DNA of 64,000 nt from contig NZ_OY780939.1 in the NCBI RefSeq assembly GCF_963675975.1, forward strand, positions 806,001 through 870,000, in the 5' to 3' direction. The DNA comes from Halarcobacter sp. (GTDB taxonomy: Bacteria; Campylobacterota; Campylobacteria; Campylobacterales; Arcobacteraceae). The number at the start of each line of letters is the position of its first letter. The stretch's first letter is position 1. The notes beneath the pieces were generated by a model, which saw only the letters and a program-made list of their open reading frames with translations, was not told where the DNA came from and ran no database searches. Below, in pieces: positions 1-64,000 of this stretch. The position numbers were made by a program, and so were the translations under genes.

Positions 1-793
1 TTAATTTTTCAAAATAATCTTTTAAATATTTTTGTTCTCTATCTTGCATAATAATATTAAAAATTCTATCTCTTACATCTTCAAAAGCAATAGTTTGTAG
101 ATTTTGTTTTTGTAAAATCATAAGTGTCACATATTGATCTCCAGCTGTAAAAATAGGAGTAAATTGATTGTTATTTGTTTCATTAATCATATATCTAAGT
201 TGTGGATTTAAATTTCTTTGATCTAAATCTATTGGTGAACTATTTACATCAGGAAGAGCTACCATTGGATTTCTCATAGCACTTTCAAGACTTTGTCTAT
301 TTGTTGAGCTATATTGTACAGCTTTAACATTTGTAGCCATTGTAAACATATTTGAGTTGTTTTCATAATATATTTTAAGATCTTCTTCTGTTGCAATTTT
401 TATATTTCCTCTTACAAGTTTATCTGTAAGTTTTTGTCTTAAAATCATATTTTTAGTTTGCTTTTCATAAGCATCATAATCTTTATATTTTTGTTTTATA
501 ACAGATTTAAATTGATATAAGTCCATACCATTAGATGCGGCTATTTTTTCCAAATAATTATTCACATCAAATAGATCTACTGTGATATTATGTTCTTTTA
601 TTAATTGATTAAAAAGTGTTTCATCTATTAATTGAGCTACAGCATCTTCTCTTGGAATATTATATTGTTGTTTTGTTTTTTCAATATCATATAATGTAAT
701 TGGTTCATCATTTACAGTTAGAGCAACTCCATTAATTAACTCTGCAAATGATACAGTAGCAGCCATAAAAAGGGCTAGTATAATTTTTCTCAT
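1..793 (-). CDS. SurA-like periplasmic chaperone / peptidyl-prolyl isomerase (3' end cut by window edge)
   Basis: Reading leftwards from the ATG at 793, about 264 codons stay open to the window edge, so the stop is not seen. The protein starts with a short signal peptide (MRKIILALFMAATVSFA) followed by a SurA_N-like helical region (NGVALTVNDEPITLYDIEK, then a REDAVAQLIDETL segment) and a degenerate parvulin-like region near the end. This architecture and size fit the small SurA/PEB4-type folding factors of Campylobacterota that assist outer-membrane proteins in the periplasm. The match is by domain pattern from memory; catalytic PPIase activity cannot be judged. A good AAAGGATTAAA ribosome site precedes the ATG. 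Very few residues are likely missing, because relatives are about this long. Confidence 0.75.
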   Translation of the reverse strand, partial: MRKIILALFMAATVSFAELINGVALTVNDEPITLYDIEKTKQQYNIPREDAVAQLIDETLFNQLIKEHNITVDLFDVNNYLEKIAASNGMDLYQFKSVIKQKYKDYDAYEKQTKNMILRQKLTDKLVRGNIKIATEEDLKIYYENNSNMFTMATNVKAVQYSSTNRQSLESAMRNPMVALPDVNSSPIDLDQRNLNPQLRYMINETNNNQFTPIFTAGDQYVTLMILQKQNLQTIAFEDVRDRIFNIIMQDREQKYLKDYFEKL

Positions 794-863
794 TTTAATC
801 CTTTCACATAAAGACAGATATTTTACCAAAAAAATGGTAAATATCTGTTTTATAAAAAAAAGA

Positions 864-3704
864 TTAACAGTTTTTTGCTTTTGTTACCTTATCAATTAAG
901 TAGAAAATTGAGTTATAATCTAAGTCTGAGTGTTCACTTAATCCAATTTCACAAGTTTTAGAAGTACTAAATGCATATTTTGCATTTTTTGTATCTTCTT
1001 TTAAAAATCTAAGTGCAGAATCGTTTAATTCTGGGAAATTAAATCCTCTATCTCCTGCAAATCCACAACATTTTACATTATCAGGAACAATTACATTTGT
1101 TGAACACATATTAGCAAGTTCAATAAATTTTTCATGTAATCCCATTTTTCTTGAACTACAAGTTGTGTGAATAGTAATTGCTTCATCAATCTTCTCAAAA
1201 TCTAATTCAGGTGATAAAAGTTCTAATGCAAATTCTATAGGTTCATATAGTTTTATATCTGATTTAAAGTTTCCAATCATCGTTTTAGTACATGGACTTG
1301 TATCACATAAAACTGGATATTGACCAAAATTGCTTATCTCATTTAACTCTTTTTCTAATTCATCAGATTTTATTTGTGCTTGCTCTTTAAAACCTTTTGA
1401 TGAAAAAGGCATCCCACAACATAAGTTTTCCATATTATTAGGGAAAAGTATTTGAAAACCAGCTTTTTTTAGAAGTTTGATTGTTACATCAAATAACTCT
1501 TCATCAACTGTAGTTTTTGAATTTCTTCCCATACTTCTATTTATACAAGAAGGGAAATATACAACTTTTTTATCTAGTTGTTGTTGCTCAAAATTTGTAT
1601 TTATCTTTATAGATTTTGGAAGATATGGGCTCCATTTTGGTATTTTCCCATTTGACCAATCTCTAAATGTAGATGTGATTGATTCCATACTTGATGTTCC
1701 AAGTATTTTATGAACTAAATTTGCTCCTGATAAACCAACTCTCATACCTTTTAAGGTAGTTGAATAATTATTTGCAATTTTTGAAGCTATATTATTTGCC
1801 GTATCACTTATTTGTTCAGCTCTTAAGTATTTTGTTAAACTTCCTGTATCAATTTTTACAGGACAGGCTGTTGAGCATAAAGAACATGCAGCACAAGTTT
1901 CTAATCCATCATATTGATATGCATCCATATACTCTTTTGCTTCTTCATTTTCCCCTATAGATTCTAATCTTGAGATCTCTCTATTTACTACAATTCTTTG
2001 TCTTGGTGTTAGAGTAATATCATTTGATGGACATGTTGGTTCACAAAATCCACACTCTATACATGTATCAACTAGATTATTAGTTGCTGGCATAGCTTTT
2101 AGGTTTTTTATATGAGCTTCAGCATCATCATTTATGATTACACCAGGATTTAAAAGCCCTTTAGGGTCAAATAGCTCTTTTATTCTTTTCATCATTGAGT
2201 ATGCAGTTTTACCCCACTCTACTTCAATAAATGCAGCCATGTTTCTTCCTGTACCATGCTCTGCTTTTAAGCTACCTTCATATTTAACTGCAACTTGATT
2301 TACAACATCATTCATAAAGGCATCATATCTTTTAACCTCTTCATCTGTTGAGAAATCTTGTGTAAATACAAAGTGGAAGTTCCCTTCTAAGGCATGACCA
2401 AAAATTAAAGCTTCGTTATAGTTGTGTTTTTTAAATATCTCTTGAAGTTCAAGAGTAGCTTGTGCAAGGCTTTCAATTGGATATGCAACATCTTCAATAA
2501 TTACTGTTGTTCCTATATCTCTTACAGCTCCTACTGCTGGAAATAAACCTTTTCTTATTTTCCAGTACATAGTGTACTCTTTTACATCAGTTGTAAAATA
2601 GAAATCTCTAACAACTTTAAACTCTTCTAAAAGCTCTTCAATCTCTTTAATTTGTACTTTTAATGCTTCGTCGCTTACTGCTCTAGTTTCGATTAAAAGA
2701 GCTGTTACCTCTTCATCAAAATCTTTTATAAATTCTGGCATTGCTGGGTCGTTTTCTATACTTCTAAGCCCTGCTCTATCCATAAGCTCAACTGCATCAA
2801 CAACTATTGTTTTTGAATCCCTAGCAAGTTTCAATTTTGTAACAGCACTACAGGCTTCTTCTACATTTTTAAAGTAGATTAGTGCACTTGCTTTATCTTT
2901 TAAATCCTCAACTGTTTTATAAGTAATCTCTTCAATAAAAGCTAAAGTTCCTTCACTTCCAATAATTAAGTGTTGTAGGATTTCAAATTCATCATCAAAA
3001 TCTGTTAGGGCATTTAGTGAGTAACCGCAAGTATTTTTGATTTTGAATTTTCTTTCAATTTTTTCTTTTAATTCTTTATCATTTTTTGTTTCTGTTGCAA
3101 TTGCATTTAAACTTTCTAAAAACTCTTTATGTGTCTGTCTAAAACTATTTTTACTTTGTTCATCTGCTGTATCAAGCTTAGTTCCATCTGCAAAGATTAA
3201 TTTCATAGAATCAACTGTTTTATATGAGTTTTGAGAGATTCCACAACACATACCAGATGCATTGTTTGCTGCAATTCCACCTATCATAGCTGCATTTATA
3301 GAAGCTGGATCGGGACCAATTTTTTTAGAAAATGGTGCTAAAATATTGTTTGCTTCTTGTCCTGTAAGTGCAGGTTGAAGTGAAATAAGTGATTTATCTT
3401 CTGAAACTCTAAAGTCTCTAAAGTTTCTTGATGTAACAATTAAAATTGAGTCACTAATCGCTTGTCCTGAAAGTGAAGTTCCTGCTGCTCTAAATGTAAC
3501 ACTTAGTTCCATCTCGTTTGATAGTTTTAATATATCTTCAACCTCTTTAGAAGTATCAGTTTTAATAACTATTTTTGGAATAAGTCTATAAAAAGAAGCA
3601 TCTGTTCCATAAGCTAATGTGTGTAATTTATCTGTAAAAATCTTTTTTGTATCAATTTGTTTTGATATTTCGTTATAAAAATCTTGGTATTTACCCTCTA
3701 ACAT
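864..3704 (-). CDS. dld: FAD/Fe-S D-lactate dehydrogenase (Dld-II type)
   Basis: A 946-residue fusion: an N-terminal FAD_binding_4 domain (GTSLSGQA near residue 75, GPDPAS near 131, GGIAANNASGM near 142), an FAD-oxidase C domain ending in HGTGRN, two ferredoxin-type [4Fe-4S] motifs (CIECGFCEPTCP near 548 and CAACSLCSTACP near 603), and a C-terminal pair of CCG heterodisulfide-reductase-like motifs (CCGMPF near 760, CCGFAGDRG near 878). Known relatives oxidise D-lactate and pass electrons to the quinone pool at the inner membrane. It sits downstream of a TRAP transporter and close to lutABC, which supports lactate as substrate. Glycolate or another 2-hydroxyacid cannot be excluded from sequence alone. 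The ATG has an AAAGGA site seven bases upstream. Confidence 0.85.
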   Translation of the reverse strand: MLEGKYQDFYNEISKQIDTKKIFTDKLHTLAYGTDASFYRLIPKIVIKTDTSKEVEDILKLSNEMELSVTFRAAGTSLSGQAISDSILIVTSRNFRDFRVSEDKSLISLQPALTGQEANNILAPFSKKIGPDPASINAAMIGGIAANNASGMCCGISQNSYKTVDSMKLIFADGTKLDTADEQSKNSFRQTHKEFLESLNAIATETKNDKELKEKIERKFKIKNTCGYSLNALTDFDDEFEILQHLIIGSEGTLAFIEEITYKTVEDLKDKASALIYFKNVEEACSAVTKLKLARDSKTIVVDAVELMDRAGLRSIENDPAMPEFIKDFDEEVTALLIETRAVSDEALKVQIKEIEELLEEFKVVRDFYFTTDVKEYTMYWKIRKGLFPAVGAVRDIGTTVIIEDVAYPIESLAQATLELQEIFKKHNYNEALIFGHALEGNFHFVFTQDFSTDEEVKRYDAFMNDVVNQVAVKYEGSLKAEHGTGRNMAAFIEVEWGKTAYSMMKRIKELFDPKGLLNPGVIINDDAEAHIKNLKAMPATNNLVDTCIECGFCEPTCPSNDITLTPRQRIVVNREISRLESIGENEEAKEYMDAYQYDGLETCAACSLCSTACPVKIDTGSLTKYLRAEQISDTANNIASKIANNYSTTLKGMRVGLSGANLVHKILGTSSMESITSTFRDWSNGKIPKWSPYLPKSIKINTNFEQQQLDKKVVYFPSCINRSMGRNSKTTVDEELFDVTIKLLKKAGFQILFPNNMENLCCGMPFSSKGFKEQAQIKSDELEKELNEISNFGQYPVLCDTSPCTKTMIGNFKSDIKLYEPIEFALELLSPELDFEKIDEAITIHTTCSSRKMGLHEKFIELANMCSTNVIVPDNVKCCGFAGDRGFNFPELNDSALRFLKEDTKNAKYAFSTSKTCEIGLSEHSDLDYNSIFYLIDKVTKAKNC

Positions 3705-3811
3705 TTTAAATCCTTTATATATTTTTTATTCTGAATTTAAAATATGGTATCACTCAAGACGTGGGACTGTATAGATTCTTTGTTGTGGATCGTTTATAAA
3801 TGAAAACATTT

Positions 3812-3862
3812 TGTCACACTGTTTTAATATAATGTTTGAAATAAGTTTAATACAGTGTGACA
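3812..3862. repeat. 11-bp perfect inverted repeat between dctM and dld
   Basis: Arms TGTCACACTGT (3812-3822) and ACAGTGTGACA (3852-3862) are perfect reverse complements separated by 29 AT-rich bases. It starts nine bases after the dctM stop in the direction of transcription. No clear T-run follows on the minus strand, so it may be a weak terminator, an mRNA-end stabiliser, or an operator for the downstream dehydrogenase gene. Confidence 0.6.
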
Positions 3863-3870
3863 TTTTATAC

Positions 3871-5244
3871 CTACATATCTGCTGACATTCCAAAAAATTC
3901 TGGATAGAAAGCAACTATTCCTAAAACAACTATTTGGATGGCAATAAAAGGTAAAACCCCTCTATAAATATGACCTGTAGTTACACCTGCAGGGGCACAA
4001 CCTTTTAGGTAAAATAAAGAGAAACCAAATGGCGGAGTTAAAAACGATGTTTGTAAATTCATGGCAATTAAAATTGCAAACCAGATAGGATTTATCCCTA
4101 AGGTATCAGCTACTGGTATTAAAATAGGAACAATAATATATGAAATTTCAATAAAGTCAATAAAGAATCCAAGGATTAATATTGCTAACATTGTAAAAAT
4201 TATGAATCCCCATTTGTCATCACCTGGTAGACTTAGCATAACATGTTCAACAATCTCATCTCCACCTGTATATGAAAATACCATAGAGAATGCAGTTGCT
4301 CCTATTAGGATACCAAATACCATAGATGTAATTTTAACAGCTTCTAAAGCTGCTTCTTTAACAATATTTAATGAAAATGTTTTATAAACAACAGCTAATA
4401 ATATTGCACCAATACAACCTACAGCTGCAGATTCAGTTGGTGTTGCTACACCTTCAAATATTGAACCTAATACTAAAATTATTAGTGTTAATGAAGGGAT
4501 AATATCTATTAATGCTTTTATAACTTGTTTTTTCTTATTTCCTCTTGCTGGATCAGCTGGAATTGCAGGAGCCATATCTTTTTTTATAAAAGATACTACT
4601 AATATAAATAAAATATACGCACCAACAAGTGCCAGACCAGGTACTAGTGCAGCTTTGAAAAGGTCACCTACTGGAACTTGAAAAACATCACCTAAAATGA
4701 TTAGTACAATTGAAGGAGGAATAATTTGCCCAAGAGTTCCTGAAGCACAGATAGTTCCGGTGGCAAGTTCTGTGTTGTATTTGTATTTCATCATAACAGG
4801 AAGAGAAATAACTCCCATAGCTACAACTGATGCTCCAACCACTCCCGTAGAAGCAGCAAGTAATGTACCAACTAACACAGTTGAGATAGCAACACCACCT
4901 CTTATCTCACCAAATAAGAATCCCATAGATTCTAAAAGTTTTTCAGCAAGACCTGTTTTTTGTAGAATAATTCCCATAAAAATAAACATAGGAATTGCCA
5001 TAAGAATAGTACTTTGTTGAATTGAATAGATTCTAAATGGCATATAATCAAACATTGATATACCTTCTACCCATCCCTCTTGCAATAAAGAGATTAAAGC
5101 TTGTCCCTCTTCTGCATAAGAAAATATTTCAATAAAACCTGCAAGAATACCAAAGAATACCGAAACTGCCGCAAATGTAAAAGCAACAGGAAAACCAATA
5201 ATCAGCATAAATAATGCTGTAAAAAACATCACTATACCAATCAT
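3871..5244 (-). CDS. dctM: TRAP transporter large permease subunit DctM
   Basis: A 457-residue, highly hydrophobic protein with the DctM/TRAP large-subunit pattern: N-terminal MIGIVMFFTALFMLIIGFPVAF, a glycine-rich GTLLAASTGVVGASVVAMG segment, and GTLGQIIPPS, the family signature near residue 170. It forms the membrane channel of a sodium- or proton-driven TRAP system that takes up organic acids delivered by the periplasmic DctP. It overlaps dctQ by four bases (ATGA), so the two are translationally coupled. Placement between dctPQ and a lactate dehydrogenase makes lactate or another 2-oxo/2-hydroxy acid the likely cargo; that part is inference. Confidence 0.9.
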   Translation of the reverse strand: MIGIVMFFTALFMLIIGFPVAFTFAAVSVFFGILAGFIEIFSYAEEGQALISLLQEGWVEGISMFDYMPFRIYSIQQSTILMAIPMFIFMGIILQKTGLAEKLLESMGFLFGEIRGGVAISTVLVGTLLAASTGVVGASVVAMGVISLPVMMKYKYNTELATGTICASGTLGQIIPPSIVLIILGDVFQVPVGDLFKAALVPGLALVGAYILFILVVSFIKKDMAPAIPADPARGNKKKQVIKALIDIIPSLTLIILVLGSIFEGVATPTESAAVGCIGAILLAVVYKTFSLNIVKEAALEAVKITSMVFGILIGATAFSMVFSYTGGDEIVEHVMLSLPGDDKWGFIIFTMLAILILGFFIDFIEISYIIVPILIPVADTLGINPIWFAILIAMNLQTSFLTPPFGFSLFYLKGCAPAGVTTGHIYRGVLPFIAIQIVVLGIVAFYPEFFGMSADM

Positions 5245-5873
5245 TTACTTGTATCCTCTTTTTTTGTATTTTCATCTTTACCATCAATATCTACAACATG
5301 AAATTTATGTTCTTCTAATTCACATTGAACTTGATGCATATCTTCTTTTAAGTTGTAATTACTGTATTCTTTACTAATACCTTTAAATACATTTAGATTT
5401 TTAATAAAAAACCCAATTGATGTAATAATTAAAAGTAAAAAAGATAAAGGAATTAAAGCTTTTACTATCCATCTATAAGGCAAACCACCTGGGTCACCAC
5501 TTTGTTCCATCATTGTATACGATTCAACTACTGTATCTATTGAGCTTAAACCAACTAGTAGTGAAATAGGTAATATGAATAATACAGTACCTACCATATT
5601 GATTAAGGCTTTTTTTCTTGGAGATAATTTATCATATACAAGGTCAACTCTTACATGCCCATCCTCTTTTAGAGTATAAGCAATACCAATTAAAATAATT
5701 ACAGAGAATAGGTGCCATTCCATCTCTTGCATAGCAATTGAACCGGTTTTAAAGAAGTATCTCATAACTACATCATAAAACACATTTAAAATCATTAGTA
5801 CCATTGCTATAGCAGTTATAGTTCCGATAAAATCTGCGAATTTATCAAAGCCACGTTCTAACTTTAACAACAT
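5241..5873 (-). CDS. dctQ: TRAP transporter small permease subunit DctQ
   Basis: A 210-residue protein with four hydrophobic segments, as in DctQ: one near residues 15-40, one after the MEWHLFSVIILIGIAYTLKEDGHVRVD signature region (near 48-75), and two between about 85 and 160. The last 50 residues are a charged cytoplasmic tail that is longer than usual. It pairs with DctM in the membrane and helps dock the binding protein. It lies downstream of dctP, separated by an intergenic hairpin, and overlaps dctM by four bases. Confidence 0.88.
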   Translation of the reverse strand: MLLKLERGFDKFADFIGTITAIAMVLMILNVFYDVVMRYFFKTGSIAMQEMEWHLFSVIILIGIAYTLKEDGHVRVDLVYDKLSPRKKALINMVGTVLFILPISLLVGLSSIDTVVESYTMMEQSGDPGGLPYRWIVKALIPLSFLLLIITSIGFFIKNLNVFKGISKEYSNYNLKEDMHQVQCELEEHKFHVVDIDGKDENTKKEDTSK

Positions 5874-5952
5874 TAAATTTCCTTTGGGTATTTTTTAATA
5901 AGTAAGATAAACATAATTTATTATATTTACATTGCTTATTAGTATATAGCAA

Positions 5953-5972
5953 ACCCCCTTAAAAAAGGGAGT
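5953..5972 (-). terminator. Intergenic hairpin between dctP and dctQ
   Basis: On the minus strand the RNA forms an eight-pair stem (ACTCCCTT with AAGGGGGT, one G-U pair) around a TTTT loop, followed by TTTGCTATA. This looks like a leaky terminator or mRNA stabiliser just after the binding-protein gene, a common way to make more DctP than DctQM. Confidence 0.65.
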
Positions 5973-5980
5973 TATTGTTT

Positions 5981-7051
5981 TTATAAATTATCTTTTAAGT
6001 AGATATAGTCAGACATCTCTGTCCATTTTCTAACTTTTTTCTGATAAGCTTCTTGTGAATCTAAAATCTCTTTTAATAAAGGATTATTTGCAGTCATCTC
6101 TTGTCTTAATTCAGCATTTGCTTTTTTCATAGCATCCATAACTGGTTTTGGGAATGTTTTGATTTTGATATTTGGATAATCTTTCTCAATAGAAGCCCAA
6201 GCTTCAGCACTCATATGGTAGTTTTGAAGATACATATCAAAAGCACTTGCTTTCATTGCAACAACTAAAATCTCTTGTAAATCTTTTGGTAATTTTTTAT
6301 ACGCTCTTTCGTTGATTAAGAATTGTAAATCTAATCCTGGTTCATGCCATCCTGTATAGTAGAATGGTGCAATTTTATTGAATCCCATGTTGATATCCAT
6401 ACCAGGTCCAACCCATTCTAAAGCATCAATTGTTCCTCTTTCAAGTGAAGTATATAATTCACCTGGAGCAATATTTGTAACTGTTAATCCTAGTTTTGAC
6501 ATGATTTCCCCAGCAAATCCTGGAATTCTCATTTTAAGACCTTTTAAGTCATCAACACTATTAATCTCTTTTCTAAACCATCCACCCATTTGGTTTCCTG
6601 AACTTCCACCAGGGAATGATAATACTTTATGTTTTTTATAAACTTTTTCCATTAATTCCATTCCACCACCATAGTAGAACCAAGAATATTGTTCAGGTGT
6701 AGTCATACCAAAAGGCATTGTTGAGAATGGTAATGTATTAATATCTTTACCTTTCCAGTAATATGATGCAGAGTGACCCATGTCATATTGACCACCTTTT
6801 ACCATATCTAAAACACCAAGTGGTGCTTTGTGTTTATTAGCAGCATCAACTCTGATGATTAGTCTTCCATCAGACATCTCTTCAACCATTTTTGCCATTT
6901 TTGTAGGTGCATCAATAAATGGGTGTAGTGTTGGTCCCCAAGTTGTAGCCAATTTCCATTTATAAACTTTTTTTGCTAATGCTGATGTCCCTAATCCAGC
7001 AACAAGTGCTGCAGCAACTAGCAGTTTAGTAGAATTACCAAACATTTTCAT
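5981..7051 (-). CDS. dctP: TRAP transporter periplasmic substrate-binding protein DctP
   Basis: A 356-residue binding protein with a Sec signal peptide (cleavage after about residue 26, SALA-KK). It has the DctP fold signatures WKLATTWGPTLHPF, GGWFRKEI, LKGLKMRIPGFAGE and SLERGTIDALEWVGP; the last is typical of the TakP/lactate-binding branch that binds 2-oxo or 2-hydroxy monocarboxylates. It heads the dctPQM operon and has an AAGGAGATCACA leader before its ATG. The neighbours (lutABC, D-lactate dehydrogenase) suggest lactate. Two close paralogues lie at 22963 and 24188. Ligand assignment is inference; the family assignment is secure. Confidence 0.9.
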   Translation of the reverse strand: MKMFGNSTKLLVAAALVAGLGTSALAKKVYKWKLATTWGPTLHPFIDAPTKMAKMVEEMSDGRLIIRVDAANKHKAPLGVLDMVKGGQYDMGHSASYYWKGKDINTLPFSTMPFGMTTPEQYSWFYYGGGMELMEKVYKKHKVLSFPGGSSGNQMGGWFRKEINSVDDLKGLKMRIPGFAGEIMSKLGLTVTNIAPGELYTSLERGTIDALEWVGPGMDINMGFNKIAPFYYTGWHEPGLDLQFLINERAYKKLPKDLQEILVVAMKASAFDMYLQNYHMSAEAWASIEKDYPNIKIKTFPKPVMDAMKKANAELRQEMTANNPLLKEILDSQEAYQKKVRKWTEMSDYIYLKDNL

Positions 7052-7104
7052 TGTGATCTCCTTAGTTTTTTTGTGTCTCTCGATTTAAATTGTAACGACA
7101 CCAA

Positions 7105-7121
7105 ATGAAAAAAGTATGATA
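7105..7121 (-). promoter_or_regulatory. Candidate regulatory site upstream of dctP
   Basis: The minus-strand sequence TATCATACTTTTTTCAT matches TATCATAACTTTTTCAT upstream of lutA (12756-12772) at 15 of 17 positions. It lies 53 bases ahead of the dctP ATG, with a possible TACAAT -10 box downstream. The adjacent two-component regulator is the obvious candidate to bind it, but no direct evidence exists. Confidence 0.4.
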
Positions 7122-7157
7122 ATTTTGACATAATTTATAAATAAAAGGATGCTTTAA

Positions 7158-7799
7158 TTAACTGTTGAAAATATACCCAGTATCAACAACAGTTTGAATA
7201 TATTCTTTTGGAAGGCTCTTCCTTAGGCGTCTTACTAGACTTCTAATTGAATCAATAGAAGCAAATGATCCTTCCCACACATAATTTTCAATCATTTCAT
7301 ATGATAAAACTTGATTTTTTTGTGTTAAAAATAGGTTCATAAGAAGTCTTTCTTTTTTTGTTAACCTTGTAGAGGTATCATCAATAATCAAAGTTGAAGA
7401 CTTATAGTCAAAATATGAGTTCTCATCAAATTTAACTCTTTCATCTTTTATTTGACAAAGCCTTTCTATTTTTATCTCCAGTTCATCAATAAAAAAAGGT
7501 TTTTTTAGATAATCGTTACATCCAAAATCGTAAGATTCTTTAATAATATCAAGTTCAACAGATGCACTTATGATTATAACTGGTACATCTTTATAAAATT
7601 CTCGTATTTTTTTTAGTATTTTTATCCCATCTACATTTGGTACATTTATATCAAGAATAAAACAAGAAAAACCTTCTGTGATGTTGTCATATGCTTCTTG
7701 CCCATCTTCAAAATTAAATACTTTGTAACCTTTTAATTCTAATCTTTTTTTTATTGTAGTATTTAGTTTTTTATTATCTTCTAGAAGGAGTATTTTCAC
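7158..7799 (-). CDS. OmpR/PhoB-family response regulator of the lactate locus
   Basis: A 213-residue regulator: receiver domain (acidic LLEDN at residues 5-8, phospho-acceptor Asp in CFILDINVP near residue 50, conserved KKP near 100) and a C-terminal winged-helix DNA-binding domain (RLTKKERLLMNLF, SIRSLVRRLRKSLP, VDTGYIF). It begins three bases after the stop of the kinase gene at 7803, so the pair is co-transcribed with lutABC. It most likely controls lut and dct promoters in response to the ligand sensed by that kinase. Its own stop is followed by the dctP promoter region. Confidence 0.85.
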   Translation of the reverse strand: MKILLLEDNKKLNTTIKKRLELKGYKVFNFEDGQEAYDNITEGFSCFILDINVPNVDGIKILKKIREFYKDVPVIIISASVELDIIKESYDFGCNDYLKKPFFIDELEIKIERLCQIKDERVKFDENSYFDYKSSTLIIDDTSTRLTKKERLLMNLFLTQKNQVLSYEMIENYVWEGSFASIDSIRSLVRRLRKSLPKEYIQTVVDTGYIFNS

Positions 7800-7802
7800 T
7801 GC

Positions 7803-9992
7803 TTATCCTTTGTTATGATGCAATTTAAGGGTAAATACAACATACTTACCTCTATTTTGGGCTGTAATTAATCCACCCATTTTATCTTCAATAATAACTT
7901 TTGCCATATAAAGACCAAAACCTGTACCATCACTTTTTGTTGTAAAATATGGCTCAAAGATTTTGTCTACTATTTTTTCATCAATATTTCCACCATCATC
8001 CATTATCTCAATAGTTGTAAAGTTTTCACAACTTGAAATATTAATGATTAGATTATATTTACTTTCAGAGTTTTTTTCAATAATTTTATTTTTCGCATTA
8101 TTAATAAGGTTTAATAAAACTTGCTTAAATTCATTTTCATAACCATATATAAGAAGTTCAGATTCTTCATGATCATAATTTAGTTGTAAGTTAATATTTG
8201 AATAGTAGATTTGTTTCCCTAATATCTCAAAGATTTCATTAAATGACTCAGTAATTGAAAAAAGAGTTTTTGTTGTTGATGGTTTTAAAAAATTCCTAAA
8301 ATCAGTTAAAGTTTTTGACATATACTTTAATTGAATCATTGAATCATTAACAAACTCTTCAACTTGGGTGTCTTTTAACTCATTTAATAAAAACGAAGTT
8401 TGTATATCTTGAACTTGGGCTGACAACTCTACTAAAGGTTCATTCCATTGATGGGCAATTGCAGCAACCATATCACCCATCTCTGCTAATTTAGCTTGTT
8501 GGATAATAAACTGTTTTTGTTGGATTCTATCTGTAATATCATCCATAACACAAACAATACCACCAATTGAACCATCATTATTTAAATATACGGCTTTATT
8601 TATAATTATATGTTTCATATGATTACTTGGAGTATGCAGAGTCATTTCAGAAGTGTTTGTTCCAAGTGTTGCCATAATCTCTTCATCAATCAGTGCATTT
8701 TTAAAGGCAATATCTGGTGGGAAAAAATCTTTAGCTGTTTTTCCAATAACTTCACTTTTTGACATATTTACTAATTCTGAAAAGGCTTTGTTACAACCTA
8801 TAAACTTACCCTCTTTATTTTTGTAATATATTGGGTTTGGTAGGGTGTCAACAAGTACTTTATCAAATTTTATTCTATTTTGTAAGGCTTTTTCTACAAT
8901 TTTCCTTCTTTGAATATTTGCTCTCATAGAAAAAACCATAATTAAAAGCACCGTAATAATTGTTATTGTAAGAACTACAAGTTTTGTATATTTTTTTATA
9001 AAACTGTGAGGTTCATTTATAATTTCATAGTCTTTAACTACATTTTTAATATCTAAATCAAATCTATTTGTTTCATCATAATCAAAAAGGTATCTATTGG
9101 GTGATTTTTCTAAAATAGGAATATCTTTTATATCTGTTCCATTTAAAATTCTAAGAGCCATATTTGATACAGCATCTCCTTGAGCAATTGCAGAAGTCAT
9201 TAGCCCTCCAACTACTCCATAATCTAAATAAAAATCCCAAAGACCATAAATAGGTACATTACTTGCTTTTCTAATCTGCATTACACTTTGTTTATATGTA
9301 AAGAACTTCCCTGTACTATCTTTAAATAATAAAACTAAAAGTATGGCAGTATCTTTAACATTTAAATTTGTAATTTTTGTTTTAAGATGTTCAATATCCA
9401 TATTATCAATATATTCTATATTAACTTTTTTTGAATATTTATCCATTATAGGAATTAAGTCTTTTTTCATGGCAAGACCAGTTTTCGATTGGTCATTTAT
9501 GATAATTAAATTTTTTATATTTGGTTGAAGGTTTAAAATAAGTTTGAAGTTTTTTTCTAAATCTACTTGTTCTACTACACCACTTATATTATTTAATAAG
9601 TTTGCATCCTTTGGAAGTTCATCTTTTTTGAAATTATTGATTCCACAAAAAAGAAGTGGGGTGTCCTTAAAAAGTTCTTGATAATATTTTACTGCAAAAT
9701 CAAAAGCATTATTATCACTAGCTATTACTAAATCGAACTTTCTATTAGCTAATTGTTCTTTATATAAAGCATAAAGTTTGTCGATATAACTTGAACTACC
9801 TACCCTTTTTGTATCCATATAAAGGACAGTTAGCTCAATATCTTCTATATCTTTGAATTTTTTTTCAACTTCATTTATTATATCATCACTCCATTTATAC
9901 CCTTTGTGATAAGAGTTTAAAAATAGTACCTCTTTACTTTGGGCATAAAGGAAGTTGATAAAAATAAAAACTATAATAAAAAGTTTTTTCAT
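7803..9992 (-). CDS. Sensor histidine kinase with ABC-type periplasmic sensor and PAS domain
   Basis: A 729-residue membrane kinase. Residues 1-17 are a signal/anchor; about 20-310 resemble the ABC_sub_bind periplasmic domain (EVLFLNSYHKGYKWSDDI start, VIASDNNAFDFA, VVEQVDLEKNF). A membrane helix lies near 330-352, a PAS domain near 370-490 (DTLPNPIYYKNKEGKF), then a HisKA-like H-box IAHQWNEPL near 510. The ATPase has an N-box (NLINNAKNKI), D-box (MDDGGNI), F-box and GTGFGLYMAK. It starts 22 bases after lutC and ends three bases before the response regulator. The periplasmic domain should bind a small extracellular ligand, plausibly a carboxylate of this locus. Confidence 0.85.
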   Translation of the reverse strand: MKKLFIIVFIFINFLYAQSKEVLFLNSYHKGYKWSDDIINEVEKKFKDIEDIELTVLYMDTKRVGSSSYIDKLYALYKEQLANRKFDLVIASDNNAFDFAVKYYQELFKDTPLLFCGINNFKKDELPKDANLLNNISGVVEQVDLEKNFKLILNLQPNIKNLIIINDQSKTGLAMKKDLIPIMDKYSKKVNIEYIDNMDIEHLKTKITNLNVKDTAILLVLLFKDSTGKFFTYKQSVMQIRKASNVPIYGLWDFYLDYGVVGGLMTSAIAQGDAVSNMALRILNGTDIKDIPILEKSPNRYLFDYDETNRFDLDIKNVVKDYEIINEPHSFIKKYTKLVVLTITIITVLLIMVFSMRANIQRRKIVEKALQNRIKFDKVLVDTLPNPIYYKNKEGKFIGCNKAFSELVNMSKSEVIGKTAKDFFPPDIAFKNALIDEEIMATLGTNTSEMTLHTPSNHMKHIIINKAVYLNNDGSIGGIVCVMDDITDRIQQKQFIIQQAKLAEMGDMVAAIAHQWNEPLVELSAQVQDIQTSFLLNELKDTQVEEFVNDSMIQLKYMSKTLTDFRNFLKPSTTKTLFSITESFNEIFEILGKQIYYSNINLQLNYDHEESELLIYGYENEFKQVLLNLINNAKNKIIEKNSESKYNLIINISSCENFTTIEIMDDGGNIDEKIVDKIFEPYFTTKSDGTGFGLYMAKVIIEDKMGGLITAQNRGKYVVFTLKLHHNKG

Positions 9993-10014
9993 GCTTACCT
10001 CGGTTAGGTATATA

Positions 10015-10599
10015 TTAATCTACAAATATAACATATCCCGACTTAGGTCCGTGTGCTCCAATAACTAACGATTGTTCAATATCTGCAGTTTTAGAAGGTC
10101 CACTTATAAATGCTCCATATGTAGAGTTTACAAAACTGATTTTTTCATAAGCTTCATGCATATTATGAACAATATTGTTTTTTTCTACAACTATAATTAT
10201 ATTTTGTGCAATAAAATATAAACTTCTATGTCTGTTATCTTTATTACTAACCCAAACAGCACCATTTTCTGCAACTGCGAATTCACCTTTTATTATAGCT
10301 AAATCTATATCTTTTAGATTGTGTGGGTCAGATTCTTCATTTGCTTTAAAGTTATCATTTGTAAAGTATTCACTGTTTGAAGCAATCACTTCTTCATCTG
10401 GATATAAAGTAGAGATTGTTTTTTCAAGTTCCTCTTTTTTTATAAATAGTGCATTACCCCCTACACTCTCTAACATTGTAGAAAATTTTTCATAAGGGTC
10501 ATCATATTTAATTCCAAAATTTGTATAACTTGGAAGCTCACTATCTTTTACTTTATTGTTGTTTCTTATATTTGCAAGAATTTGTTCTTTACTTGTCAT
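10015..10599 (-). CDS. lutC: Lactate utilisation protein C (LUD domain)
   Basis: A 194-residue LUD-domain protein starting MTSKEQILANIRNN, with the family features ENGAVWVSN, GAHGPKSGYVIF and a GAFISGPSKTADIE segment. The ATG at 10599 is chosen because GAGGAG stands just upstream and the protein then aligns with LutC/LldG starts; upstream in-frame codons belong to lutB. It overlaps lutB by 11 bases. LutC acts with LutA and LutB in L-lactate oxidation to pyruvate (LutABC in Bacillus, LldEFG in Shewanella, Cj0073c-Cj0075c in Campylobacter). Confidence 0.88.
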   Translation of the reverse strand: MTSKEQILANIRNNNKVKDSELPSYTNFGIKYDDPYEKFSTMLESVGGNALFIKKEELEKTISTLYPDEEVIASNSEYFTNDNFKANEESDPHNLKDIDLAIIKGEFAVAENGAVWVSNKDNRHRSLYFIAQNIIIVVEKNNIVHNMHEAYEKISFVNSTYGAFISGPSKTADIEQSLVIGAHGPKSGYVIFVD

Positions 10600-11968
10600 T
10601 TTGAAACTCCTCTTTATATAATTCTTTAAAACTTTTTGCTGGCATATTTGGAATATCTCTTTGTTTTCCCCATACATTTAGTTTACTATAAACTAATGCT
10701 TTTGGAAGGATTGGTACAATTTTTCTAGCAACTTTTCCTAATAATGAGAATAATGTTGGTTTATTCATAAGCCAAACAGCAGCTTGCATACCTAATCTTT
10801 TTTGATTTGAGATTATATTTTGCTCTCTTAAATCTTGTCTGTGTGTATATAGTTGTGAGTCCAAATCAATTTTTACTGGACATACATTTGAGCATGAACC
10901 ACATAATGAACAAGCAAAAGAAAGGGTTTTGTGTTTTTTAGGATCTCTAAATGTACTTAGTGTTGAACCAATTGGTCCAGGAATAACATAATCGTAAGAG
11001 TGACCACCACTTCTTCTATATATAGGACAAGTATTCATACAAGCACCACATCTAATACAGTTTAGGGCTTTTTTATATGATTCTGATTGTAAAAATGGTG
11101 TTCTTTTATTATCAACTATTACAATATGCATTTGTCCACCTTCAATTGGACCATGAAAATGTGAAGTATATGAAGTAATAGGTTGTCCTGTTGCACTTCT
11201 TGCAAGAAGTCTTGTAAATACACTTAAGTCTTCAAGTCTAGGGATAACTTTTTCTATCCCCATACAAGCAATATGAAGATTAGGAACACTAGCTCCCATA
11301 TCTGCATTTCCTTCATTTGTACAAACTACAACTCCACCTGTTTGGGCAATTGCAAAGTTTACACCAGTAATACCAGCATCAGCATTTAAAAACTTTTCTC
11401 TTAAGTGACCTCTTGCTGCTCTTGTTAAATATGTTGGGTCAGAGTTATTTTCATCTGTTCCTATTTTTTCATGGAAAGTTCTTGCAACATCCTCTTTTTT
11501 CAGGTGAATTGCAGGTAAAACAATATGTGAAGGTGGCTCTTGTCTAAATTGAACAATTCTTTCACCTAAATCTGTATCAACAACCTCTAAACCTTTTTCT
11601 TCTAAAAATGGATTCAGGTGACACTCTTCCGTTAACATCGATTTTGATTTAACTACTTTTTTTACACTGTTTTCTTTTAATATTTTATATACTATTTCGT
11701 TGTGTTCTTGGGCATCTTTTGCAAAATGAACTTTAATACCTTTTTTACTTGCATTCTCTTCAAATTCTAAAAGATATTTATCTAAATTTGCCATTGTATG
11801 GCTTTTTATTTGGTCTGCATAAGCTCTTAAAGTTTCCCATTCTGGAATAGATTTAGAAGCTAAATCTCTTTTTTCTCTTACAAACCATAAAGCTTTGTCG
11901 TGCCAATGCATTCTTTCGTCATTTTTTACAAACTCTTTGGCTTTTAGTGGGTGGTTATGAATACTCAT
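10589..11968 (-). CDS. lutB: Lactate utilisation iron-sulfur protein B
   Basis: A 459-residue LutB/LldF: an N-terminal LUD domain (VVKSKSMLTEECHLN; ITGVNFAIAQTGGVVV; EGNADMGASVPNLHI) followed by two [4Fe-4S] ferredoxin motifs, CIRCGACMNTCPIY near residue 301 and CSLCGSCSNVCPVKID near 352, and the short basic C-terminal region. It is the electron-transfer core of the three-part L-lactate dehydrogenase. Its ATG overlaps the lutA stop by one base (TAATG), and its end overlaps lutC, so the three are translationally coupled. Length and motif order are normal for the family. Confidence 0.92.
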   Translation of the reverse strand: MSIHNHPLKAKEFVKNDERMHWHDKALWFVREKRDLASKSIPEWETLRAYADQIKSHTMANLDKYLLEFEENASKKGIKVHFAKDAQEHNEIVYKILKENSVKKVVKSKSMLTEECHLNPFLEEKGLEVVDTDLGERIVQFRQEPPSHIVLPAIHLKKEDVARTFHEKIGTDENNSDPTYLTRAARGHLREKFLNADAGITGVNFAIAQTGGVVVCTNEGNADMGASVPNLHIACMGIEKVIPRLEDLSVFTRLLARSATGQPITSYTSHFHGPIEGGQMHIVIVDNKRTPFLQSESYKKALNCIRCGACMNTCPIYRRSGGHSYDYVIPGPIGSTLSTFRDPKKHKTLSFACSLCGSCSNVCPVKIDLDSQLYTHRQDLREQNIISNQKRLGMQAAVWLMNKPTLFSLLGKVARKIVPILPKALVYSKLNVWGKQRDIPNMPAKSFKELYKEEFQNDK

Positions 11969-12708
11969 TAGAATTCTCCTGCTAGTATTTCAGTTATATG
12001 CATAACTTTTAGAGGTTTTTTATCTCTATTTATAATCCCTTCCATATGCATAAGACATGACATATCTGCCCCTGTGATTATTTGTGCATTTGAATCAAGA
12101 TGGTCTTTTATTCTATCTTTTCCCATAGCAACAGAGATATCTTCTTCTGTTACACAAAAAGTTCCACCAAATCCACAGCACTCATCATCTCTTTTTAGTT
12201 CAACAATTTCAATATCTTTTACAAGAGATAAAAGATTTTTTAACTTATTATTGTATGGAATATTTAATTCACTTGCACTACCTAAACCTAAAGCTCTATG
12301 TCCGTGACATGAGTTGTGAATTCCAACTTTATATGGAAAAGTAGTATCAATCTCTTCAATTTTTAAAACATCATGTAAAAATTCACAGATTTCATATATT
12401 GATGTTTTTACTTTATTGTAATCTTCATCATCATCAAAAAAAGGCTCATAGTGCTCTTTTACCATTGTTACACAAGAACCCGATGGAGCTACAATATAAT
12501 CATAATCTTTAAAAGTTTCTACAAATTTGTAAGCTAAGCTTTTCATATCTTTTGAGCATCCAGAGTTTGCCATAGGTTGTCCACAGCATGTTTGCTCCAT
12601 TGGATAATCAACATCTAAATCAAATTTTTTTAGTAGTTTTAAAGTTGCCATACAGCTATTTGGGTAAAGTTCATTCATGAAACAGGGAATAAATAGTCCA
12701 ACTTTCAT
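11968..12708 (-). CDS. lutA: Lactate utilisation protein A (CCG domain)
   Basis: A 246-residue LutA/LldE made of two cysteine-rich CCG domains: CCGQPMANSGC near residue 37 and CCGFGGTFCVT near 175, with upstream partner cysteines (FIPCFMNELYP; HNSCHGHRALG). Such domains bind an unusual Fe-S cluster and act in electron transfer during lactate oxidation. First gene of the lutABC-kinase-regulator operon, with AAGGAAAACAG before the ATG. A regulatory-site candidate lies 47 bases upstream. Confidence 0.9.
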   Translation of the reverse strand: MKVGLFIPCFMNELYPNSCMATLKLLKKFDLDVDYPMEQTCCGQPMANSGCSKDMKSLAYKFVETFKDYDYIVAPSGSCVTMVKEHYEPFFDDDEDYNKVKTSIYEICEFLHDVLKIEEIDTTFPYKVGIHNSCHGHRALGLGSASELNIPYNNKLKNLLSLVKDIEIVELKRDDECCGFGGTFCVTEEDISVAMGKDRIKDHLDSNAQIITGADMSCLMHMEGIINRDKKPLKVMHITEILAGEF

Positions 12709-12755
12709 CTGTTTTCCTTAGGTATTATTTTAGTTTATTATTTTATTACGAATAT

Positions 12756-12772
12756 ATGAAAAAGTTATGATA
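12756..12772 (-). promoter_or_regulatory. Candidate regulatory site upstream of lutA
   Basis: Minus-strand TATCATAACTTTTTCAT, matching 15 of 17 bases with the site ahead of dctP at 7105-7121. Its inner TATGATA (plus strand) also occurs upstream of both orphan dctP paralogues (22884, 24106). Together these suggest one regulon, but short AT-rich motifs recur easily in such a genome. Confidence 0.35.
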
Positions 12773-12773
12773 T

Positions 12774-13337
12774 TTATTTTTTTAAACATATTGTTGCATC
12801 ATTTTTTAGATAATTTGAAGATATTTCAACTCTATTTGTAAGTGTGTGTACAAATCTTATTACATCTCTTTTTTTCATCAAATGCAAAGAGTTTTTCGTT
12901 AGAAAATTAAATATAAAAGCTTTTTTAGCAATTTTAAAAGATTTTTCTATAGCTTCTAAAAAATCTTCTTGATTCATAATATTTAATCCTCCACTACAAA
13001 TTACATAATCTACATCATCAAATTTATCATTTAGTATATTTGCTTTTAAAAAAATATCTTTTGGAAACCTCTTTTTTGAGTTTTCAATCATAAAACTTTC
13101 ACAATCCACACCAATATACTTTTTAAGCTTTAAATCATATTTTTCTAAAAAATTTAAATATTCTGCAAATCCACAACCTAAATCAATTAAAGTTGAATCT
13201 TCAATATTTTCTAAATATATAGTTATCATCTTAAATCTTAAATATTGGTTGTATTCTGATTGCCAGTGTACACCTTTTGCACTTATTCCATGTTTTAAAT
13301 AAGAGTTATAATAGAATTTATGATTTAAAGTATCCAT
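12774..13337 (-). CDS. Class I SAM-dependent methyltransferase, substrate unknown
   Basis: A 187-residue protein with a Rossmann-type SAM site: motif I STLIDLGCGFAEYL near residues 49-62, an acidic motif II (KKYIGVDCES), and a DVDYVICSGGLN motif IV region. No targeting signal or additional domain is seen, and the substrate cannot be told. Its ATG overlaps the stop of the deaminase gene by one base (TAATG), so they are co-expressed, though no functional link is evident. Confidence 0.75.
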   Translation of the reverse strand: MDTLNHKFYYNSYLKHGISAKGVHWQSEYNQYLRFKMITIYLENIEDSTLIDLGCGFAEYLNFLEKYDLKLKKYIGVDCESFMIENSKKRFPKDIFLKANILNDKFDDVDYVICSGGLNIMNQEDFLEAIEKSFKIAKKAFIFNFLTKNSLHLMKKRDVIRFVHTLTNRVEISSNYLKNDATICLKK

Positions 13338-13774
13338 TATCTTTGTAATTGCTCTATGGTTACTCCATTGTCTTTTATAAATTTAGATACAACTTCAGAG
13401 TTTGTATGTTCATAGGCTTTATCATAAACAATTCTTTTTATACCTGCTGCAATTAGATTTTTTGAACACTCACTACAAGGCTCTAAGGTTACATAAATTG
13501 TTCCATCTTCAATAGATATCCCTTTTCTTGCTGCCCAAATTAGTGCATTCATCTCTGCATGTATCTCATATGTTTTTGACCAGTCATGGTGATCTTTTGT
13601 GTATTTATCATCCCAATGTTCACTACAATTAATATAACCTGCTGGTGTACCATTGTATCCAGTTGATAATATTCTTCCATCTTTTACTATTACAGCACCA
13701 ACTTGTTTTGATACACATTTTGAAGCACTTGCTATTTCATGTGCAATATTTATAAAGTTTAAATCACTTATCAT
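13337..13774 (-). CDS. Deoxycytidylate (dCMP) deaminase family protein
   Basis: A 145-residue zinc deaminase. The catalytic motif HAEMNALIWAARKG (His and the proton-shuttling Glu, near residue 72) and the second zinc motif PCSECSKNLIAAGIKR (two Cys, near residue 98) are intact, and the N-terminal SKCVSKQVGAVIVKDGRILSTG region is typical of the ComEB/dCMP deaminase family. Deamination of dCMP gives dUMP for thymidylate synthesis. A plain cytidine deaminase role is less likely because of the conserved STGYNGTP segment. It starts a two-gene unit, divergent from accB. Confidence 0.85.
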   Translation of the reverse strand: MISDLNFINIAHEIASASKCVSKQVGAVIVKDGRILSTGYNGTPAGYINCSEHWDDKYTKDHHDWSKTYEIHAEMNALIWAARKGISIEDGTIYVTLEPCSECSKNLIAAGIKRIVYDKAYEHTNSEVVSKFIKDNGVTIEQLQR

Positions 13775-13994
13775 TATGGTTCCTCTTAGAATTCATATTA
13801 ATTTCATATAAGTTATATAAAAGTTACAAAAAATAAAAATTCTAGATTTTGTTAAATTTTCTTCAATTTTACTCTAATAATTAGTAATTTTTGATAAAAA
13901 ATCGACTGAAAACGTTTTTTTTTTAAATTTGATAAAAGATTTTATAACAAAAAATATGGTAATATTCGAACAAATTTACAAAAAGAGGTAAAAG

Positions 13995-14453
13995 ATGGAT
14001 TTTAAAGAGATAAAAGAATTAATAAGAGTTTTTGATAAAAGTGAATTAAATAAATTAAAAGTTAAAGAGGGTGAATTTGAAGTTGCAATGCAAAAAGGTT
14101 TTGAGGGTGGTACTGTTGTAACAACTTCTGCTCCAGTTGCACAAGTAGCTGCTGCACCAGCTGCCACTGCACCTGTAGCTGCTCCAGTTGCAGATGCACC
14201 AGCTGCAATTAGTGGAGATACAATTAACTCACCTATGGTTGGAACTTTTTATTCATCACCATCACCAGAAGCTCAAGCATTCGTAAAAGAGGGTGATACA
14301 GTTAAAAAAGGTCAAACTTTATGTATCTTAGAAGCTATGAAAATCATGAATGAAGTTGAAGCTGAGTTTGATTGTAAGATAGTAAAAGTATTAATTGAAA
14401 ATGCATCTCCAGTTGAATATGATATGCCAATGTTCGTTGTAGAAAAATTATAA
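13995..14453 (+). CDS. accB: Biotin carboxyl carrier protein of acetyl-CoA carboxylase
   Basis: A 152-residue AccB: an N-terminal region (DFKEIKELIRVFDKSELNKL), an Ala/Pro/Val-rich flexible linker near residues 48-72, and a C-terminal biotinyl domain carrying the biotin-acceptor lysine in EAMKIMNE (near residue 118). It carries CO2 between biotin carboxylase and carboxyltransferase in the first step of fatty-acid synthesis. AGAGGTAAAAG precedes the ATG. accC follows 12 bases later, the usual accBC operon. The 220-base upstream gap contains AT-rich promoter-like sequence shared with the divergent deaminase gene. Confidence 0.95.
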   Translation: MDFKEIKELIRVFDKSELNKLKVKEGEFEVAMQKGFEGGTVVTTSAPVAQVAAAPAATAPVAAPVADAPAAISGDTINSPMVGTFYSSPSPEAQAFVKEGDTVKKGQTLCILEAMKIMNEVEAEFDCKIVKVLIENASPVEYDMPMFVVEKL

Positions 14454-14465
14454 GAAGAATAAATT

Positions 14466-15818
14466 ATGGCAGAAATTAAAAAAATTCTAATTGCTAATAG
14501 GGGTGAGATAGTTCAAAGAGCTATAAGGACTATTAGAGAGATGGGTAAAAAATCTGTTGCTATTTATTCTATTGGTGATAAAAATGCTGCTTATTTAAAA
14601 CATGCTGATGAAGCTATATGTATTGGTGATGTTAAATCAATCGATTCATACTTGAATATTCCTGCAATTATTACAGCAGCTGAAATCACTGGTTGTGATG
14701 CAATTTTCCCAGGATATGGTTTCCTTTCTGAAAATCAAGATTTTGTAGAGATTTGTAGATTACACAATATTAAATTTATTGGACCATCTGTTGAAGTAAT
14801 GGAAAAAATGGCTGATAAATCTAAAGCAAAAGATGAGATGATTAAAGCAGGTGTGCCTGTTGTACCTGGTTCTGATGGTGCAGTTCATTCTGTAGAAGAG
14901 GGTAAAAAAGTTGCTGAAGAGATTGGATATCCAATTATGGCAAAAGCTGCTGCCGGTGGTGGTGGTAGAGGTATGAGACTTATTAAAGACCCTGCAGATT
15001 TTGAACAACTATTTATGGCAGCTTCTTCTGAAGCATTGGCTGCATTTGGTGATGGAACTATGTATCTAGAAAGATTTATTTCTAATCCAAGACATATTGA
15101 AGTACAAGTTATTGGGGACTCTCATGGAAATGCAATCCATGTTGGTGAAAGAGATTGTTCTTTACAAAGAAGACACCAAAAAGTTATTGAAGAATCACCT
15201 GCTATTTTATTAAATGATGAAACAAGAGCTAAACTTCATGGCGTAGCAGTAAAAGCAACTAAATATTTAAAATATGAGGGTGCTGGTACTTTTGAATTTT
15301 TGGCAGATGATAAACAAAACATCTACTTTATGGAGATGAACACAAGACTTCAAGTTGAACATCCAGTATCTGAAATGGTATCAGGTTTGGATATTATTGA
15401 ATGGATGATTAAAGTAGCAGAGGGTGAAAAGTTACCTGCACAAGAAGAGATTCAATTCAATGGACATGCTATTGAAGTTAGAATTACAGCAGAGGATTCA
15501 AATACATTTTTACCTTGTCCAGGAAAAGTTGACCAATGGTTTGTTCCAGGTGGAAGAAATGTAAGAGTTGATTCACACGTTTATGCTGGTTATGTTGTAC
15601 CACCATATTATGATTCAATGATTGGAAAATTGATTGTTTGGGGAAGAGATAGAAATAAAGCTATTAATATTATGAAAAGAGCCTTAAATGAGTTTGAGGT
15701 AGAGGGTATTAAAACTACAATACCTTTCCATAAAAAAATGATGGAAAACGAAGATTTCATTTCAAACAATTATGATACAAAATACTTAGAAGACTACAAA
15801 GGTCTTGATAGTATCTAA
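14466..15818 (+). CDS. accC: Acetyl-CoA carboxylase biotin carboxylase subunit
   Basis: A 450-residue ATP-grasp enzyme with all expected parts: N-terminal KKILIANRGEIVQRAIRT, the glycine-rich ATP loop KAAAGGGGRGMR near residue 160, the GERDCSLQRRHQKVIEESPA motif, FMEMNTRLQVEHPVSE carrying metal-binding Glu and catalytic Arg, and the C-terminal biotin carboxylase domain. It carboxylates the biotin on AccB using ATP and bicarbonate. It lies 12 bases after accB. Length is typical of bacterial AccC. Confidence 0.96.
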   Translation: MAEIKKILIANRGEIVQRAIRTIREMGKKSVAIYSIGDKNAAYLKHADEAICIGDVKSIDSYLNIPAIITAAEITGCDAIFPGYGFLSENQDFVEICRLHNIKFIGPSVEVMEKMADKSKAKDEMIKAGVPVVPGSDGAVHSVEEGKKVAEEIGYPIMAKAAAGGGGRGMRLIKDPADFEQLFMAASSEALAAFGDGTMYLERFISNPRHIEVQVIGDSHGNAIHVGERDCSLQRRHQKVIEESPAILLNDETRAKLHGVAVKATKYLKYEGAGTFEFLADDKQNIYFMEMNTRLQVEHPVSEMVSGLDIIEWMIKVAEGEKLPAQEEIQFNGHAIEVRITAEDSNTFLPCPGKVDQWFVPGGRNVRVDSHVYAGYVVPPYYDSMIGKLIVWGRDRNKAINIMKRALNEFEVEGIKTTIPFHKKMMENEDFISNNYDTKYLEDYKGLDSI

Positions 15819-15823
15819 AAAGT

Positions 15824-15845
15824 AGGGGCTCTCGCCCTTATTTTA
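15824..15845 (+). terminator. Rho-independent terminator after accBC
   Basis: Six bases after the accC stop, AGGGGC and GCCCTT pair around a TCTC loop (six pairs including one G-U), followed by ATTTTAT. Position and the T-rich tail fit an intrinsic terminator for accBC. Confidence 0.75.
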
Positions 15846-15873
15846 TGAAAGCTTAAATTTATCTAAAATTGGA

Positions 15874-15879
15874 TATAAT
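15874..15879 (+). promoter_or_regulatory. Promoter -10 box and long leader of the DEAD-box helicase gene
   Basis: A perfect TATAAT lies about 150 bases ahead of the helicase ATG at 16029, in an otherwise GC-punctuated context (GGATATAATCCGCG). If used, the mRNA would carry a leader of about 140 bases. No other equally good -10 box lies closer, although ATTTAATATTAAGG near 16010 is AT-rich enough to be an alternative. Confidence 0.55.
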
Positions 15880-16028
15880 CCGCGAAACTATACACAAATA
15901 TACTGTAAATACTTTGAGTATCGAATTTCAAGGCCTTGTTTTAGCAATTTAAAATCAGTTTTTAATTTTCTACTTTTTAAAACACCAGCTTATTAGTGTA
16001 TGTTTTATATTTAATATTAAGGAAAATA

Positions 16029-17486
16029 ATGACTTTTAATGATTTCAATTTCAAAGAGAAATTACAAAAGGCGATTTTAGATGCAGGGTTTAAAGAACCA
16101 AGTCCTATTCAAAGAGATGCGATTCCAGTTGTTCTATCGGGAAAAGATATAGTTGGACAAGCACATACAGGTACGGGAAAAACCGCAGCATTTGGACTTC
16201 CAATCATAAACATGATGGAAGTAAATAGAGATGTTGAAGCAGTAGTTATTGTACCAACAAGAGAACTTGCAATGCAAGTTTCAGATGAACTTTTCAGATT
16301 TGGTAAACATTTATCAATCAACACAGCTACAGTATATGGTGGACAATCATACTCAAGACAATTAAAACATATTGAAAATGCAGGAATAGTTGTAGCAACA
16401 CCAGGTAGATTTTTAGATCTTTTAAGAGATAAAAAGATAGAAATAAATCCATCATTTGTTGTTTTAGATGAAGCTGATGAGATGTTAGATATGGGATTTT
16501 TAGATGATATCAAAGAGATATTTACTTATATGCCATCAAATAGACAAACTCTACTTTTTTCTGCAACAATGCCACCTGCAATTAAAGCATTGGCTAAATC
16601 AATTTTAGTTGAGCCTGAGTTTATTACAATTACAAAATCAGAGATTACAAACTCTAAAATTACTCAAACATATTATGTTGTAGATGAACATGAAAGAGAT
16701 GATGCTTTAATTAGATTATATGATTTTAAAAATCCAGAAAAATCAATTATCTTCTGTCGAACTAAAAAAGAGGTTGATAGATTATCTACATTTTTAGTAT
16801 CACAAGGCTTTTCTGCTAAGGGACTTCATGGAGATATGGAGCAAAGACAAAGAGAAGAAGCTATGAACTCTTTTAAAAAGGGTAAATTAGAGATTTTAAT
16901 TGCTACAGATGTTGCAGCAAGAGGGCTTGATGTAAATGATGTTTCTCACGTATTTAACTACCATTTACCTTTTGATTCTGAGTCTTATGTACACAGAATT
17001 GGTAGAACAGGTAGAGCAGGAAAAGACGGAATGGCTGTTTCTATTGTAACTCCACATGAATTTAAAATGTTACAAAAAATTCAAAAAGATACAGGTGGAA
17101 AATTAGAAGCAAAAGTTATCCCTAACATCAATTCAGTAAAAGAGAAAAAAACTGATTCATTGAGAAGTAAAATTATAGATCAAAAAATTTATGATTCTGG
17201 TATTAATATCGTTGAATCATTAAAAGAGGATTATGATTTAACTACTATAGCTCATAAATTAGCTTCTATTTTAACTAATGACACATATGTTAAAGGAAAT
17301 AATTACATCGGTAAATCACAAAATGATATTGAAAGACTTATTGAAAGACTTAAAAATGACAAGGGTGATAGAGGTAATAGAAATAGAAGAGGGGGTTATT
17401 CTAACTCTAGGGGTAGAAATAACAATAGAAGAAGAAATTCATCTTCTGATAGTAGAAGAACATCTTCAAGAAGTAGAAGAGGGTAA
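16029..17486 (+). CDS. ATP-dependent DEAD-box RNA helicase
   Basis: A 485-residue helicase with the full motif series: Q-motif (FKEPSPIQRDAIP), Walker A (AHTGTGKT near residue 46), PTRELA, TPGR, DEAD near 146, SAT, a C-terminal helicase domain (LHGDMEQRQRE, ATDVAARGLD, HRIGRTGRAGK). The last 40 residues are Arg/Gly/Ser-rich, an RNA-binding tail as in CsdA/RhlE-type enzymes. The start at 16029 is preferred because AAGGAAAATA precedes it, whereas an upstream in-frame ATG at 15996 has none. Likely roles are ribosome assembly and RNA decay, possibly together with the RNase J encoded at 33964. Confidence 0.93.
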   Translation: MTFNDFNFKEKLQKAILDAGFKEPSPIQRDAIPVVLSGKDIVGQAHTGTGKTAAFGLPIINMMEVNRDVEAVVIVPTRELAMQVSDELFRFGKHLSINTATVYGGQSYSRQLKHIENAGIVVATPGRFLDLLRDKKIEINPSFVVLDEADEMLDMGFLDDIKEIFTYMPSNRQTLLFSATMPPAIKALAKSILVEPEFITITKSEITNSKITQTYYVVDEHERDDALIRLYDFKNPEKSIIFCRTKKEVDRLSTFLVSQGFSAKGLHGDMEQRQREEAMNSFKKGKLEILIATDVAARGLDVNDVSHVFNYHLPFDSESYVHRIGRTGRAGKDGMAVSIVTPHEFKMLQKIQKDTGGKLEAKVIPNINSVKEKKTDSLRSKIIDQKIYDSGINIVESLKEDYDLTTIAHKLASILTNDTYVKGNNYIGKSQNDIERLIERLKNDKGDRGNRNRRGGYSNSRGRNNNRRRNSSSDSRRTSSRSRRG

Positions 17487-17497
17487 TCCCTCTTTTA

Positions 17498-17707
17498 CTA
17501 TTTGTAGTAATTTTTTAAAGCTTTTTTAGCTCTTTTATACGCTGCTTTAGTATCTCTACCAAAACCTCTAAAAGCACCATCCTTATTGAAAAACTCAATA
17601 ATATTTAGATTTCCTTTTTTCATAGCTATTACTCTGAAAATATCGAACTCTTTTTTTACTTTAGAGATTTTTGGAGAACTTTCGTCAGTAAGTATTGTAA
17701 TACTCAT
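17498..17707 (-). CDS. Small basic protein of unknown function (69 aa)
   Basis: I do not recognise a family. The 69-residue product (MSITILTDESSPKISKVKKE start) has a mixed N-terminal half and a strongly basic C-terminal helix (DTKAAYKRAKKALKNYYK). An excellent AAGGAGTTAAAA site stands before the ATG. It is convergent with the helicase gene, only 11 bases from its stop. The basic helix suggests nucleic-acid binding, but this is a guess. Confidence 0.65.
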   Translation of the reverse strand: MSITILTDESSPKISKVKKEFDIFRVIAMKKGNLNIIEFFNKDGAFRGFGRDTKAAYKRAKKALKNYYK

Positions 17708-17916
17708 TTTTAACTCCTTTTTTATTTATAAACTCTATATTTTATGACTATTGTATAGAAAAAAGTTTTTTTTGTCAAGAATTTTATTAATATTATATAA
17801 AAATTTTAGAAATTTGGATATTTTTTTGGAATATTTTATAGAGATTACTGATAATTTAAATATTTTAGTCATAAATATTTTAAGTTTACTTAAAGTCTAA
17901 GTAAATAAAAAACCAA

Positions 17917-17922
17917 TATAAT
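17917..17922 (+). promoter_or_regulatory. Likely promoter -10 box of the phosphate transporter gene
   Basis: TATAAT in ACCAATATAATCCTAAAA, 42 bases ahead of the TTG start at 17965. The 257-base gap between the divergent genes at 17707 and 17965 is otherwise AT-rich with no reading frame or hairpin that I can support. Confidence 0.55.
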
Positions 17923-17964
17923 CCTAAAATATTTTCGTTACACAATGGTTACAAAAGGAAAAAC

Positions 17965-19548
17965 TTGGATATTCAAACTTTAGACACAATAGATAGGGCT
18001 ACGGAAAAAACCTTACCCTCATTTGCTAAATTTTCATTGGCACTACTTTTTGTTGTAATAGTTTTTATTTGGAGTTATGCATCACATGGAGCAATGCATA
18101 ACAATATGTTTTTAGTTATTGGAGCAGTATTTGGTGCTTATATGGCTATGAATATAGGTGCAAATGATGTTGCTAACAATGTGGGACCAGCAGTTGGTTC
18201 TAAAGCTATGACTTTAATGTGGGCAATTATCATAGCCGCAATTTTTGAAGCTGCTGGAGCTTTTATTGCTGGTGGTGATGTTGTTAAGACTATTAAAAAA
18301 GGGATTATTGATCCTGCATTAATTTCTAATCCTGAAGTATTTATTTGGGCTATGACTGCTGCACTTTTATCTGCTGCCTTATGGTTAAATTTTGCTACTT
18401 CTATTGGAGCACCTGTATCAACGACTCACTCAATTGTTGGTGGGGTAATGGGAGCTGGTATTGCTGCTGCTGGATTTTCAATTGTTTCATGGGGAACAAT
18501 GGGTAAAATTGCTGCATCTTGGGTTATTTCACCTTTATTAGGTGGTATCATTGCAGCAGGTTTTCTTTTCTTTATCAAAAAGAAAATTATGTTTAAAAAA
18601 GATTTAATCACTTCTGCACAAAAATTTGTTCCTATCTTAGTATCTGTTATGAGTTGGGCTTTTTCAACTTATATTATTTTAAAAGGTATAAAGCATATAA
18701 TTAAACTAGATTTCTTTACAGCTGCTATTTTAGGTTTAATTTTTGCAGTTATCGTATATATTTTAGTTAAACCAATTATCTATAAAGCTTCTCAAAAAAT
18801 AAAAAATGATAGAGAAGGTGTTAATACACTATTTACTATCCCTTTAATTTTTTCAGCAGCCCTATTATCTTTTGCACATGGTGCAAATGATGTTGCAAAT
18901 GCAATTGGACCTTTAGCTGCTATTAATGATGCAGTAACAAGTCATGCTATTTCATCTAAAGTTGGTATTCCTTTTTGGGTTATGGCTGTTGGTGCTATTG
19001 GTTTAGCTATTGGTTTGGCTTTATATGGACCTAAACTTATTAAAACAGTTGGTTCTGAGATTACTGAACTTGACCAAGTAAGAGCTTTCTCTATTGCTAT
19101 GGCTGCTGCTATTACTGTAATTTTTGCAAGTCAATTAGGACTTCCTGTTTCTTCTACTCATATTGCTGTAGGTGGAGTATTTGGTGTTGGTTTCCTAAGA
19201 GAGTGGCTTGATTCTAGTGAAGCAAAATTTCTTAGTGATACAAGAAAAAAGTTTAAAAGACATAAAAAAACTTTAGATTCTTATGAAGATGAACTAACTA
19301 AATTAGAAAAACTAGAGAAAAAAAGTAAAGCTGATTATGTAAGAATTGCTGAATTATATAAAGCAATTGATGCAAAAATCGACCAAGTAAAAGAAGATAA
19401 AAGAGAATTTAAAACAGCAAAAAGAGTTAAATATGTAAAAAGAGATGCTGTTAAAAAAATCATTGCTGCATGGATAATCACTGTTCCTGCTGCTGCTTTC
19501 CTTTCTGCTTGTGTGTTCTTTATGATTAAAGGGTTTATGGTTTCTTAA
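17965..19548 (+). CDS. pit: Pit-family inorganic phosphate transporter
   Basis: A 527-residue membrane protein with the duplicated PHO4 signature: MNIGANDVANNVGPAVGS near residue 60 and SFAHGANDVANAIGPLAA near 305, each followed by a PVSTTHSIVGGV / PVSSTHIAVGGVFG motif. A charged, coiled-coil-like cytoplasmic stretch (about 420-490, RKKFKRHKKTLDSYEDELTKLEKLEKK region) separates the last helices. It imports phosphate with protons or sodium across the inner membrane. The start is TTG, seven bases after AAAGGA, with no better in-frame codon nearby. The central inserted loop is typical of longer Pit proteins. Confidence 0.93.
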   Translation: MDIQTLDTIDRATEKTLPSFAKFSLALLFVVIVFIWSYASHGAMHNNMFLVIGAVFGAYMAMNIGANDVANNVGPAVGSKAMTLMWAIIIAAIFEAAGAFIAGGDVVKTIKKGIIDPALISNPEVFIWAMTAALLSAALWLNFATSIGAPVSTTHSIVGGVMGAGIAAAGFSIVSWGTMGKIAASWVISPLLGGIIAAGFLFFIKKKIMFKKDLITSAQKFVPILVSVMSWAFSTYIILKGIKHIIKLDFFTAAILGLIFAVIVYILVKPIIYKASQKIKNDREGVNTLFTIPLIFSAALLSFAHGANDVANAIGPLAAINDAVTSHAISSKVGIPFWVMAVGAIGLAIGLALYGPKLIKTVGSEITELDQVRAFSIAMAAAITVIFASQLGLPVSSTHIAVGGVFGVGFLREWLDSSEAKFLSDTRKKFKRHKKTLDSYEDELTKLEKLEKKSKADYVRIAELYKAIDAKIDQVKEDKREFKTAKRVKYVKRDAVKKIIAAWIITVPAAAFLSACVFFMIKGFMVS

Positions 19549-19569
19549 AAGCTAAATTACTACTTTTAT

Positions 19570-20520
19570 TTGATAAAATACTCCTTTTTAAAGGAATATT
19601 TTATCGAAGCATTATTATCTGTCGCAACAATCTATCTTTTTATTATAATCGGATTTATTTATAAAAAAGTATTTCAAAGCCAAGTAAATGAAAGAAGTTT
19701 TGTTTTACTTAATCTATATTTTCTTCAACCAATACTTATATTTTGGGGATTAACAAGAGCTAAAATAAACGAGAACTTTTTAATATCTCCACTTATTTAT
19801 TTTGTAGCTATATTTATAACTTTAGCTATAGCCTTTATCTATGCAAAAAAAATATTTAAACAAGAGCCCCAAGATAAATCTGTATTTTTGGCATCTTCTT
19901 TAGTGGGAAATACTGGAAATTTAGGTATTCCTTTAGGTATAGCTTTATTTGGAGAAGCTAGTGTTCCTTATACCTCTATTTTAAATATTGCAAATGTTTT
20001 TTTTATCTATATTTTTTCCGTCTACTTTTTTGCAGGAGATAAATTTAAATTTGTTAATGCTCTTAAAGAGATTATAAAAATACCAGCAATTCATGTAACC
20101 GTTATAGCAATAGCCTACAACTATTTTGGGTTTTCATTAAATGGGGATTTTGACAAATTATTTACTATGGGAGCATATGCAGCTATAGTTATGCAGTTGG
20201 TTGTATTTGGGATATTTATGTCACAAGTTAAAATAAAAACTGCAAATTGGAGCTTATCTATAAATGTAGTATTATTTAAGCATATAATATTGCCTATAGT
20301 AGGACTTTTCGTAATCTTATTTTTTAATATAGACCCATTTATTGGCTCAATAATTTTCTTAGAATTGATTGTTCCTTTAGCTGTAAATAATGTAAACTTA
20401 GCCTCTTTATATAACTGTAAACCTGTCGATACAACTTTTGCTATTTTGGTTAGTAGTATTGCTTTTATTATTTTAGTTTATTTTTATATTTTGATTATTC
20501 ATAATTTTTTTGGAATTTAG
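19570..20520 (+). CDS. AEC (auxin efflux carrier) family transporter
   Basis: A protein of up to 316 residues with about ten hydrophobic segments in the Mem_trans/AEC pattern (LLSVATIYLFIIIGFIYKK start, NTGNLGIPLGIALFG near residue 116, LELIVPLAVNNVNLASLY near 275). Such carriers move organic acids or amino acids; no substrate can be given. The start is uncertain. TTG at 19570 has no ribosome site, while AAAGGA at 19590 is seven bases before an ATC codon at 19603, exactly where homologous AEC proteins usually begin. It follows pit by 21 bases and its TAG ends one base before the asnB ATG. Confidence 0.85.
   Translation: MIKYSFLKEYFIEALLSVATIYLFIIIGFIYKKVFQSQVNERSFVLLNLYFLQPILIFWGLTRAKINENFLISPLIYFVAIFITLAIAFIYAKKIFKQEPQDKSVFLASSLVGNTGNLGIPLGIALFGEASVPYTSILNIANVFFIYIFSVYFFAGDKFKFVNALKEIIKIPAIHVTVIAIAYNYFGFSLNGDFDKLFTMGAYAAIVMQLVVFGIFMSQVKIKTANWSLSINVVLFKHIILPIVGLFVILFFNIDPFIGSIIFLELIVPLAVNNVNLASLYNCKPVDTTFAILVSSIAFIILVYFYILIIHNFFGI
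19571..19604 (+). repeat. Long hairpin spanning the start region of the AEC transporter gene
   Basis: The arms GATAAAATACTCCTTT and AAAGGAATATTTTATC pair over 16 positions with a single C-A mismatch and a two-base loop. The right arm contains the only Shine-Dalgarno-like AAAGGA of the downstream gene, so folding would hide the ribosome site. It may also serve as the end of the pit transcript. Confidence 0.65.
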
Positions 20521-20521
20521 T

Positions 20522-22300
20522 ATGTGTGGTATCTTAGGTACAAATTTTTATTCTAGCAATTTTAAACAAGCATTAGAAAACTTAAATAATAGAGGCCCTG
20601 ATTTTAATTCCCATTTAGAAGTAGGGGATGCTATCTTTGGTCATACTAGGTTATCAATTATTGATTTAGATAAAGAAGCAAATCAGCCAATGGTTTTTGA
20701 TGATGTTTTAATAGTTTTCAATGGAGAAATATATAATTACAAAGAATTGATAAAAGAAGAAAATCTACTTTGTAAAACCTCTTCAGATACAGAAGTTATA
20801 ATAAGACTATATCAAAAATATAAAGAGGATTTTTTAAATAAATTAAATGGTATGTTTTCTTTTTGTATATATGATATGAAAAAGAAGACTTTCTTTTGTG
20901 CTAGGGATAGATACGGTAAGAAACCTTTTTTTTACTATTTTAAAGATAATAAATTTATCTTTTCTAGCTCAATTAATTCTATTATAAAAATACTAGGAAC
21001 AACTCCAAATATAAATAAAGTAGCATTATCTCAATATATGCAATATTTTGTGCCTTTAGAGGAAAATACTTTTTATAAAGATATAACTGCTTTAGATGCT
21101 TCCTATTATATGATTTTTGATGGAAAAACAATTACAAAAAAACGTTTTTATAAAATAAATACATATAAGAGAATAAAAGATGAAAATGAAGCTTTAACAG
21201 GTATTGAAGATTTACTTTTTAAAAGTGTTGAATCAAGACTTGTTTCTGATGTGGAGGTTGGGTCATTACTTAGTGGAGGTATTGATAGTTCGTTGATATC
21301 TGCTTTATATTCTAAAATCACAAATAAAAGAATTAATACCTTTTCTATTGGTTATAAAGAGTATAAAAACTATTGTGAATTGGATTATGCAAAGATTACC
21401 TCAAAACACATTAACTCTATACACACTCCTGTTGAAATAGGGAAAGATGATTTTATAAATAATCTTGAAGATACTATTGAAGCTTTAGAACAGCCCCATG
21501 GAGATAGTGCGGCAATCCCTTTGAATATACTTACTAAAAAAATACATAATATGGGTATAAAAACTGTTTTAAGTGGTGAGGGAAGTGATGAGCTGTTTTT
21601 AGGTTATGACAATTATGCAAAGTTTTTAAAGTATTATGAGTTTGAAAAAACTTTGAGTAAAGAGCAAAATGTTTTTTTAGATTCAATAATCGGCGCTTTG
21701 CAAAATAATACTAAAGAGAGTGAATATTTAAGAAGAATAATCAAAAAACAAAATCTATATAACTCTTTTGGTGAGATTTTTACAGATATTCAAAAGAAAA
21801 AACTCTTTAAAAAAGTTCCAACATTTAAATCAGATTCTCCTAAAAAGGATCCAGTTGACTGGATGAGCTATATTGATCTTAAAATATGGCTAGGAGAGGC
21901 TTTATTAAGTAAAGTTGATAGAATATCTATGAGGAACTCTTTAGAGGTTAGAACGCCGTTTTTAGACTATAGATTAGTTAACTTTATGTTTAGTGTAGAT
22001 TCAAACATAAAAGTAGGGGACACAAACAAATATTTACTAAAAAAAATTGCTTCAAAATATATCCCTTCTGAGATAATAAATAGAACAAAAAAGGGATTTA
22101 ACTCCCCTTTTAATGAATGGATTCATGAAGAGTATAAAGATTCTATTTTAGACTTGATTTTAAAAGTAAATAAAAATACTAATTTTTTTAATGATGAGTA
22201 TTTAAAACAAATATATGATTTGTCTAAAAAAAGGAAATTTAAACAACATCTGTGGTCACTGTTTGTTTTTTCTAAATGGTATGATAAAATTTATTTATAA
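20522..22300 (+). CDS. asnB: Glutamine-hydrolysing asparagine synthetase
   Basis: A 592-residue two-domain enzyme. The N-terminal class II glutaminase begins MCGILG, giving the catalytic Cys after Met removal; this fixes the start at 20522 rather than further upstream. Other glutaminase marks are RGPD and FNGEIYNY. The C-terminal synthetase has the ATP pyrophosphatase loop SLLSGGIDSSL near residue 250 and SGEGSDELFLGY, SKVDRISMRNSLEVRTPFLD. It makes asparagine from aspartate, ATP and glutamine. AsnB homologues may also amidate sugars in surface-glycan loci, but no glycan genes are near. The ATG lies one base after the AEC stop. Confidence 0.9.
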   Translation: MCGILGTNFYSSNFKQALENLNNRGPDFNSHLEVGDAIFGHTRLSIIDLDKEANQPMVFDDVLIVFNGEIYNYKELIKEENLLCKTSSDTEVIIRLYQKYKEDFLNKLNGMFSFCIYDMKKKTFFCARDRYGKKPFFYYFKDNKFIFSSSINSIIKILGTTPNINKVALSQYMQYFVPLEENTFYKDITALDASYYMIFDGKTITKKRFYKINTYKRIKDENEALTGIEDLLFKSVESRLVSDVEVGSLLSGGIDSSLISALYSKITNKRINTFSIGYKEYKNYCELDYAKITSKHINSIHTPVEIGKDDFINNLEDTIEALEQPHGDSAAIPLNILTKKIHNMGIKTVLSGEGSDELFLGYDNYAKFLKYYEFEKTLSKEQNVFLDSIIGALQNNTKESEYLRRIIKKQNLYNSFGEIFTDIQKKKLFKKVPTFKSDSPKKDPVDWMSYIDLKIWLGEALLSKVDRISMRNSLEVRTPFLDYRLVNFMFSVDSNIKVGDTNKYLLKKIASKYIPSEIINRTKKGFNSPFNEWIHEEYKDSILDLILKVNKNTNFFNDEYLKQIYDLSKKRKFKQHLWSLFVFSKWYDKIYL

Positions 22301-22363
22301 ATATTTTTTATTTGTAATATTTTAATAAGCTGTAAAAATATATAATAATTTTTCATTTTAAAG

Positions 22364-22387
22364 ATTATCAAAGTCAAAATTGATAAT
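22364..22387. promoter_or_regulatory. 8-bp inverted repeat upstream of the 100-aa protein gene
   Basis: ATTATCAA and TTGATAAT are perfect inverted arms eight bases apart, ending 28 bases before the ATG at 22416. The AT-rich dyad resembles an operator (loosely Fur-like), or a small hairpin; the evidence is symmetry alone. Confidence 0.35.
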
Positions 22388-22415
22388 ATTTTTAAAAGTG
22401 AAATGAAGGAATAAA

Positions 22416-22718
22416 ATGAACTTAATAATCCCTGTTGATTGTAATAGTAGACATGAAGCACTTTTAACAACTTTAGATGCATCAAAGTATTGGGCATTTA
22501 TTGAGCTTGATGATGGACAAATCTCTAATTGTAAATTTTATAAAGATAGAAATGACATCGAAGCATGGGTTGAAACAGTTGTTGTTATAAATGAACAAGA
22601 ATATGTGTGGCAATTTATTGAAGAAAATATTGCTGTATTAGTTGCTCCTACTCAAAGAAGTATCGACGAAATCGTTGAAGCTTTCCTTTTTAAAGAATTA
22701 CACGACTTAAACGTATAA
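22416..22718 (+). CDS. Small conserved-looking protein, possible NifX/dinitrogenase-cofactor fold (100 aa)
   Basis: A 100-residue soluble, acidic protein starting MNLIIPVDCNSRHEA with AAGGAATAAA before the ATG. The opening strand IIPVD, a following F-x-I-E/D segment (KYWAFIELDDGQISNC) and the later VAPTQRSIDEIVEAF are reminiscent of the NifX/NifB-C-terminal (dinitrogenase iron-molybdenum cofactor) fold, but no metal ligand motif is evident and I am not certain. No nif genes are present. It stands alone, six bases ahead of a tRNA gene. Confidence 0.6.
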   Translation: MNLIIPVDCNSRHEALLTTLDASKYWAFIELDDGQISNCKFYKDRNDIEAWVETVVVINEQEYVWQFIEENIAVLVAPTQRSIDEIVEAFLFKELHDLNV

Positions 22719-22724
22719 TCTTTT

Positions 22725-22799
22725 GGTCGTATAACTCAGTGGTAGAGTGGCACCTTGACATGGTGTTGGTCACTGGTTCAAATCCAGTTACGACCACCA
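22725..22799 (+). tRNA. tRNA-Val (anticodon GAC)
   Basis: A complete cloverleaf: acceptor GGTCGTA (22725-22731) pairs with TACGACC (22789-22795), D-arm ACTC/GAGT, anticodon arm GCACC/GGTGT around loop TTGACAT with anticodon GAC at 22757-22759, T-arm with GGTTCAAATCC, discriminator A and an encoded CCA (22797-22799). It reads the GUC/GUU valine codons. Confidence 0.97.
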
Positions 22800-22883
22800 T
22801 CGCATTTACTTTAAATTTTTCTTTTCTTACTTTTCTTTTTATAACTTAAAATTATATTTACTAAAAATTATTTTAAAAATAAT

Positions 22884-22894
22884 TATGATAAAAT
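22884..22894 (+). promoter_or_regulatory. Promoter-like TATGATAAAAT upstream of the first orphan dctP
   Basis: TATGATAAAAT lies 69 bases before the ATG at 22963. The same 11-mer, with matching AATTATGATAAAAT context, lies 72 bases before the ATG of the second orphan dctP. A -10-like TATAAT variant is embedded. Conservation and spacing suggest that the promoter was duplicated with the gene. Confidence 0.5.
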
Positions 22895-22962
22895 CTTTCA
22901 ATCTTGATAAAACGATTCTTCTTACTCTTTTTTATCAAAAAATAACATCCTAAAGGACAGTG

Positions 22963-24015
22963 ATGAGATTATTTCTCAAAGTTATATTACTTATTTCACT
23001 CTTATTTACTTTCTCTAATGCAAAAAAAGTTTACAGATTAAAAATGGCAACTACTTGGGGACCTACTTTATCTCCACTTTTTGATGCTGCACAAAATATG
23101 GCTAAACTTGCGGAAGAGTTATCAAATGGAGAAATTCAGATTAGAGTTGATGCTTCTACTAAGCATAAATCACCATTTGGTGTATTAGATATGGTAAAAG
23201 GTGGACAGTATGATTTAGGTCATTCTGCTTCTTATTATTGGAAAGGTAAAGATATTGCTACATTGCCTTTTACTTCTATGCCTTTTGGCTTAACTGCACC
23301 TGAGCAATATGCTTGGTTTTATGAAGGTGGTGGTTTAGAGCTTATGCAAAAAGTTTATGCTAATCATGGGGTTTTATCATTTCCTGGGGGAAGTACTGGT
23401 GTACAAATGGGTGGCTGGTTTAGAAAAGAGATTAAATCTTTAGAGGATTTAAAGGGTTTAAAAATGCGAATTCCTGGATTTGCTGGAGAAATTATGTCTA
23501 AATTAGGTGTTCAAGTTATAAATATTGCCCCGGGAGAACTTTATACTTCTTTAGAAAGAAATAATATTGATGCTTTAGAGTGGGTAGGCCCATCTATGGA
23601 TATAAATATGGGATTTCAAAAAATTGCTAAATATTATTATACAGGTTGGCACGAACCTGCATCAGAGATGCATTTTATAGTAAATAAAAGAATTTTTGAT
23701 AAGTTACCAGAACATTTGCAAAAAGTATTAACTGTATCGATGAGATTAGCAGCTTATGATATGTATATTCAAAATTATGATATGAATGCTACGGCTTGGA
23801 GTAAAATGAAAAAAGATTATCCAGATATACAGGTTAAAACTTTTCCAAAACCTGTTATGGATGCTATGAAAAAGGCTAATCAAGAACTTAGAGATGAGAT
23901 GTCTTCTAGGTCGCAATTGCTAAAAGAGGTTTTAGATTCCCAAGATGCTTATATGAAAAAAGTAAGAGAATGGTCTAAAATGTCTGATTTTCTTTATTTA
24001 AAAGATAATATCTAA
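22963..24015 (+). CDS. TRAP-type periplasmic substrate-binding protein DctP, orphan paralogue 1
   Basis: A 350-residue DctP with signal peptide (cleavage near FSNA-KK) and all signatures of the copy at 5981: KMATTWGPTLSPL, GGWFRKEIKSLEDLKGLKMR, SLERNNIDALEWVGP, WHEPASEMHF. The start at 22963 is chosen over a GTG three bases upstream because AAAGGA then has the same five-base spacing seen in the second paralogue. No permease genes accompany it. It may feed the DctQM pair at 3871-5873, or act as a co-sensor; neither can be proven here. Substrate is probably a 2-oxo/2-hydroxy acid by family. Confidence 0.88.
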   Translation: MRLFLKVILLISLLFTFSNAKKVYRLKMATTWGPTLSPLFDAAQNMAKLAEELSNGEIQIRVDASTKHKSPFGVLDMVKGGQYDLGHSASYYWKGKDIATLPFTSMPFGLTAPEQYAWFYEGGGLELMQKVYANHGVLSFPGGSTGVQMGGWFRKEIKSLEDLKGLKMRIPGFAGEIMSKLGVQVINIAPGELYTSLERNNIDALEWVGPSMDINMGFQKIAKYYYTGWHEPASEMHFIVNKRIFDKLPEHLQKVLTVSMRLAAYDMYIQNYDMNATAWSKMKKDYPDIQVKTFPKPVMDAMKKANQELRDEMSSRSQLLKEVLDSQDAYMKKVREWSKMSDFLYLKDNI

Positions 24016-24105
24016 GTTTCTCTTTTTGAGATTCTTAGATAAATATTTATATTTTCTTTCTTACGTCTTTGATTAACTTCTGTTAAAAAATATCTTAAAA
24101 AAAAT

Positions 24106-24116
24106 TATGATAAAAT
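24106..24116 (+). promoter_or_regulatory. Promoter-like TATGATAAAAT upstream of the second orphan dctP
   Basis: The same TATGATAAAAT 11-mer as at 22884, 72 bases ahead of the ATG at 24188. The surrounding sequence between the paralogues is otherwise AT-rich and has no reading frame. Confidence 0.5.
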
Positions 24117-24187
24117 TATTTCCTCTTTGATTGAGATGTATTTCTTACACATTTTTTTTCAAACTACTTAATATTTAAAGGATAGTT

Positions 24188-25240
24188 ATGAGTCAACTAT
24201 TAAAAATTGTATTACTTTTTTCTTTACTTTTTAGTTTCTCTTATGCAAAAAAAGTTTATAGATTAAAGATGGCTGCTTCTTGGGGGCCTACACTTTCTCC
24301 TTTAATTGATACTACAAAACATATGGCTGAATTAGCCGAAGAGTTATCAAATGGAGAATTAAAAATTAGAGTTGATGCTGCAAATAAGCATAAGGCACCT
24401 TTTGCAGTATCTGATATGGTTAAATCTGGACAATATGATTTAGGACATACAGCTTCTTATTATTGGAAAGGTTCTGATGCTGCTGTTATGCCTTTTACTT
24501 CTTTGCCATTTAGTTTTACTGCACCTGAACTGTACAGTTGGTTTTACCATGGTGGTGGATTAGAACTTATGCAAAAAGTTTACAAAAAACACCATATGCT
24601 TTCATTTCCTGGTGGTAACACTGGTATGCAAATGGGTGGATGGTTTAGAAAAGAGATTAAATCACTTGATGACTTAAAGGGTCTAAAGATGAGAATCCCT
24701 GGTTTTGCTGGAGAGATTTTAGCTAAACTTGGTGTACTTGTTGTAAATATTCCTGGTGGTGAACTTTATACTTCTTTAGAGAGAAATACTATTGATGCTT
24801 TAGAGTGGGTAGGGCCATCAATGGATATAAAAATGGGATTTCATAGGGTTGCACCATATTATTATACTGCTTGGCATGAACCAGCTTCAGAGATTCAATT
24901 TCTTGTAAATGAAAGAACATTTAATAAACTTCCAAAACATTTACAAAAAGTTCTTGTTACTTCTTTTAGATTAGCTGCATATGATATGTATATTCAAAAT
25001 TATGATATGAATGCAAGTGCTTGGCAAGAGATGACAAAAGAGTATCCAAATATTCAAGTTAAAACTTTTCCACAAGATGTTATGAATGCCTTAAAAAAAG
25101 TTAATCAAGAGCTTAGAGATGAGATGGCGGCAAAAAATTCTGAATTAAAAGAGATTTTTGAAAGTCAAGATGCTTATATGAAAAAAGTTAGACCTTGGAC
25201 CCAAATGTCTGATTATCTTTATTTAAAAGATAATATCTAA
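24188..25240 (+). CDS. TRAP-type periplasmic substrate-binding protein DctP, orphan paralogue 2
   Basis: A 350-residue DctP, closely similar to its neighbour along its full length: signal peptide (LLFSFSYA-KK), KMAASWGPTLSPL, GGWFRKEIKSLDDLKGLKMR, SLERNTIDALEWVGP, C-terminal YLYLKDNI. Differences cluster in the ligand-facing part (VMPFTSLPFSFTAPELYSW; VNIPGGELY where the others have INIAPGELY), so the ligand range may differ. AAAGGATAGTT precedes the ATG. It arose by tandem duplication, and like its neighbour has no permease beside it. Convergent with the sdhAB genes, 21 bases from sdhB. Confidence 0.88.
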   Translation: MSQLLKIVLLFSLLFSFSYAKKVYRLKMAASWGPTLSPLIDTTKHMAELAEELSNGELKIRVDAANKHKAPFAVSDMVKSGQYDLGHTASYYWKGSDAAVMPFTSLPFSFTAPELYSWFYHGGGLELMQKVYKKHHMLSFPGGNTGMQMGGWFRKEIKSLDDLKGLKMRIPGFAGEILAKLGVLVVNIPGGELYTSLERNTIDALEWVGPSMDIKMGFHRVAPYYYTAWHEPASEIQFLVNERTFNKLPKHLQKVLVTSFRLAAYDMYIQNYDMNASAWQEMTKEYPNIQVKTFPQDVMNALKKVNQELRDEMAAKNSELKEIFESQDAYMKKVRPWTQMSDYLYLKDNI

Positions 25241-25261
25241 GAATTCTCCTTTTGGAGATTC

Positions 25262-25999
25262 TTAGAATCCGTTAGGATTAAACCCTCCAAAATTATCAAA
25301 ACCTGCATCAAAACCACTATTAAATGCACTTATTGATTTATCTTCATATCCATTTTGCACAGATTTCATTCTAAGATTCATAATATCTGTTTTTGGATCA
25401 ATAAATTGTGGGCATACCATTGTGCAGTTACCACATAGGGTACAATCCCATATTCCATTATTTTGTATTTTTTCAAGAGTAGGGCTAGGATTTGCTTCTT
25501 TTTTGTCTTCTACATACCTTAAAGCTCTTGTAAGAGCATAAGGTCCTAAGAAATTTTCATTTACTTCAAATACAGGGCATGAGCTAAAACAGCTTTGACA
25601 TAAAATACAATTACTTTGTCTATCAATTAGTTTTTCATCTTTTGCTGTAATCTCTAATGTACTTAATTGATTTAAAAAAGAGTTACTGTTTTTTAATACT
25701 TTCTCTTCATAATCTAGATTTACAATTAAATCTTTTATAACTTGCGTATTTTTTATTGGTTCGATAATATCATTTTCATTTAGGTGGGTTTTACAGGCTA
25801 ATTTTTCAATTCCATTTACTCTTATGGCACAACTACCACAAACCCCTGTTTTACAACCACATCTAAAGGCTAAAGAGTTATCATGTTTTGTTTTTACTTC
25901 TATTAATGAGTTTAAAATTGTTTCTTCATGTTTTACATCATATTCTTCTATGTAGTTTTCTTCATTTGATGTTTTTTTTCTTTGAATTTTTATTTTCAT
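25262..25999 (-). CDS. sdhB: Succinate dehydrogenase/fumarate reductase iron-sulfur subunit
   Basis: A 245-residue Fe-S subunit. The [2Fe-2S] ligands are C49, C54, C57 and C69 (CKTGVCGSC then LAC). Two further motifs follow: CILCQSCFSSCP (131-142) and CTLCGNCTMVCP (186-197). The second motif has Cys at position 189, where classical SdhB/FrdB has Ile or Val. This predicts a second [4Fe-4S] cluster instead of [3Fe-4S], as in archaeal-type (type E) enzymes. It overlaps sdhA by four bases. No membrane anchor (SdhC, SdhD or the CCG-type SdhE) is encoded beside it. The last 20 residues are Gly/Phe/Asn-rich. Confidence 0.88.
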   Translation of the reverse strand: MKIKIQRKKTSNEENYIEEYDVKHEETILNSLIEVKTKHDNSLAFRCGCKTGVCGSCAIRVNGIEKLACKTHLNENDIIEPIKNTQVIKDLIVNLDYEEKVLKNSNSFLNQLSTLEITAKDEKLIDRQSNCILCQSCFSSCPVFEVNENFLGPYALTRALRYVEDKKEANPSPTLEKIQNNGIWDCTLCGNCTMVCPQFIDPKTDIMNLRMKSVQNGYEDKSISAFNSGFDAGFDNFGGFNPNGF

Positions 26000-27603
26000 T
26001 TTAAATCCTCAAAACAGAATTTTAAATTGTTGTTTTCTAATTTAGATATTGATATTTTTTCATAAGTGTTATTTTCTTCATCAAAATCTATTCTATAGTG
26101 AGCACCTCTACTTTCTTTCCTTTCGTAGGCACTTTTTGCAATGGTTTTACTAAGAAGATACATATTTTCATACTCTAAATAATCAATTAGATTTCGATTA
26201 TAAACTTTACTTTTATCTTCAATACCTATTGTAGGGATTTGATTCTCTAATTCTTCAAGATAGTCTAAAACTTTTTTTACTCTTTTTTCTTCTCTAAAAA
26301 GTCCTAAATTATTAAAAAGTAGTTTTCCTAACTCTTTTTTTGTTTTATATAAATCTTTTTTATTTTCTCTACTTAATATATCTTCTAATCTTTGTATTTC
26401 ATTTTCACAATGTTTATTGTCTGATTGATACTTGTATTCAATCTCTTTTGCATTTTTTGCTGCAATTTTACCTGATAATCTTCCCAAAGTAACTATCTCT
26501 AATAAAGAGTTACCTCCTAATCTATTTGCTCCATGTATTCCACTTTGGGCACATTCTCCACAAGCATATAGATTTTCTATTGAAGTTTGGGTTTTATCAT
26601 TAGTTAGAATTCCACCCATTGTATAGTGGGCTGATGGATTTATTGGTATTAATTCCTCTTCCATTTTCAATTTCATAAAATCTAATATAAGCCTTCTTTC
26701 TTGAGGCATAACTTCTTCTATTTTTTCTTTCCCTAAATGTCTTAGATCTAAATAAACTTTTTCATGTTTGTGGGTTCTTTCAAATATTGCTCTTGCAACT
26801 TCATCTCTTGGCTTTAACTCATCAATAAATCTATTTCCATCTTTATCTACTAAATATCCACCTTCACCCCTTGCACTTTCACTGACTAAGATATTTTTAC
26901 TTTCAAGGGAAGTAGGGTGAAATTGTACAAATTCCATATTTGACAATAATGCTCCTGCTTTGAAGGCCGTTGCAATACCATCTCCTGTAGAAGCAAATGA
27001 ATTTGTCGTTGATTGGTGATATATTCCTGCATATCCACCAGTAGCTAAGATTATGGTTTTAGCTTCTATTTCTACAACTTCACCTTTTACCATATCTAAA
27101 AACAAAGCTGTTTTTACACAGTTTTCATCAACAATTAGTTTTAGTAAAAAATACTCGTTTAAAAATTTTATTTCTTCTTTTACGCATTGGTCATATAAAG
27201 TATGTAAAATTTTTAATCCAGTGTAATCAGAGCTATAGCAAGTTCTTTTTGCTTTTGTTCCTCCAAATTTTCTTTGGGCTATATTGTTTTTAATATCTTT
27301 ACTAAAAGGAACACCAATTGAGGCTAACCAATCGATTGTATTTTTTGACTCACTGCATAAGTACTCTATGTGGCTTTTATTTGCTAATTTATGTGAAGCT
27401 TTGTAGGTATCATTTATATAATTATCTACTGAATCATTTTCTGTAGTTTCAAGTACAGCATTTATTCCACCTTGTGCTTGACAGGTTTGTGAATGAGTAG
27501 GGTAAGTTTTAGATACTACTAAAACATTTGAATTATTTTTTTTTGCTTCTAAAGCAGCACTTAATCCTGCTCCACCTGAGCCAATTATTAATACATCAAT
27601 CAT
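25996..27603 (-). CDS. sdhA: Succinate dehydrogenase/fumarate reductase flavoprotein subunit
   Basis: A 535-residue flavoprotein: FAD-binding GSGGAGLSAALEA at residues 8-20, the covalent-FAD histidine in THSQTCQAQGGINA near residue 37, ATGGYAG, active-site ESARGEGGYLVD with catalytic Arg, HYTMGGI, and RLGGNSLLE before the C-terminal helical domain. It interconverts succinate and fumarate. It has no twin-arginine signal, so it should be cytoplasmic, unlike the periplasmic methylmenaquinol:fumarate reductases of the group. It starts one base before the stop of the upstream small gene and overlaps sdhB. L-aspartate oxidase is less likely, given the covalent-FAD His and the adjacent Fe-S gene. 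Confidence 0.88.
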   Translation of the reverse strand: MIDVLIIGSGGAGLSAALEAKKNNSNVLVVSKTYPTHSQTCQAQGGINAVLETTENDSVDNYINDTYKASHKLANKSHIEYLCSESKNTIDWLASIGVPFSKDIKNNIAQRKFGGTKAKRTCYSSDYTGLKILHTLYDQCVKEEIKFLNEYFLLKLIVDENCVKTALFLDMVKGEVVEIEAKTIILATGGYAGIYHQSTTNSFASTGDGIATAFKAGALLSNMEFVQFHPTSLESKNILVSESARGEGGYLVDKDGNRFIDELKPRDEVARAIFERTHKHEKVYLDLRHLGKEKIEEVMPQERRLILDFMKLKMEEELIPINPSAHYTMGGILTNDKTQTSIENLYACGECAQSGIHGANRLGGNSLLEIVTLGRLSGKIAAKNAKEIEYKYQSDNKHCENEIQRLEDILSRENKKDLYKTKKELGKLLFNNLGLFREEKRVKKVLDYLEELENQIPTIGIEDKSKVYNRNLIDYLEYENMYLLSKTIAKSAYERKESRGAHYRIDFDEENNTYEKISISKLENNNLKFCFEDLK

Positions 27604-28032
27604 TTATTCCCAAAACTCCTTTAAAGGTTCTTTTTCATCTTTTTCTTTTTTATCTTCAATATTTTCATTAGAAAACTCTTCAATCTCTAAATTTTCAATC
27701 TCTTTTAGTGCACTTGCTAAATCTTCATCATCAATCTCTTTTGATATTGGTTCTGATTCAATAATTTTAATATTATCTTCATATTCATATACTTTTTCTA
27801 TTTTATTAGTTTTTACATTTTTGTTTTGAATTGATTTTTTTAAGTTTATATATTCATTCATCAATTCTTCATATTTTGAAAACTCTAATAACATAAAACT
27901 TGGTTTCCCATCCCTTAAGATAATTGCCTTGTCAATCTCATCTTTAGATAACTTGTCAAAGATCATTTTATTTTTTCTAATTAGCTCAGTTGACGAAAAC
28001 ATCTCTTTAGATGTATACTGTAAAGGATTCAT
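27604..28032 (-). CDS. Phd/YefM antitoxin-like protein with acidic tail, unknown role
   Basis: A 142-residue protein. Residues 1-60 resemble the Phd/YefM DNA-binding fold: a STELIRKNKMIFDKL helix, then AIILRDGKPSFMLLEFSKYEELM, the usual rdGkp...eYe pattern. The rest is a charged, Glu/Asp/Lys-rich low-complexity tail ending PLKEFWE. No toxin gene is adjacent; it abuts sdhA directly. It may be an antitoxin-derived regulator of the operon. The family call is by pattern only. Confidence 0.6.
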   Translation of the reverse strand: MNPLQYTSKEMFSSTELIRKNKMIFDKLSKDEIDKAIILRDGKPSFMLLEFSKYEELMNEYINLKKSIQNKNVKTNKIEKVYEYEDNIKIIESEPISKEIDDEDLASALKEIENLEIEEFSNENIEDKKEKDEKEPLKEFWE

Positions 28033-28061
28033 TTTAACTCCAGTTTGTATTTTTATACGTA

Positions 28062-28991
28062 TTATACTATGTATTCTTTTACATTGTCAAATACTAACTC
28101 TACTAATTTATTTCTAGATTCAACTGAACCCCATCCAATATGAGGTGTAACTATAATTCTATCTTTATTTTTAACTTTATTTAGTGGATTACTCTTTTCA
28201 ATAGGTTCTTTCTCTAATACATCAATCCCACAATAAAGGCTTTTATTACTATTAATTTTGTTTGCAAGGTCAGCTTCATTTATAATTCCACCTCTACCAA
28301 CATTTATTAATATTGCATCTTCTTTCATCATATCTAGATATGTTTTATTTATCATATTATATGTCGTATCATTTAATGGTGAGTGTATAGATATAATATC
28401 TGATTCTTTCATTAATTCTTCCAAATTCATTTGATTATATTTTGTATTATTATTCTTTCCTGAAGTTGAATAATAGTCAACATCACAATCAAAACTTTCT
28501 GCTATTTGTGCAACTTTTGTTCCAATGGTTCCTAAACCTATTATTCCCCACTTTTTGTTTTTTAATTCGTAAAATGGTACATCTATATATGTGAAAATAT
28601 CAGAGTTCTCCCATTCTTTATTTTCTACATATTTTATATATGAATTTAATTTTTGCATAAAGTGTAAAACTAAAGATATTGTTACTTGCGCAACACTTGC
28701 TGTTGAATATCCTGCAACATTTTTAACTTGTATCCCTTTATCCTTAGCGTATTCTAGGTCTACATTGTTTGTTCCTGTTGCAGATATACAAATTAGTTTA
28801 ATATTTGAATTTTCCATTATTTCTTTGTCAATCACAACTTTGTTTGTAATTACGATATCTGCATCTTTAACTCTAGTTAGTGTTTGAGTTGGTAGTGTAG
28901 TTTCATAAATTTGGACTTGACCAAGTGTATTAAACTTATCAAGATTTATATCTTGGCCTAAAGTTTTTCTGTCTAAAAATACTATTTTCAT
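28062..28991 (-). CDS. D-2-hydroxyacid dehydrogenase (NAD-dependent)
   Basis: A 309-residue enzyme of the D-isomer-specific 2-hydroxyacid dehydrogenase family: NAD-binding GIIGLGTIGTKVA near residue 150, catalytic Arg in NVGRGGIINE, Glu in DVLEKEPIEKSNPL and His in VTPHIGWGS. It could reduce glyoxylate, hydroxypyruvate or another 2-oxo acid; substrate cannot be fixed. Its ATG is preceded by AAAGGTATGCAAA. The 30-base gap to the Phd-like gene suggests one transcript with sdhAB. Confidence 0.85.
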   Translation of the reverse strand: MKIVFLDRKTLGQDINLDKFNTLGQVQIYETTLPTQTLTRVKDADIVITNKVVIDKEIMENSNIKLICISATGTNNVDLEYAKDKGIQVKNVAGYSTASVAQVTISLVLHFMQKLNSYIKYVENKEWENSDIFTYIDVPFYELKNKKWGIIGLGTIGTKVAQIAESFDCDVDYYSTSGKNNNTKYNQMNLEELMKESDIISIHSPLNDTTYNMINKTYLDMMKEDAILINVGRGGIINEADLANKINSNKSLYCGIDVLEKEPIEKSNPLNKVKNKDRIIVTPHIGWGSVESRNKLVELVFDNVKEYIV

Positions 28992-29050
28992 TTTGCATAC
29001 CTTTACATATTTTAATACGTAAAGGTAGCAGAACTCTTATAAATTCTTAA

Positions 29051-30469
29051 TTATTTGTTTTTACTTGAGAAGATTTGTTCAGCCCATTCAGTTATTGGAC
29101 CTCTAAGAACTTTTTGTAGCTTGATTGCAAAGATATTTACCAATTCACTACTTTTTTTAGTTGATTTTAGTAAAGTTGTTAAGGAGTTGGTGTGTTTATT
29201 TACATAGAAGTTATCTATTTGCTTATTACTTCCTAATACTACAACTTTACAGGTACTATCTATCCTAGAAAGTACCATTTGCATAGTTTTATTTGACATA
29301 TTTTGAGCTTCATCTATTATAACAAATGAGTTTGACAAGGTTCTCCCTCTCATTTCACCTACCCACATTGTTTCTATTCCATAGTTTTGAATCATTTGTT
29401 CTACTCTTTGGTTTACCTCTTGGTCATCAAGTTCTGGAATGTTTTCTATATTTTTTTTATTTGCTCTTTTTTTCTTGTATTCGCTTCTAATAATATAATC
29501 CAAACTATCCATTAAAGGATGATTATAAATTTTGAATTTCTCTTCTAAACCTGGTAGATAACCTACATCTTCGCCTTTATCTAATGATTCTACAGAGTTT
29601 CTAATATAAATTATTTTTTGATAATGTTTTTGTCTAACTAGCTTTAATGCTCCACTTAATGCTAATAAAGTTTTTCCTGAACCAGCCTTTGCTTCTACAA
29701 TCAGAACATTGAAGAAGTGCGATAAAATAGCATTTGAGAAAAATAGTTGTTCTTTATTTAGAGGTGTTATAACTTGATCTCTAACTTCGGCTTCATTTAA
29801 TAAGATAATTCTTTTGTTTTTTACTGCTGCTAATATAATCTGATCTGAACTTTTAACTTTGAAACAATATGAAAAATTATAAGGCGTATACTCTTCATCA
29901 AAATCTGTAATAAGTGAATCTTCTAAAAACTCTGTATCTTCAAAAGCTACTTCAACAGTTTTGATAAATTCATAATTAAATTCATCTTTATTTGAACCTA
30001 TAAGTGAATCTGTTTTTATATCTAAACTTACAGCTCTTGTTCTAGCCATGATATCTAGTGAAAGAAATGTAGTTTCACTATTTTTGTAGTATTCATCACA
30101 AAATGAAGCTATTTCTAGTATTTTCCTATCATTTATTATGTTTGGTGCTACATTTTTTATATTTATGGTGTACTCTTCTTTTGAGATTACGTCAATAATA
30201 GCACCTTTTGTTCCATAAACTTCAAGTCTAATAATTTTATATGAACCAACTTTTTCTGAGACTAATATTTCAGAGTTTTCTAGTATTCTCGCAAATTCTC
30301 TTGCTTGGAAATTGATTTCATCAAATCCACCTTTTTTTGTATCTATCTCATCTAATACTGTTTCAGGTAATACTATTAAATTTTTATTGTCATCACTTAT
30401 TTTAAATATATTTGAGGCATCTTCTAATAATATATTTGTATCTAATACATATACTTTTTCAAAATTCAT
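29051..30469 (-). CDS. PIN-domain plus PhoH-type ATPase
   Basis: A 472-residue two-domain protein. Residues 1-130 form a PIN nuclease-like domain (KVYVLDTNILLEDASN with acidic metal ligands), and residues about 230-450 a PhoH P-loop ATPase (Walker A EAKAGSGKTLLALSGA, Walker B FVIIDEAQNMS, then SRIDSTCKVVVLGS). The fusion matches the PhoH2/YlaK family, in which related proteins show RNA helicase/RNase activity. Its ATG overlaps the hemJ stop, so the two are coupled. Nothing here shows its physiological role. Confidence 0.85.
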   Translation of the reverse strand: MNFEKVYVLDTNILLEDASNIFKISDDNKNLIVLPETVLDEIDTKKGGFDEINFQAREFARILENSEILVSEKVGSYKIIRLEVYGTKGAIIDVISKEEYTINIKNVAPNIINDRKILEIASFCDEYYKNSETTFLSLDIMARTRAVSLDIKTDSLIGSNKDEFNYEFIKTVEVAFEDTEFLEDSLITDFDEEYTPYNFSYCFKVKSSDQIILAAVKNKRIILLNEAEVRDQVITPLNKEQLFFSNAILSHFFNVLIVEAKAGSGKTLLALSGALKLVRQKHYQKIIYIRNSVESLDKGEDVGYLPGLEEKFKIYNHPLMDSLDYIIRSEYKKKRANKKNIENIPELDDQEVNQRVEQMIQNYGIETMWVGEMRGRTLSNSFVIIDEAQNMSNKTMQMVLSRIDSTCKVVVLGSNKQIDNFYVNKHTNSLTTLLKSTKKSSELVNIFAIKLQKVLRGPITEWAEQIFSSKNK

Positions 30470-30987
30470 TATTTTGTTTTCTCTTTTTGTTTAAATACTT
30501 TGTAGATTACAAATGCTGATAGGGCGATTGTTATAAGTGTAAAAGCTAATGAAAATGTTTTTGTAATCACATATCCAACAATAAGTATTGATAAGAATGT
30601 TGGTACTTCATTGTAAGCTCTAAAAAATTTTCCACTTTTTGTATAGTTTTCTTTTTCTAACTGCTTTCTAAAATACTCTAAAGAGAATGAATATGCAACT
30701 AACAATACTACAAAAAATATTTTAGCATGCATCCAACCATCACCTTTAAGCAAATCAGGTCTTAAATACAGCATTAATATACCACTTACAATTGTTGCCC
30801 ACATTGCTGGAAGCCCTATATATTTGTACATTTTGTATTCTTGTATTTTTACTACTTCAACAAACTCTTTTTTATCTTTATGTTCAGTATGATAAACATA
30901 TAGTCTTGGTTGATAAAATAACATTGCCATCCATGACATCACTGCCATTACGTGAAAAACAACAATCCATAAATAATAATCTAGCAT
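30469..30987 (-). CDS. hemJ: Protoporphyrinogen IX oxidase HemJ
   Basis: A 172-residue inner-membrane protein with four predicted helices and the HemJ (UPF0093) pattern: FHVMAVMSWMAMLFYQPRLYVYH near residues 11-33, where conserved His/Trp/Tyr lie, and GDGWMHAKIFFVVLLVAYS with the conserved Trp-x-x-x-Lys near 85. HemJ oxidises protoporphyrinogen to protoporphyrin in haem synthesis in bacteria lacking HemG/HemY. It is a single-domain protein of normal length, coupled to the downstream PIN-PhoH gene by a one-base stop/start overlap. Confidence 0.85.
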   Translation of the reverse strand: MLDYYLWIVVFHVMAVMSWMAMLFYQPRLYVYHTEHKDKKEFVEVVKIQEYKMYKYIGLPAMWATIVSGILMLYLRPDLLKGDGWMHAKIFFVVLLVAYSFSLEYFRKQLEKENYTKSGKFFRAYNEVPTFLSILIVGYVITKTFSLAFTLITIALSAFVIYKVFKQKEKTK

Positions 30988-31007
30988 TTTACTCTTCTTT
31001 CCTCAAA

Positions 31008-32195
31008 TTAGTGAGATTCACCTTTTATTTTTTTTACCCAGTCATTTAAAGTTTTTTCGTATCCAATATCATTTGATTCATATAACTTCAAATCTTCTTT
31101 TAAATACTCTTGTTCTACCCAACCGCCATAATCATGTGGATATTTGTATCCAATATGTTGATCTCTTAGATGTTTTGGTATTTCTAAAATTTTACCATTT
31201 TGTACTTCATTAAGTGCTTTAGCAATTCCCATATATGATGCATTTGATTTTGGACATGAAGTTAGGAATATAATACATTGTGCTAATATTATACGACTTT
31301 CAGGATATCCTATTTTTGAAGTTGCCAGCATTGTATTAACTGCAATATTTAGTGCATTTGGATTTGCATTTCCAATATCTTCGCTGGCATGTATTACTAA
31401 CCTTCTTGTTATAAACTCAACACTCTCTCCACCATCTATTAGTCTTGCTAAGTAATATAAGGCTGCATCCACATCAGATCCTCTAATTGATTTTATCATT
31501 GCACTTGCTAAGTCATAATGACTATCTTTAGAACTAACTCCATCACCTATTGGATTACTTCTTAATTCTTTTAACAATTCTATTGTTATATTAGAATCAA
31601 TTTTAACGGCAAAATTAAGCAAATTTAACATAGCCCTTGCATCACCACTACTTGAAAGGATTAAGTACTCTCTTGCCTCTGTATTTATTGTAAAATCTAT
31701 ATAAGCTTCTGCTTTTTTTAATACTAATTCTAATTCATATTTTGTAAAGGCTTTAAACTCATAAAGAAATGATCTTGATCTAATTGCATTTGTTAGTGTA
31801 AAAAATGGATTTTCTGTACTAGCTCCAATTATAATGGCCTCATAGTTTTCCATTATAGGAAGTAAAACCTCTTGTTGGTTTTTTGATAACCTGTGTACTT
31901 CATCTATAAATACGATTGGTTTTATAAAAGAGTTTTTATATTTAACAAATATTTTTCTTAAATCTTCAACTTTGATTGATGTTGCATTAAAGTAGTAATA
32001 ATCTGTATCTATCTCTTTTGATATAATTTTAGCTAGGGTTGTTTTTCCAGTTCCTGGTTTTCCATAAAAAAAGAGATGAGGTATCTCTTTTTTCTGAATT
32101 AATTTATATAAGGCACAGTTTTGCCCGATAATATGTTTTTGTCCGATGAAATCTTTTAGACTTTTAGGTCTTAATATATTTGATAAATCAGTCAT
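31008..32195 (-). CDS. rarA: Replication-associated recombination ATPase RarA/MgsA
   Basis: A 395-residue AAA+ clamp-loader-like ATPase: the N-terminal LRPKSLKDFIGQKHIIG, Walker A YGKPGTGKTTLAK, Walker B IVFIDEVHRLSKNQQ, the sensor GASTENPFF and the C-terminal MgsA tetramerisation domain (ANPNALNIAVNTMLA, KYPHDYGGWVEQEYL). It acts at stalled replication forks. Its first eight bases overlap the end of the pseudouridine synthase gene, indicating an operon. Confidence 0.93.
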   Translation of the reverse strand: MTDLSNILRPKSLKDFIGQKHIIGQNCALYKLIQKKEIPHLFFYGKPGTGKTTLAKIISKEIDTDYYYFNATSIKVEDLRKIFVKYKNSFIKPIVFIDEVHRLSKNQQEVLLPIMENYEAIIIGASTENPFFTLTNAIRSRSFLYEFKAFTKYELELVLKKAEAYIDFTINTEAREYLILSSSGDARAMLNLLNFAVKIDSNITIELLKELRSNPIGDGVSSKDSHYDLASAMIKSIRGSDVDAALYYLARLIDGGESVEFITRRLVIHASEDIGNANPNALNIAVNTMLATSKIGYPESRIILAQCIIFLTSCPKSNASYMGIAKALNEVQNGKILEIPKHLRDQHIGYKYPHDYGGWVEQEYLKEDLKLYESNDIGYEKTLNDWVKKIKGESH

Positions 32196-32991
32196 TACTA
32201 TTTAAAAAAAGTCTTAGGTCTTTGTATTCATCTTTTGTTAAATATCTTGATTTTCCTGTTGGTAAATTGTTTAATGATATACCACCAAATTCAAAACGTT
32301 TTAAATCTAGTATTTCTAAACCAAAATGTCCAAAAAATCTTCTAAGCTCTCTATTCTTACCTTCAGATATTGCAACTTTCAATTTTGAAAAGTTTTTATT
32401 GTTTGAGATAATTTGAAAAGCTATAAAAGGCTCAAAATTCATTGAAGTGATTTTTGACTTTTCATGTCCTCCAGTTCTTGCATCTTCAAGTTCTAATCCA
32501 TGAATCATAGCTTCTTCAACTTTTGGTTGAATCTCACCATTCACTTTTAACTTATAGATTCTTTCAAGATTTGAATGCATAAGTTTATTTGCTACTTCAA
32601 CTGAATCAGTTAAAAGAATTAATCCTTCACTAGCGTAGTCAAGTCTTCCAATGGGTAAGAAGTGCTTATATTTTTTATCTAAAGAATCATATATTACTTT
32701 TCTTCCTTGAGGATCATTTTTTGTTACTAATTCCCCTTTAGGTTTGTTATACATTATTACTGTATACATTCTATTTTTATCTTCTTTGATAAGTTTTTTA
32801 CCAATTCTAACTACATCATTAGCAGTCACTTTTGTTGCAAGATTTTTAACAGGCTTATTGTTTATTGTAACTTTTCCCTCTTCGATTAACTTATCTGCTT
32901 CTCTTCTTGAATAGTTACTATTGTGAGAAATAAACTTGTTTAGTCTTGTTTCTTGACTTTGAGATTCATCTTCTATTATTTCTTTTTTCAT
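32188..32991 (-). CDS. rRNA pseudouridine synthase, RsuA/RluB family
   Basis: A 267-residue protein with an S4 RNA-binding domain (TRLNKFISHNSNYSRREADKLI near residues 15-36) and a catalytic domain containing GRLDYASEGLILLTD with the nucleophilic Asp, plus NRELRRFFGHFGLEIL and an L-K-R-x-x-F-G-G-I motif. It isomerises a uridine in 16S or 23S rRNA; RsuA and RluB cannot be told apart by eye, though RluB-like order fits. It overlaps kdsD by four bases and rarA by eight. Confidence 0.87.
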   Translation of the reverse strand: MKKEIIEDESQSQETRLNKFISHNSNYSRREADKLIEEGKVTINNKPVKNLATKVTANDVVRIGKKLIKEDKNRMYTVIMYNKPKGELVTKNDPQGRKVIYDSLDKKYKHFLPIGRLDYASEGLILLTDSVEVANKLMHSNLERIYKLKVNGEIQPKVEEAMIHGLELEDARTGGHEKSKITSMNFEPFIAFQIISNNKNFSKLKVAISEGKNRELRRFFGHFGLEILDLKRFEFGGISLNNLPTGKSRYLTKDEYKDLRLFLNSND

Positions 32992-33953
32992 TTTATTCCT
33001 GCTTCAATTAAATCATGGATATGTAATACACCTATTATCTCATTATTTTCATTAGTAATAATTAAAAGCTGTATTTTATAGTCTTCTACAATCTTTAAAG
33101 CATCACTTGCTAATAGATTTTTATTGTTTATTGTTTTAGGATTTTTAGTTGAGATTGTATCTACACTATTTTCTATTGAAAAGTTTTCACTCATTAATGC
33201 TCTTCTTAAATCTCCATCACTTAAAACCGAATCTAAACGATTATTTTCATCTATTATAAGAACGTTTCCAAGTCTTCCTTCACTCATTGTTACTATTGCA
33301 TCTTTGATTTTCGTTTCACGTGAAACAATTGGAAGATTATCTTTTTTTAGTAAATCATCTACTTTTATAAATAGTTTTTTACCTAAGCTACCACCTGGGT
33401 GAAATGAAGCAAAATCCTCTTTTTGGAAATCTCTTTTTTTCATAAGACAAACTGCTAACACATCTCCCATTGCAAGTGTAAGTGTAGTAGAAGAGGTTGG
33501 GGCAGTATCTAAAGGACAAGCCTCTTTTGTAACACTTATATCAATAAATATATCAGAATATTTACCTAAAGTAGATTCAATATTTTTTGCCATTGCAATT
33601 AATGGAATATCAAATCTTTTAATATGAGGTAATAGTTGAATTAATTCTTCACTTTCACCACTATAAGATATACCAAGAACTATATCATCTTTTCCAATCA
33701 TACCTAAATCCCCATGCATAGCTTCAGTAGGGTGAAGGAAAAAAGATGAAGTTCCAGTACTAGCTAGAGTAGCAGCAATCTTTGCTCCAATAAGCCCTGA
33801 TTTACCTACACCTGTAACTATAACTTTACCTTTGCAATCATAAATTAGATTTATCGCTTTCTCTATATCAAAAGAAGAGATATTTTCTGAAGCAATTTTT
33901 AATTCATTTGCTTCAATATCTAATACCTCTTTTGCTATTTTATTAAAATCCAT
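32988..33953 (-). CDS. kdsD: D-arabinose 5-phosphate isomerase (KpsF/GutQ/KdsD)
   Basis: A 321-residue protein: a SIS sugar-isomerase domain (GKVIVTGVGKSGLIGAKIAA, SSFFLHPTEAMHGDLGMI, SYSGESEEL) followed by two CBS domains (about residues 205-320). It converts ribulose 5-phosphate to arabinose 5-phosphate for Kdo in lipopolysaccharide. ATG at 33953 is chosen because AAGGAAATAAAA stands before it; more upstream codons lie inside the RNase J gene. A parS-like palindrome lies in the coding sequence at 33312-33327, where it encodes VSRETK. Confidence 0.93.
   Translation of the reverse strand: MDFNKIAKEVLDIEANELKIASENISSFDIEKAINLIYDCKGKVIVTGVGKSGLIGAKIAATLASTGTSSFFLHPTEAMHGDLGMIGKDDIVLGISYSGESEELIQLLPHIKRFDIPLIAMAKNIESTLGKYSDIFIDISVTKEACPLDTAPTSSTTLTLAMGDVLAVCLMKKRDFQKEDFASFHPGGSLGKKLFIKVDDLLKKDNLPIVSRETKIKDAIVTMSEGRLGNVLIIDENNRLDSVLSDGDLRRALMSENFSIENSVDTISTKNPKTINNKNLLASDALKIVEDYKIQLLIITNENNEIIGVLHIHDLIEAGIK
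33312..33327. promoter_or_regulatory. parS-like ParB-binding site within kdsD
   Basis: CGTTTCACGTGAAACA matches the widely conserved parS consensus TGTTTCACGTGAAACA at 15 of 16 positions, including the whole 14-bp palindrome GTTTCACGTGAAAC. ParB of many phyla binds this sequence to organise the origin-proximal chromosome. A second copy of the palindrome lies 5.4 kb away. Confidence 0.7.
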
Positions 33954-33963
33954 TTTTATTTCC

Positions 33964-35910
33964 TTACTGAACAAATAGTGTTGGTACAATCATTGGGTAT
34001 TTTTTGTATTTTCTAATACAGTGTTTTCTAACAACTTTTCTTATTTCATCTTCAACAATTCTATTGTTTTTGAAAATACCTTCTTTTGCATTTTTTAAGA
34101 ATGTAACTAGTAAATCTTCAATCTCTTTTGAAAAATATTTATCATGTTTATCTGGAACTAAACCAAATGAAGTAACTCTTGGTCTCTCTTCAATTGTTCT
34201 ATCATTTGCATTAATTTGTGCAACTATAATAACTACACCTTCATTTGCCATAGTTTGTCTATCTAATACAATATCATCTGCAATCTTGTGATTTAATTGA
34301 TTGTCTATATAAACTTTTCCAGTTTTAACTGTTTTCACTTTTTTAAGATATTTAGGTGTAACTTCAATTTGCTCACCATCACTCATAATATATGTATTTC
34401 TTTCTAGTACACCACAGTCGATACCTGTTTTTGCATGTTTAACTGCATGGTTATATTCACCATGAATAGGCATAAAGAATTTTGGTTTGATAAGTCTTAA
34501 CATTAATTTTTGTTCTTCTTGTGCTGCGTGTCCTGATACGTGGATTTCACTAAAATCTTGATATGCAACTGTAGCACCAGCTTTTAATAAATGGTTAATG
34601 ATACCAGATACACTTGCTTCATTTCCTGGAATTGCTTTTGCAGAAAGGATGATTTGATCACCTGGCTTGATTTTTATATGTCTATGCTCATGGATAGACA
34701 TTCTATATAATGCACTCATTGATTCACCTTGACTACCAGTTGTTACAATTAGTACTTCATTGTCATTATATTTATTAACTTCATGTGCATCAATAAATTG
34801 ATCTCTTGGAAATTTTATATACCCAAGACTCATAGCAACCTCAAGGTTTTTCTCCATTGATCTTCCAATAACACAGATTTTTCTTCCATATTTTAATCCA
34901 TGTTCTATTGCTTGTGCAACTCTGTGAATATTTGAAGAGAATGTTGACATAATAACTCTACCTTTAGAAGTAGAGAATAGTCTATCAAAAGTAGGACCTA
35001 CTGTTTTTTCTGATTTAGTAAAACCTGGAGAGTGAGAGTTTGTTGAATCTGACATTAACAGTAAAACACCTTGCTCACCATAATGTGCAAGTCTATGTAA
35101 ATCTGTTGGATAACCATCAATTGGTGTGTGGTCAATTTTAAAGTCACCTGTGTGGATTATTGTCCCAGCATCTGTTTTAATTGCAAGAGAAGATGAGTCA
35201 ATAATTGAGTGAGTAATATGAATCCATTCAATTTCAAAATCACCGATTTTGATTGGAACTCTTTTTTCTATTGGTCTAAATAGTTTTCTATATTCTTTTA
35301 TTTTATGTTCGTCAAATTTTGAACCAATCATCTCTAAAGGCAATGATGTTCCATAAATTGGAAATTGCATCTCTTTAAATAAATATGGCATTGCACCAAT
35401 GTGATCTTCATGTCCATGTGTAATAAGTACTGCAGCAATTTTATCTTTAATTTGTCTAAGATATGTAAAATCTGGTACTAAAATATCAACTCCGTGCATA
35501 TCTTCATCTGGGAAACTCATACCTACATCAACAATTACTGCTGACTTTTCAGTTTCAATAACCATCATGTTTCCACCAATTTCACCCAATCCTCCAAGTG
35601 GAGTGATTCTAACTTTTGCATTAGTAGAAAGGTTTAGTTTATTGTGTGGGTTTAATCTTTCTTTGTGAGATCTTTCATTTATACTATGAGCTTTTCTTAA
35701 GTCATTAATCCATGAGCTATTTGATTTATTAGTATTAGTTTTAGCTCTACTATTATTAGGGTTTCTTCTTCGTCTATTTTGAGGATTTTGTTTCCCTTGA
35801 GTTGGCTCTTTTTTAGGAGCACTTTTCTTTTGTTCAGTTTGTTTTTTTTCTACATTTGTATTTTTATTAGCTACTTCATTTGCTTGATTGTTAGCTTTGT
35901 TGTTTTCCAT
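33964..35910 (-). CDS. rnj: Ribonuclease J
   Basis: A 648-residue metallo-beta-lactamase/beta-CASP ribonuclease. Residues 1 to about 85 are an Asn/Lys/Gln/Arg-rich low-complexity extension; the catalytic core begins at VRITPLGGLGEIGGNMMVIE. Zinc motif HGHEDHIGAMPYL is near residue 162, then HTGDFKIDHTP, SDSTNSHSPG, and the beta-CASP motifs with HVSGHAAQEEQ and FMPIHGEYNH. RNase J is a main mRNA-decay nuclease in Campylobacterota, working with an RNA helicase in Helicobacter. The extended N-terminus is known from Helicobacter and Campylobacter. It overlaps ksgA by 20 bases. Confidence 0.94.
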   Translation of the reverse strand: MENNKANNQANEVANKNTNVEKKQTEQKKSAPKKEPTQGKQNPQNRRRRNPNNSRAKTNTNKSNSSWINDLRKAHSINERSHKERLNPHNKLNLSTNAKVRITPLGGLGEIGGNMMVIETEKSAVIVDVGMSFPDEDMHGVDILVPDFTYLRQIKDKIAAVLITHGHEDHIGAMPYLFKEMQFPIYGTSLPLEMIGSKFDEHKIKEYRKLFRPIEKRVPIKIGDFEIEWIHITHSIIDSSSLAIKTDAGTIIHTGDFKIDHTPIDGYPTDLHRLAHYGEQGVLLLMSDSTNSHSPGFTKSEKTVGPTFDRLFSTSKGRVIMSTFSSNIHRVAQAIEHGLKYGRKICVIGRSMEKNLEVAMSLGYIKFPRDQFIDAHEVNKYNDNEVLIVTTGSQGESMSALYRMSIHEHRHIKIKPGDQIILSAKAIPGNEASVSGIINHLLKAGATVAYQDFSEIHVSGHAAQEEQKLMLRLIKPKFFMPIHGEYNHAVKHAKTGIDCGVLERNTYIMSDGEQIEVTPKYLKKVKTVKTGKVYIDNQLNHKIADDIVLDRQTMANEGVVIIVAQINANDRTIEERPRVTSFGLVPDKHDKYFSKEIEDLLVTFLKNAKEGIFKNNRIVEDEIRKVVRKHCIRKYKKYPMIVPTLFVQ

Positions 35911-36694
35911 CTTTTACCTTTGTATACATTTGGCTATACAAAGATACATCAACTTCATGAGGTCGTAAAGTCTCTTTTATATTAAGTTCATTATAGATAT
36001 TAGATAAAGCCTCTTTACTATAGAGTGAAGTTAAGTTTTTAAATAGTTTTTTTCTAGGTTGAGAAAAACAAACTTTTAAAAATTTTAAAAAACCTTTATC
36101 TAATTCTACATCTTTCTTTTTAGATATAAATAATATTGAAGAAACCACTTTTGGTGGAGGATCAAAAGATTCAGGAGGTACATCAAACAGTATTCTTGCC
36201 TCTTTTGAAACTAATTGTGTAATTATAGAAAGGGAAGAATACTCTTTATCATTTACTTTTGCAGCAAATTTTTGGGCAACTTCTCTTTGAATCATTACAA
36301 TTATATTCTCACAATTTATATCTTCAAATGCTCTTAATATAATATTTGTTGCAATATAATAAGGTAAGTTTGCAATCAAATCATAATTTGAATTATGTAA
36401 ACTACCTTTTTGTTCCCAAGCTTCTAAAACATCTGTGTGGATAAGTTTAAAACGCTCGTCATTTATTTCTATTGCAAATTTTGACTTTAATACAGCTATT
36501 AAATCTGTGTCGACTTCATATGCTGTTGTATCTTTGTACTTGACTAAATTTTCCGTCAAATCACCTAAGCCAGGGCCAATTTCTACAATATGATTATTGT
36601 TATTGGGCATCGATTGGATGATCTTTGATAATACGGTCTGATCTTTTAAAAAATTTTGTCCAAATTTCTTTTTTGCTATTATTGTTTTTTTCAT
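35891..36694 (-). CDS. ksgA: 16S rRNA (adenine1518/1519-N6) dimethyltransferase
   Basis: A 267-residue KsgA/RsmA: KKFGQNFLKDQTVL at residues 9-22, SAM motif EIGPGLGDLTENL near 39, catalytic NLPYYIATNI (N-L-P-Y), and a FDPPPKVVSSI segment near 180. It dimethylates two adenines in the 3' hairpin of 16S rRNA during 30S maturation. It heads a tightly packed operon (ksgA-rnj-kdsD-rsuA-like-rarA-hemJ), divergent from hisF across 74 bases. Confidence 0.95.
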   Translation of the reverse strand: MKKTIIAKKKFGQNFLKDQTVLSKIIQSMPNNNNHIVEIGPGLGDLTENLVKYKDTTAYEVDTDLIAVLKSKFAIEINDERFKLIHTDVLEAWEQKGSLHNSNYDLIANLPYYIATNIILRAFEDINCENIIVMIQREVAQKFAAKVNDKEYSSLSIITQLVSKEARILFDVPPESFDPPPKVVSSILFISKKKDVELDKGFLKFLKVCFSQPRKKLFKNLTSLYSKEALSNIYNELNIKETLRPHEVDVSLYSQMYTKVKDGKQQS

Positions 36695-36768
36695 TAGAAC
36701 AAAGAGTATATCTGCTTTTAACTTACAATTAGATAAGATAATTTTTTATTAAAAAGAAGGATTAAATT

Positions 36769-37530
36769 TTGAGTAATTTTGCAAAAAGAATTATACCTTG
36801 CTTAGATGTTAAAGATGGAAGAGTTGTTAAAGGTGTAAACTTCGTTGGCCTAAGAGATGCAGGTGATCCAGTTGAAGTAGCAAAAAGATATAACAATGAA
36901 GGTGCAGATGAAATCACATTTTTAGATATTACTGCAAGTCATGAAAATAGAGATACAATAGTTGATATAGTAAGAGATGTAGCAAAAGAGGTTTTTATCC
37001 CATTAACTGTGGGTGGTGGAATTAGAAAACTTGATGATATTTATAAACTTTTAAATGTTGGTTGCGATAAAGTTTCCGTAAACTCTTCAGCAGTTGTTAA
37101 CCCTGGATTTATCGACGAGGGAGCAAAGAGATTTGGAAGTCAATGTATAGTAGTTGCTATAGATGTAAAGAGAGTTGAAGATGGTTCATATCATGTGTTT
37201 GTAAAGGGTGGTAGAGAAGATACTGGACTTGATGCATTACAATGGGCAAAAGAGGTTTATAATAGAGGTGCGGGAGAAATACTTTTAACTTCTATGGATA
37301 CTGATGGAGCTAAATCAGGTTTTGAACTTAATATTACTGAACAAATTTCATCAATTGTTGATATCCCTGTAATTGCAAGTGGTGGTGCAGGAACTATGGA
37401 GCATATGAAAGAGGCATTTGAACACGGTGCAAGCGCAGCTTTAGCCGCATCAATATTCCACTTTAAAGAGATAGATATTATGGAATTGAAACATTATTTA
37501 AGAGAGAACAACATACCAGTAAGGATTTAA
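36769..37530 (+). CDS. hisF: Imidazole glycerol phosphate synthase subunit HisF
   Basis: A 253-residue TIM-barrel protein: [17 protein letters not shown] with catalytic Asp near residue 11, VAIDVKR with the second catalytic Asp near 130, phosphate-binding VGGGI and [15 protein letters not shown]. With HisH it forms imidazole glycerol phosphate and AICAR in histidine synthesis. The start is a TTG seven bases after AGAAGGA; no in-frame ATG is nearby. The next gene begins one base after its stop. Confidence 0.95.
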
Positions 37531-37531
37531 T

Positions 37532-38200
37532 ATGAAGTTTTTTAATCTATTGTTATTACCAGTTTTTGGATTTTCTTTTCAGTTAGAGTTTACAAAAGAG
37601 TTCACTCATCAATTACCTCATGATACTTTAAGTGCTAACTTAATGATTACAATTGAAGATGAAACAGAAAATATTGTAAACGATAGATTTAAAGTTTTCA
37701 ATAAGAAGATAAAGAATTTTAATATAGTTGAAAGAGAGCTAGAAAAATTTAATATCAGACCTAAATATCGACACATATCAAGTACTCCAAAAATCACTGG
37801 ATATGTTGGAGAATTAAGATATAAAATAAATTCATATAAAGCGAAAGATATGCATATGTTTATATCTGAACTTACAGAATTGAAAAGATTTAGAGATACA
37901 ACAGTATCTGTTAGTAATCTATCTTGGAGTGTAAAAGAAGAAACTTATAATGTAACTTTAGATCTTTTAAGATTTGAAGCAATTAGTTGGGGTAATACTT
38001 ATGCTAACAATTTATCAAACGATTTAAAAAAAGATTGTGTTCTTGAAAAAGTACAAATTGATAAAGACAAAATAAACGATAACAGCAATGTAAATATTCT
38101 TTATAGTAACACTCTAAATAATTCTAAAGATGTTGATGTTCCTGATGCAAAAGAGGAAAGAGTTACTATTTATCCTAAATATTTTTTGGAGTGTAAATGA
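37532..38200 (+). CDS. SIMPL-domain (DUF541) exported protein
   Basis: A 222-residue protein with a short signal peptide (MKFFNLLLLPVFGFSF) and a SIMPL/DUF541 domain: beta-rich, with IRPKYRHISSTPKITGYVGELRY and a NLSWSVKEETYNVTLDLLRFEAISWG stretch. Members are periplasmic or outer-membrane proteins with no settled function. It is packed between hisF (one base) and the nucleosidase-like gene (four-base overlap), so it is co-transcribed with them. Confidence 0.75.
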   Translation: MKFFNLLLLPVFGFSFQLEFTKEFTHQLPHDTLSANLMITIEDETENIVNDRFKVFNKKIKNFNIVERELEKFNIRPKYRHISSTPKITGYVGELRYKINSYKAKDMHMFISELTELKRFRDTTVSVSNLSWSVKEETYNVTLDLLRFEAISWGNTYANNLSNDLKKDCVLEKVQIDKDKINDNSNVNILYSNTLNNSKDVDVPDAKEERVTIYPKYFLECK

Positions 38201-38742
38201 TAGTTTGTGCAGGAAGAAATGAAACTTTTAATTTTGCTCAACCAGTTGGGGTTGGCTTAATTGAAAGTGCAATCAATCTTACAAGACAATGTTTGTTTGA
38301 TAAGCCAGATTTTTTACTTTTTATAGGTAGTGCAGGTAGCTATGGAAATCATAATATTTTTGATATTGTTGAATCAAAAAGAGCAGCAAATATTGAGCTT
38401 TCATTTTTAAATGATGATTCATATACACCTTTAGATAATGTATTGGAGTCTGAAAATAAAATGGTGAGAAATGACACTATAGTAAATAGTTCAAATTATA
38501 TATCTAAGAACTTTGAATTATCTAAGCAGTTTAATGAATATGGAATAGGTATTGAAAATATGGAATACTTTTCTATAGTACAAGTTGCACGAGAATTTGA
38601 AATACCTGTTGCAGGTATATTTGTAATTACAAATTATACAAATGATAATGCACATAAAGATTTTATAGCTAATCACAAAGAAGCAATGGCTAAGTTAACT
38701 AAGTACTTAGAAGAAAAGAAAATTATAAAAAGTTTCACGTGA
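38197..38742 (+). CDS. Phosphorylase-superfamily (nucleosidase-like) protein
   Basis: A 181-residue protein that looks like a compact purine nucleoside phosphorylase/MTAN-fold member: VCAGRNETF near the start, LLFIGSAGSYG, GIGIENMEYFSIVQVAREFEIPVAGIFVIT near 115-148. The Met-Glu pair that binds ribose in MTA/SAH nucleosidases is kept, but the catalytic Asp that follows in I-S-D is Asn here (VITNYTND). Activity is therefore uncertain; the fold assignment is moderately secure. Its stop codon (38740-38742) lies inside a parS-like palindrome. Confidence 0.7.
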   Translation: MIVCAGRNETFNFAQPVGVGLIESAINLTRQCLFDKPDFLLFIGSAGSYGNHNIFDIVESKRAANIELSFLNDDSYTPLDNVLESENKMVRNDTIVNSSNYISKNFELSKQFNEYGIGIENMEYFSIVQVAREFEIPVAGIFVITNYTNDNAHKDFIANHKEAMAKLTKYLEEKKIIKSFT

Positions 38743-38746
38743 AACG
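38731..38746. promoter_or_regulatory. parS-like ParB-binding site over the nucleosidase-like stop codon
   Basis: AGTTTCACGTGAAACG holds the full 14-bp parS palindrome GTTTCACGTGAAAC and matches the 16-bp consensus at 14 positions. The right half merges with the beginning of the repeat array that follows, so it may also have formed when that repeat inserted. Confidence 0.6.
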
Positions 38747-38936
38747 TCGTAAAGAAAACGTGAACTGCTTCACGTTTTTAGACGTTGAAAGTGTAATGGT
38801 ATGCGAAGCATCCATGGAACTCGAGGAACGTCGTTAAGAAAACGTAAACATTCTTACGTTTGACCTTGAAAGCGAAGCAGTCTGCAAAGCAGTCATAAAA
38901 TTCGAGGAATATCGAAGTGAAAACACAAACTTTTCA
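38743..38936 (+). repeat. Tandem palindromic repeat: two copies of about 82 bases plus a decayed third
   Basis: Copy 1 (38743-38826) and copy 2 (38827-38907) align end to end from AACGTCGT to TTCGAGG/CTCGAGG with one 3-base indel; 38908-38936 resembles the first third again. Each copy holds two hairpins. Hairpin A is a ten-pair stem with CTGC loop at 38755-38778, and an eight-pair stem at 38840-38861. Hairpin B is ATGC/GCAT at 38801-38811 and CTGC/GCAG at 38892-38902 minus 10 (38882-38892). Stem changes between copies are compensatory. One frame encodes ENVNxxTF-DxESxxVCxA-type peptides in both copies. Confidence 0.8.
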
Positions 38937-39116
38937 AAAAAAGAATGTAAGAAAAAGAGTAACTAAATTTGTAGTATCATCCTAAACATGAACTACAAAA
39001 GTTAAATAAAAACATTAAGTTTTAGTACTAAAAAAAGACACAAGAAAATTTAAATACTATACGAAAAAATATATAGTAAAAGTAAAAACCTATAAATATT
39101 AAAAGAAAAGGTAAAC
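38937..39116. other. AT-rich leader region ahead of rlmN
   Basis: The remainder of the 374-base gap between the nucleosidase-like gene and rlmN. It is very A-rich, has no reading frame with a ribosome site, and ends in AAAGAAAAGGTAAAC before the rlmN ATG. A promoter such as ACTATACG near 39055 is possible but unproven. Confidence 0.4.
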
Positions 39117-40184
39117 ATGAATTCAATATATGATTACACATTAGATGAGTTAAAAGGAAAATTAAAACCAAGCTTTAGAGCAAAGCAGGTTTACAATTGG
39201 ATATATAAAAAATATGTAACTTCATATGACGATATGAAGAATATTCCAAAAGATTTAATTCAAGATTTAAAAGAAAATTATCCAATAGATATTTTAGAGA
39301 TTGTTAAAAAAGAGAAAAGTTCTGATGGAAGTATAAAGTATCTATTTAAATTAAGAGATGGACATACAGTTGAATCTGTACTTCTTCTAATGAAGAAAAA
39401 AGTTATAAATGATGATGGAACAATTGAACAAAGTGAAAAATTCACCGTTTGTATCTCAACACAAGTTGGATGTAAAGTAGGGTGTACATTTTGTCTTACA
39501 GCAAAAGGTGGATTTGTAAGAAATCTAACAGTTGGTGAAATAGTAAATCAAATTGTACAAATAAAAAGAGATAACAATATTCCTGAAAACAAAACATTAA
39601 ATATTGTTTTTATGGGTATGGGTGAACCACTTGATAATTATGACAATTTTGTTCATTCAGTAAAAGTATTTTCAGAAGAAGATGGACTAGCAATAAACAG
39701 AAGAAGACAAACAGTTTCAACTTCAGGATTATCAACAAAAATTGAAAAACTTGCAAATGAAGAACTTGGTATTCAACTTGCTATCTCTTTACATGCAGTT
39801 GATGATGATTTAAGAAGTGAATTGATTCCTATGAATAAAGCATACAATATAAAATCAATTATTGATGCAGTTAGAAAGTTTCCAATTGATACTAGAAAAA
39901 AAGTTATGTTTGAATATTTGGTTATAAAAGATAAAAATGATGATATTGAATCTGCTAAAAAATTATTGAAATTATTAGATGGAATTAAAGCTAAAGTAAA
40001 CTTGATATATTTTAATCCTTATCCAGGTACTTCATATCAAAGACCACAAAGGGATGATATGGTAAAATTCCAAGAATATTTAACAAGTAGAGGTTTACTA
40101 TGTACAATTAGAGAATCAAAAGGACTTGATATCTCTGCTGCATGTGGACAATTAAAAGAGAAGGAAACAAATGCAAGCTCTTGA
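39117..40184 (+). CDS. rlmN: 23S rRNA (adenine2503-C2)/tRNA methyltransferase RlmN
   Basis: A 355-residue radical-SAM enzyme with CKVGCTFC (CxxxCxxC cluster ligands near residues 119-126), MGMGEPLDNYDNF, STSGLSTKIEKL, LAISLHAVDDDLRSELIPMN and the C-terminal SRGLLCTIRESKGLDISAACGQL containing the methyl-carrying Cys. It methylates A2503 of 23S rRNA and A37 of some tRNAs. AAAAGGTAAAC precedes the ATG. Its last 14 bases overlap a small membrane protein gene. Confidence 0.95.
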   Translation: MNSIYDYTLDELKGKLKPSFRAKQVYNWIYKKYVTSYDDMKNIPKDLIQDLKENYPIDILEIVKKEKSSDGSIKYLFKLRDGHTVESVLLLMKKKVINDDGTIEQSEKFTVCISTQVGCKVGCTFCLTAKGGFVRNLTVGEIVNQIVQIKRDNNIPENKTLNIVFMGMGEPLDNYDNFVHSVKVFSEEDGLAINRRRQTVSTSGLSTKIEKLANEELGIQLAISLHAVDDDLRSELIPMNKAYNIKSIIDAVRKFPIDTRKKVMFEYLVIKDKNDDIESAKKLLKLLDGIKAKVNLIYFNPYPGTSYQRPQRDDMVKFQEYLTSRGLLCTIRESKGLDISAACGQLKEKETNASS

Positions 40185-40269
40185 TTATGCAATGTTAATT
40201 TTCATTGCTGCTGTTGCAATTTTTTCTGCAATAGGCTTTTATATAAACAATAAAGATAAAAAAGAATAA
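40171..40269 (+). CDS. 32-residue single-span membrane protein
   Basis: MQALDYAMLIFIAAVAIFSA... ends in NNKDKKE: one hydrophobic helix (about residues 7-24) with a charged C-terminal tail. GAGAAGGAAACAA before the ATG at 40171 is a strong ribosome site, and gltX has its own ATAAGGAATACT nine bases after the stop. The gene overlaps the end of rlmN by 14 bases. Its function is unknown; size and topology resemble small membrane subunits or regulators. Confidence 0.65.
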   Translation: MQALDYAMLIFIAAVAIFSAIGFYINNKDKKE

Positions 40270-40277
40270 GGAATACT

Positions 40278-41690
40278 ATGGCTGTAACTAGATTTGCTCC
40301 AAGTCCAACTGGATATTTACACATTGGAGGATTAAGAACTGCACTATATAGCTATTTATGGGCTAGAAAAACAAAAGGAACTTTTAGATTAAGAATAGAA
40401 GATACTGACACACAAAGAAATAATGAAGCAGCAATGGATGCTATTTTAGAAGCATTTAATTGGGTTGGATTATCTTATGATGGAACAGTTGAATATCAAT
40501 CTAAGAGATTAGACATTTATAAAAAATATATTCAACAACTATTAGATGAGGGTAAAGCATATTATTGTTATATGTCAAAAGAGGAACTTGATGCTTTAAG
40601 AGAAAAACAAATGGCAAATAAAGAGACTCCAAGATATGATGGAACATGGAGACCAGAAGAGGGTAAAACTTTACCTGAAATTCCAGAAGGTGTTGAACCA
40701 GTAGTAAGAATCAAATCTCCAAATGAGGGAAGAATTACATTTATTGATGGTGTAAGATCTCTTATGAATTTTGAGTGTTCAGAGATTGATGATTTTGTAA
40801 TTGCAAGAAGTAATGGAATGCCTACATATAATTTTGTTGTTACAATTGATGATGCACTTATGGAGATGACTGATGTAATTAGAGGTGATGATCACTTAAC
40901 AAATACAGCAAAACAAATTGTAATTTATGAAGCATTAGGTTTTGATGTTCCAAAATTTTACCATGTACCTATGATAAATAATCCTCAAGGTAAAAAGTTA
41001 TCAAAAAGAGATGGTGCACTTGATGTGATGGATTATAAAAGAAAAGGGTTCTTACCTGAAGCCTTATTAAACTTTTTAGTAAGACTTGGTTGGTCAAATG
41101 GAGACCAAGAGATTTTCTCAATGGAAGAGATGTTAGAACTATTTGATCCAGAAAATATAAATAAATCTGCTTCTTCATACAATGAAGAGAAACTTTTATG
41201 GCTAAATGCACACTATATTAAAAATGTTTCAAATGATAGATTATGTAAAGAGTTAGAGTTTTTTGATTGTCAATTAAGCGGTCATGATAAAAAAGAGATG
41301 CTATTAGATTTATCAAAAGAGAGAGCTCAAACATTAATTGAATTAAAAGAAGCTATTTATAAAATTTTAGATGTTCCAACTTCTTATGAAGCAAAAGGAA
41401 CTAAGAAGTTTGTAAAAGAAGATACTATTAAAATTCTTGAAATTTATATGCAAACTCTAGAAGAGGTAAAAGATACATTACATTTAGCGTGTGATTATGA
41501 AACAGTTACTAAACCATTTATTGAAAAATTTGAGTTAAAATTCCCACAACTATTTCAACCAATTAGAATCGCATTAACAGGGGGAACACAGGCTCCATCA
41601 GTTTATGACATCATGGCAGTATTAGGGTTTAATGAGGTAAAAAGTAGAGTTTTTACCGCAATTGAAAGAAATTTTGACAAAGAAGCTTAA
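40278..41690 (+). CDS. gltX: Glutamyl-tRNA synthetase (GltX1 type)
   Basis: A 470-residue class I synthetase: HIGH-type motif RFAPSPTGYLHIGGLRTAL at the N-terminus, RIEDTD, VIRGDDHLTNT, and the KMSKS-type KKLSKRDGA near residue 240, followed by the anticodon-binding helical domain. Length and N-terminus fit the canonical GltX1 of Campylobacterota, which often carry a second, tRNA-Gln-charging GltX2 elsewhere. It charges tRNA-Glu. Downstream lies an RRM gene with its own leader. Confidence 0.94.
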   Translation: MAVTRFAPSPTGYLHIGGLRTALYSYLWARKTKGTFRLRIEDTDTQRNNEAAMDAILEAFNWVGLSYDGTVEYQSKRLDIYKKYIQQLLDEGKAYYCYMSKEELDALREKQMANKETPRYDGTWRPEEGKTLPEIPEGVEPVVRIKSPNEGRITFIDGVRSLMNFECSEIDDFVIARSNGMPTYNFVVTIDDALMEMTDVIRGDDHLTNTAKQIVIYEALGFDVPKFYHVPMINNPQGKKLSKRDGALDVMDYKRKGFLPEALLNFLVRLGWSNGDQEIFSMEEMLELFDPENINKSASSYNEEKLLWLNAHYIKNVSNDRLCKELEFFDCQLSGHDKKEMLLDLSKERAQTLIELKEAIYKILDVPTSYEAKGTKKFVKEDTIKILEIYMQTLEEVKDTLHLACDYETVTKPFIEKFELKFPQLFQPIRIALTGGTQAPSVYDIMAVLGFNEVKSRVFTAIERNFDKEA

Positions 41691-41757
41691 GTTTACTTGC
41701 CAAAAATAAATTAAAAAGGCATAATGTTCATACTTATTTGAAAAGGAAAGATTAAGA

Positions 41758-42024
41758 ATGAACATTTATGTTGGAAATTTGTCATACAGAACAGATGACA
41801 ATGGTTTGAAGAGTGCTTTTGAAAAGTTTGGTGAAGTAAAAAGTGCAAAAGTAATTACAGATAGAGAAACAGGAAGATCAAAAGGTTTTGGTTTTGTTGA
41901 AATGATGACTGACGTTAGTGGAAGTCAAGCTATCGAAGAACTTAATGGTAGTGAACTTGAAGGTAGAACTCTAAGAGTAAATGAAGCTAGACCTAGAGAA
42001 GAAAGACCAAGAAGACAATACTAA
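41758..42024 (+). CDS. RRM-domain RNA-binding protein
   Basis: An 88-residue single RNA recognition motif: RNP2 NIYVGNLSY at residues 2-10 and RNP1 KGFGFVEM near 41-48, with a short Arg/Glu/Pro-rich tail (EARPREERPRRQY). Such small RRM proteins bind single-stranded RNA, often in cold adaptation or translation. AAAAGGAAAGATTAAG precedes the ATG; GGCATAATG about 35 bases upstream may be a -10 box, suggesting independent transcription. Confidence 0.93.
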   Translation: MNIYVGNLSYRTDDNGLKSAFEKFGEVKSAKVITDRETGRSKGFGFVEMMTDVSGSQAIEELNGSELEGRTLRVNEARPREERPRRQY

Positions 42025-42077
42025 TCTACAAACACAAATGTAATCAACAATCACTTATCAGGATTTTTTAAATTTTA

Positions 42078-42160
42078 ATATAATGAAACTTGCAAAAGGA
42101 GAAAATCTTGTAGGTTGTTGGTTTAGTCGTTAGTTAGTTTAAACGCAAGTTTCATTATAT
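42078..42160. repeat. 16-bp perfect inverted repeat with 51-base centre
   Basis: ATATAATGAAACTTGC (42078-42093) and GCAAGTTTCATTATAT (42145-42160) are perfect reverse complements flanking 51 bases that include AAAAGGAGAAAATC. Both arms contain a TATAAT box, pointing inward. It lies between two convergent genes. There is no reading frame. It may be a structured RNA, a paired-promoter element or a small mobile remnant. Confidence 0.7.
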
Positions 42161-42220
42161 ATCGTTTAGCTGTGAGAGAATTATACAAATTAATCGTGTA
42201 GTAATCGTGTGCTTTTAATT

Positions 42221-42246
42221 TATCCCACTAAAAAATTAGTGAGATA
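42221..42246 (-). terminator. Hairpin at the end of cusA
   Basis: On the minus strand TATCTCACTAA and TTAGTGGGATA pair over 11 positions (one U-G) around a TTTT loop; the stop codon of cusA is inside the left arm. The tail AATTAAAAG lacks a good U-run, so termination strength is uncertain. Confidence 0.55.
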
Positions 42247-45200
42247 AACTTTCTTGAACTATATTTTCTTTTTTAATCAATGCAATAATATAAAAAATAG
42301 ATGGAATAATAATAAGTGTTAATAGTGCTGATGAAGTCATTCCACCAATCATTGGAGCTGCAATTCTTTGCATAACTTCACTTCCAACCCCATCAATATA
42401 CATAATAGGAATAAGACCACCTAAAATAGCAAATAGTGTCATAAGCTTAGGTCTTAGTCTTAATACTGCACCTTTATAAATAGCCATAGAGATATTTTTT
42501 TTACTAAATTCCATAGTAGATTTTTTTAATTCAATCATGGCTTCATTTAGATAAACAACCATCACAATAGAGGTTTCAGATGCGACTCCAAGTAAAGCAA
42601 GGAATCCAACGATTACTGCAATAGAGATATTAAAGTTTAGATAATCTAAATAAAACAATCCACCTGATAGTGCAAATGGTAAAGTAAAAAATATAATCAT
42701 AGTGTAGATAATATTTCTAAGTGCAAAATATATAAGTATGAAAATAATTAAAAATGTAAGAGGAATGATATAAATAAGTTTATTCATAGCAGACTCTAAA
42801 TATTCACTTTGTCCAGACCACTCATAATAAAATCCATCAGGAAGTTGTAAATCTTTTAATAACTCTTGGGCTTCATCTTTATATTGTTTTGTTGAAATAT
42901 CGCTTTTAGGAGTGATATATACAAAGTTTACATTTAATGCTTTTTCTGATTTTATAACTGATGGTCCCTCTTCATAGTGAAGTTTTGCAAACATTGATAT
43001 TGGTTGGAAACCAAGTTTTGTTTTTACTTGAAGATTATTTAAAGATGTGATATCTTCCCTTTGTTCAGCTTTAAATCTTAAAGAGATAGGATATCTTTCT
43101 AATCCATCAAAAAGTGTAGAGATTTTTGCTCCTGCTACACCTAAAGATATAGTTGATAAAACATCATTTTTTGTGATACCAAATCTATCTATCATATCAT
43201 CTTTTAAATAGATATTTAGATAATAACCAGAATTTATTTTATCTGTAGAAACCGATAGAGTCTTATTAAACTTTTTTAGCTTTTGCTCGATTTTATTTGC
43301 TGTATCTTCTAAAACCTGATGGTCATTTCCATATAGTTTTATGCCAAGAGGTGTTCTAATACCTGTAAGAAGCATATCAATTCTTCCTCTAATAGGGTAA
43401 GTCCAAGAATTGATTAAACCTGCAACTTGCAGTTTTTTATCCATCTCTTCCATTAATTTTTTGTATGTCATACCTTCACGCCATTGATCTTCTGGCTTAA
43501 AGGTTATAATTGTTTCAATCATAGCAAGTGGTGCAGGGTCAGTTGCTGTATCAGCTCGTCCTGCTTTACCAAAAACAGTATCAACTTCTGGAAAAGATTT
43601 TATGATTTTATCTGTTTTTTGTGTTAACTCTTTTGCTAAATCAATTCCAATACCATAAGGAGTTACTGGCATATACATAAAAGTTTGCTCATTCATCATG
43701 GGCATAAATTCCCAATTTAGTTTTTTATATGCAGGATAGATTGCGATAATTGTACCTATAAATAAAACCACAACCACATATCTAAACTTTAAAGAGATAT
43801 TTAAAAGTGGTGAATAAAGAGCTATGAAAAATCTATTTATATAGTTTTTCTTTTCATCAAGTATTTTTCCTTTTATAAAAAATATCATTAGAATAGGAAC
43901 AAGTGTAATTGATAAAATTGCTCCTGCAATCATGGCAAAAGATTTTGTAAAAGCTAAAGGTGAAAAAAGTCTTCCCTCTTGTCCTGTTAGGGCAAAGATA
44001 GGCAAAAATGAAACCACAACTAAAATCAGTGCAAAAAAGATTGGACGTCCAACTTGTTTTGCTGATTTGATTATTATCTCTACTCTTTCTTTATTTGATA
44101 TATCATTTTTACCTTGTAAATATTTGTGGGCATTTTCAACCATAACTATTGTTGCATCAACCATTGCTCCTATGGCAATAGCAATACCACCTAGACTCAT
44201 AATGTTTGAACCTAAGCCAAAGGCTTTCATTAAAAGAAAAGTAAATAAAACTGTAATTGGTAGAGTGATGATAATAATCAAAGCACTTCTTAGATGGAAA
44301 AGAAATAATGCTGATACTATCATTACAATTATAGACTCCTCTACAAGGGTATGTTTTAAAGTATCAATAGCTTTATCAATAAGTGAAGTTCTATCATAAG
44401 TTTCAATAACTTCAACCCCATCAACTTTTAGTGTTTGTATTTTCTCTTTAACCCTTTTTATAACATCATAAGGGTTTTCACCATATCTTACAACAATAAT
44501 TCCCCCAACAGTTTCACCTTGACCATTTAAATCTGCCATTCCTCTTCTATTTGTTGGTGTGATGTTAACCTGTGCAATATCTTTTACTAATAAAGGGATA
44601 GAATCATTTGTTTTAATTGTAATATTTTCAATATCTTCACTTGTTTTCAAAAATGCTTTTGCTTGAATCATATGTTCAAAACCATTTTCTAAAATAATTC
44701 TACCACCTTTTTCATCATTATTGTTTTCTATGGCTTTTTTAATATCTTTAATACTTATATCATATTGTACTAATTTATCTTGGTCTAAAGTTATCTCATA
44801 GTTTTTAATAAATCCACCAACAGAAGCAACCTCACTAACTCCATCAACTCCTAAAAGAGCAAACTTATAATAATAGTCTTGAAGAGTTTTTAGTTCATCA
44901 AGAGACTTTGTATCAGATTTTAATGCATATTCATAAGCCCAACCAACACCTGTGGCATCTGGTCCAATTGCAACATCTACACCTGCAGGGAAAGATCCTT
45001 GAAGTTGAGATAGTTGTTCTAAGATTCTATTTCTTGAGTCATATAAATCTGTACCATCTTTAAATATTACATAAATAAGAGCATTTTGAAAAGAACTCAT
45101 AGCTCTTACTGTTTGAATATTTGGAAGACTCATTAAGTTTGAAATCAGAGGATAAGAAACTTGGTCTTCAATTGTTTTTGGACTTTGCCCTGGCCATTTT

Positions 45201-45352
45201 ACTTGCACAATAACTTGTGGAGGTGATAAATCTGGCAATGCATCTAAGCTACTATTTTTAACTGCCCAAAAAGATGCGATAGTTAATACAAGTGTTGTAA
45301 TAAGTATAAAAAATTTGTTTCTGATACTGTATGCAATTATTGATTCAACCAT
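42236..45352 (-). CDS. cusA: Heavy-metal RND efflux transporter CusA
   Basis: A 1038-residue HME-family RND pump with twelve expected membrane helices and typical segments: SSLDALPDLSPPQVIVQVKWPG near the start, GGIAIAIGAMVDATIVMVENAHK near residue 400, and the late TM region GFLALLGVASETSIVMVVYL. The periplasmic part is rich in Met (EFMPMMNEQTFMYMPVTP), which fits Cu(I)/Ag(I) export. ATG at 45352 is chosen over an upstream TTG because GTAGGAAAT precedes it. Third gene of the cusCBA-type operon. Confidence 0.93.
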   Translation of the reverse strand: MVESIIAYSIRNKFFILITTLVLTIASFWAVKNSSLDALPDLSPPQVIVQVKWPGQSPKTIEDQVSYPLISNLMSLPNIQTVRAMSSFQNALIYVIFKDGTDLYDSRNRILEQLSQLQGSFPAGVDVAIGPDATGVGWAYEYALKSDTKSLDELKTLQDYYYKFALLGVDGVSEVASVGGFIKNYEITLDQDKLVQYDISIKDIKKAIENNNDEKGGRIILENGFEHMIQAKAFLKTSEDIENITIKTNDSIPLLVKDIAQVNITPTNRRGMADLNGQGETVGGIIVVRYGENPYDVIKRVKEKIQTLKVDGVEVIETYDRTSLIDKAIDTLKHTLVEESIIVMIVSALFLFHLRSALIIIITLPITVLFTFLLMKAFGLGSNIMSLGGIAIAIGAMVDATIVMVENAHKYLQGKNDISNKERVEIIIKSAKQVGRPIFFALILVVVSFLPIFALTGQEGRLFSPLAFTKSFAMIAGAILSITLVPILMIFFIKGKILDEKKNYINRFFIALYSPLLNISLKFRYVVVVLFIGTIIAIYPAYKKLNWEFMPMMNEQTFMYMPVTPYGIGIDLAKELTQKTDKIIKSFPEVDTVFGKAGRADTATDPAPLAMIETIITFKPEDQWREGMTYKKLMEEMDKKLQVAGLINSWTYPIRGRIDMLLTGIRTPLGIKLYGNDHQVLEDTANKIEQKLKKFNKTLSVSTDKINSGYYLNIYLKDDMIDRFGITKNDVLSTISLGVAGAKISTLFDGLERYPISLRFKAEQREDITSLNNLQVKTKLGFQPISMFAKLHYEEGPSVIKSEKALNVNFVYITPKSDISTKQYKDEAQELLKDLQLPDGFYYEWSGQSEYLESAMNKLIYIIPLTFLIIFILIYFALRNIIYTMIIFFTLPFALSGGLFYLDYLNFNISIAVIVGFLALLGVASETSIVMVVYLNEAMIELKKSTMEFSKKNISMAIYKGAVLRLRPKLMTLFAILGGLIPIMYIDGVGSEVMQRIAAPMIGGMTSSALLTLIIIPSIFYIIALIKKENIVQESLSH

Positions 45353-45360
45353 AATATTTC

Positions 45361-46362
45361 CTACCAATCCCCATCATCAGAGTTATATAATCCATTTGTA
45401 ACTGCATCTGAATCTAATAAGAATAAAGCATTATCAATAACTTCTTCACTCTCTTCAATACCACTTATAACTTCATATTTATTAGAAGTGATTCTTTTAG
45501 CTTCAACTTCAATTGGTTCAATTTCAGTTTTTGATAACATCTTAAATACATATTTTTTATCACCTTTTAAAAGAACAGCAGTTTTTGGAAGAGTTAAAAT
45601 CTCTTTTTTGTTTTCTTGTAATGAAACTTTTCCAAACATATTTGGATAAAAAGCTAAGTCTTTATTATCAATTATAAATCTAACATCTACACTTTTTGTT
45701 TCACGGGTAACAATTGGATAGATTTTGTCAACTTTTGTTTTTATAGTTTTGTTTATTCCATCTATTAAAATATTTGCTTCCATATCTTTTTTTATAAAAG
45801 CCAAATCTTTTTGATAAACAGAAGCGATAAACCATAATTTATCCAATGAAGCTAATTGTAAAAGTAGATTACCTTTTTTTACAAAACTTCCATCATTGAT
45901 ATTTTTTTTGATAATTATAGAATTTGATGGTGAATAAAAAGGGATATCTTTTATAAGTGTTTTTGAGTTTTTAACTTGCTGTATGATTGAAGGATTGATA
46001 TCTAAAGATTTTAGTTTTTCAATATTGCTATTTAATAAATTTTTATTTATTTTTTTTGTTAATTGAATCTCTTGTTGGATTGCTAAAACTTCATCTGAAT
46101 AAAGAGAAAATAGTTTTTCACCTTTTTTTATAGTTTTGTATTGTTCATTTGCACTTAAATTTGTGATATAACCATCAAATCTACTTACAATATCATAAAT
46201 TTTTCTCTCATCAAAAGCAGTACGCCCATAAAAGCTTTTTAAGGTACCTATTTGCTCTTTTTTTACTTTCGTAAGCTTTTTATTGAACAACTGCTCAACT
46301 TCAAGAATTTGGGCATTGAGTATTGTAAAGCCCAGAAGTAGGGCACTTATAATTAGTTTCAC
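45361..46362 (-). CDS. cusB: RND efflux membrane-fusion protein CusB
   Basis: A 333-residue periplasmic adaptor with a signal peptide (MKLIISALLLGFTILNA), a barrel-sandwich region (ISRFDGYITNLSANEQYKTIKKGEKLFSLYSDEV), an alpha-hairpin (EIQLTKKINKNLLNSNIEKLK) and beta-domains ending in VISGIEESEEVIDNALFLLD. It links CusA to the outer-membrane channel. Somewhat shorter than E. coli CusB and without its Met-rich N-terminal extension. It overlaps the upstream channel gene by four bases and is eight bases from the cusA ATG. Confidence 0.9.
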   Translation of the reverse strand: MKLIISALLLGFTILNAQILEVEQLFNKKLTKVKKEQIGTLKSFYGRTAFDERKIYDIVSRFDGYITNLSANEQYKTIKKGEKLFSLYSDEVLAIQQEIQLTKKINKNLLNSNIEKLKSLDINPSIIQQVKNSKTLIKDIPFYSPSNSIIIKKNINDGSFVKKGNLLLQLASLDKLWFIASVYQKDLAFIKKDMEANILIDGINKTIKTKVDKIYPIVTRETKSVDVRFIIDNKDLAFYPNMFGKVSLQENKKEILTLPKTAVLLKGDKKYVFKMLSKTEIEPIEVEAKRITSNKYEVISGIEESEEVIDNALFLLDSDAVTNGLYNSDDGDW

Positions 46363-47561
46363 TTTTCGATCCTTGTAAAATAGTATGATTTTGCTAAAGA
46401 TGAGAAATATTTTTCTTTTTCATCTACAGCTTTTAATTTATATTTGATAATATCGTTTTGATTTTTTATTAACTCTCTTGTGTCAAGATTTGTTTTTAAA
46501 AGAAAACTATTGTTGCTTTCTAAAAGTTCTTGCAACTCATCATATTTTGGAATAATATTTTTTTCTATAATTTTAAAAGTATCAATTGAATCATTAATAT
46601 TTTTTTGAAGAGTATTAATAGAAACATAAAATCTGTTTTTCAAATCATCAAGTTGATTTTTTACTTGTTGAGATTGAAATTTTGCTTTTGTTGCTTTAAT
46701 TGATTCTTTTCCATAAACAGGAAGAGGAAAAGAAAGAGAAACATTCATATAATCTTCATACTCTTGACTTCTTTCAAAATAAGTTACATTCATCTTGATA
46801 TCTGGAATTTTTTTCTCTTCTTCAAGTTTTGAAATATTTGTAAATTTATTTTGTGTTTGTTCAAAAGATAAAATTTTTGGATGATTTGAAATATCTTTAG
46901 AAAGAACTATTGGTTTTATATCTGTATTAATATCAATATTTGAAATGTTTTCATATGTTAATTCTTCAAGTTTTAAATAGCTTGTATTTAAAAAAGTTTG
47001 AAGTTGTTGTTGTTTTAGATTAAGTTCATTATAAAGTATTTGAACACTTAATATATCTTTTTGATTTGCTTTTCCATATTTGTAAAAATCTTTTAATAAA
47101 GATTCTAATTTTTCTACATTTAGTTTAAACTGTTTATATAAAAAGATTCTTTCTTCTAAAAGTTTTATTTTATAGGCATACTCGTAAATATTTGATTTAA
47201 GTTCAAGTTTTTTATTTTCTAGATTATATTTTGAAATCGTATAATCATTTGTAGCAACCTCTTTTGCCAATTGTAGTTTATCCCCTAAAGGAATAGCTTG
47301 AGTAAGTCCTATAAATTGACTTTGCATAGGTTCTTTGTTTCTTGCTCTGTAATCATTAAATTGAATATCTGTAGCACCAATATTTACTACAGGATTATCC
47401 CATTTTGTTGAAAGTGCAATTTGCTCTTTTGTTATATTAATAGAAGATTCCAGTGCTTTTAGAGATGAATTTTTCTCTAAAGCACTAGTTACAATACTAT
47501 CTACTGATTGAGCATTTACAAACAAAGGTAAAAGTGCAGTTAATAGATATTGTTTTTTCAT
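46359..47561 (-). CDS. cusC: TolC/CusC-type outer-membrane efflux channel
   Basis: A 400-residue OEP-family protein with signal peptide (LLTALLPLFVNA) and two long coiled-coil repeats (VDSIVTSALEKNSSLKALES; later SQQVKNQLDDLKNRFYVSINTLQKNIND) typical of trimeric TolC-like channels. It carries metal ions through the outer membrane. It overlaps its neighbours on both sides by one to four bases, so the operon is translationally coupled. No N-terminal lipobox Cys is seen, unlike E. coli CusC. Confidence 0.88.
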   Translation of the reverse strand: MKKQYLLTALLPLFVNAQSVDSIVTSALEKNSSLKALESSINITKEQIALSTKWDNPVVNIGATDIQFNDYRARNKEPMQSQFIGLTQAIPLGDKLQLAKEVATNDYTISKYNLENKKLELKSNIYEYAYKIKLLEERIFLYKQFKLNVEKLESLLKDFYKYGKANQKDILSVQILYNELNLKQQQLQTFLNTSYLKLEELTYENISNIDINTDIKPIVLSKDISNHPKILSFEQTQNKFTNISKLEEEKKIPDIKMNVTYFERSQEYEDYMNVSLSFPLPVYGKESIKATKAKFQSQQVKNQLDDLKNRFYVSINTLQKNINDSIDTFKIIEKNIIPKYDELQELLESNNSFLLKTNLDTRELIKNQNDIIKYKLKAVDEKEKYFSSLAKSYYFTRIEK

Positions 47562-47941
47562 TATAAATTTACACTAGATCTGATTTTGTGAACTTTTCCA
47601 TCAGCTGTTTTAAACAACAAATGGTATTGCCAAGTTCCACTCATAGATAAATTGATTAAAAATTTATATTTACCATCAACAAGTTTTGCTTTTCCTACAT
47701 ATTCCATATAAGGCATACCAGGCATCTCTGGCATAAAAAACTTTGCTTTAACTTTTGCATCTGTTACTGCTACACCATCTTTAGCAAGAGTTACAACAAA
47801 TGTATTATCACCTACAACTAAAGATTTTTCAGATTGAAGTTGAACTTCATATCCATCTTTCTTACCTTTTAAATCGATTGGCTCTGCATTTAAAAGAATG
47901 CAAGAGAAGATTAAAATAGAAACTATTTTTAATAATTTCAT
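47561..47941 (-). CDS. FixH/YtkA-like periplasmic protein of the metal efflux operon
   Basis: A 126-residue protein with a signal peptide (VSILIFSCILLNA) and an immunoglobulin-like YtkA/FixH domain (LVVGDNTFVVTLAKDGVAVTDAKVKAKFFMPEMPGMPYM; later GTWQYHLLFKTADG). The MPEMPGMPYM stretch is Met-rich and could bind Cu(I). Related domains often sit beside cus genes. It is first in the operon; the promoter region contains a CCACACTCT motif. Confidence 0.8.
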   Translation of the reverse strand: MKLLKIVSILIFSCILLNAEPIDLKGKKDGYEVQLQSEKSLVVGDNTFVVTLAKDGVAVTDAKVKAKFFMPEMPGMPYMEYVGKAKLVDGKYKFLINLSMSGTWQYHLLFKTADGKVHKIRSSVNL

Positions 47942-47988
47942 AATGACTCCTTAAAAAATTTTAAGAAGTTTATTCCTTTAATATGGAA

Positions 47989-47997
47989 AGAGTGTGG
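47989..47997 (-). promoter_or_regulatory. CCACACTCT motif upstream of the cus operon
   Basis: Minus-strand CCACACTCTTTCC, 48 bases before the operon's ATG. The same nine bases occur between the second response-regulator gene and the YceI gene (53321-53329). A shared copper-responsive regulator site is possible. Confidence 0.35.
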
Positions 47998-48058
47998 AAA
48001 TAATATAACTTAAATATATATAATTATATAATTTTAAAATATATTTATTGGAGTTTTC

Positions 48059-49603
48059 ATGAAAAAAATTTTATCATTTTTAGTATATGCACTTTTATTT
48101 AGCATAATACCTATAATAAGTTTTTTATATATTTTTAATCAGGATACTGAAACTATTGTTGAACCTTTACCTCTTCAAGTTGCAGTAACAAATGAGCAAT
48201 TTACAAACTACCCAGATAATCCAATTATTCAATTAAGAAACTCTTTTTTTAACAAGGATTTCAATAAACTAAATACAACTTTAAAAAATTTAGATATCTC
48301 TTTTGAGAACAAAAGTAAAGATGAAAAAAGTTTAATTGATAGTTACTATATTTTTGATATGAGAGATAAATCTTATGAACAACTTTTTAACTTGTGGATA
48401 GAAAAAACTCCTACAGCCTATACTGCTTATCTAGCAAGGGCAATATATTATTATAATATGGCATGGTTAGAAAGAGGGGGAGCATATGCAAATAAAACTA
48501 AAATAGAACAATTTGAAAAAATGTCAGAATATATGAAAAAAGCAAAAGAAGATTTAGAAACAAGTATAGGATTAAATAAAAAAACATACATATACTATTT
48601 ATTATATATCAGGATATATAATACAATAGGAGAGGATAATCTAATAAAACAGACATTTGATGAATCAATATCTATTTACCCCGAATCATTTTATTTAAGA
48701 AAAGCATATATGCTCACATTGATTCCTAGATGGGGAGGTTCATATGAACAAATGCAATATTATATTAATACAATTGAACCTTTAATACATAAAAATCCAA
48801 AATTAAAACCTTTGAGTGCTGCAATTTTGATTGATAAAGCATCTTTGGCTTCATTATCTTCACGGTATGAAATATCAAATGAACTTTTAAAAGAAGCTCT
48901 GAATTTGACAAAAAAATATCCTTTAATCTATTTTAGAATAGGAAGAAATCTTTATTGGCTAAAAAAATATGATGAGGCATTAGAGTATATCAATAAAGCT
49001 ATATCTATGGATAAGTACAATCAAGATTATTTTAGATATAGAGCAAAAATTTATGCAAAAATAGGTGATTTTGAAAATGCAAAAGAAGATATATTTTATG
49101 CTTATGCATTAAATCCAAGTAAAAAAGCTGTAAAAGATGATAGAAACTATATCTCGCGAGTTATGTATACAAAAGCAAGAGAATTGAGAGAAAAGTATAA
49201 TAGTGATGAGGCTTTAAAACTTCTTTTAAGTGCATTAGAAGTAGATGAAAACAATAGTTATATTTATAATAGTTTAGCAAGAATCTATATGGATAGGTTA
49301 GAATTATCTACTGCTTATTCATATTGTTTAGATGCAATTGATAAAAATCCAAATGAGATTAATCATTATTTAGTAATGGATTTTATATTAGCAAAAGAGA
49401 ATAAATGGGATTTAATTATAATGTATTGGAGCAGATTTATAGACTTAAATTCTGATAATGCAAGGGCATATTTAGAAAGAAGCGGGGCTTATTACCATAA
49501 AGGTGATTATAAAAATGCTGTTAAAGATGCCAAAAAGTCAATGCAATTAGGAAATGAAAAAGGTAAAGAGATTTATCATAAATATAAACACTTAGCGGAA
49601 TAA
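48059..49603 (+). CDS. Membrane-anchored TPR-repeat protein
   Basis: A 514-residue protein with an N-terminal membrane helix (residues 4-27) and the rest made of helical TPR-like repeats, clearest at YFRIGRNLYWLKKYDEALEYINKAISMD and SYIYNSLARIYMDRLELSTAYSYCLDAI, ending RAYLERSGAYYHKGDYKNAVKDAKKSMQL. TPRs scaffold protein-protein contacts, probably in the periplasm. TTGGAGTTTTC precedes the ATG. It is divergent from the cus operon; no further function can be given. Confidence 0.8.
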   Translation: MKKILSFLVYALLFSIIPIISFLYIFNQDTETIVEPLPLQVAVTNEQFTNYPDNPIIQLRNSFFNKDFNKLNTTLKNLDISFENKSKDEKSLIDSYYIFDMRDKSYEQLFNLWIEKTPTAYTAYLARAIYYYNMAWLERGGAYANKTKIEQFEKMSEYMKKAKEDLETSIGLNKKTYIYYLLYIRIYNTIGEDNLIKQTFDESISIYPESFYLRKAYMLTLIPRWGGSYEQMQYYINTIEPLIHKNPKLKPLSAAILIDKASLASLSSRYEISNELLKEALNLTKKYPLIYFRIGRNLYWLKKYDEALEYINKAISMDKYNQDYFRYRAKIYAKIGDFENAKEDIFYAYALNPSKKAVKDDRNYISRVMYTKARELREKYNSDEALKLLLSALEVDENNSYIYNSLARIYMDRLELSTAYSYCLDAIDKNPNEINHYLVMDFILAKENKWDLIIMYWSRFIDLNSDNARAYLERSGAYYHKGDYKNAVKDAKKSMQLGNEKGKEIYHKYKHLAE

Positions 49604-49607
49604 AAGT

Positions 49608-50816
49608 TTAAAAAGTTAGGGTAAAACGAGTACCTTCATTTAGTTTAGATTCAATTGTGGGTTTTATTGAATACTTTTCACAAATATTATGAACAATATT
49701 AAGTCCAATTCCAAATCCACCACTAAACTCTGTAGCTCTATAGTATCTATTGAAAATATCTTTTATTTTAGACTTTTCTATACCAATTCCAGTATCTTTT
49801 ATGATAAGAGAATTGTTTTTTAGGATAATATCTATATTTCCTTTTTGTTTATTGTATTTTATTGCATTTGATAGAATATTGTTAAAAAGTCTGATAAAAT
49901 CATTTTCATCAATAGTGTAAAAGGTATTTTCAAGACTAGAATTCATAGTTATTTTTTTCTTTAAAGCTAAGGCTTCAAAATATTTTAATTGGGATTCAAT
50001 TAAATCTTTTAGATTATACTCTTTGGGATTTGAGATATTTTGTTTATCTTCTAGAAATATAAAGGTTAGGTCTTTATAGACTTCAGAGATCCTTTGGGCT
50101 GCAAGTTTTATTCTTTTTACTTGTTTTGATGATAGATTCTCTTCATCTTCTGCTGACATCAAAATAGCACTAATTGGAGTATTTAATTCATGGGTTGTAT
50201 CTTTTATAAAGTTATTTAGTCTAGTTCTTTCATCTTTTATTGGTTTTAAAAATAGTCTTGCTAGAAAAAAACCTATTATGGAAATAAATATATATATAAA
50301 TAAAAAAAGTATAACTATCTCTTTTTGAAGAGCACTTAATCTATTGAAAAATACATTCTCTTTAATTGCTATATAGTAAATATTTAGATGTCCATATGTT
50401 GATTTATCAATAAGAATAAAATTTTTTTCATGCATTATAATATTTTTTGAAAAATCGATATTTTCATCTTTTAGGTTTCCATATAGGAGATTTTTATTTT
50501 TATCATAAAAAGAGATTTGATATATGTCTGTTTTTAAAAATTGATTCATATCTAAAGAGTTTCCACTCATATGTGCAAAAATTATTTGTGAAGAGATGTT
50601 TGACACTACATTTCTCATTTTTGTTTGTGCCAAATCAAAATATAGCTTCTTTTCATTTTGGTAATATAAAAAAGCAATTAGTATCATAAGAACGAATGAT
50701 CCACCTAGATAAAGGGTGAAAAATCTTATAAATGTTTTTCTTTCACTTTGTGTTAGTTTGATAAAAAATCCTTTTTTGAGATTATAACATAAATGTTTTC
50801 CATAAAATTTACACAA
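49608..50816 (-). CDS. Sensor histidine kinase 1 of a duplicated two-component pair
   Basis: A kinase of about 384-402 residues with two membrane helices (near 35-60 and 175-200) around a periplasmic domain, then H-box FIKDTTHELNTPISAI, N-box LFNNILSNAIKYN, and G-boxes KDTGIGIEKSKI and GGFGIGLNIVHNIC. The only standard start is TTG at 50816, but it lies upstream of a perfect minus-strand TATAAT (50781-50786). AAAAGGA followed six bases later by ATC at 50762 may be the true start. Neighbouring cus and buf genes suggest a metal signal. It is paralogous to the kinase at 51487. Confidence 0.85.
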   Translation of the reverse strand: MCKFYGKHLCYNLKKGFFIKLTQSERKTFIRFFTLYLGGSFVLMILIAFLYYQNEKKLYFDLAQTKMRNVVSNISSQIIFAHMSGNSLDMNQFLKTDIYQISFYDKNKNLLYGNLKDENIDFSKNIIMHEKNFILIDKSTYGHLNIYYIAIKENVFFNRLSALQKEIVILFLFIYIFISIIGFFLARLFLKPIKDERTRLNNFIKDTTHELNTPISAILMSAEDEENLSSKQVKRIKLAAQRISEVYKDLTFIFLEDKQNISNPKEYNLKDLIESQLKYFEALALKKKITMNSSLENTFYTIDENDFIRLFNNILSNAIKYNKQKGNIDIILKNNSLIIKDTGIGIEKSKIKDIFNRYYRATEFSGGFGIGLNIVHNICEKYSIKPTIESKLNEGTRFTLTF

Positions 50817-50837
50817 AGTTATACTATACTTTTCTTT

Positions 50838-51497
50838 ATGAAAATATTACTTTTAGAAGATGACACTCTATTAAATGAGATTATTGTAGAATTTTTAGAA
50901 GAGCTTGATTATGAAGTCTTTACAACTTTTGATGGACAAGAGGCTTTAGAAGCTATTTATGAAAATAGGTTTGATTTACTTATTTTAGATGTAAATGTAC
51001 CTAGTTTAAATGGATTTGAACTTTTAAAAGAGTTAAAGTCAAACTCTATAGATATCCCCACAATATATATAACCTCTTTACACACTTCACAAGATATGGA
51101 AGATGGCTTTAAAGCAGGAGCTGATGATTATATAAAAAAACCTTTCCATTTAAGTGAGTTGAAGCTTAGAATAAACAATATTAAAAGACTAAGACATATA
51201 GAAGATAGTGGAGTTGTAAAATTATCTGAAAATATTTTTTATGATAATGATGAAAAGATACTAAAAATAAATGAAAAATCTAATCACTTATCGAAAACAG
51301 AAGCAAAAGTTTTTGAGTATTTTATAAAAAATAAAAATAAATCAGTCTCTATAGATGAGATATCTTTAAACAATTGGGTTTATGATGAGGTTCCCACTGC
51401 TACAACTATTAGAACCTATATAAAAAATCTTCGTAAAATTTTAGGAAAAGATAAAATCACCACAATAAAAGGTTTGGGATATAAACTTAATCTTTAA
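50838..51497 (+). CDS. OmpR-family response regulator 1
   Basis: A 219-residue regulator: MKILLLEDD start, phospho-acceptor Asp in LLILDVNVP near residue 51, KKP near 101, and a winged-helix domain (HLSKTEAKVFEYF, TIRTYIKNLRKILGK, IKGLGYKL). ATG at 50838 is chosen because it begins the receiver domain. There is no ribosome site, and TATACT ends eight bases before the ATG, so the mRNA may be leaderless. It is divergent from kinase 1 and overlaps kinase 2 tail-to-tail by 11 bases. Confidence 0.88.
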   Translation: MKILLLEDDTLLNEIIVEFLEELDYEVFTTFDGQEALEAIYENRFDLLILDVNVPSLNGFELLKELKSNSIDIPTIYITSLHTSQDMEDGFKAGADDYIKKPFHLSELKLRINNIKRLRHIEDSGVVKLSENIFYDNDEKILKINEKSNHLSKTEAKVFEYFIKNKNKSVSIDEISLNNWVYDEVPTATTIRTYIKNLRKILGKDKITTIKGLGYKLNL

Positions 51498-52650
51498 ATG
51501 TTAATCTAAACGTTGTTCCAATATTCTCTTCTGATTCAACTTCAATCTTAATATCATATGTTTTACAAATATGATATACAATATTTAAGCCTATACCAAA
51601 ACCACCTTGCTCTTTTGTGGCTCTATAATATCTTGAGAAAATATCTTTTATTCTATCTTTTTTTATTCCAATACCTGTATCTTTTATAGTAAGTACTCGA
51701 TTTTTCAATGAGATATCAATATTCCCCTCTATTTTATTATATTTAATAGCATTTGAGATTAGATTATTAAATAATCTTGTGAAGTTTTCTTTATCTATTT
51801 TAAACATAGTAGGTTCTGTAGAAGCTGTAATCTTTAGACGTTTTTTTTGTGCAAAAGAGTCAAAATAGTCAAGTTGATTTTTTATAATTTCATCTAATTG
51901 AAGATTTTCTATGGCAGGTTTTTTACTGGCATCTTGTAAAAATAGATATACTAAATCTTTATATATCTCGGAGATTCTTTTTGCACTTAAATTTATTCTT
52001 TGTAGATTTTTTTGTGTTAGTGGTGCATCTTTACCTGTACTCATAAGAATAGCAGTAATTGGAGTATTTAACTCATGGGTTGTATCTTTTATAAAGTTAT
52101 TTAGTTTTTTTCTTTCATTTATTATTGGACTAATAAATAAACTAGCTAGATAATATCCCACAACAGCAATAGTTGAATAGATTAAGAAGAAAGAGAAAAC
52201 CAATCTTTCTGTTAAATCAACAATAATATCATGGTAAATATTTTCTCTAATAACAATATGATGTACCCCTAAATGACCCCTTGGAGTACTATCAACTAAA
52301 ACATAACTATCATCTATTTTTTGTAATTTTTTTGATAAATCGATTTTATCTCTAATATTTCCTATAAGTTTTCTGTGTTGTTTATCATATAAAGCATAAT
52401 CGTATTTAATAAAATTTGCCATTTTAGCTGTATTGATTGAAAGTCCTGAAAGATGTGCATATATTATAGTTGAAGAAACTTTTGAGGCTACATTTTGCAT
52501 ATTTGAAGTGATTAAATCGTATTGCAGTCTTGATTCCATTTTATAAAAAAGAAAAAAGATTATTGATAATAAGATTAAAGATGAGCCTAAATACAGACCC
52601 AAAAATTTACGAAAAGTTACCCTCTCACTTCTTGTTAAATCTATAACCAA
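51487..52650 (-). CDS. Sensor histidine kinase 2 of the duplicated pair
   Basis: A 387-residue kinase with the same layout as kinase 1: membrane helices near 15-35 and 165-185, H-box FIKDTTHELNTPITAI, N-box LFNNLISNAIKYN, KDTGIGIKKDRI, GGFGIGLNIVYHIC. It overlaps the end of response regulator 2 by 26 bases. TTG at 52650 touches the GGAG motif directly, whereas ATA at 52644 has ideal spacing from AAAGGAG, so initiation is uncertain. Its likely partner is the regulator immediately upstream. Confidence 0.86.
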   Translation of the reverse strand: MVIDLTRSERVTFRKFLGLYLGSSLILLSIIFFLFYKMESRLQYDLITSNMQNVASKVSSTIIYAHLSGLSINTAKMANFIKYDYALYDKQHRKLIGNIRDKIDLSKKLQKIDDSYVLVDSTPRGHLGVHHIVIRENIYHDIIVDLTERLVFSFFLIYSTIAVVGYYLASLFISPIINERKKLNNFIKDTTHELNTPITAILMSTGKDAPLTQKNLQRINLSAKRISEIYKDLVYLFLQDASKKPAIENLQLDEIIKNQLDYFDSFAQKKRLKITASTEPTMFKIDKENFTRLFNNLISNAIKYNKIEGNIDISLKNRVLTIKDTGIGIKKDRIKDIFSRYYRATKEQGGFGIGLNIVYHICKTYDIKIEVESEENIGTTFRLTFKD

Positions 52651-53284
52651 CTCCTTTGATTGTTTCTATATACTCTTCCCCTAAAATTTTTCTAATATTT
52701 TTTATATAAGTTCTTATGGTTGAAGAGGTAGGTAAACCTTCATAGGTCCAGATATTTGAACTTAGTTCATCTTGTGAGATACATCTATTTGCATTGTTGA
52801 CTAAGTATTTTAATATCTGAGCTTCTTTTAAAGGCAATTTTGTTTTGATTGAATTATTGTTTACATAGTTTAATTTGCTGTTAAAAGATATATTTTCTGC
52901 AATCTCTATTTCATCACTATCTAAATGTAAAAGTCTTTTTATATTGTTTATCCTAAGTTCTAATTCTTTTAGTTCAAAAGGTTTTTTTAGATAATCATCA
53001 GCTCCTGAATTAAACCCTTCCTCTATATCTTCTACAGAATTTAGTGAGGTTATAAATATAGCTGGTGTTGTGATATTGTTTTCTCTTAAGCTTTTTAAAA
53101 ATTCAAAGCCTGTCATATTTGGTACATTTACATCTAAAATCAATAAATCAAAATGGTTTTCATATATAACTTCACTGGCATTCATCCCGTCAAATACGCA
53201 AGTTACTTCATATCCTAAACCATTTAAAAACTCTTCAATTATCTCATTTAGAATTAAATCATCTTCTAATAATAGTATTTTCAT
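52625..53284 (-). CDS. OmpR-family response regulator 2
   Basis: A 219-residue paralogue of regulator 1 (MKILLLEDDLILNEII, LLILDVNVPNMTGFEFL, KKPFELKELELRINNIKRL, TIRTYIKNIRKILGE). ATG at 53284 starts the receiver domain; in-frame codons further upstream would precede the promoter. TATACT ends seven bases before the ATG and no ribosome site exists, again suggesting a leaderless transcript. It is divergent from yceI and the buf genes, which it may control. Confidence 0.88.
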   Translation of the reverse strand: MKILLLEDDLILNEIIEEFLNGLGYEVTCVFDGMNASEVIYENHFDLLILDVNVPNMTGFEFLKSLRENNITTPAIFITSLNSVEDIEEGFNSGADDYLKKPFELKELELRINNIKRLLHLDSDEIEIAENISFNSKLNYVNNNSIKTKLPLKEAQILKYLVNNANRCISQDELSSNIWTYEGLPTSSTIRTYIKNIRKILGEEYIETIKGVGYRFNKK

Positions 53285-53320
53285 GGGTATAAGTATAACA
53301 TAGAAAATAAAAAATAGTCC

Positions 53321-53329
53321 CCACACTCT
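53321..53329 (+). promoter_or_regulatory. CCACACTCT motif in the regulator 2 / yceI intergenic region
   Basis: CCACACTCTCTACACAAA lies 66 bases before the YceI ATG and 37 bases upstream of the regulator 2 ATG. CCACACTCT also precedes the cus operon (47989-47997), and TACACAAA recurs between kinase 1 and regulator 1 (near 50811). It is a candidate operator shared by the metal genes. Confidence 0.35.
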
Positions 53330-53394
53330 CTACACAAAAACTTAACAAAAGATAATTAAAATGCTAATACAAAAATTATTAAAAGGAGTTAGAT

Positions 53395-53961
53395 ATGAAT
53401 TTTTTAGGTAAGTTGATTTTAGGGATGTTTTTAGGTTTTTCATTAGTTAATGCAACACCATTTATGTTGGATAAATCACATAGTGAAGTTGGATTTTCTG
53501 TTAAACACTTAATGATTTCAAATGTAAAAGGGGATTTTACAGATTATGATGGTGAAATCGATTTTGATTTAGATTCGAAAACATTTAATAAATTAAATGC
53601 AGTGATTAAAGCAACAAGTATTGATACAGGTATAGAAAAAAGAGATAATCACTTAAGAAGTGCAGATTTCTTTTATGCTGAAAAATTTCCAAATATAATT
53701 TTTAATATGAAGTCTTACAAAGATGGAAAAGTTATTGGTGATTTAACAATGAGAGGTGTTACAAAAGAGGTAACATTAGAAGTTGAAGAGTTAGCAAGTG
53801 TTAAAGATTTTAAAGGAAACAATAGAATAGGGTTTTCACTAACAGGAAAAGTAAATAGAATAGATTATGGTTTAAAATGGAATAAAGCCCTTGAATTTGG
53901 TGGGGTTGCTGTAAGTGAAGAAGTGAAACTTCAAATTGAAGTTGAAGCAATTGAAAAATAA
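53395..53961 (+). CDS. YceI-family periplasmic lipid-binding protein
   Basis: A 188-residue protein with signal peptide (LGMFLGFSLVNA) and a full YceI domain: FMLDKSHSEVGFSVKHLMISNVKGDF, TGIEKRDNHLRSADFF, GDLTMRGVTKEVTLEV and GFSLTGKVNRIDYGLKWN. The lipocalin-like barrel binds isoprenoid lipids in relatives. AAAAGGAGTTAGAT precedes the ATG. It lies 57 bases upstream of the bufferin precursor and is probably co-transcribed with it. Confidence 0.92.
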   Translation: MNFLGKLILGMFLGFSLVNATPFMLDKSHSEVGFSVKHLMISNVKGDFTDYDGEIDFDLDSKTFNKLNAVIKATSIDTGIEKRDNHLRSADFFYAEKFPNIIFNMKSYKDGKVIGDLTMRGVTKEVTLEVEELASVKDFKGNNRIGFSLTGKVNRIDYGLKWNKALEFGGVAVSEEVKLQIEVEAIEK

Positions 53962-54018
53962 TTTAACTATATTTAATATATAAGTAAATAGAATAACAAA
54001 CATAATAAAAGGAAATGC

Positions 54019-54324
54019 ATGAAAAATCAAAAATTAAAGTTAGCAGGAGTTCTTTTAGGAGCTGCTCTAACTAGTACAGGTGCTTTTGCAGCAAGTGGTT
54101 CTTGTGGTGCTGGGAAATGTGGAAGTGAATCTAAAAAAGTAGAAAAAAAAGGTTCTTGTGGTGCTGGAAAGTGTGGTTCATCTGATAAAAAGATGATGCC
54201 AAAAGAGGACGAGATGTCTGGTAATTCTGGTAAAAAAACAAATATGGCTTGTGGTGCAGGTAAATGTGGTGCTGATATGAACAAAAAAGTTGAAGGTTCA
54301 TGCGGTGCTGGAAAATGTGGTTGA
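54019..54324 (+). CDS. bufA: Bufferin-like Cys-rich RiPP precursor
   Basis: A 101-residue exported peptide: signal peptide (AGVLLGAALTSTGAFA, cleavage near residue 25) followed by four CGAGKC motifs at residues 29-34, 47-52, 78-83 and 95-100, all in C-G-A-G-K-C-G form, with Lys/Ser-rich spacers. This matches the bufferin/HvfA class of precursors, in which MNIO enzymes convert cysteines into copper-binding heterocycles in EGKCG- or AGKCG-type motifs. It is followed directly by the MNIO and partner genes. The product should be a periplasmic copper chelator. Confidence 0.85.
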   Translation: MKNQKLKLAGVLLGAALTSTGAFAASGSCGAGKCGSESKKVEKKGSCGAGKCGSSDKKMMPKEDEMSGNSGKKTNMACGAGKCGADMNKKVEGSCGAGKCG

Positions 54325-54339
54325 TTTAAGGTTTAATCA

Positions 54340-55161
54340 ATGGCAAAACTTCAAGGCTGCGGACTAGGACTTAGAAGCAACTTTTTACTTGATGTTAAAA
54401 AGAGTGATTTCCAACCAGATTGGTGGGAAGTTACTCCTGAAAACTGGATGCATATGCCAAAAATATATGAAAAGGCATTTGAAGAAGCAGTTTTTTCAAG
54501 ACCAACAGTTGCACATGGCTTATCACTTTCTATTGGTTCAGCAGAAAAAATCAATAAAAAATTTGTAAAACAGATAAAAGAGTTTTTAGATAGATACAAT
54601 ATAGAATATTATTCTGAACACCTTTCATTTTCATCTTTCAATGGAAAACAAAGTTATGAACTTTTACCAATACCAATGACTAAAAAGATGGTAAATATCG
54701 TTAGTGACAAGGTAAAAGAGGTTGAGGATATTATTCAAAGAAATCTGATACTTGAGAATGCTACATATTATTATGTTCCTTATGCAGAAATGGATGAGGT
54801 TGATTTTATAAATGAAGTATTGGAAAAATCTGGTGCAAAGATGCTTTTAGATGTTAATAATGTATTTGTTAACTCTGTAAATCACTCTTTTAAAGCAAGA
54901 AAATTTATAGATAAATTAGAGAAAAAACATATATCATATATGCATATGGCTGGGCATTATTTTGATGAAGAGGCAAATATAAGAATAGACTCTCATGGAA
55001 TGCCTATATGTTCAGGTGTTTGGAAATTATTAGAATATACCTTAAAACAAATTGATTCCCCTGTAATGATTGAAAGGGACAATAATATCCCACCATTAGA
55101 AGAGTTAGCTAAAGAGTATGAAGCAATGAAAAAAATTGTACAAAGAGTAAGATATGCCTGA
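54340..55161 (+). CDS. bufB: MNIO (DUF692) multinuclear iron oxidative enzyme
   Basis: A 273-residue TIM-barrel enzyme of the DUF692/MNIO family: GCGLGLRSNF start, WWEVTPENWM, HGLSLSIGS (metal His), YYSEHLSFSS (Glu/His), LILENATYY, MLLDVNNVFVNSVNH (Asp/Asn/His), YMHMAGHY, DSHGMPI and MIERDNNIP. These His/Glu/Asp residues form the iron site in characterised members that modify cysteines of RiPP precursors. It begins 15 bases after bufA and overlaps bufC by eight bases. Confidence 0.9.
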   Translation: MAKLQGCGLGLRSNFLLDVKKSDFQPDWWEVTPENWMHMPKIYEKAFEEAVFSRPTVAHGLSLSIGSAEKINKKFVKQIKEFLDRYNIEYYSEHLSFSSFNGKQSYELLPIPMTKKMVNIVSDKVKEVEDIIQRNLILENATYYYVPYAEMDEVDFINEVLEKSGAKMLLDVNNVFVNSVNHSFKARKFIDKLEKKHISYMHMAGHYFDEEANIRIDSHGMPICSGVWKLLEYTLKQIDSPVMIERDNNIPPLEELAKEYEAMKKIVQRVRYA

Positions 55162-55840
55162 GTTGGAAAAAGAGGTACAAATAAGATTTTTAGATAATCT
55201 TTTAGACCAAAATAAGAGTTTTGATAACTCTCCTATAGCTACTTATCAAAAACTAGTTTTTCAAAGATATGAAGAGGTATTAAGAAATAGTTTTCCACTT
55301 TTTATAAAAGAAGTTGATGAAAAGCTTTTTGAAGATTCAATTAAAAAGTTTATGATTGAAACTCCTAGTACTCCATTTCTTTGGAAGGTACCAAAAGATT
55401 ATATTAAATTTGTAAAGAAAAATAAGCTTTTTGAAAACCATAAATATCTTTACGAACTTCTTTATTTTGATTGGATAGAAATAGAGATTTATATGAAAGA
55501 GTATAGTTTTTCCAAACAAAAGAAATTTTCTTATAAAGATACATATAAGTTATCTAAAAGTGCCCGAATCAAGAAGTTTAAATACGATATTTTAAACAAA
55601 GAATACACTATAAAAAGAGAAAACTTTGTGGTTATCTATTATGATTTTGAATCAAATGAAGTTATCTATAGAGAGATAAATCCTTTGATTTATGAATTAT
55701 TAGATAGATTAAATAAAAAACAAACTATAGGCAAAATTTTAAAAGAGATTTGTATTGAAAATGAAATAGACTTTAAAGAAGCAAAAAAGCTTCTAAAAGA
55801 GCCTTTAGTGGAACTATTATTGAATAAAGTATTTCTTTAA
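55154..55840 (+). CDS. bufC: MNIO partner protein (DUF2063-like, BufC)
   Basis: A 228-residue protein with an N-terminal DUF2063-type region (FQRYEEVLRNSFPLFIKEVDEKLFED; TPFLWKVPKDYIKFVKKN; LYELLYFDWIEIEIYM) and a C-terminal winged-helix-like part (LIYELLDRLNKKQTIGKILKEI), which in related proteins recognises the precursor leader. Partner of BufB in bufferin maturation. It overlaps bufB by eight bases and ends five bases from the convergent diguanylate cyclase gene. No DoxX-type fourth gene is present. Confidence 0.82.
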   Translation: MPELEKEVQIRFLDNLLDQNKSFDNSPIATYQKLVFQRYEEVLRNSFPLFIKEVDEKLFEDSIKKFMIETPSTPFLWKVPKDYIKFVKKNKLFENHKYLYELLYFDWIEIEIYMKEYSFSKQKKFSYKDTYKLSKSARIKKFKYDILNKEYTIKRENFVVIYYDFESNEVIYREINPLIYELLDRLNKKQTIGKILKEICIENEIDFKEAKKLLKEPLVELLLNKVFL

Positions 55841-55844
55841 AGAA

Positions 55845-57983
55845 TTACTTATATTCAATTCTATCTCTTCCTGCATTTTTTGCATCATAAAGTGCAATAT
55901 CCGCTCTATTTAAAATAGATTTTACTGTATCACCTTTTTTTGATATAGTTACACCAAAACTTGCAGTTTTATGTTTTACCCTATAAAAAGGGTATTCAGA
56001 GATTTTATTTTTTATAGTTTCCATTAGTTTTAGAGTTCCCTCAAGGTCTGATTCTGGACAAATAATTACAAACTCTTCACCACCATATCTTCCAACAAAA
56101 TCTGTTTTCCTTCTATTTGTATTTAATATGCTTGCAAGCTCTTCTAATACTTTATCTCCTGCTTGGTGTCCAAAAGTATCATTCACCTCTTTAAATTTAT
56201 CTATATCAATAATTGCTAAACCAAAATAATGTCCAAATCTTTCATTTCTATTTATCTCTAACTCTAACAACTCTTCTATTTTTCTTCTATTATATAGGTT
56301 TGTTAATTTGTCAGTTGTTGCAAGCTTTTCTAAGGCTTTGTTTTTCTCTTCAATATCTTTTTGAGCTATTTCTAATAGTTTATTTGTTTTTATGATTTTT
56401 CTATTCCAATAAACAACTAAAAGTATAAATAATAAAGAACCAAGACCAACTTTCCATACAAGATCATAGTTTACACCTTTTTCATATTTTATAGGTATCC
56501 ATTTACTAAAAATTTCCCTATGAATATCTTTTGTTAGACTATCTATTGTTTTTTGTAAAATATTTAGTAGGGTTGTATCATCTTTTACAACTGCCATAGA
56601 AAGTTTTAATGTTTCATCAATTTTCCCAGCTATTTTAAGTTCTCCAAAATATTTTTGCTGGAACTCATATCCTATACTAGCAAGGGTATCAATATATCCA
56701 AAAAGTTTTCCATTTTTTACTTTATCTAAACCCTCTTTTATATCTTCTACTTCAACTAAGTTAAGAGATGGGTATTTTTGTCTTAGGATTTTTACAAAAG
56801 CATCACCTTTTATAATTCCTATTTTTTCACCTTGTAAATCAAGAATATGATTTATAAATGGAACATCAACAGTTGTTGCCACAACTAAAGGTACATTTAA
56901 ATAGTTACTTGTAAAGTTTAGATATTTTCTTCTTTCATAAGTATCCATCCCCAGAGCAATCATATCACATTTTCCCTCTTTTACATATGTTATTGATTCA
57001 TTCCAGTTTTCTGTTTTAATCAGTTCAAATTTTGCAGATAAAACTTTTTCAAATAAACTATAATAATCAGAACTTATTCCTGTATGTTCCCCATTTTCAT
57101 TTAAGCCCTCAAAAGGCAATCCATCGGGGTTTATGCAGTATTTGATAACTTTTGTATTTAAGTATGCTCTTTCATCTTTATTAAGCTCAACATGTCCACC
57201 TTTATACTCTTTTATTGAACCAATCCATTTAGTTACAAGAGCTTCTTTTTCTTTACTTGAGATTGAATCTAAGGCTTTTTGTAAGATAGAGGCTAATAGT
57301 GGTTTTTCAGGGTTTACTCCTAGTCTTAAATCCTCTTTTTTTGTATTTGGTAAAATTAATTCACTAGCAATTTTTATATTTGAGTATAAATTCTTTTTGA
57401 TAAAATAGTTTATATTAGTTAAGTTTTGCATTAAAGCATCGATTTTCCCATAAACTAAATCCCTAGTTAACTCTTCATATGTGTCATAATAAACTAAATT
57501 TATATCCCCAACTTTTTTTAATTCTTCAATATAAAAAACATCTTTTAGTACCCCAACTTTTTTCCCTATTAGACTTTTAATATCAACATAGTCTCCAAAA
57601 TCGTCCCTTACAAAAATAGTAATAGGAATATCATAATATGAACTTGTAAATGTAGTAAAAGGTTCTCTAAATTTTTTATATGAAATACTTGTTATAACAT
57701 CTAATTCTTTATTTTTAAAGGCTGTGTAAATTGTAGTCCATTTTGCAATTGTTTTTTCAAAAACTAAGCCTGTACGTTGAGATATCATATTTAATAATTC
57801 GTGTTCAAATCCCACAGGAGTATTTTTTGTATAATAAGAAAAAGGGGCAAAATCTGGCATCATACCAACTTTTACTAGAGTATTTTTCTTTATGAACTCT
57901 TTTTCCTCTTCTGTAAAAGTAATCGGTTTTGCCAATATTTGAGTAGTGATAAAAAATAAAATACTTAATAACAAAATTCTCAT
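55845..57983 (-). CDS. Diguanylate cyclase with two periplasmic SBP_bac_3 sensor domains
   Basis: A 712-residue sensor: signal peptide, two tandem bacterial solute-binding family 3 domains (about residues 25-250, VGMMPDFAPFSYY; and 270-500, YCINPDGLPFEGLNENGEHTG), one membrane helix near 510-530, a short coiled coil, and a GGDEF domain (TDKLTNLYNRRKIEELL; active loop RYGGEEFVII near 630; intact GGEEF). It should make cyclic di-GMP in response to amino-acid-like ligands. No RxxD inhibitory motif is obvious to me. It is convergent with bufC. Confidence 0.9.
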   Translation of the reverse strand: MRILLLSILFFITTQILAKPITFTEEEKEFIKKNTLVKVGMMPDFAPFSYYTKNTPVGFEHELLNMISQRTGLVFEKTIAKWTTIYTAFKNKELDVITSISYKKFREPFTTFTSSYYDIPITIFVRDDFGDYVDIKSLIGKKVGVLKDVFYIEELKKVGDINLVYYDTYEELTRDLVYGKIDALMQNLTNINYFIKKNLYSNIKIASELILPNTKKEDLRLGVNPEKPLLASILQKALDSISSKEKEALVTKWIGSIKEYKGGHVELNKDERAYLNTKVIKYCINPDGLPFEGLNENGEHTGISSDYYSLFEKVLSAKFELIKTENWNESITYVKEGKCDMIALGMDTYERRKYLNFTSNYLNVPLVVATTVDVPFINHILDLQGEKIGIIKGDAFVKILRQKYPSLNLVEVEDIKEGLDKVKNGKLFGYIDTLASIGYEFQQKYFGELKIAGKIDETLKLSMAVVKDDTTLLNILQKTIDSLTKDIHREIFSKWIPIKYEKGVNYDLVWKVGLGSLLFILLVVYWNRKIIKTNKLLEIAQKDIEEKNKALEKLATTDKLTNLYNRRKIEELLELEINRNERFGHYFGLAIIDIDKFKEVNDTFGHQAGDKVLEELASILNTNRRKTDFVGRYGGEEFVIICPESDLEGTLKLMETIKNKISEYPFYRVKHKTASFGVTISKKGDTVKSILNRADIALYDAKNAGRDRIEYK

Positions 57984-58007
57984 AATAAGCCTTGAAATAT
58001 TAATTTA

Positions 58008-58055
58008 ATAGTGATTTATTATACAAGAACTAACTTGTAAAATGAGAATCACTAT
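58008..58055. repeat. Nested inverted repeats between MATE and cyclase genes
   Basis: Outer arms ATAGTGATT (58008-58016) and AATCACTAT (58047-58055) enclose inner arms TACAAG (58022-58027) and CTTGTA (58034-58039). It starts 10 bases beyond the MATE stop on the minus strand and lies just upstream of the cyclase gene. It may be a terminator without a U-run or an operator; GAGAATCACTAT is faintly Fur-box-like. Confidence 0.5.
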
Positions 58056-58064
58056 AGCGTAAAA

Positions 58065-59414
58065 TTATATAGTATATGCAGTTAATAATTTTTTTGTATA
58101 AAAATATGCAAATATTGCAGCACTATATATCATAACTAAAACACCAATCCAAAGATAAATATAGTCTAAATTAAATATCACAACAATTGCATAAGCTATT
58201 ATAAACTTTGCAACTATTTGTCTATATAAAGCAATATAAAAAATCATTTTTGGTCTTTTTATTCCTTGAAGTGTTGATACACATAAAAATAAAGTAACAT
58301 AAGCATAAAAAATCCAAACAGCAACTAGTGTATATTCAAGTCCATAATTTATAACTGCTAAATCATCATCAAATTGACTAATAATTAGTTTTCCAAAGAT
58401 ATATAAAAACACAATACCAAAAGTAGAGATTATAAATCCATATTTTAATCCCTTGTCAAGTATTAGTTTAACTCTATCATATTTTTTTGCACCAAAGTTA
58501 TTAGAAACTAAAGTAAGTACAGCAGAACTAAGCCCTAAAGCTGGCAAAAGCATAAGTTGTTCAACTCTCATTCCTATTCCAAAACCTGCTACTGCTTTAA
58601 CTCCATATAATGATACAAAATAGATAAGAAGCATAGATCCAAAAGACATAATCATGATATTAGAACTAGATGGAAAACCTTGTACTAGTAAATCTTTATA
58701 TATTTTTTTATTTGGATAAAAGTATTTTAAATTGTTGAAGTGTACAAGTTTTGTTTGAAGAACTTTATATAACATATAAATAGAGTTCATAAATTGTATT
58801 ACAACCGTTGCAAAAGCTAAACCAGCTATTCCCATTGCTGGTATGGGTCCAAAGCCATAAAGAAATAAAGGGTTTAGTATTAAGTTTGCAAAGAAACCAA
58901 CGATTAGAGTATTTCTATATGATTTTGTATCTCCTTTAGAGACTAAAATTGCATTAAAAGCATAATTTGTCATAAAGAAGATTGTACCTGCTAAAATCAC
59001 ATTGATATAGTCTAATCCCAATTGTAAATAATCATCACTAGCCCCTAATACTTTTAACATAAAAGGTGCTAACAATAAGCCTATTGCTGTAAGAACAAGT
59101 GCTAATAATTGCATAAACAATATACCTTTGTGGGCATATAGTGATGCAAGAAATTTTTTACTTCTTCCTGAGGCATTTCCTATTAAAGCAGTAATTGCAG
59201 CTGAAAAACCATATCCTAAGCCTGTAACCATAAAAAAAATCATAAATGATAAAGATAGGGCAGAAATAGCCTGTGTAGAGATTTGTCCTGCATAAAATAT
59301 ATCAACAACATTGTACATAGTATTAAAAAACATTCCTGTACTAGCAGGAAGTGCTATTTGCTTTAATAACGAGGGAATATCGTCATTTAATAAATATTTT
59401 GAATCTGTTTTCAT
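58065..59414 (-). CDS. MATE-family multidrug/cation efflux transporter
   Basis: A 449-residue protein with twelve hydrophobic segments and the two-fold MATE pattern: ALPASTGMFFNTMYNVVDIFYAGQ near the start, GYGFSAAITALIGNASGR, and QGFPSSSNIMIMSFGSML, VLTLVSNNFGAKKYDR in the second half. It exports drugs or other organic cations with protons or sodium. It has a leader of about 100 bases upstream and stands alone; no regulator is adjacent. Confidence 0.92.
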   Translation of the reverse strand: MKTDSKYLLNDDIPSLLKQIALPASTGMFFNTMYNVVDIFYAGQISTQAISALSLSFMIFFMVTGLGYGFSAAITALIGNASGRSKKFLASLYAHKGILFMQLLALVLTAIGLLLAPFMLKVLGASDDYLQLGLDYINVILAGTIFFMTNYAFNAILVSKGDTKSYRNTLIVGFFANLILNPLFLYGFGPIPAMGIAGLAFATVVIQFMNSIYMLYKVLQTKLVHFNNLKYFYPNKKIYKDLLVQGFPSSSNIMIMSFGSMLLIYFVSLYGVKAVAGFGIGMRVEQLMLLPALGLSSAVLTLVSNNFGAKKYDRVKLILDKGLKYGFIISTFGIVFLYIFGKLIISQFDDDLAVINYGLEYTLVAVWIFYAYVTLFLCVSTLQGIKRPKMIFYIALYRQIVAKFIIAYAIVVIFNLDYIYLWIGVLVMIYSAAIFAYFYTKKLLTAYTI

Positions 59415-59514
59415 AATTTCTCGATAATAATATAAAAGTAAATAAGACTGAATTAGTCCTAAATTGTTTTGGAATACTAACTAAATAAAGTTTAAAAAGA
59501 TTTAGAATAGAAGA

Positions 59515-60774
59515 TTAATCTTCTATCCTAATCATAGCAGGTTTTGCAGTTACTACTTTTGTTTCTTCAATTGTTTTAAGTGCGTCAACTATATTTTTTT
59601 CAACTGATGTGTGAGTTGATAATAAAATATGTGCACAAGTTCTATTTAGAGGTTTTTGAATCATTTTTTCAATAGAGATATTTCTTTCCCCTAAAATAGT
59701 GGCAATTTTTGCTAAAACGCCTGCTTTATCTTCAACTCTAAGTCTTAGATAATATTTTGTTTCGATGTTGTCTTTTGACATTAGTTTTAGGTTTTTACCA
59801 TGTGGTTTTTCAAAACCTAACATTGGAGAACCTTTTCCACGTCTAGCAATATCAATAATATTTGCAACTACAGCTGATGCTGTAGCATCACCACCAGCTC
59901 CAGCTCCATAATACATAGTTTCACCAACTTTGTCTCCTATTACAGAAACACCATTCATAACGCCATCAACTTTTGCGATCATCTCTTCTTTTGGAATAAG
60001 AACAGGGTGAACTCTAAGCTCAATCTCATTTTCAACTTTTTTAGCAATTGTTAATAGCTTAATTGAGTAGTTAAACTCATTTGCAAAATCAATATCTTCA
60101 GGTGATATATCTTGAATACCTTCAATCAAGATATCTTCAGGTTTCGCATCAATTCCATAGGCAATAGAACCAAGAATAAGAAGTTTATGTGCTGCATCAA
60201 ATCCACCAACATCAAATGTTGGGTCTGCTTCTGCATAACCTAAGTCTTGAGATTCTTTTAAAATAGTATCGTAATCTATACCTTCACCAATCATTTTTGT
60301 AAGCATATAGTTACAAGTACCATTCATGATACCTCTGATTGATTGGATATTATTTGCTGTTAATCCATCTCTTAAAGCATTAATAATTGGAATACCACCT
60401 GCTACTGCAGCTTCATATTCAAAAGCTGTATCCCCAGCTATTTCTTGAAGCTCATATCTATGATAAGCAAGAAGTGCTTTATTTGCAGTAACTACAGCTT
60501 TACCTTTTTCTAAAGCTTTCTTTACTATTTCGTAAGGTTTTTCAATACCACCCATAAGTTCAACAATAACATCAATTGAGTCATCATTTAAAACTTTTTC
60601 AACATCGTCTGTTAATTCGATTGTTACATCTCTTTTTTTACTAAGACTACTAACAACACCTACTGCAGGCACAATTTCACAACCAGCTCTTGCTGTGATA
60701 ATATCTTTATTGTCTCTTAAGATATTTGCAACACTAGCTCCAACAGTTCCTACTCCGATTATTCCTATTTTCAT
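59515..60774 (-). CDS. hom: Homoserine dehydrogenase
   Basis: A 419-residue enzyme: NAD-binding GIIGVGTVGASVANIL at the N-terminus, ELMGG and KGKAVVTANKALLA, AAVAGGIPIINALRDGL, NGTCNYMLTKM, a GYAEADPTFDVGGFDAAHK motif with catalytic Lys/Asp, and a C-terminal ACT domain (LRLRVEDKAGVLAKIATIL) for feedback control. It reduces aspartate semialdehyde to homoserine for threonine and methionine. It lies eight bases after the aminotransferase gene, an arrangement shared with Campylobacter jejuni. Confidence 0.95.
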   Translation of the reverse strand: MKIGIIGVGTVGASVANILRDNKDIITARAGCEIVPAVGVVSSLSKKRDVTIELTDDVEKVLNDDSIDVIVELMGGIEKPYEIVKKALEKGKAVVTANKALLAYHRYELQEIAGDTAFEYEAAVAGGIPIINALRDGLTANNIQSIRGIMNGTCNYMLTKMIGEGIDYDTILKESQDLGYAEADPTFDVGGFDAAHKLLILGSIAYGIDAKPEDILIEGIQDISPEDIDFANEFNYSIKLLTIAKKVENEIELRVHPVLIPKEEMIAKVDGVMNGVSVIGDKVGETMYYGAGAGGDATASAVVANIIDIARRGKGSPMLGFEKPHGKNLKLMSKDNIETKYYLRLRVEDKAGVLAKIATILGERNISIEKMIQKPLNRTCAHILLSTHTSVEKNIVDALKTIEETKVVTAKPAMIRIED

Positions 60775-60782
60775 AAAATTTC

Positions 60783-61994
60783 CTATAAACTATTTAAATA
60801 TTTTTTTATGTTTTTTGCAGCTTGTCTGATTCTTTTTTCATTTTCAATCAGGGCTATTCTTACATATTGGTCACCATAATGACCAAAACCAATACCTGGG
60901 CTTACTGCAACTTTAGCTTCTGTTAGAAGCTGTTTAGAAAACTCCATACTTCCAAGGTGTCTTGCCTTTTCTGGAATTTTTGCCCAAATAAACATTGAAG
61001 CATTTGGAACACTCATATCCCAACCAGCATCTTTAAATGCTTCAACCATAATATCTCTTCTTTTTCTATATTTTTCAGTATGCTCTGCAACACAATCTTG
61101 TGGTCCATCAAGTGCAACGGTAGCTGCAACTTGAATAGGGGTAAACATACCATAGTCAAGCCAAGATTTGATTCTTTTTAAAGCTCCAACAAGTTTTTCA
61201 TTACCTACTATGAAACCAACTCTCCATCCTGCCATATTGTATGACTTAGATAAAGTAAATGACTCAACAGCAACTTCAAGTGCACCTTCAGCTTGGAAGA
61301 TTGATGGAGTTTTATAACCATCAAAAGTGATATCTGCATATGCAATATCAGAGATGATATAAAATCTTTCTTGTTTTGCCAAATCAACTAATCTTTGGTA
61401 AAACTCAGGTGTAACTGTGGCACAAGATGGGTTGTGTGGGAAGTTAACCAATACATATTTTACTTTTGGAATTGATTCTCTTAATGTTTTATTTAATCTT
61501 TCAAAAAACTCATCTTCATCAACTTTGAAGCTTTCTTCATCAAATGGTAATTCAAAATTGTGAATTGCTCCACCTGCAAGCATAAATGCATATGAGTGAA
61601 TAGGGTAAGTTGGATCTGGAACAACTGCTACGTCACCAACATTTACAATTGCTTGAACTAGGTGAACATACCCCTCTTTACTTCCCATAGTTGCAACTGC
61701 GTGTTTATTTGGATCTAAATAATCAACCCCATATTTTCTTTTATACCAGTTACAAATTGCAAGTCTTAGTTTATAAATTCCCGCACTTGCACTATATCCA
61801 TGGTTTTTTGGTTTTGTTGCTGCTTCAATTAACTTATCTGTTATATGTTGAGGTGCAGGACCATCTGGGTTACCCATTGAGAAATCTATAATATCCTCAC
61901 CGGCTCTTCTTGCTTCCATTTTAATATTATTAACTTCTGCAAACACATAGTTTGGAAGTCTTTTCATTCTTTCAAATTCGATCTCTGGAAACAT
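60783..61994 (-). CDS. Class I/II PLP-dependent aminotransferase
   Basis: A 403-residue fold-type I aminotransferase: IIDFSMGNPDGPAPQHI, GSKEGYVHL, VNFPHNPSCA, ISDIAYADITFDG and the PLP lysine in SFTLSKSYNMAGWRVGF. It resembles the alanine/aspartate aminotransferase group (AlaC- or LL-DAP-aminotransferase-like), so alanine or amino-acid interconversion is likely, but the specific substrate is not decided by these motifs. It is coupled to hom downstream, and the periplasmic-protein gene ends just upstream. Confidence 0.88.
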   Translation of the reverse strand: MFPEIEFERMKRLPNYVFAEVNNIKMEARRAGEDIIDFSMGNPDGPAPQHITDKLIEAATKPKNHGYSASAGIYKLRLAICNWYKRKYGVDYLDPNKHAVATMGSKEGYVHLVQAIVNVGDVAVVPDPTYPIHSYAFMLAGGAIHNFELPFDEESFKVDEDEFFERLNKTLRESIPKVKYVLVNFPHNPSCATVTPEFYQRLVDLAKQERFYIISDIAYADITFDGYKTPSIFQAEGALEVAVESFTLSKSYNMAGWRVGFIVGNEKLVGALKRIKSWLDYGMFTPIQVAATVALDGPQDCVAEHTEKYRKRRDIMVEAFKDAGWDMSVPNASMFIWAKIPEKARHLGSMEFSKQLLTEAKVAVSPGIGFGHYGDQYVRIALIENEKRIRQAAKNIKKYLNSL

Positions 61995-61999
61995 TTTTT

Positions 62000-62818
62000 T
62001 TACTCCTTAATTATTACACTTAAACCACGCTTTATATTTGCTAGCGTGTAAATATCATCTATTTTTATATAATTAGTCTCTTCTGGAATTTCTAATAGAA
62101 GAGAATCCTTCTTTTCTTCTGCTTTTACGATAGCTAGAATATCTAGATGTTTATCATAAAAAACCACTTGAGGAAACCATTCATTACCATATTTTGAAAT
62201 TATGTTAATAATCTTTGCATTTTCTATTTTAATAAAATACGGACTTAACGGTTTCCTGAAATTTACCCTCTCATTGTTTGTAATTGTATACGCATTTGAA
62301 AGGATAGAGTTAGATGTATCAATCTCATACACCCACTTTACAAACCCCTCTTGTTTGATATCAACAAATTTGCAATTGTTTTTTGCTAATTCCTTTGATA
62401 ACATAAGAGGGTCGATGGCGGCCTCGGTTTTTAGGTTAATTGTCCATCTAATAACTTTATTTTCTTCGTAAATTAACTCTTTTGTAAAATAGTGATAATA
62501 TCCCAATGCTGTTAAAGAATCAGAAATGATTTTCATAGATTTAATAGGATCGTTAGAGATTTTAAAAGTTATTGAAATATCTTCTGGTCTATCTAATCCA
62601 ACCTTTAGTAATCCATTTTCCTTAAGTTTCTCCATTACTGTAATATAATTAACACTTCCATCTGAATAAAATGCAGAGTTTTTTTGAAATAAATAGTCTA
62701 TTAAACTTCTATTTTCATTAAACTCTTTATATCCTATAATATTTTGAATCTTATCATCCAAAACAGAAGCATTCAACACTATTACACTAATAAAAAGTAA
62801 ACTTAATTTTTTTATCAT
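62000..62818 (-). CDS. Exported protein of unknown function (Cj0151c-like position)
   Basis: A 272-residue protein with a signal peptide (LSLLFISVIVLNA). The mature part has mixed alpha/beta sequence with no motif I recognise; RSLIDYLFQKNSAFYSDGSVNYITVMEKLKENGLL and several Ser/Asn-rich strands are notable. Its place between the aminotransferase and rRNA-methylase genes matches a conserved periplasmic protein in the corresponding Campylobacter block. Function unknown; periplasmic location likely. Confidence 0.75.
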   Translation of the reverse strand: MIKKLSLLFISVIVLNASVLDDKIQNIIGYKEFNENRSLIDYLFQKNSAFYSDGSVNYITVMEKLKENGLLKVGLDRPEDISITFKISNDPIKSMKIISDSLTALGYYHYFTKELIYEENKVIRWTINLKTEAAIDPLMLSKELAKNNCKFVDIKQEGFVKWVYEIDTSNSILSNAYTITNNERVNFRKPLSPYFIKIENAKIINIISKYGNEWFPQVVFYDKHLDILAIVKAEEKKDSLLLEIPEETNYIKIDDIYTLANIKRGLSVIIKE

Positions 62819-62827
62819 TTTCCACTC

Positions 62828-63511
62828 TTATTTTTTTAAGTTATAAATTAATATTCCACCAGCAACAGATACATTTAAAGAATCAAAGTCATTTGACATC
62901 TTTATTGAAATCTTTTGATCAAGCTTTTTTATCATCTTGTTTGAAAGGCCATCACCTTCACTTCCAAGCACTAATGCCGTTTTCTCACAATTGTTTTCAA
63001 AACCTTTTAAGTCAATACCATCCATAGATGCTCCAAAAAGTTTGAATCCATTTTGTTTTAATTCATTGGCTACATCCAATGAGTTTGGATTATGACAAAA
63101 GGAAATATCAAAAAGTGCTCCGCTACTAGTTCTTGCTATACCTTCAAAGTTTAGTTGTCTTACATTGCTTGCAATTATTGTATTTACACCCAAAGAGTAA
63201 GCTGTCCGACAAATTGCTCCAATATTTCCAACGTCAGTAAGTCCATCTAAAACAATAACAAAATCTGAATCTTTGATATCTTTTAAAGATGAAGTTTCAA
63301 ACTCTTTTAGTCTTAGAAAAAATCCTTGGTGGTTTCCACCTTTTGCTAAACTTTGTGCTTTTTTATTATCAAGCTTTATAATTTTTTTATTTAGACTTGT
63401 AAATCTTTTAAATAGTTTTGGTTCAATATCTTTTGAAAACATAACTTCTTCTATAAGATTTGGATGTCTATCAAGTACGTAGAGTACTACTTGTTTTCCG
63501 TATATAATCAT
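62828..63511 (-). CDS. TrmH/SpoU-family rRNA 2'-O-methyltransferase (RlmB-like)
   Basis: A 227-residue SPOUT methylase: an N-terminal substrate-binding region (YGKQVVLYVLDRHPNLIEEVMF, KGGNHQGFFLR), then the knotted domain with LDGLTDVGNIGAICRTAYSLGV (motif 1), LVLGSEGDGLSNKMIKKLD (motif 2) and SLNVSVAGGILIYNL (motif 3). It methylates a ribose 2'-OH, probably in 23S rRNA; RlmB (G2251) is the closest likely match. It lies in the same block as rsmI. Confidence 0.88.
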   Translation of the reverse strand: MIIYGKQVVLYVLDRHPNLIEEVMFSKDIEPKLFKRFTSLNKKIIKLDNKKAQSLAKGGNHQGFFLRLKEFETSSLKDIKDSDFVIVLDGLTDVGNIGAICRTAYSLGVNTIIASNVRQLNFEGIARTSSGALFDISFCHNPNSLDVANELKQNGFKLFGASMDGIDLKGFENNCEKTALVLGSEGDGLSNKMIKKLDQKISIKMSNDFDSLNVSVAGGILIYNLKK

Positions 63512-63596
63512 GGGCTAGATTTTATCTAAAATTTGTTGATAATTCACTTTTAAATGGAAATAATATTTACTAATAATAGAATATATAAAAATTTTT

Positions 63597-64000
63597 TTAT
63601 TGAGATAGTTGATTATATATCTCTTTTACACTTTTCCCTGTAAGTTTAGCTATTAGTTTTGCTTTTATTTTTGGTGCTAAATCAAGCTCTTCTATATCTG
63701 AAAGCTCTAGATTTTCACCTTTTGTTTTTGTAGGTTCAATTATTATAACCCATTCACCTTTTATATTTTCATTTTTAAATTGTTCAAAAAGATTTGAAGC
63801 AGTATCTTTATAAATCTTTTGGTGAAGTTTAGTAAGCTCTTTTGCTAAAAAAAGTGTTCTATTTTCATCTATATTTTTAATCTCTTCTAATGTTTTTAAA
63901 AGTCTATGTGGTGATTCATAAAGTATAGGTAAAATTGAGCTTTGCATAACTTGTGAAAGTTTTTGGTGTCTCTCTTTTCCTTTGTGAGCTAAAAATCCAT
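63597..64000 (-). CDS. rsmI: 16S rRNA (cytidine1402-2'-O)-methyltransferase RsmI (5' end cut by window edge)
   Basis: The frame stays open from the stop at 63597 to the right edge, with no start needed inside; the ATG at 63947 is internal. The visible 134 residues begin GFLAHKGKERHQKLSQVM and include LYESPHRLLKTLEEI and LFLAKELTKLHQKIYKDT, GEWVIIIEP: the conserved core and C-terminal part of the RsmI tetrapyrrole-methylase fold. The N-terminal catalytic half is outside the window. It methylates C1402 of 16S rRNA. Confidence 0.9.
   Translation of the reverse strand, partial: GFLAHKGKERHQKLSQVMQSSILPILYESPHRLLKTLEEIKNIDENRTLFLAKELTKLHQKIYKDTASNLFEQFKNENIKGEWVIIIEPTKTKGENLELSDIEELDLAPKIKAKLIAKLTGKSVKEIYNQLSQ

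Follow-up and report, generated by a model that had tools for sequence, protein, structure and literature searches.

In the window, meaning the whole 64,000-nt stretch of Halarcobacter sp. (Arcobacteraceae) DNA that was analysed, two palindromic units stand head to tail between a phosphorylase-superfamily gene (ORF 38197..38742, + strand; Pfam PF01048) and rlmN, the gene for an RlmN-type 23S rRNA methyltransferase (ORF 39117..40184, + strand; Pfam PF04055 and PF21016). The TGA stop of the upstream gene (38740–38742) falls inside the anchor of the first unit. A pattern search placed the palindrome GTTTCACGTGAAAC, which we take to be parS-like from the known consensus, at 38732..38745 (no strand assigned), and GTGAAAC, the right half of this palindrome, serves the element as its 5′ anchor.

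The units were compared with a covariance model, R1, trained on 18 copies of the element (10 from the host's taxonomic family, none from the host genus). Copy 1 (38739..38820, + strand) was full length, with a GTGA anchor, P1, a P2 hairpin, a linker and a P3 hairpin, and scored 62.4 bits against R1, with E values of 1.4e-12 for the window and 7.2e-11 for the complete genome. Its P2 hairpin (38755..38778, + strand; AAAACGTGAA-CTGC-TTCACGTTTT) has 10-nt arms that are 100% complementary, and its P3 hairpin (38796..38815, + strand) reads ATGG-T-ATGC-GAA-GCAT-CCAT; both are covarying helices, and the 5′ bulge of P3 is 1 nt here and 2 nt in 166 of the 198 copies collected. Copy 2 (38824..38890, + strand) is a degraded tandem unit that resembles copy 1, abuts it at the left end and lacks the GTGA anchor (15.9 bits, E 0.11). 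The two copies were identical in 64 of 85 alignment columns with a score of 98; 2000 letter shuffles averaged 16.8 (sd 6.7) and reached 39 at most. A possible third, decayed left end (38908..38936, + strand), described earlier as a third copy from 38908, was seen by eye and gave no model match. The 231-nt region folded with z = -2.88, a value equalled by 2 of 200 shuffles, and the P2 hairpin was not called as an intrinsic terminator in a scan of 38600–39200.

A preliminary description of the locus had placed the copies at 38743–38826 and 38827–38907, aligned by a single 3-base indel. The two stretches do align with a net difference of 3 nt, but over more than one gap, and the true start lies at 38739 with GTGA, the first seven bases being the right half of the parS-like site. 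The compensatory swaps that it had reported in hairpin A (CGTG/CACG versus CGTA/TACG) and in hairpin B (ATGC/GCAT versus CTGC/GCAG) are both present.

A family of three-helix elements in Campylobacterota

Related elements of ~83 nt with three helices occur in Campylobacterota, and the repeat is one of this family. A DNA search with the two copies found only the repeat itself in its own 3.27-Mb genome and gave matches in 26 of 104 host-family genomes, own included; the best were the same locus in the host genus, and the others lay elsewhere with the core hairpin in common. The exact 14-base core occurred at 53 places in 27 of the 104 genomes, and its backward control at none. R1 detected three copies in the own genome and, at E ≤ 0.001, the element in 60 of the 104 genomes (own included), with one to eleven matches per carrier genome of the host's taxonomic family. 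Copies in related genomes, which the preliminary description had proposed to search, were numerous, and with the three matches in the own genome and the compensatory stem changes they support its model of a palindromic element, one that is apparently mobile.

Beyond the host family, a class-wide scan with one core pattern and 2 mismatches gave 82 matches in 46 of 397 genomes, although its backward control was also positive (23 matches in 20 of 397). A 20-base exact-core pattern recovered 115 stretches from a collection of public genomes of 84,980 species, where ~7 would be expected by chance on a uniform-base estimate. By record title, 64 were from Campylobacterota (Arcobacter-like bacteria, Sulfurovum, Sulfurimonas, Sulfurospirillum, Nautiliaceae and others), 24 from Patescibacteria, 7 unnamed and 20 from others. 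R1 was run on 96 of the 116 core-pattern loci (these 115 and one from IMG/VR), the 20 omitted being Arcobacter-like. Of the 20 stretches titled as from other organisms, 14 matched in the P2 part only, 2 gave no match and 4 matched over more. In Patescibacteria, 7 of 24 scored 34–50 bits, above the P2 hairpin alone (about 20–27), and P1 was paired too at two loci (L217 and L301); the remaining stretches scored low or matched little beyond P2. An exact pattern search of the IMG/VR viral collection yielded one stretch with a full copy (91.2 bits), and one DNA-similarity query each against plasmid and phage records gave no match. No published description of the element was found in literature titles and abstract beginnings, which is not proof that it is unpublished; the element core, searched as literature text, matched a paper on Rhodospirillum centenum.

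Three side observations were made during these searches. A spacer of an apparent CRISPR array in G081 (L049 / L120, around 1501–1519) holds the 14-base core, which may mean that the element occurs on phages or plasmids, or may be chance. A contig titled Helicobacter pylori PMSS1 MAG (L264) carries the element of G050:C10, a contig of the host's taxonomic family, and the title looks wrong. A different hairpin repeat with the core AAAGTGAAAAGCTTCACTTT was seen in other genomes of the order (L134 and L139), in tandem in L139.

The anatomy was derived from 198 copies at 164 loci chosen among those fetched; the copies are non-independent and orthologous sites are counted repeatedly, so that p-values are too small. 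From 5′ to 3′ the layout is an anchor [A/G]T[G/A]A, P1 (5 bp), a CGTTAAG-like linker, P2 (11 bp), P1′, a GRAACCGNA linker, P3 and a GAAGG end. The P2 loop was CTGC in 143 of 198 copies, a count biased by core selection, as most of the 85 rows of alignment A5 were found via the exact core. The commonest form of the first linker contained TTAA (85 of 198). Compared with a MITE of a DDE transposon, for which terminal inverted repeats and a target duplication would be expected, the conserved ends, GTGA... and ...GAAGG, are not inverted repeats of each other. When anchor and linker covariation was tabulated as a sign of a guide sequence, nothing clear emerged. In G057 (L003, from about 1540), the locus of the window copy holds an amplified P3 part in the form of a ~60-nt tandem array.

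All three helices covary. In 18 rows, 95.9% of 410 cells were paired compared with 34–43% in slid controls, which extends across copies the stem compensation noted at the outset; two larger alignments (A4 and A5), fitted to the model and thereby favouring its pairs, were 96.3% (113 rows) and 95.0% (85 rows) paired. Two-sided stem changes far exceeded one-sided ones. These results show that the stems covary while the unpaired words are conserved.

The pairs themselves bear on whether the folded molecule is RNA or DNA. A cis-acting structured RNA at gene 3′ ends, in which P1/P2 and P3 after the stop would protect the message or partly terminate it, in which the end (GGAGG/GAAGG) could serve as the ribosome binding site of the next gene, and for which spread of the module would be secondary, is the main rival and in our judgement a serious but rather unlikely explanation. 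Its helices would be poor in wobble pairs for RNA: G.U made up 1.8–2.0% of standard pairs (one often-G.T pair excluded) versus 7.2% in 94 tRNAs from the same loci, a share that fits DNA better than RNA but is not decisive. Mismatches were more often G.T than A.C (72 versus 26), which agrees with an RNA and suggests that the molecule that folds is the single sense strand, with the caveat of a possible bias of the model towards G.U. No known Rfam family matched at the element in 22 sources at E limits of 5, 1 and 2.

The coding potential of the repeat was also assessed. As previously described, copy 1 is read through in one frame that continues across copy 2 with a single interruption, a TAA at 38835–38837, and two copies elsewhere lie in frame inside genes; a coding repeat, as a short gene or protein module, would account for this. 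Preservation of the frame did not extend to the family: it was open through 23 of 128 copies with a recognised core, compared with ~16% for a shuffled single frame, and a stop lies in the conserved linker. With the frame unconserved and TAA in the commonest linker form, the window copy is not coding. As far as frame conservation goes a coding repeat is refuted, and we give it next to no credence.

Gene ends, the parS-like site and the 5′ anchor

Genes around the copies were called by a simple ORF rule, and tandem followers were sorted by rule. An upstream ORF ended within 60 bp of 140 of the 198 copies, and the element was sense to it in 135 of these 140; among the other five, L141 at least was an ORF-calling artefact. 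The upstream stop fell at element positions 2–4, in the anchor, in 65 of 198 copies and at 12–14, the linker TAA, in 17. Downstream ORFs within 60 bp were on the same strand in 59 cases and on the opposite strand in 28. Where the upstream gene lay within 60 bp and its stop outside the element, 24 of 29 copies were still sense, so the sense bias cannot come from stop-codon targeting alone. Copies adjoin groEL and thiG, and one lies in a 23S-5S rRNA spacer. The site before thiG (Pfam ThiG) is occupied in five genomes of four genera, and copies are also kept at other sites across genera. The sense orientation, the placement of upstream stops and the thiG site speak for a 3′-end RNA, and persistence of the thiG type together with the residual sense bias fits a useful RNA of this kind; a purely selfish element need not persist across genera.

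Insertion inside genes, a check proposed in the preliminary description, was seen in two of 198 copies (L171 and L180), which lie sense and in frame inside longer ORFs; one was compared with homologues. In L180 the element forms a 25-residue insert in an HlyD-like ORF that is absent from 6 aligned homologues (about 30–35% identical), and since the ORF has 263 aa and the homologues about 440–510 aa, this gene could be a degraded one. Ten copies in all had been classed as "inside" an ORF; visual inspection put the remaining eight down to antisense ORFs or start extensions. Two near-identical copies were observed about 1 kb apart in an apparent Rhs-type gene region of G074 (L176); they were considered as an autonomous element and rejected, since by eye they enclose part of an apparent Rhs-type gene.

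At the window locus, GTTTCACGTGAAAC was found between the upstream gene and rlmN in all 16 host-genus genomes (16/16), with or without the element. R1 matched there in 10 of 16 genomes, in sense orientation only in 6, antisense only in 2 and on both sides in 2; the other 6 had no R1 match, a remnant being visible by eye in one of them, G060. Full first copies, ten in number, began at offset 0 of a GTGAAAC half-site. A further two matches were partial (30.0 and 18.9 bits; model positions 10–41; one of them weak, E 0.037) and began at offset 10, fitting the same start, and three further copies lay 84–136 nt downstream. An RNA acting at the 3′ end of its gene does not readily account for the two genomes in which the element lies on the strand opposite to the upstream gene (and, on visual inspection, to rlmN too), or for the two with copies on both sides. 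The own genome holds GTTTCACGTGAAAC at two places, both perfect, in a pattern search allowing up to 1 mismatch; the second lies at window 33313–33326, about 5.4 kb from the first, with no R1 match there.

A similar comparison was made at groEL (Pfam Cpn60), whose stop was TAA in 12 of 16 genomes and TAG in 4 of 16. An R1 match followed the stop directly in 6 of 16 genomes, all with TAA, and was absent directly after it in 10 (6 TAA, 4 TAG). In two of these 10 genomes (G056 and G062; L406 and L411), a similar two-hairpin architecture with unrelated stems, missed by the model, was seen by eye after the groEL stop.

The anchor differed between first copies and tandem followers. The second anchor base was T in 158 of the 174 first copies but in 6 of the 24 tandem followers; first-copy anchors were GTGA in 102, ATGA in 24 and GTAA in 15 of 174. 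The word is not fixed, as [A/G]T[G/A]A fitted 142 of 174. Taken together, the parS-like locus, groEL and the tandem followers make the 5′ anchor look like a pre-existing target and not a part of the element. At the two loci compared, the word 5′ of the element also stands in genomes that lack the element; these loci are not near-identical between genomes, and no near-identical pair of empty and filled sites gave base-exact ends.

Probable mobility and the candidate enzyme

On this evidence the repeat is probably a non-autonomous, strand-specific mobile palindrome of REP/IS200-like type. This reading is based on the wider family and its covarying stems, on the anchor word that also occurs without the element at two loci, on the excess of G.T over A.C mismatches, on one viral copy and on one in-frame copy. 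The antisense copies at the parS-like site, together with the in-frame copy, also speak for mobility. The sense strand alone would fold into P1/P2 and P3; once cut out and joined as a DNA single strand, the element would be inserted 3′ of GTGA-like words by a trans-acting enzyme. Gene ends would then be over-represented because the anchor word contains a stop (TGA or TAA), so that insertion there is harmless, and the parS-like site would be hit on either side because each strand of the palindrome carries GTGA. At the window locus, the element would have landed on the right half of this site and then been tandemly copied. Mobility and function may both apply, in that an element able to move is retained in some cases for its hairpins.

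As to the enzyme, a TnpA(Y1)/HUH nuclease of the IS200/IS605-REP type is by analogy a plausible candidate, to which we give slightly less than even confidence. Y1_Tnp had 60 matches in host-family genomes, and 30 of these loci were fetched and scanned by regular expression and model, with hairpins listed around 20 of them (L106 and L108 excluded). Most of the Y1_Tnp ORFs with an H-Y-H motif were 226–276 codons from stop to stop. Within about 1.5 kb of these 30 loci R1 found nothing at E < 0.5, its best score being 12.9 bits (E 0.78). Across genomes there was a weak co-occurrence, the element being present in 30 of 36 with a Y1_Tnp match versus 30 of 68 without one (P = 1.4e-4), and the association was less clear when stratified by genus (z 2.78). 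Two element-rich genomes had no Y1_Tnp match, G103 (11 copies; 86% complete) and G093 (7).

A motif scan of the 30 loci returned L090 in G087 and one doubtful match in L096. In L090 an element-like CGTTAG-hairpin-TAG lies in a larger palindrome ~240 bp upstream of a Y1_Tnp ORF, in a region that folds strongly as DNA (z -5.41); with filters off, the hairpin scored 8.3 bits against R1 (E 2.4). We regard it as a lead only, with no model support. The stretch L416 4599–5532 (G087:C7) has a Y1_Tnp ORF with a large upstream palindrome holding an element-like hairpin, and a second Y1_Tnp ORF (2418–3218) about 1.4 kb off. A different palindrome, CCCAG..CTGGG, was noted in the loci L100, L073, L347 and L363: it flanks a Y1_Tnp ORF in G102, and element copies in G100 and G102 abut palindromes similar to it.

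Another structure-recognising recombinase, for instance an integrase of the integron type with attC-like folded sites as its substrate, was also considered as the mover. attC sites fold as a single strand into a bulged stem with conserved unpaired bases and lie at gene ends. The element resembles them in fold, unpaired bases, gene-end position and bulged stem, the bulge being 2 nt in most copies, but its occurrence beside groEL and thiG and in the rRNA spacer counts against such an enzyme, no cassette array was noticed, and we find this very improbable.

If the repeat is indeed a mobile palindrome, the parS-like locus is a natural experiment on site choice, since genomes of a single genus have the element on either side of a palindromic target, on both sides or on none, and native stop codons that carry it in some genomes and not in others offer a second comparison. 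The element would be a candidate substrate for transposase-like proteins that were reported without one, and in it the paired sequence changes while the unpaired words are retained. Were it an RNA instead, Campylobacterota would have a widespread 3′-end RNA module, one for which the searched loci gave no Rfam match.

Comparison with known palindromic elements

As reviewed, Rickettsia palindromic elements are ~150 bp long, encode conserved peptides and lie nearly half in genomic ORFs (PMC10969869). The preliminary description had drawn an analogy with them, which holds in principle, as the present element is also a palindrome able to sit in frame inside genes; unlike them, it does so in 2 of 198 copies and has no conserved frame.

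IS608, of the IS200/IS605 family, is described as having subterminal hairpins at both ends and inserting 3′ of a fixed TTAC that is kept as its left flank (PMC5934647). The present element likewise has subterminal hairpins in one strand (P1/P2 and P3) and a tetranucleotide as its left flank, but it comes without a transposase gene or a linked copy, and its tetranucleotide is different and looser. According to a further source, TnpA(Y1) subclass 2.1 is prevalent in epsilon-, beta- and deltaproteobacteria, with no REP nearby (PMC6006769). Genomes of the carrier family similarly hold Y1_Tnp ORFs with the H-Y-H motif, which may belong to this subclass; the 30 Y1_Tnp loci scanned had no significant element match beside them. 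It is conceivable, though we put this forward as speculation that is more likely wrong than right, that the element represents a third superfamily of mobile palindromes, with GTGA-like 3′ anchoring, two single-strand hairpin units, a range of Campylobacterota and Patescibacteria and stop codons or parS as safe harbours, and serving as substrate of a REP-less TnpA(Y1).

REPs tagged by GTAG or CGTC are described as small palindromes of 20–40 bp, in high copy numbers in some genomes, that lie mostly downstream of coding regions and in some cases inside ORFs; the GTAG type is thought to be mobilised by RAYT, and its ends often supply the TAG stop to flanking ORFs, while the REP transposase unit may be missing, CGTC repeats occurring without a dedicated one (PMC3733652). 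The same source reports GTAG and CGTC repeats in Sulfurovum sp. NBC37-1, which may overlap part of the present element. Like REPs, the element is palindromic, lies at gene ends, gives stop codons and has some copies in ORFs. Whereas these REPs carry an unpaired GTAG or CGTC at one foot of a single hairpin, the element has three helices and a mostly GTGA anchor, with a GTAG foot at P3 in 8 of the 198 copies. REP elements are the nearest known kind, and the present element differs from them in size (~83 nt compared with 20–40 bp), in its architecture of three helices, in its anchor, [A/G]T[G/A]A, and in its copy number of one to eleven per carrier genome.
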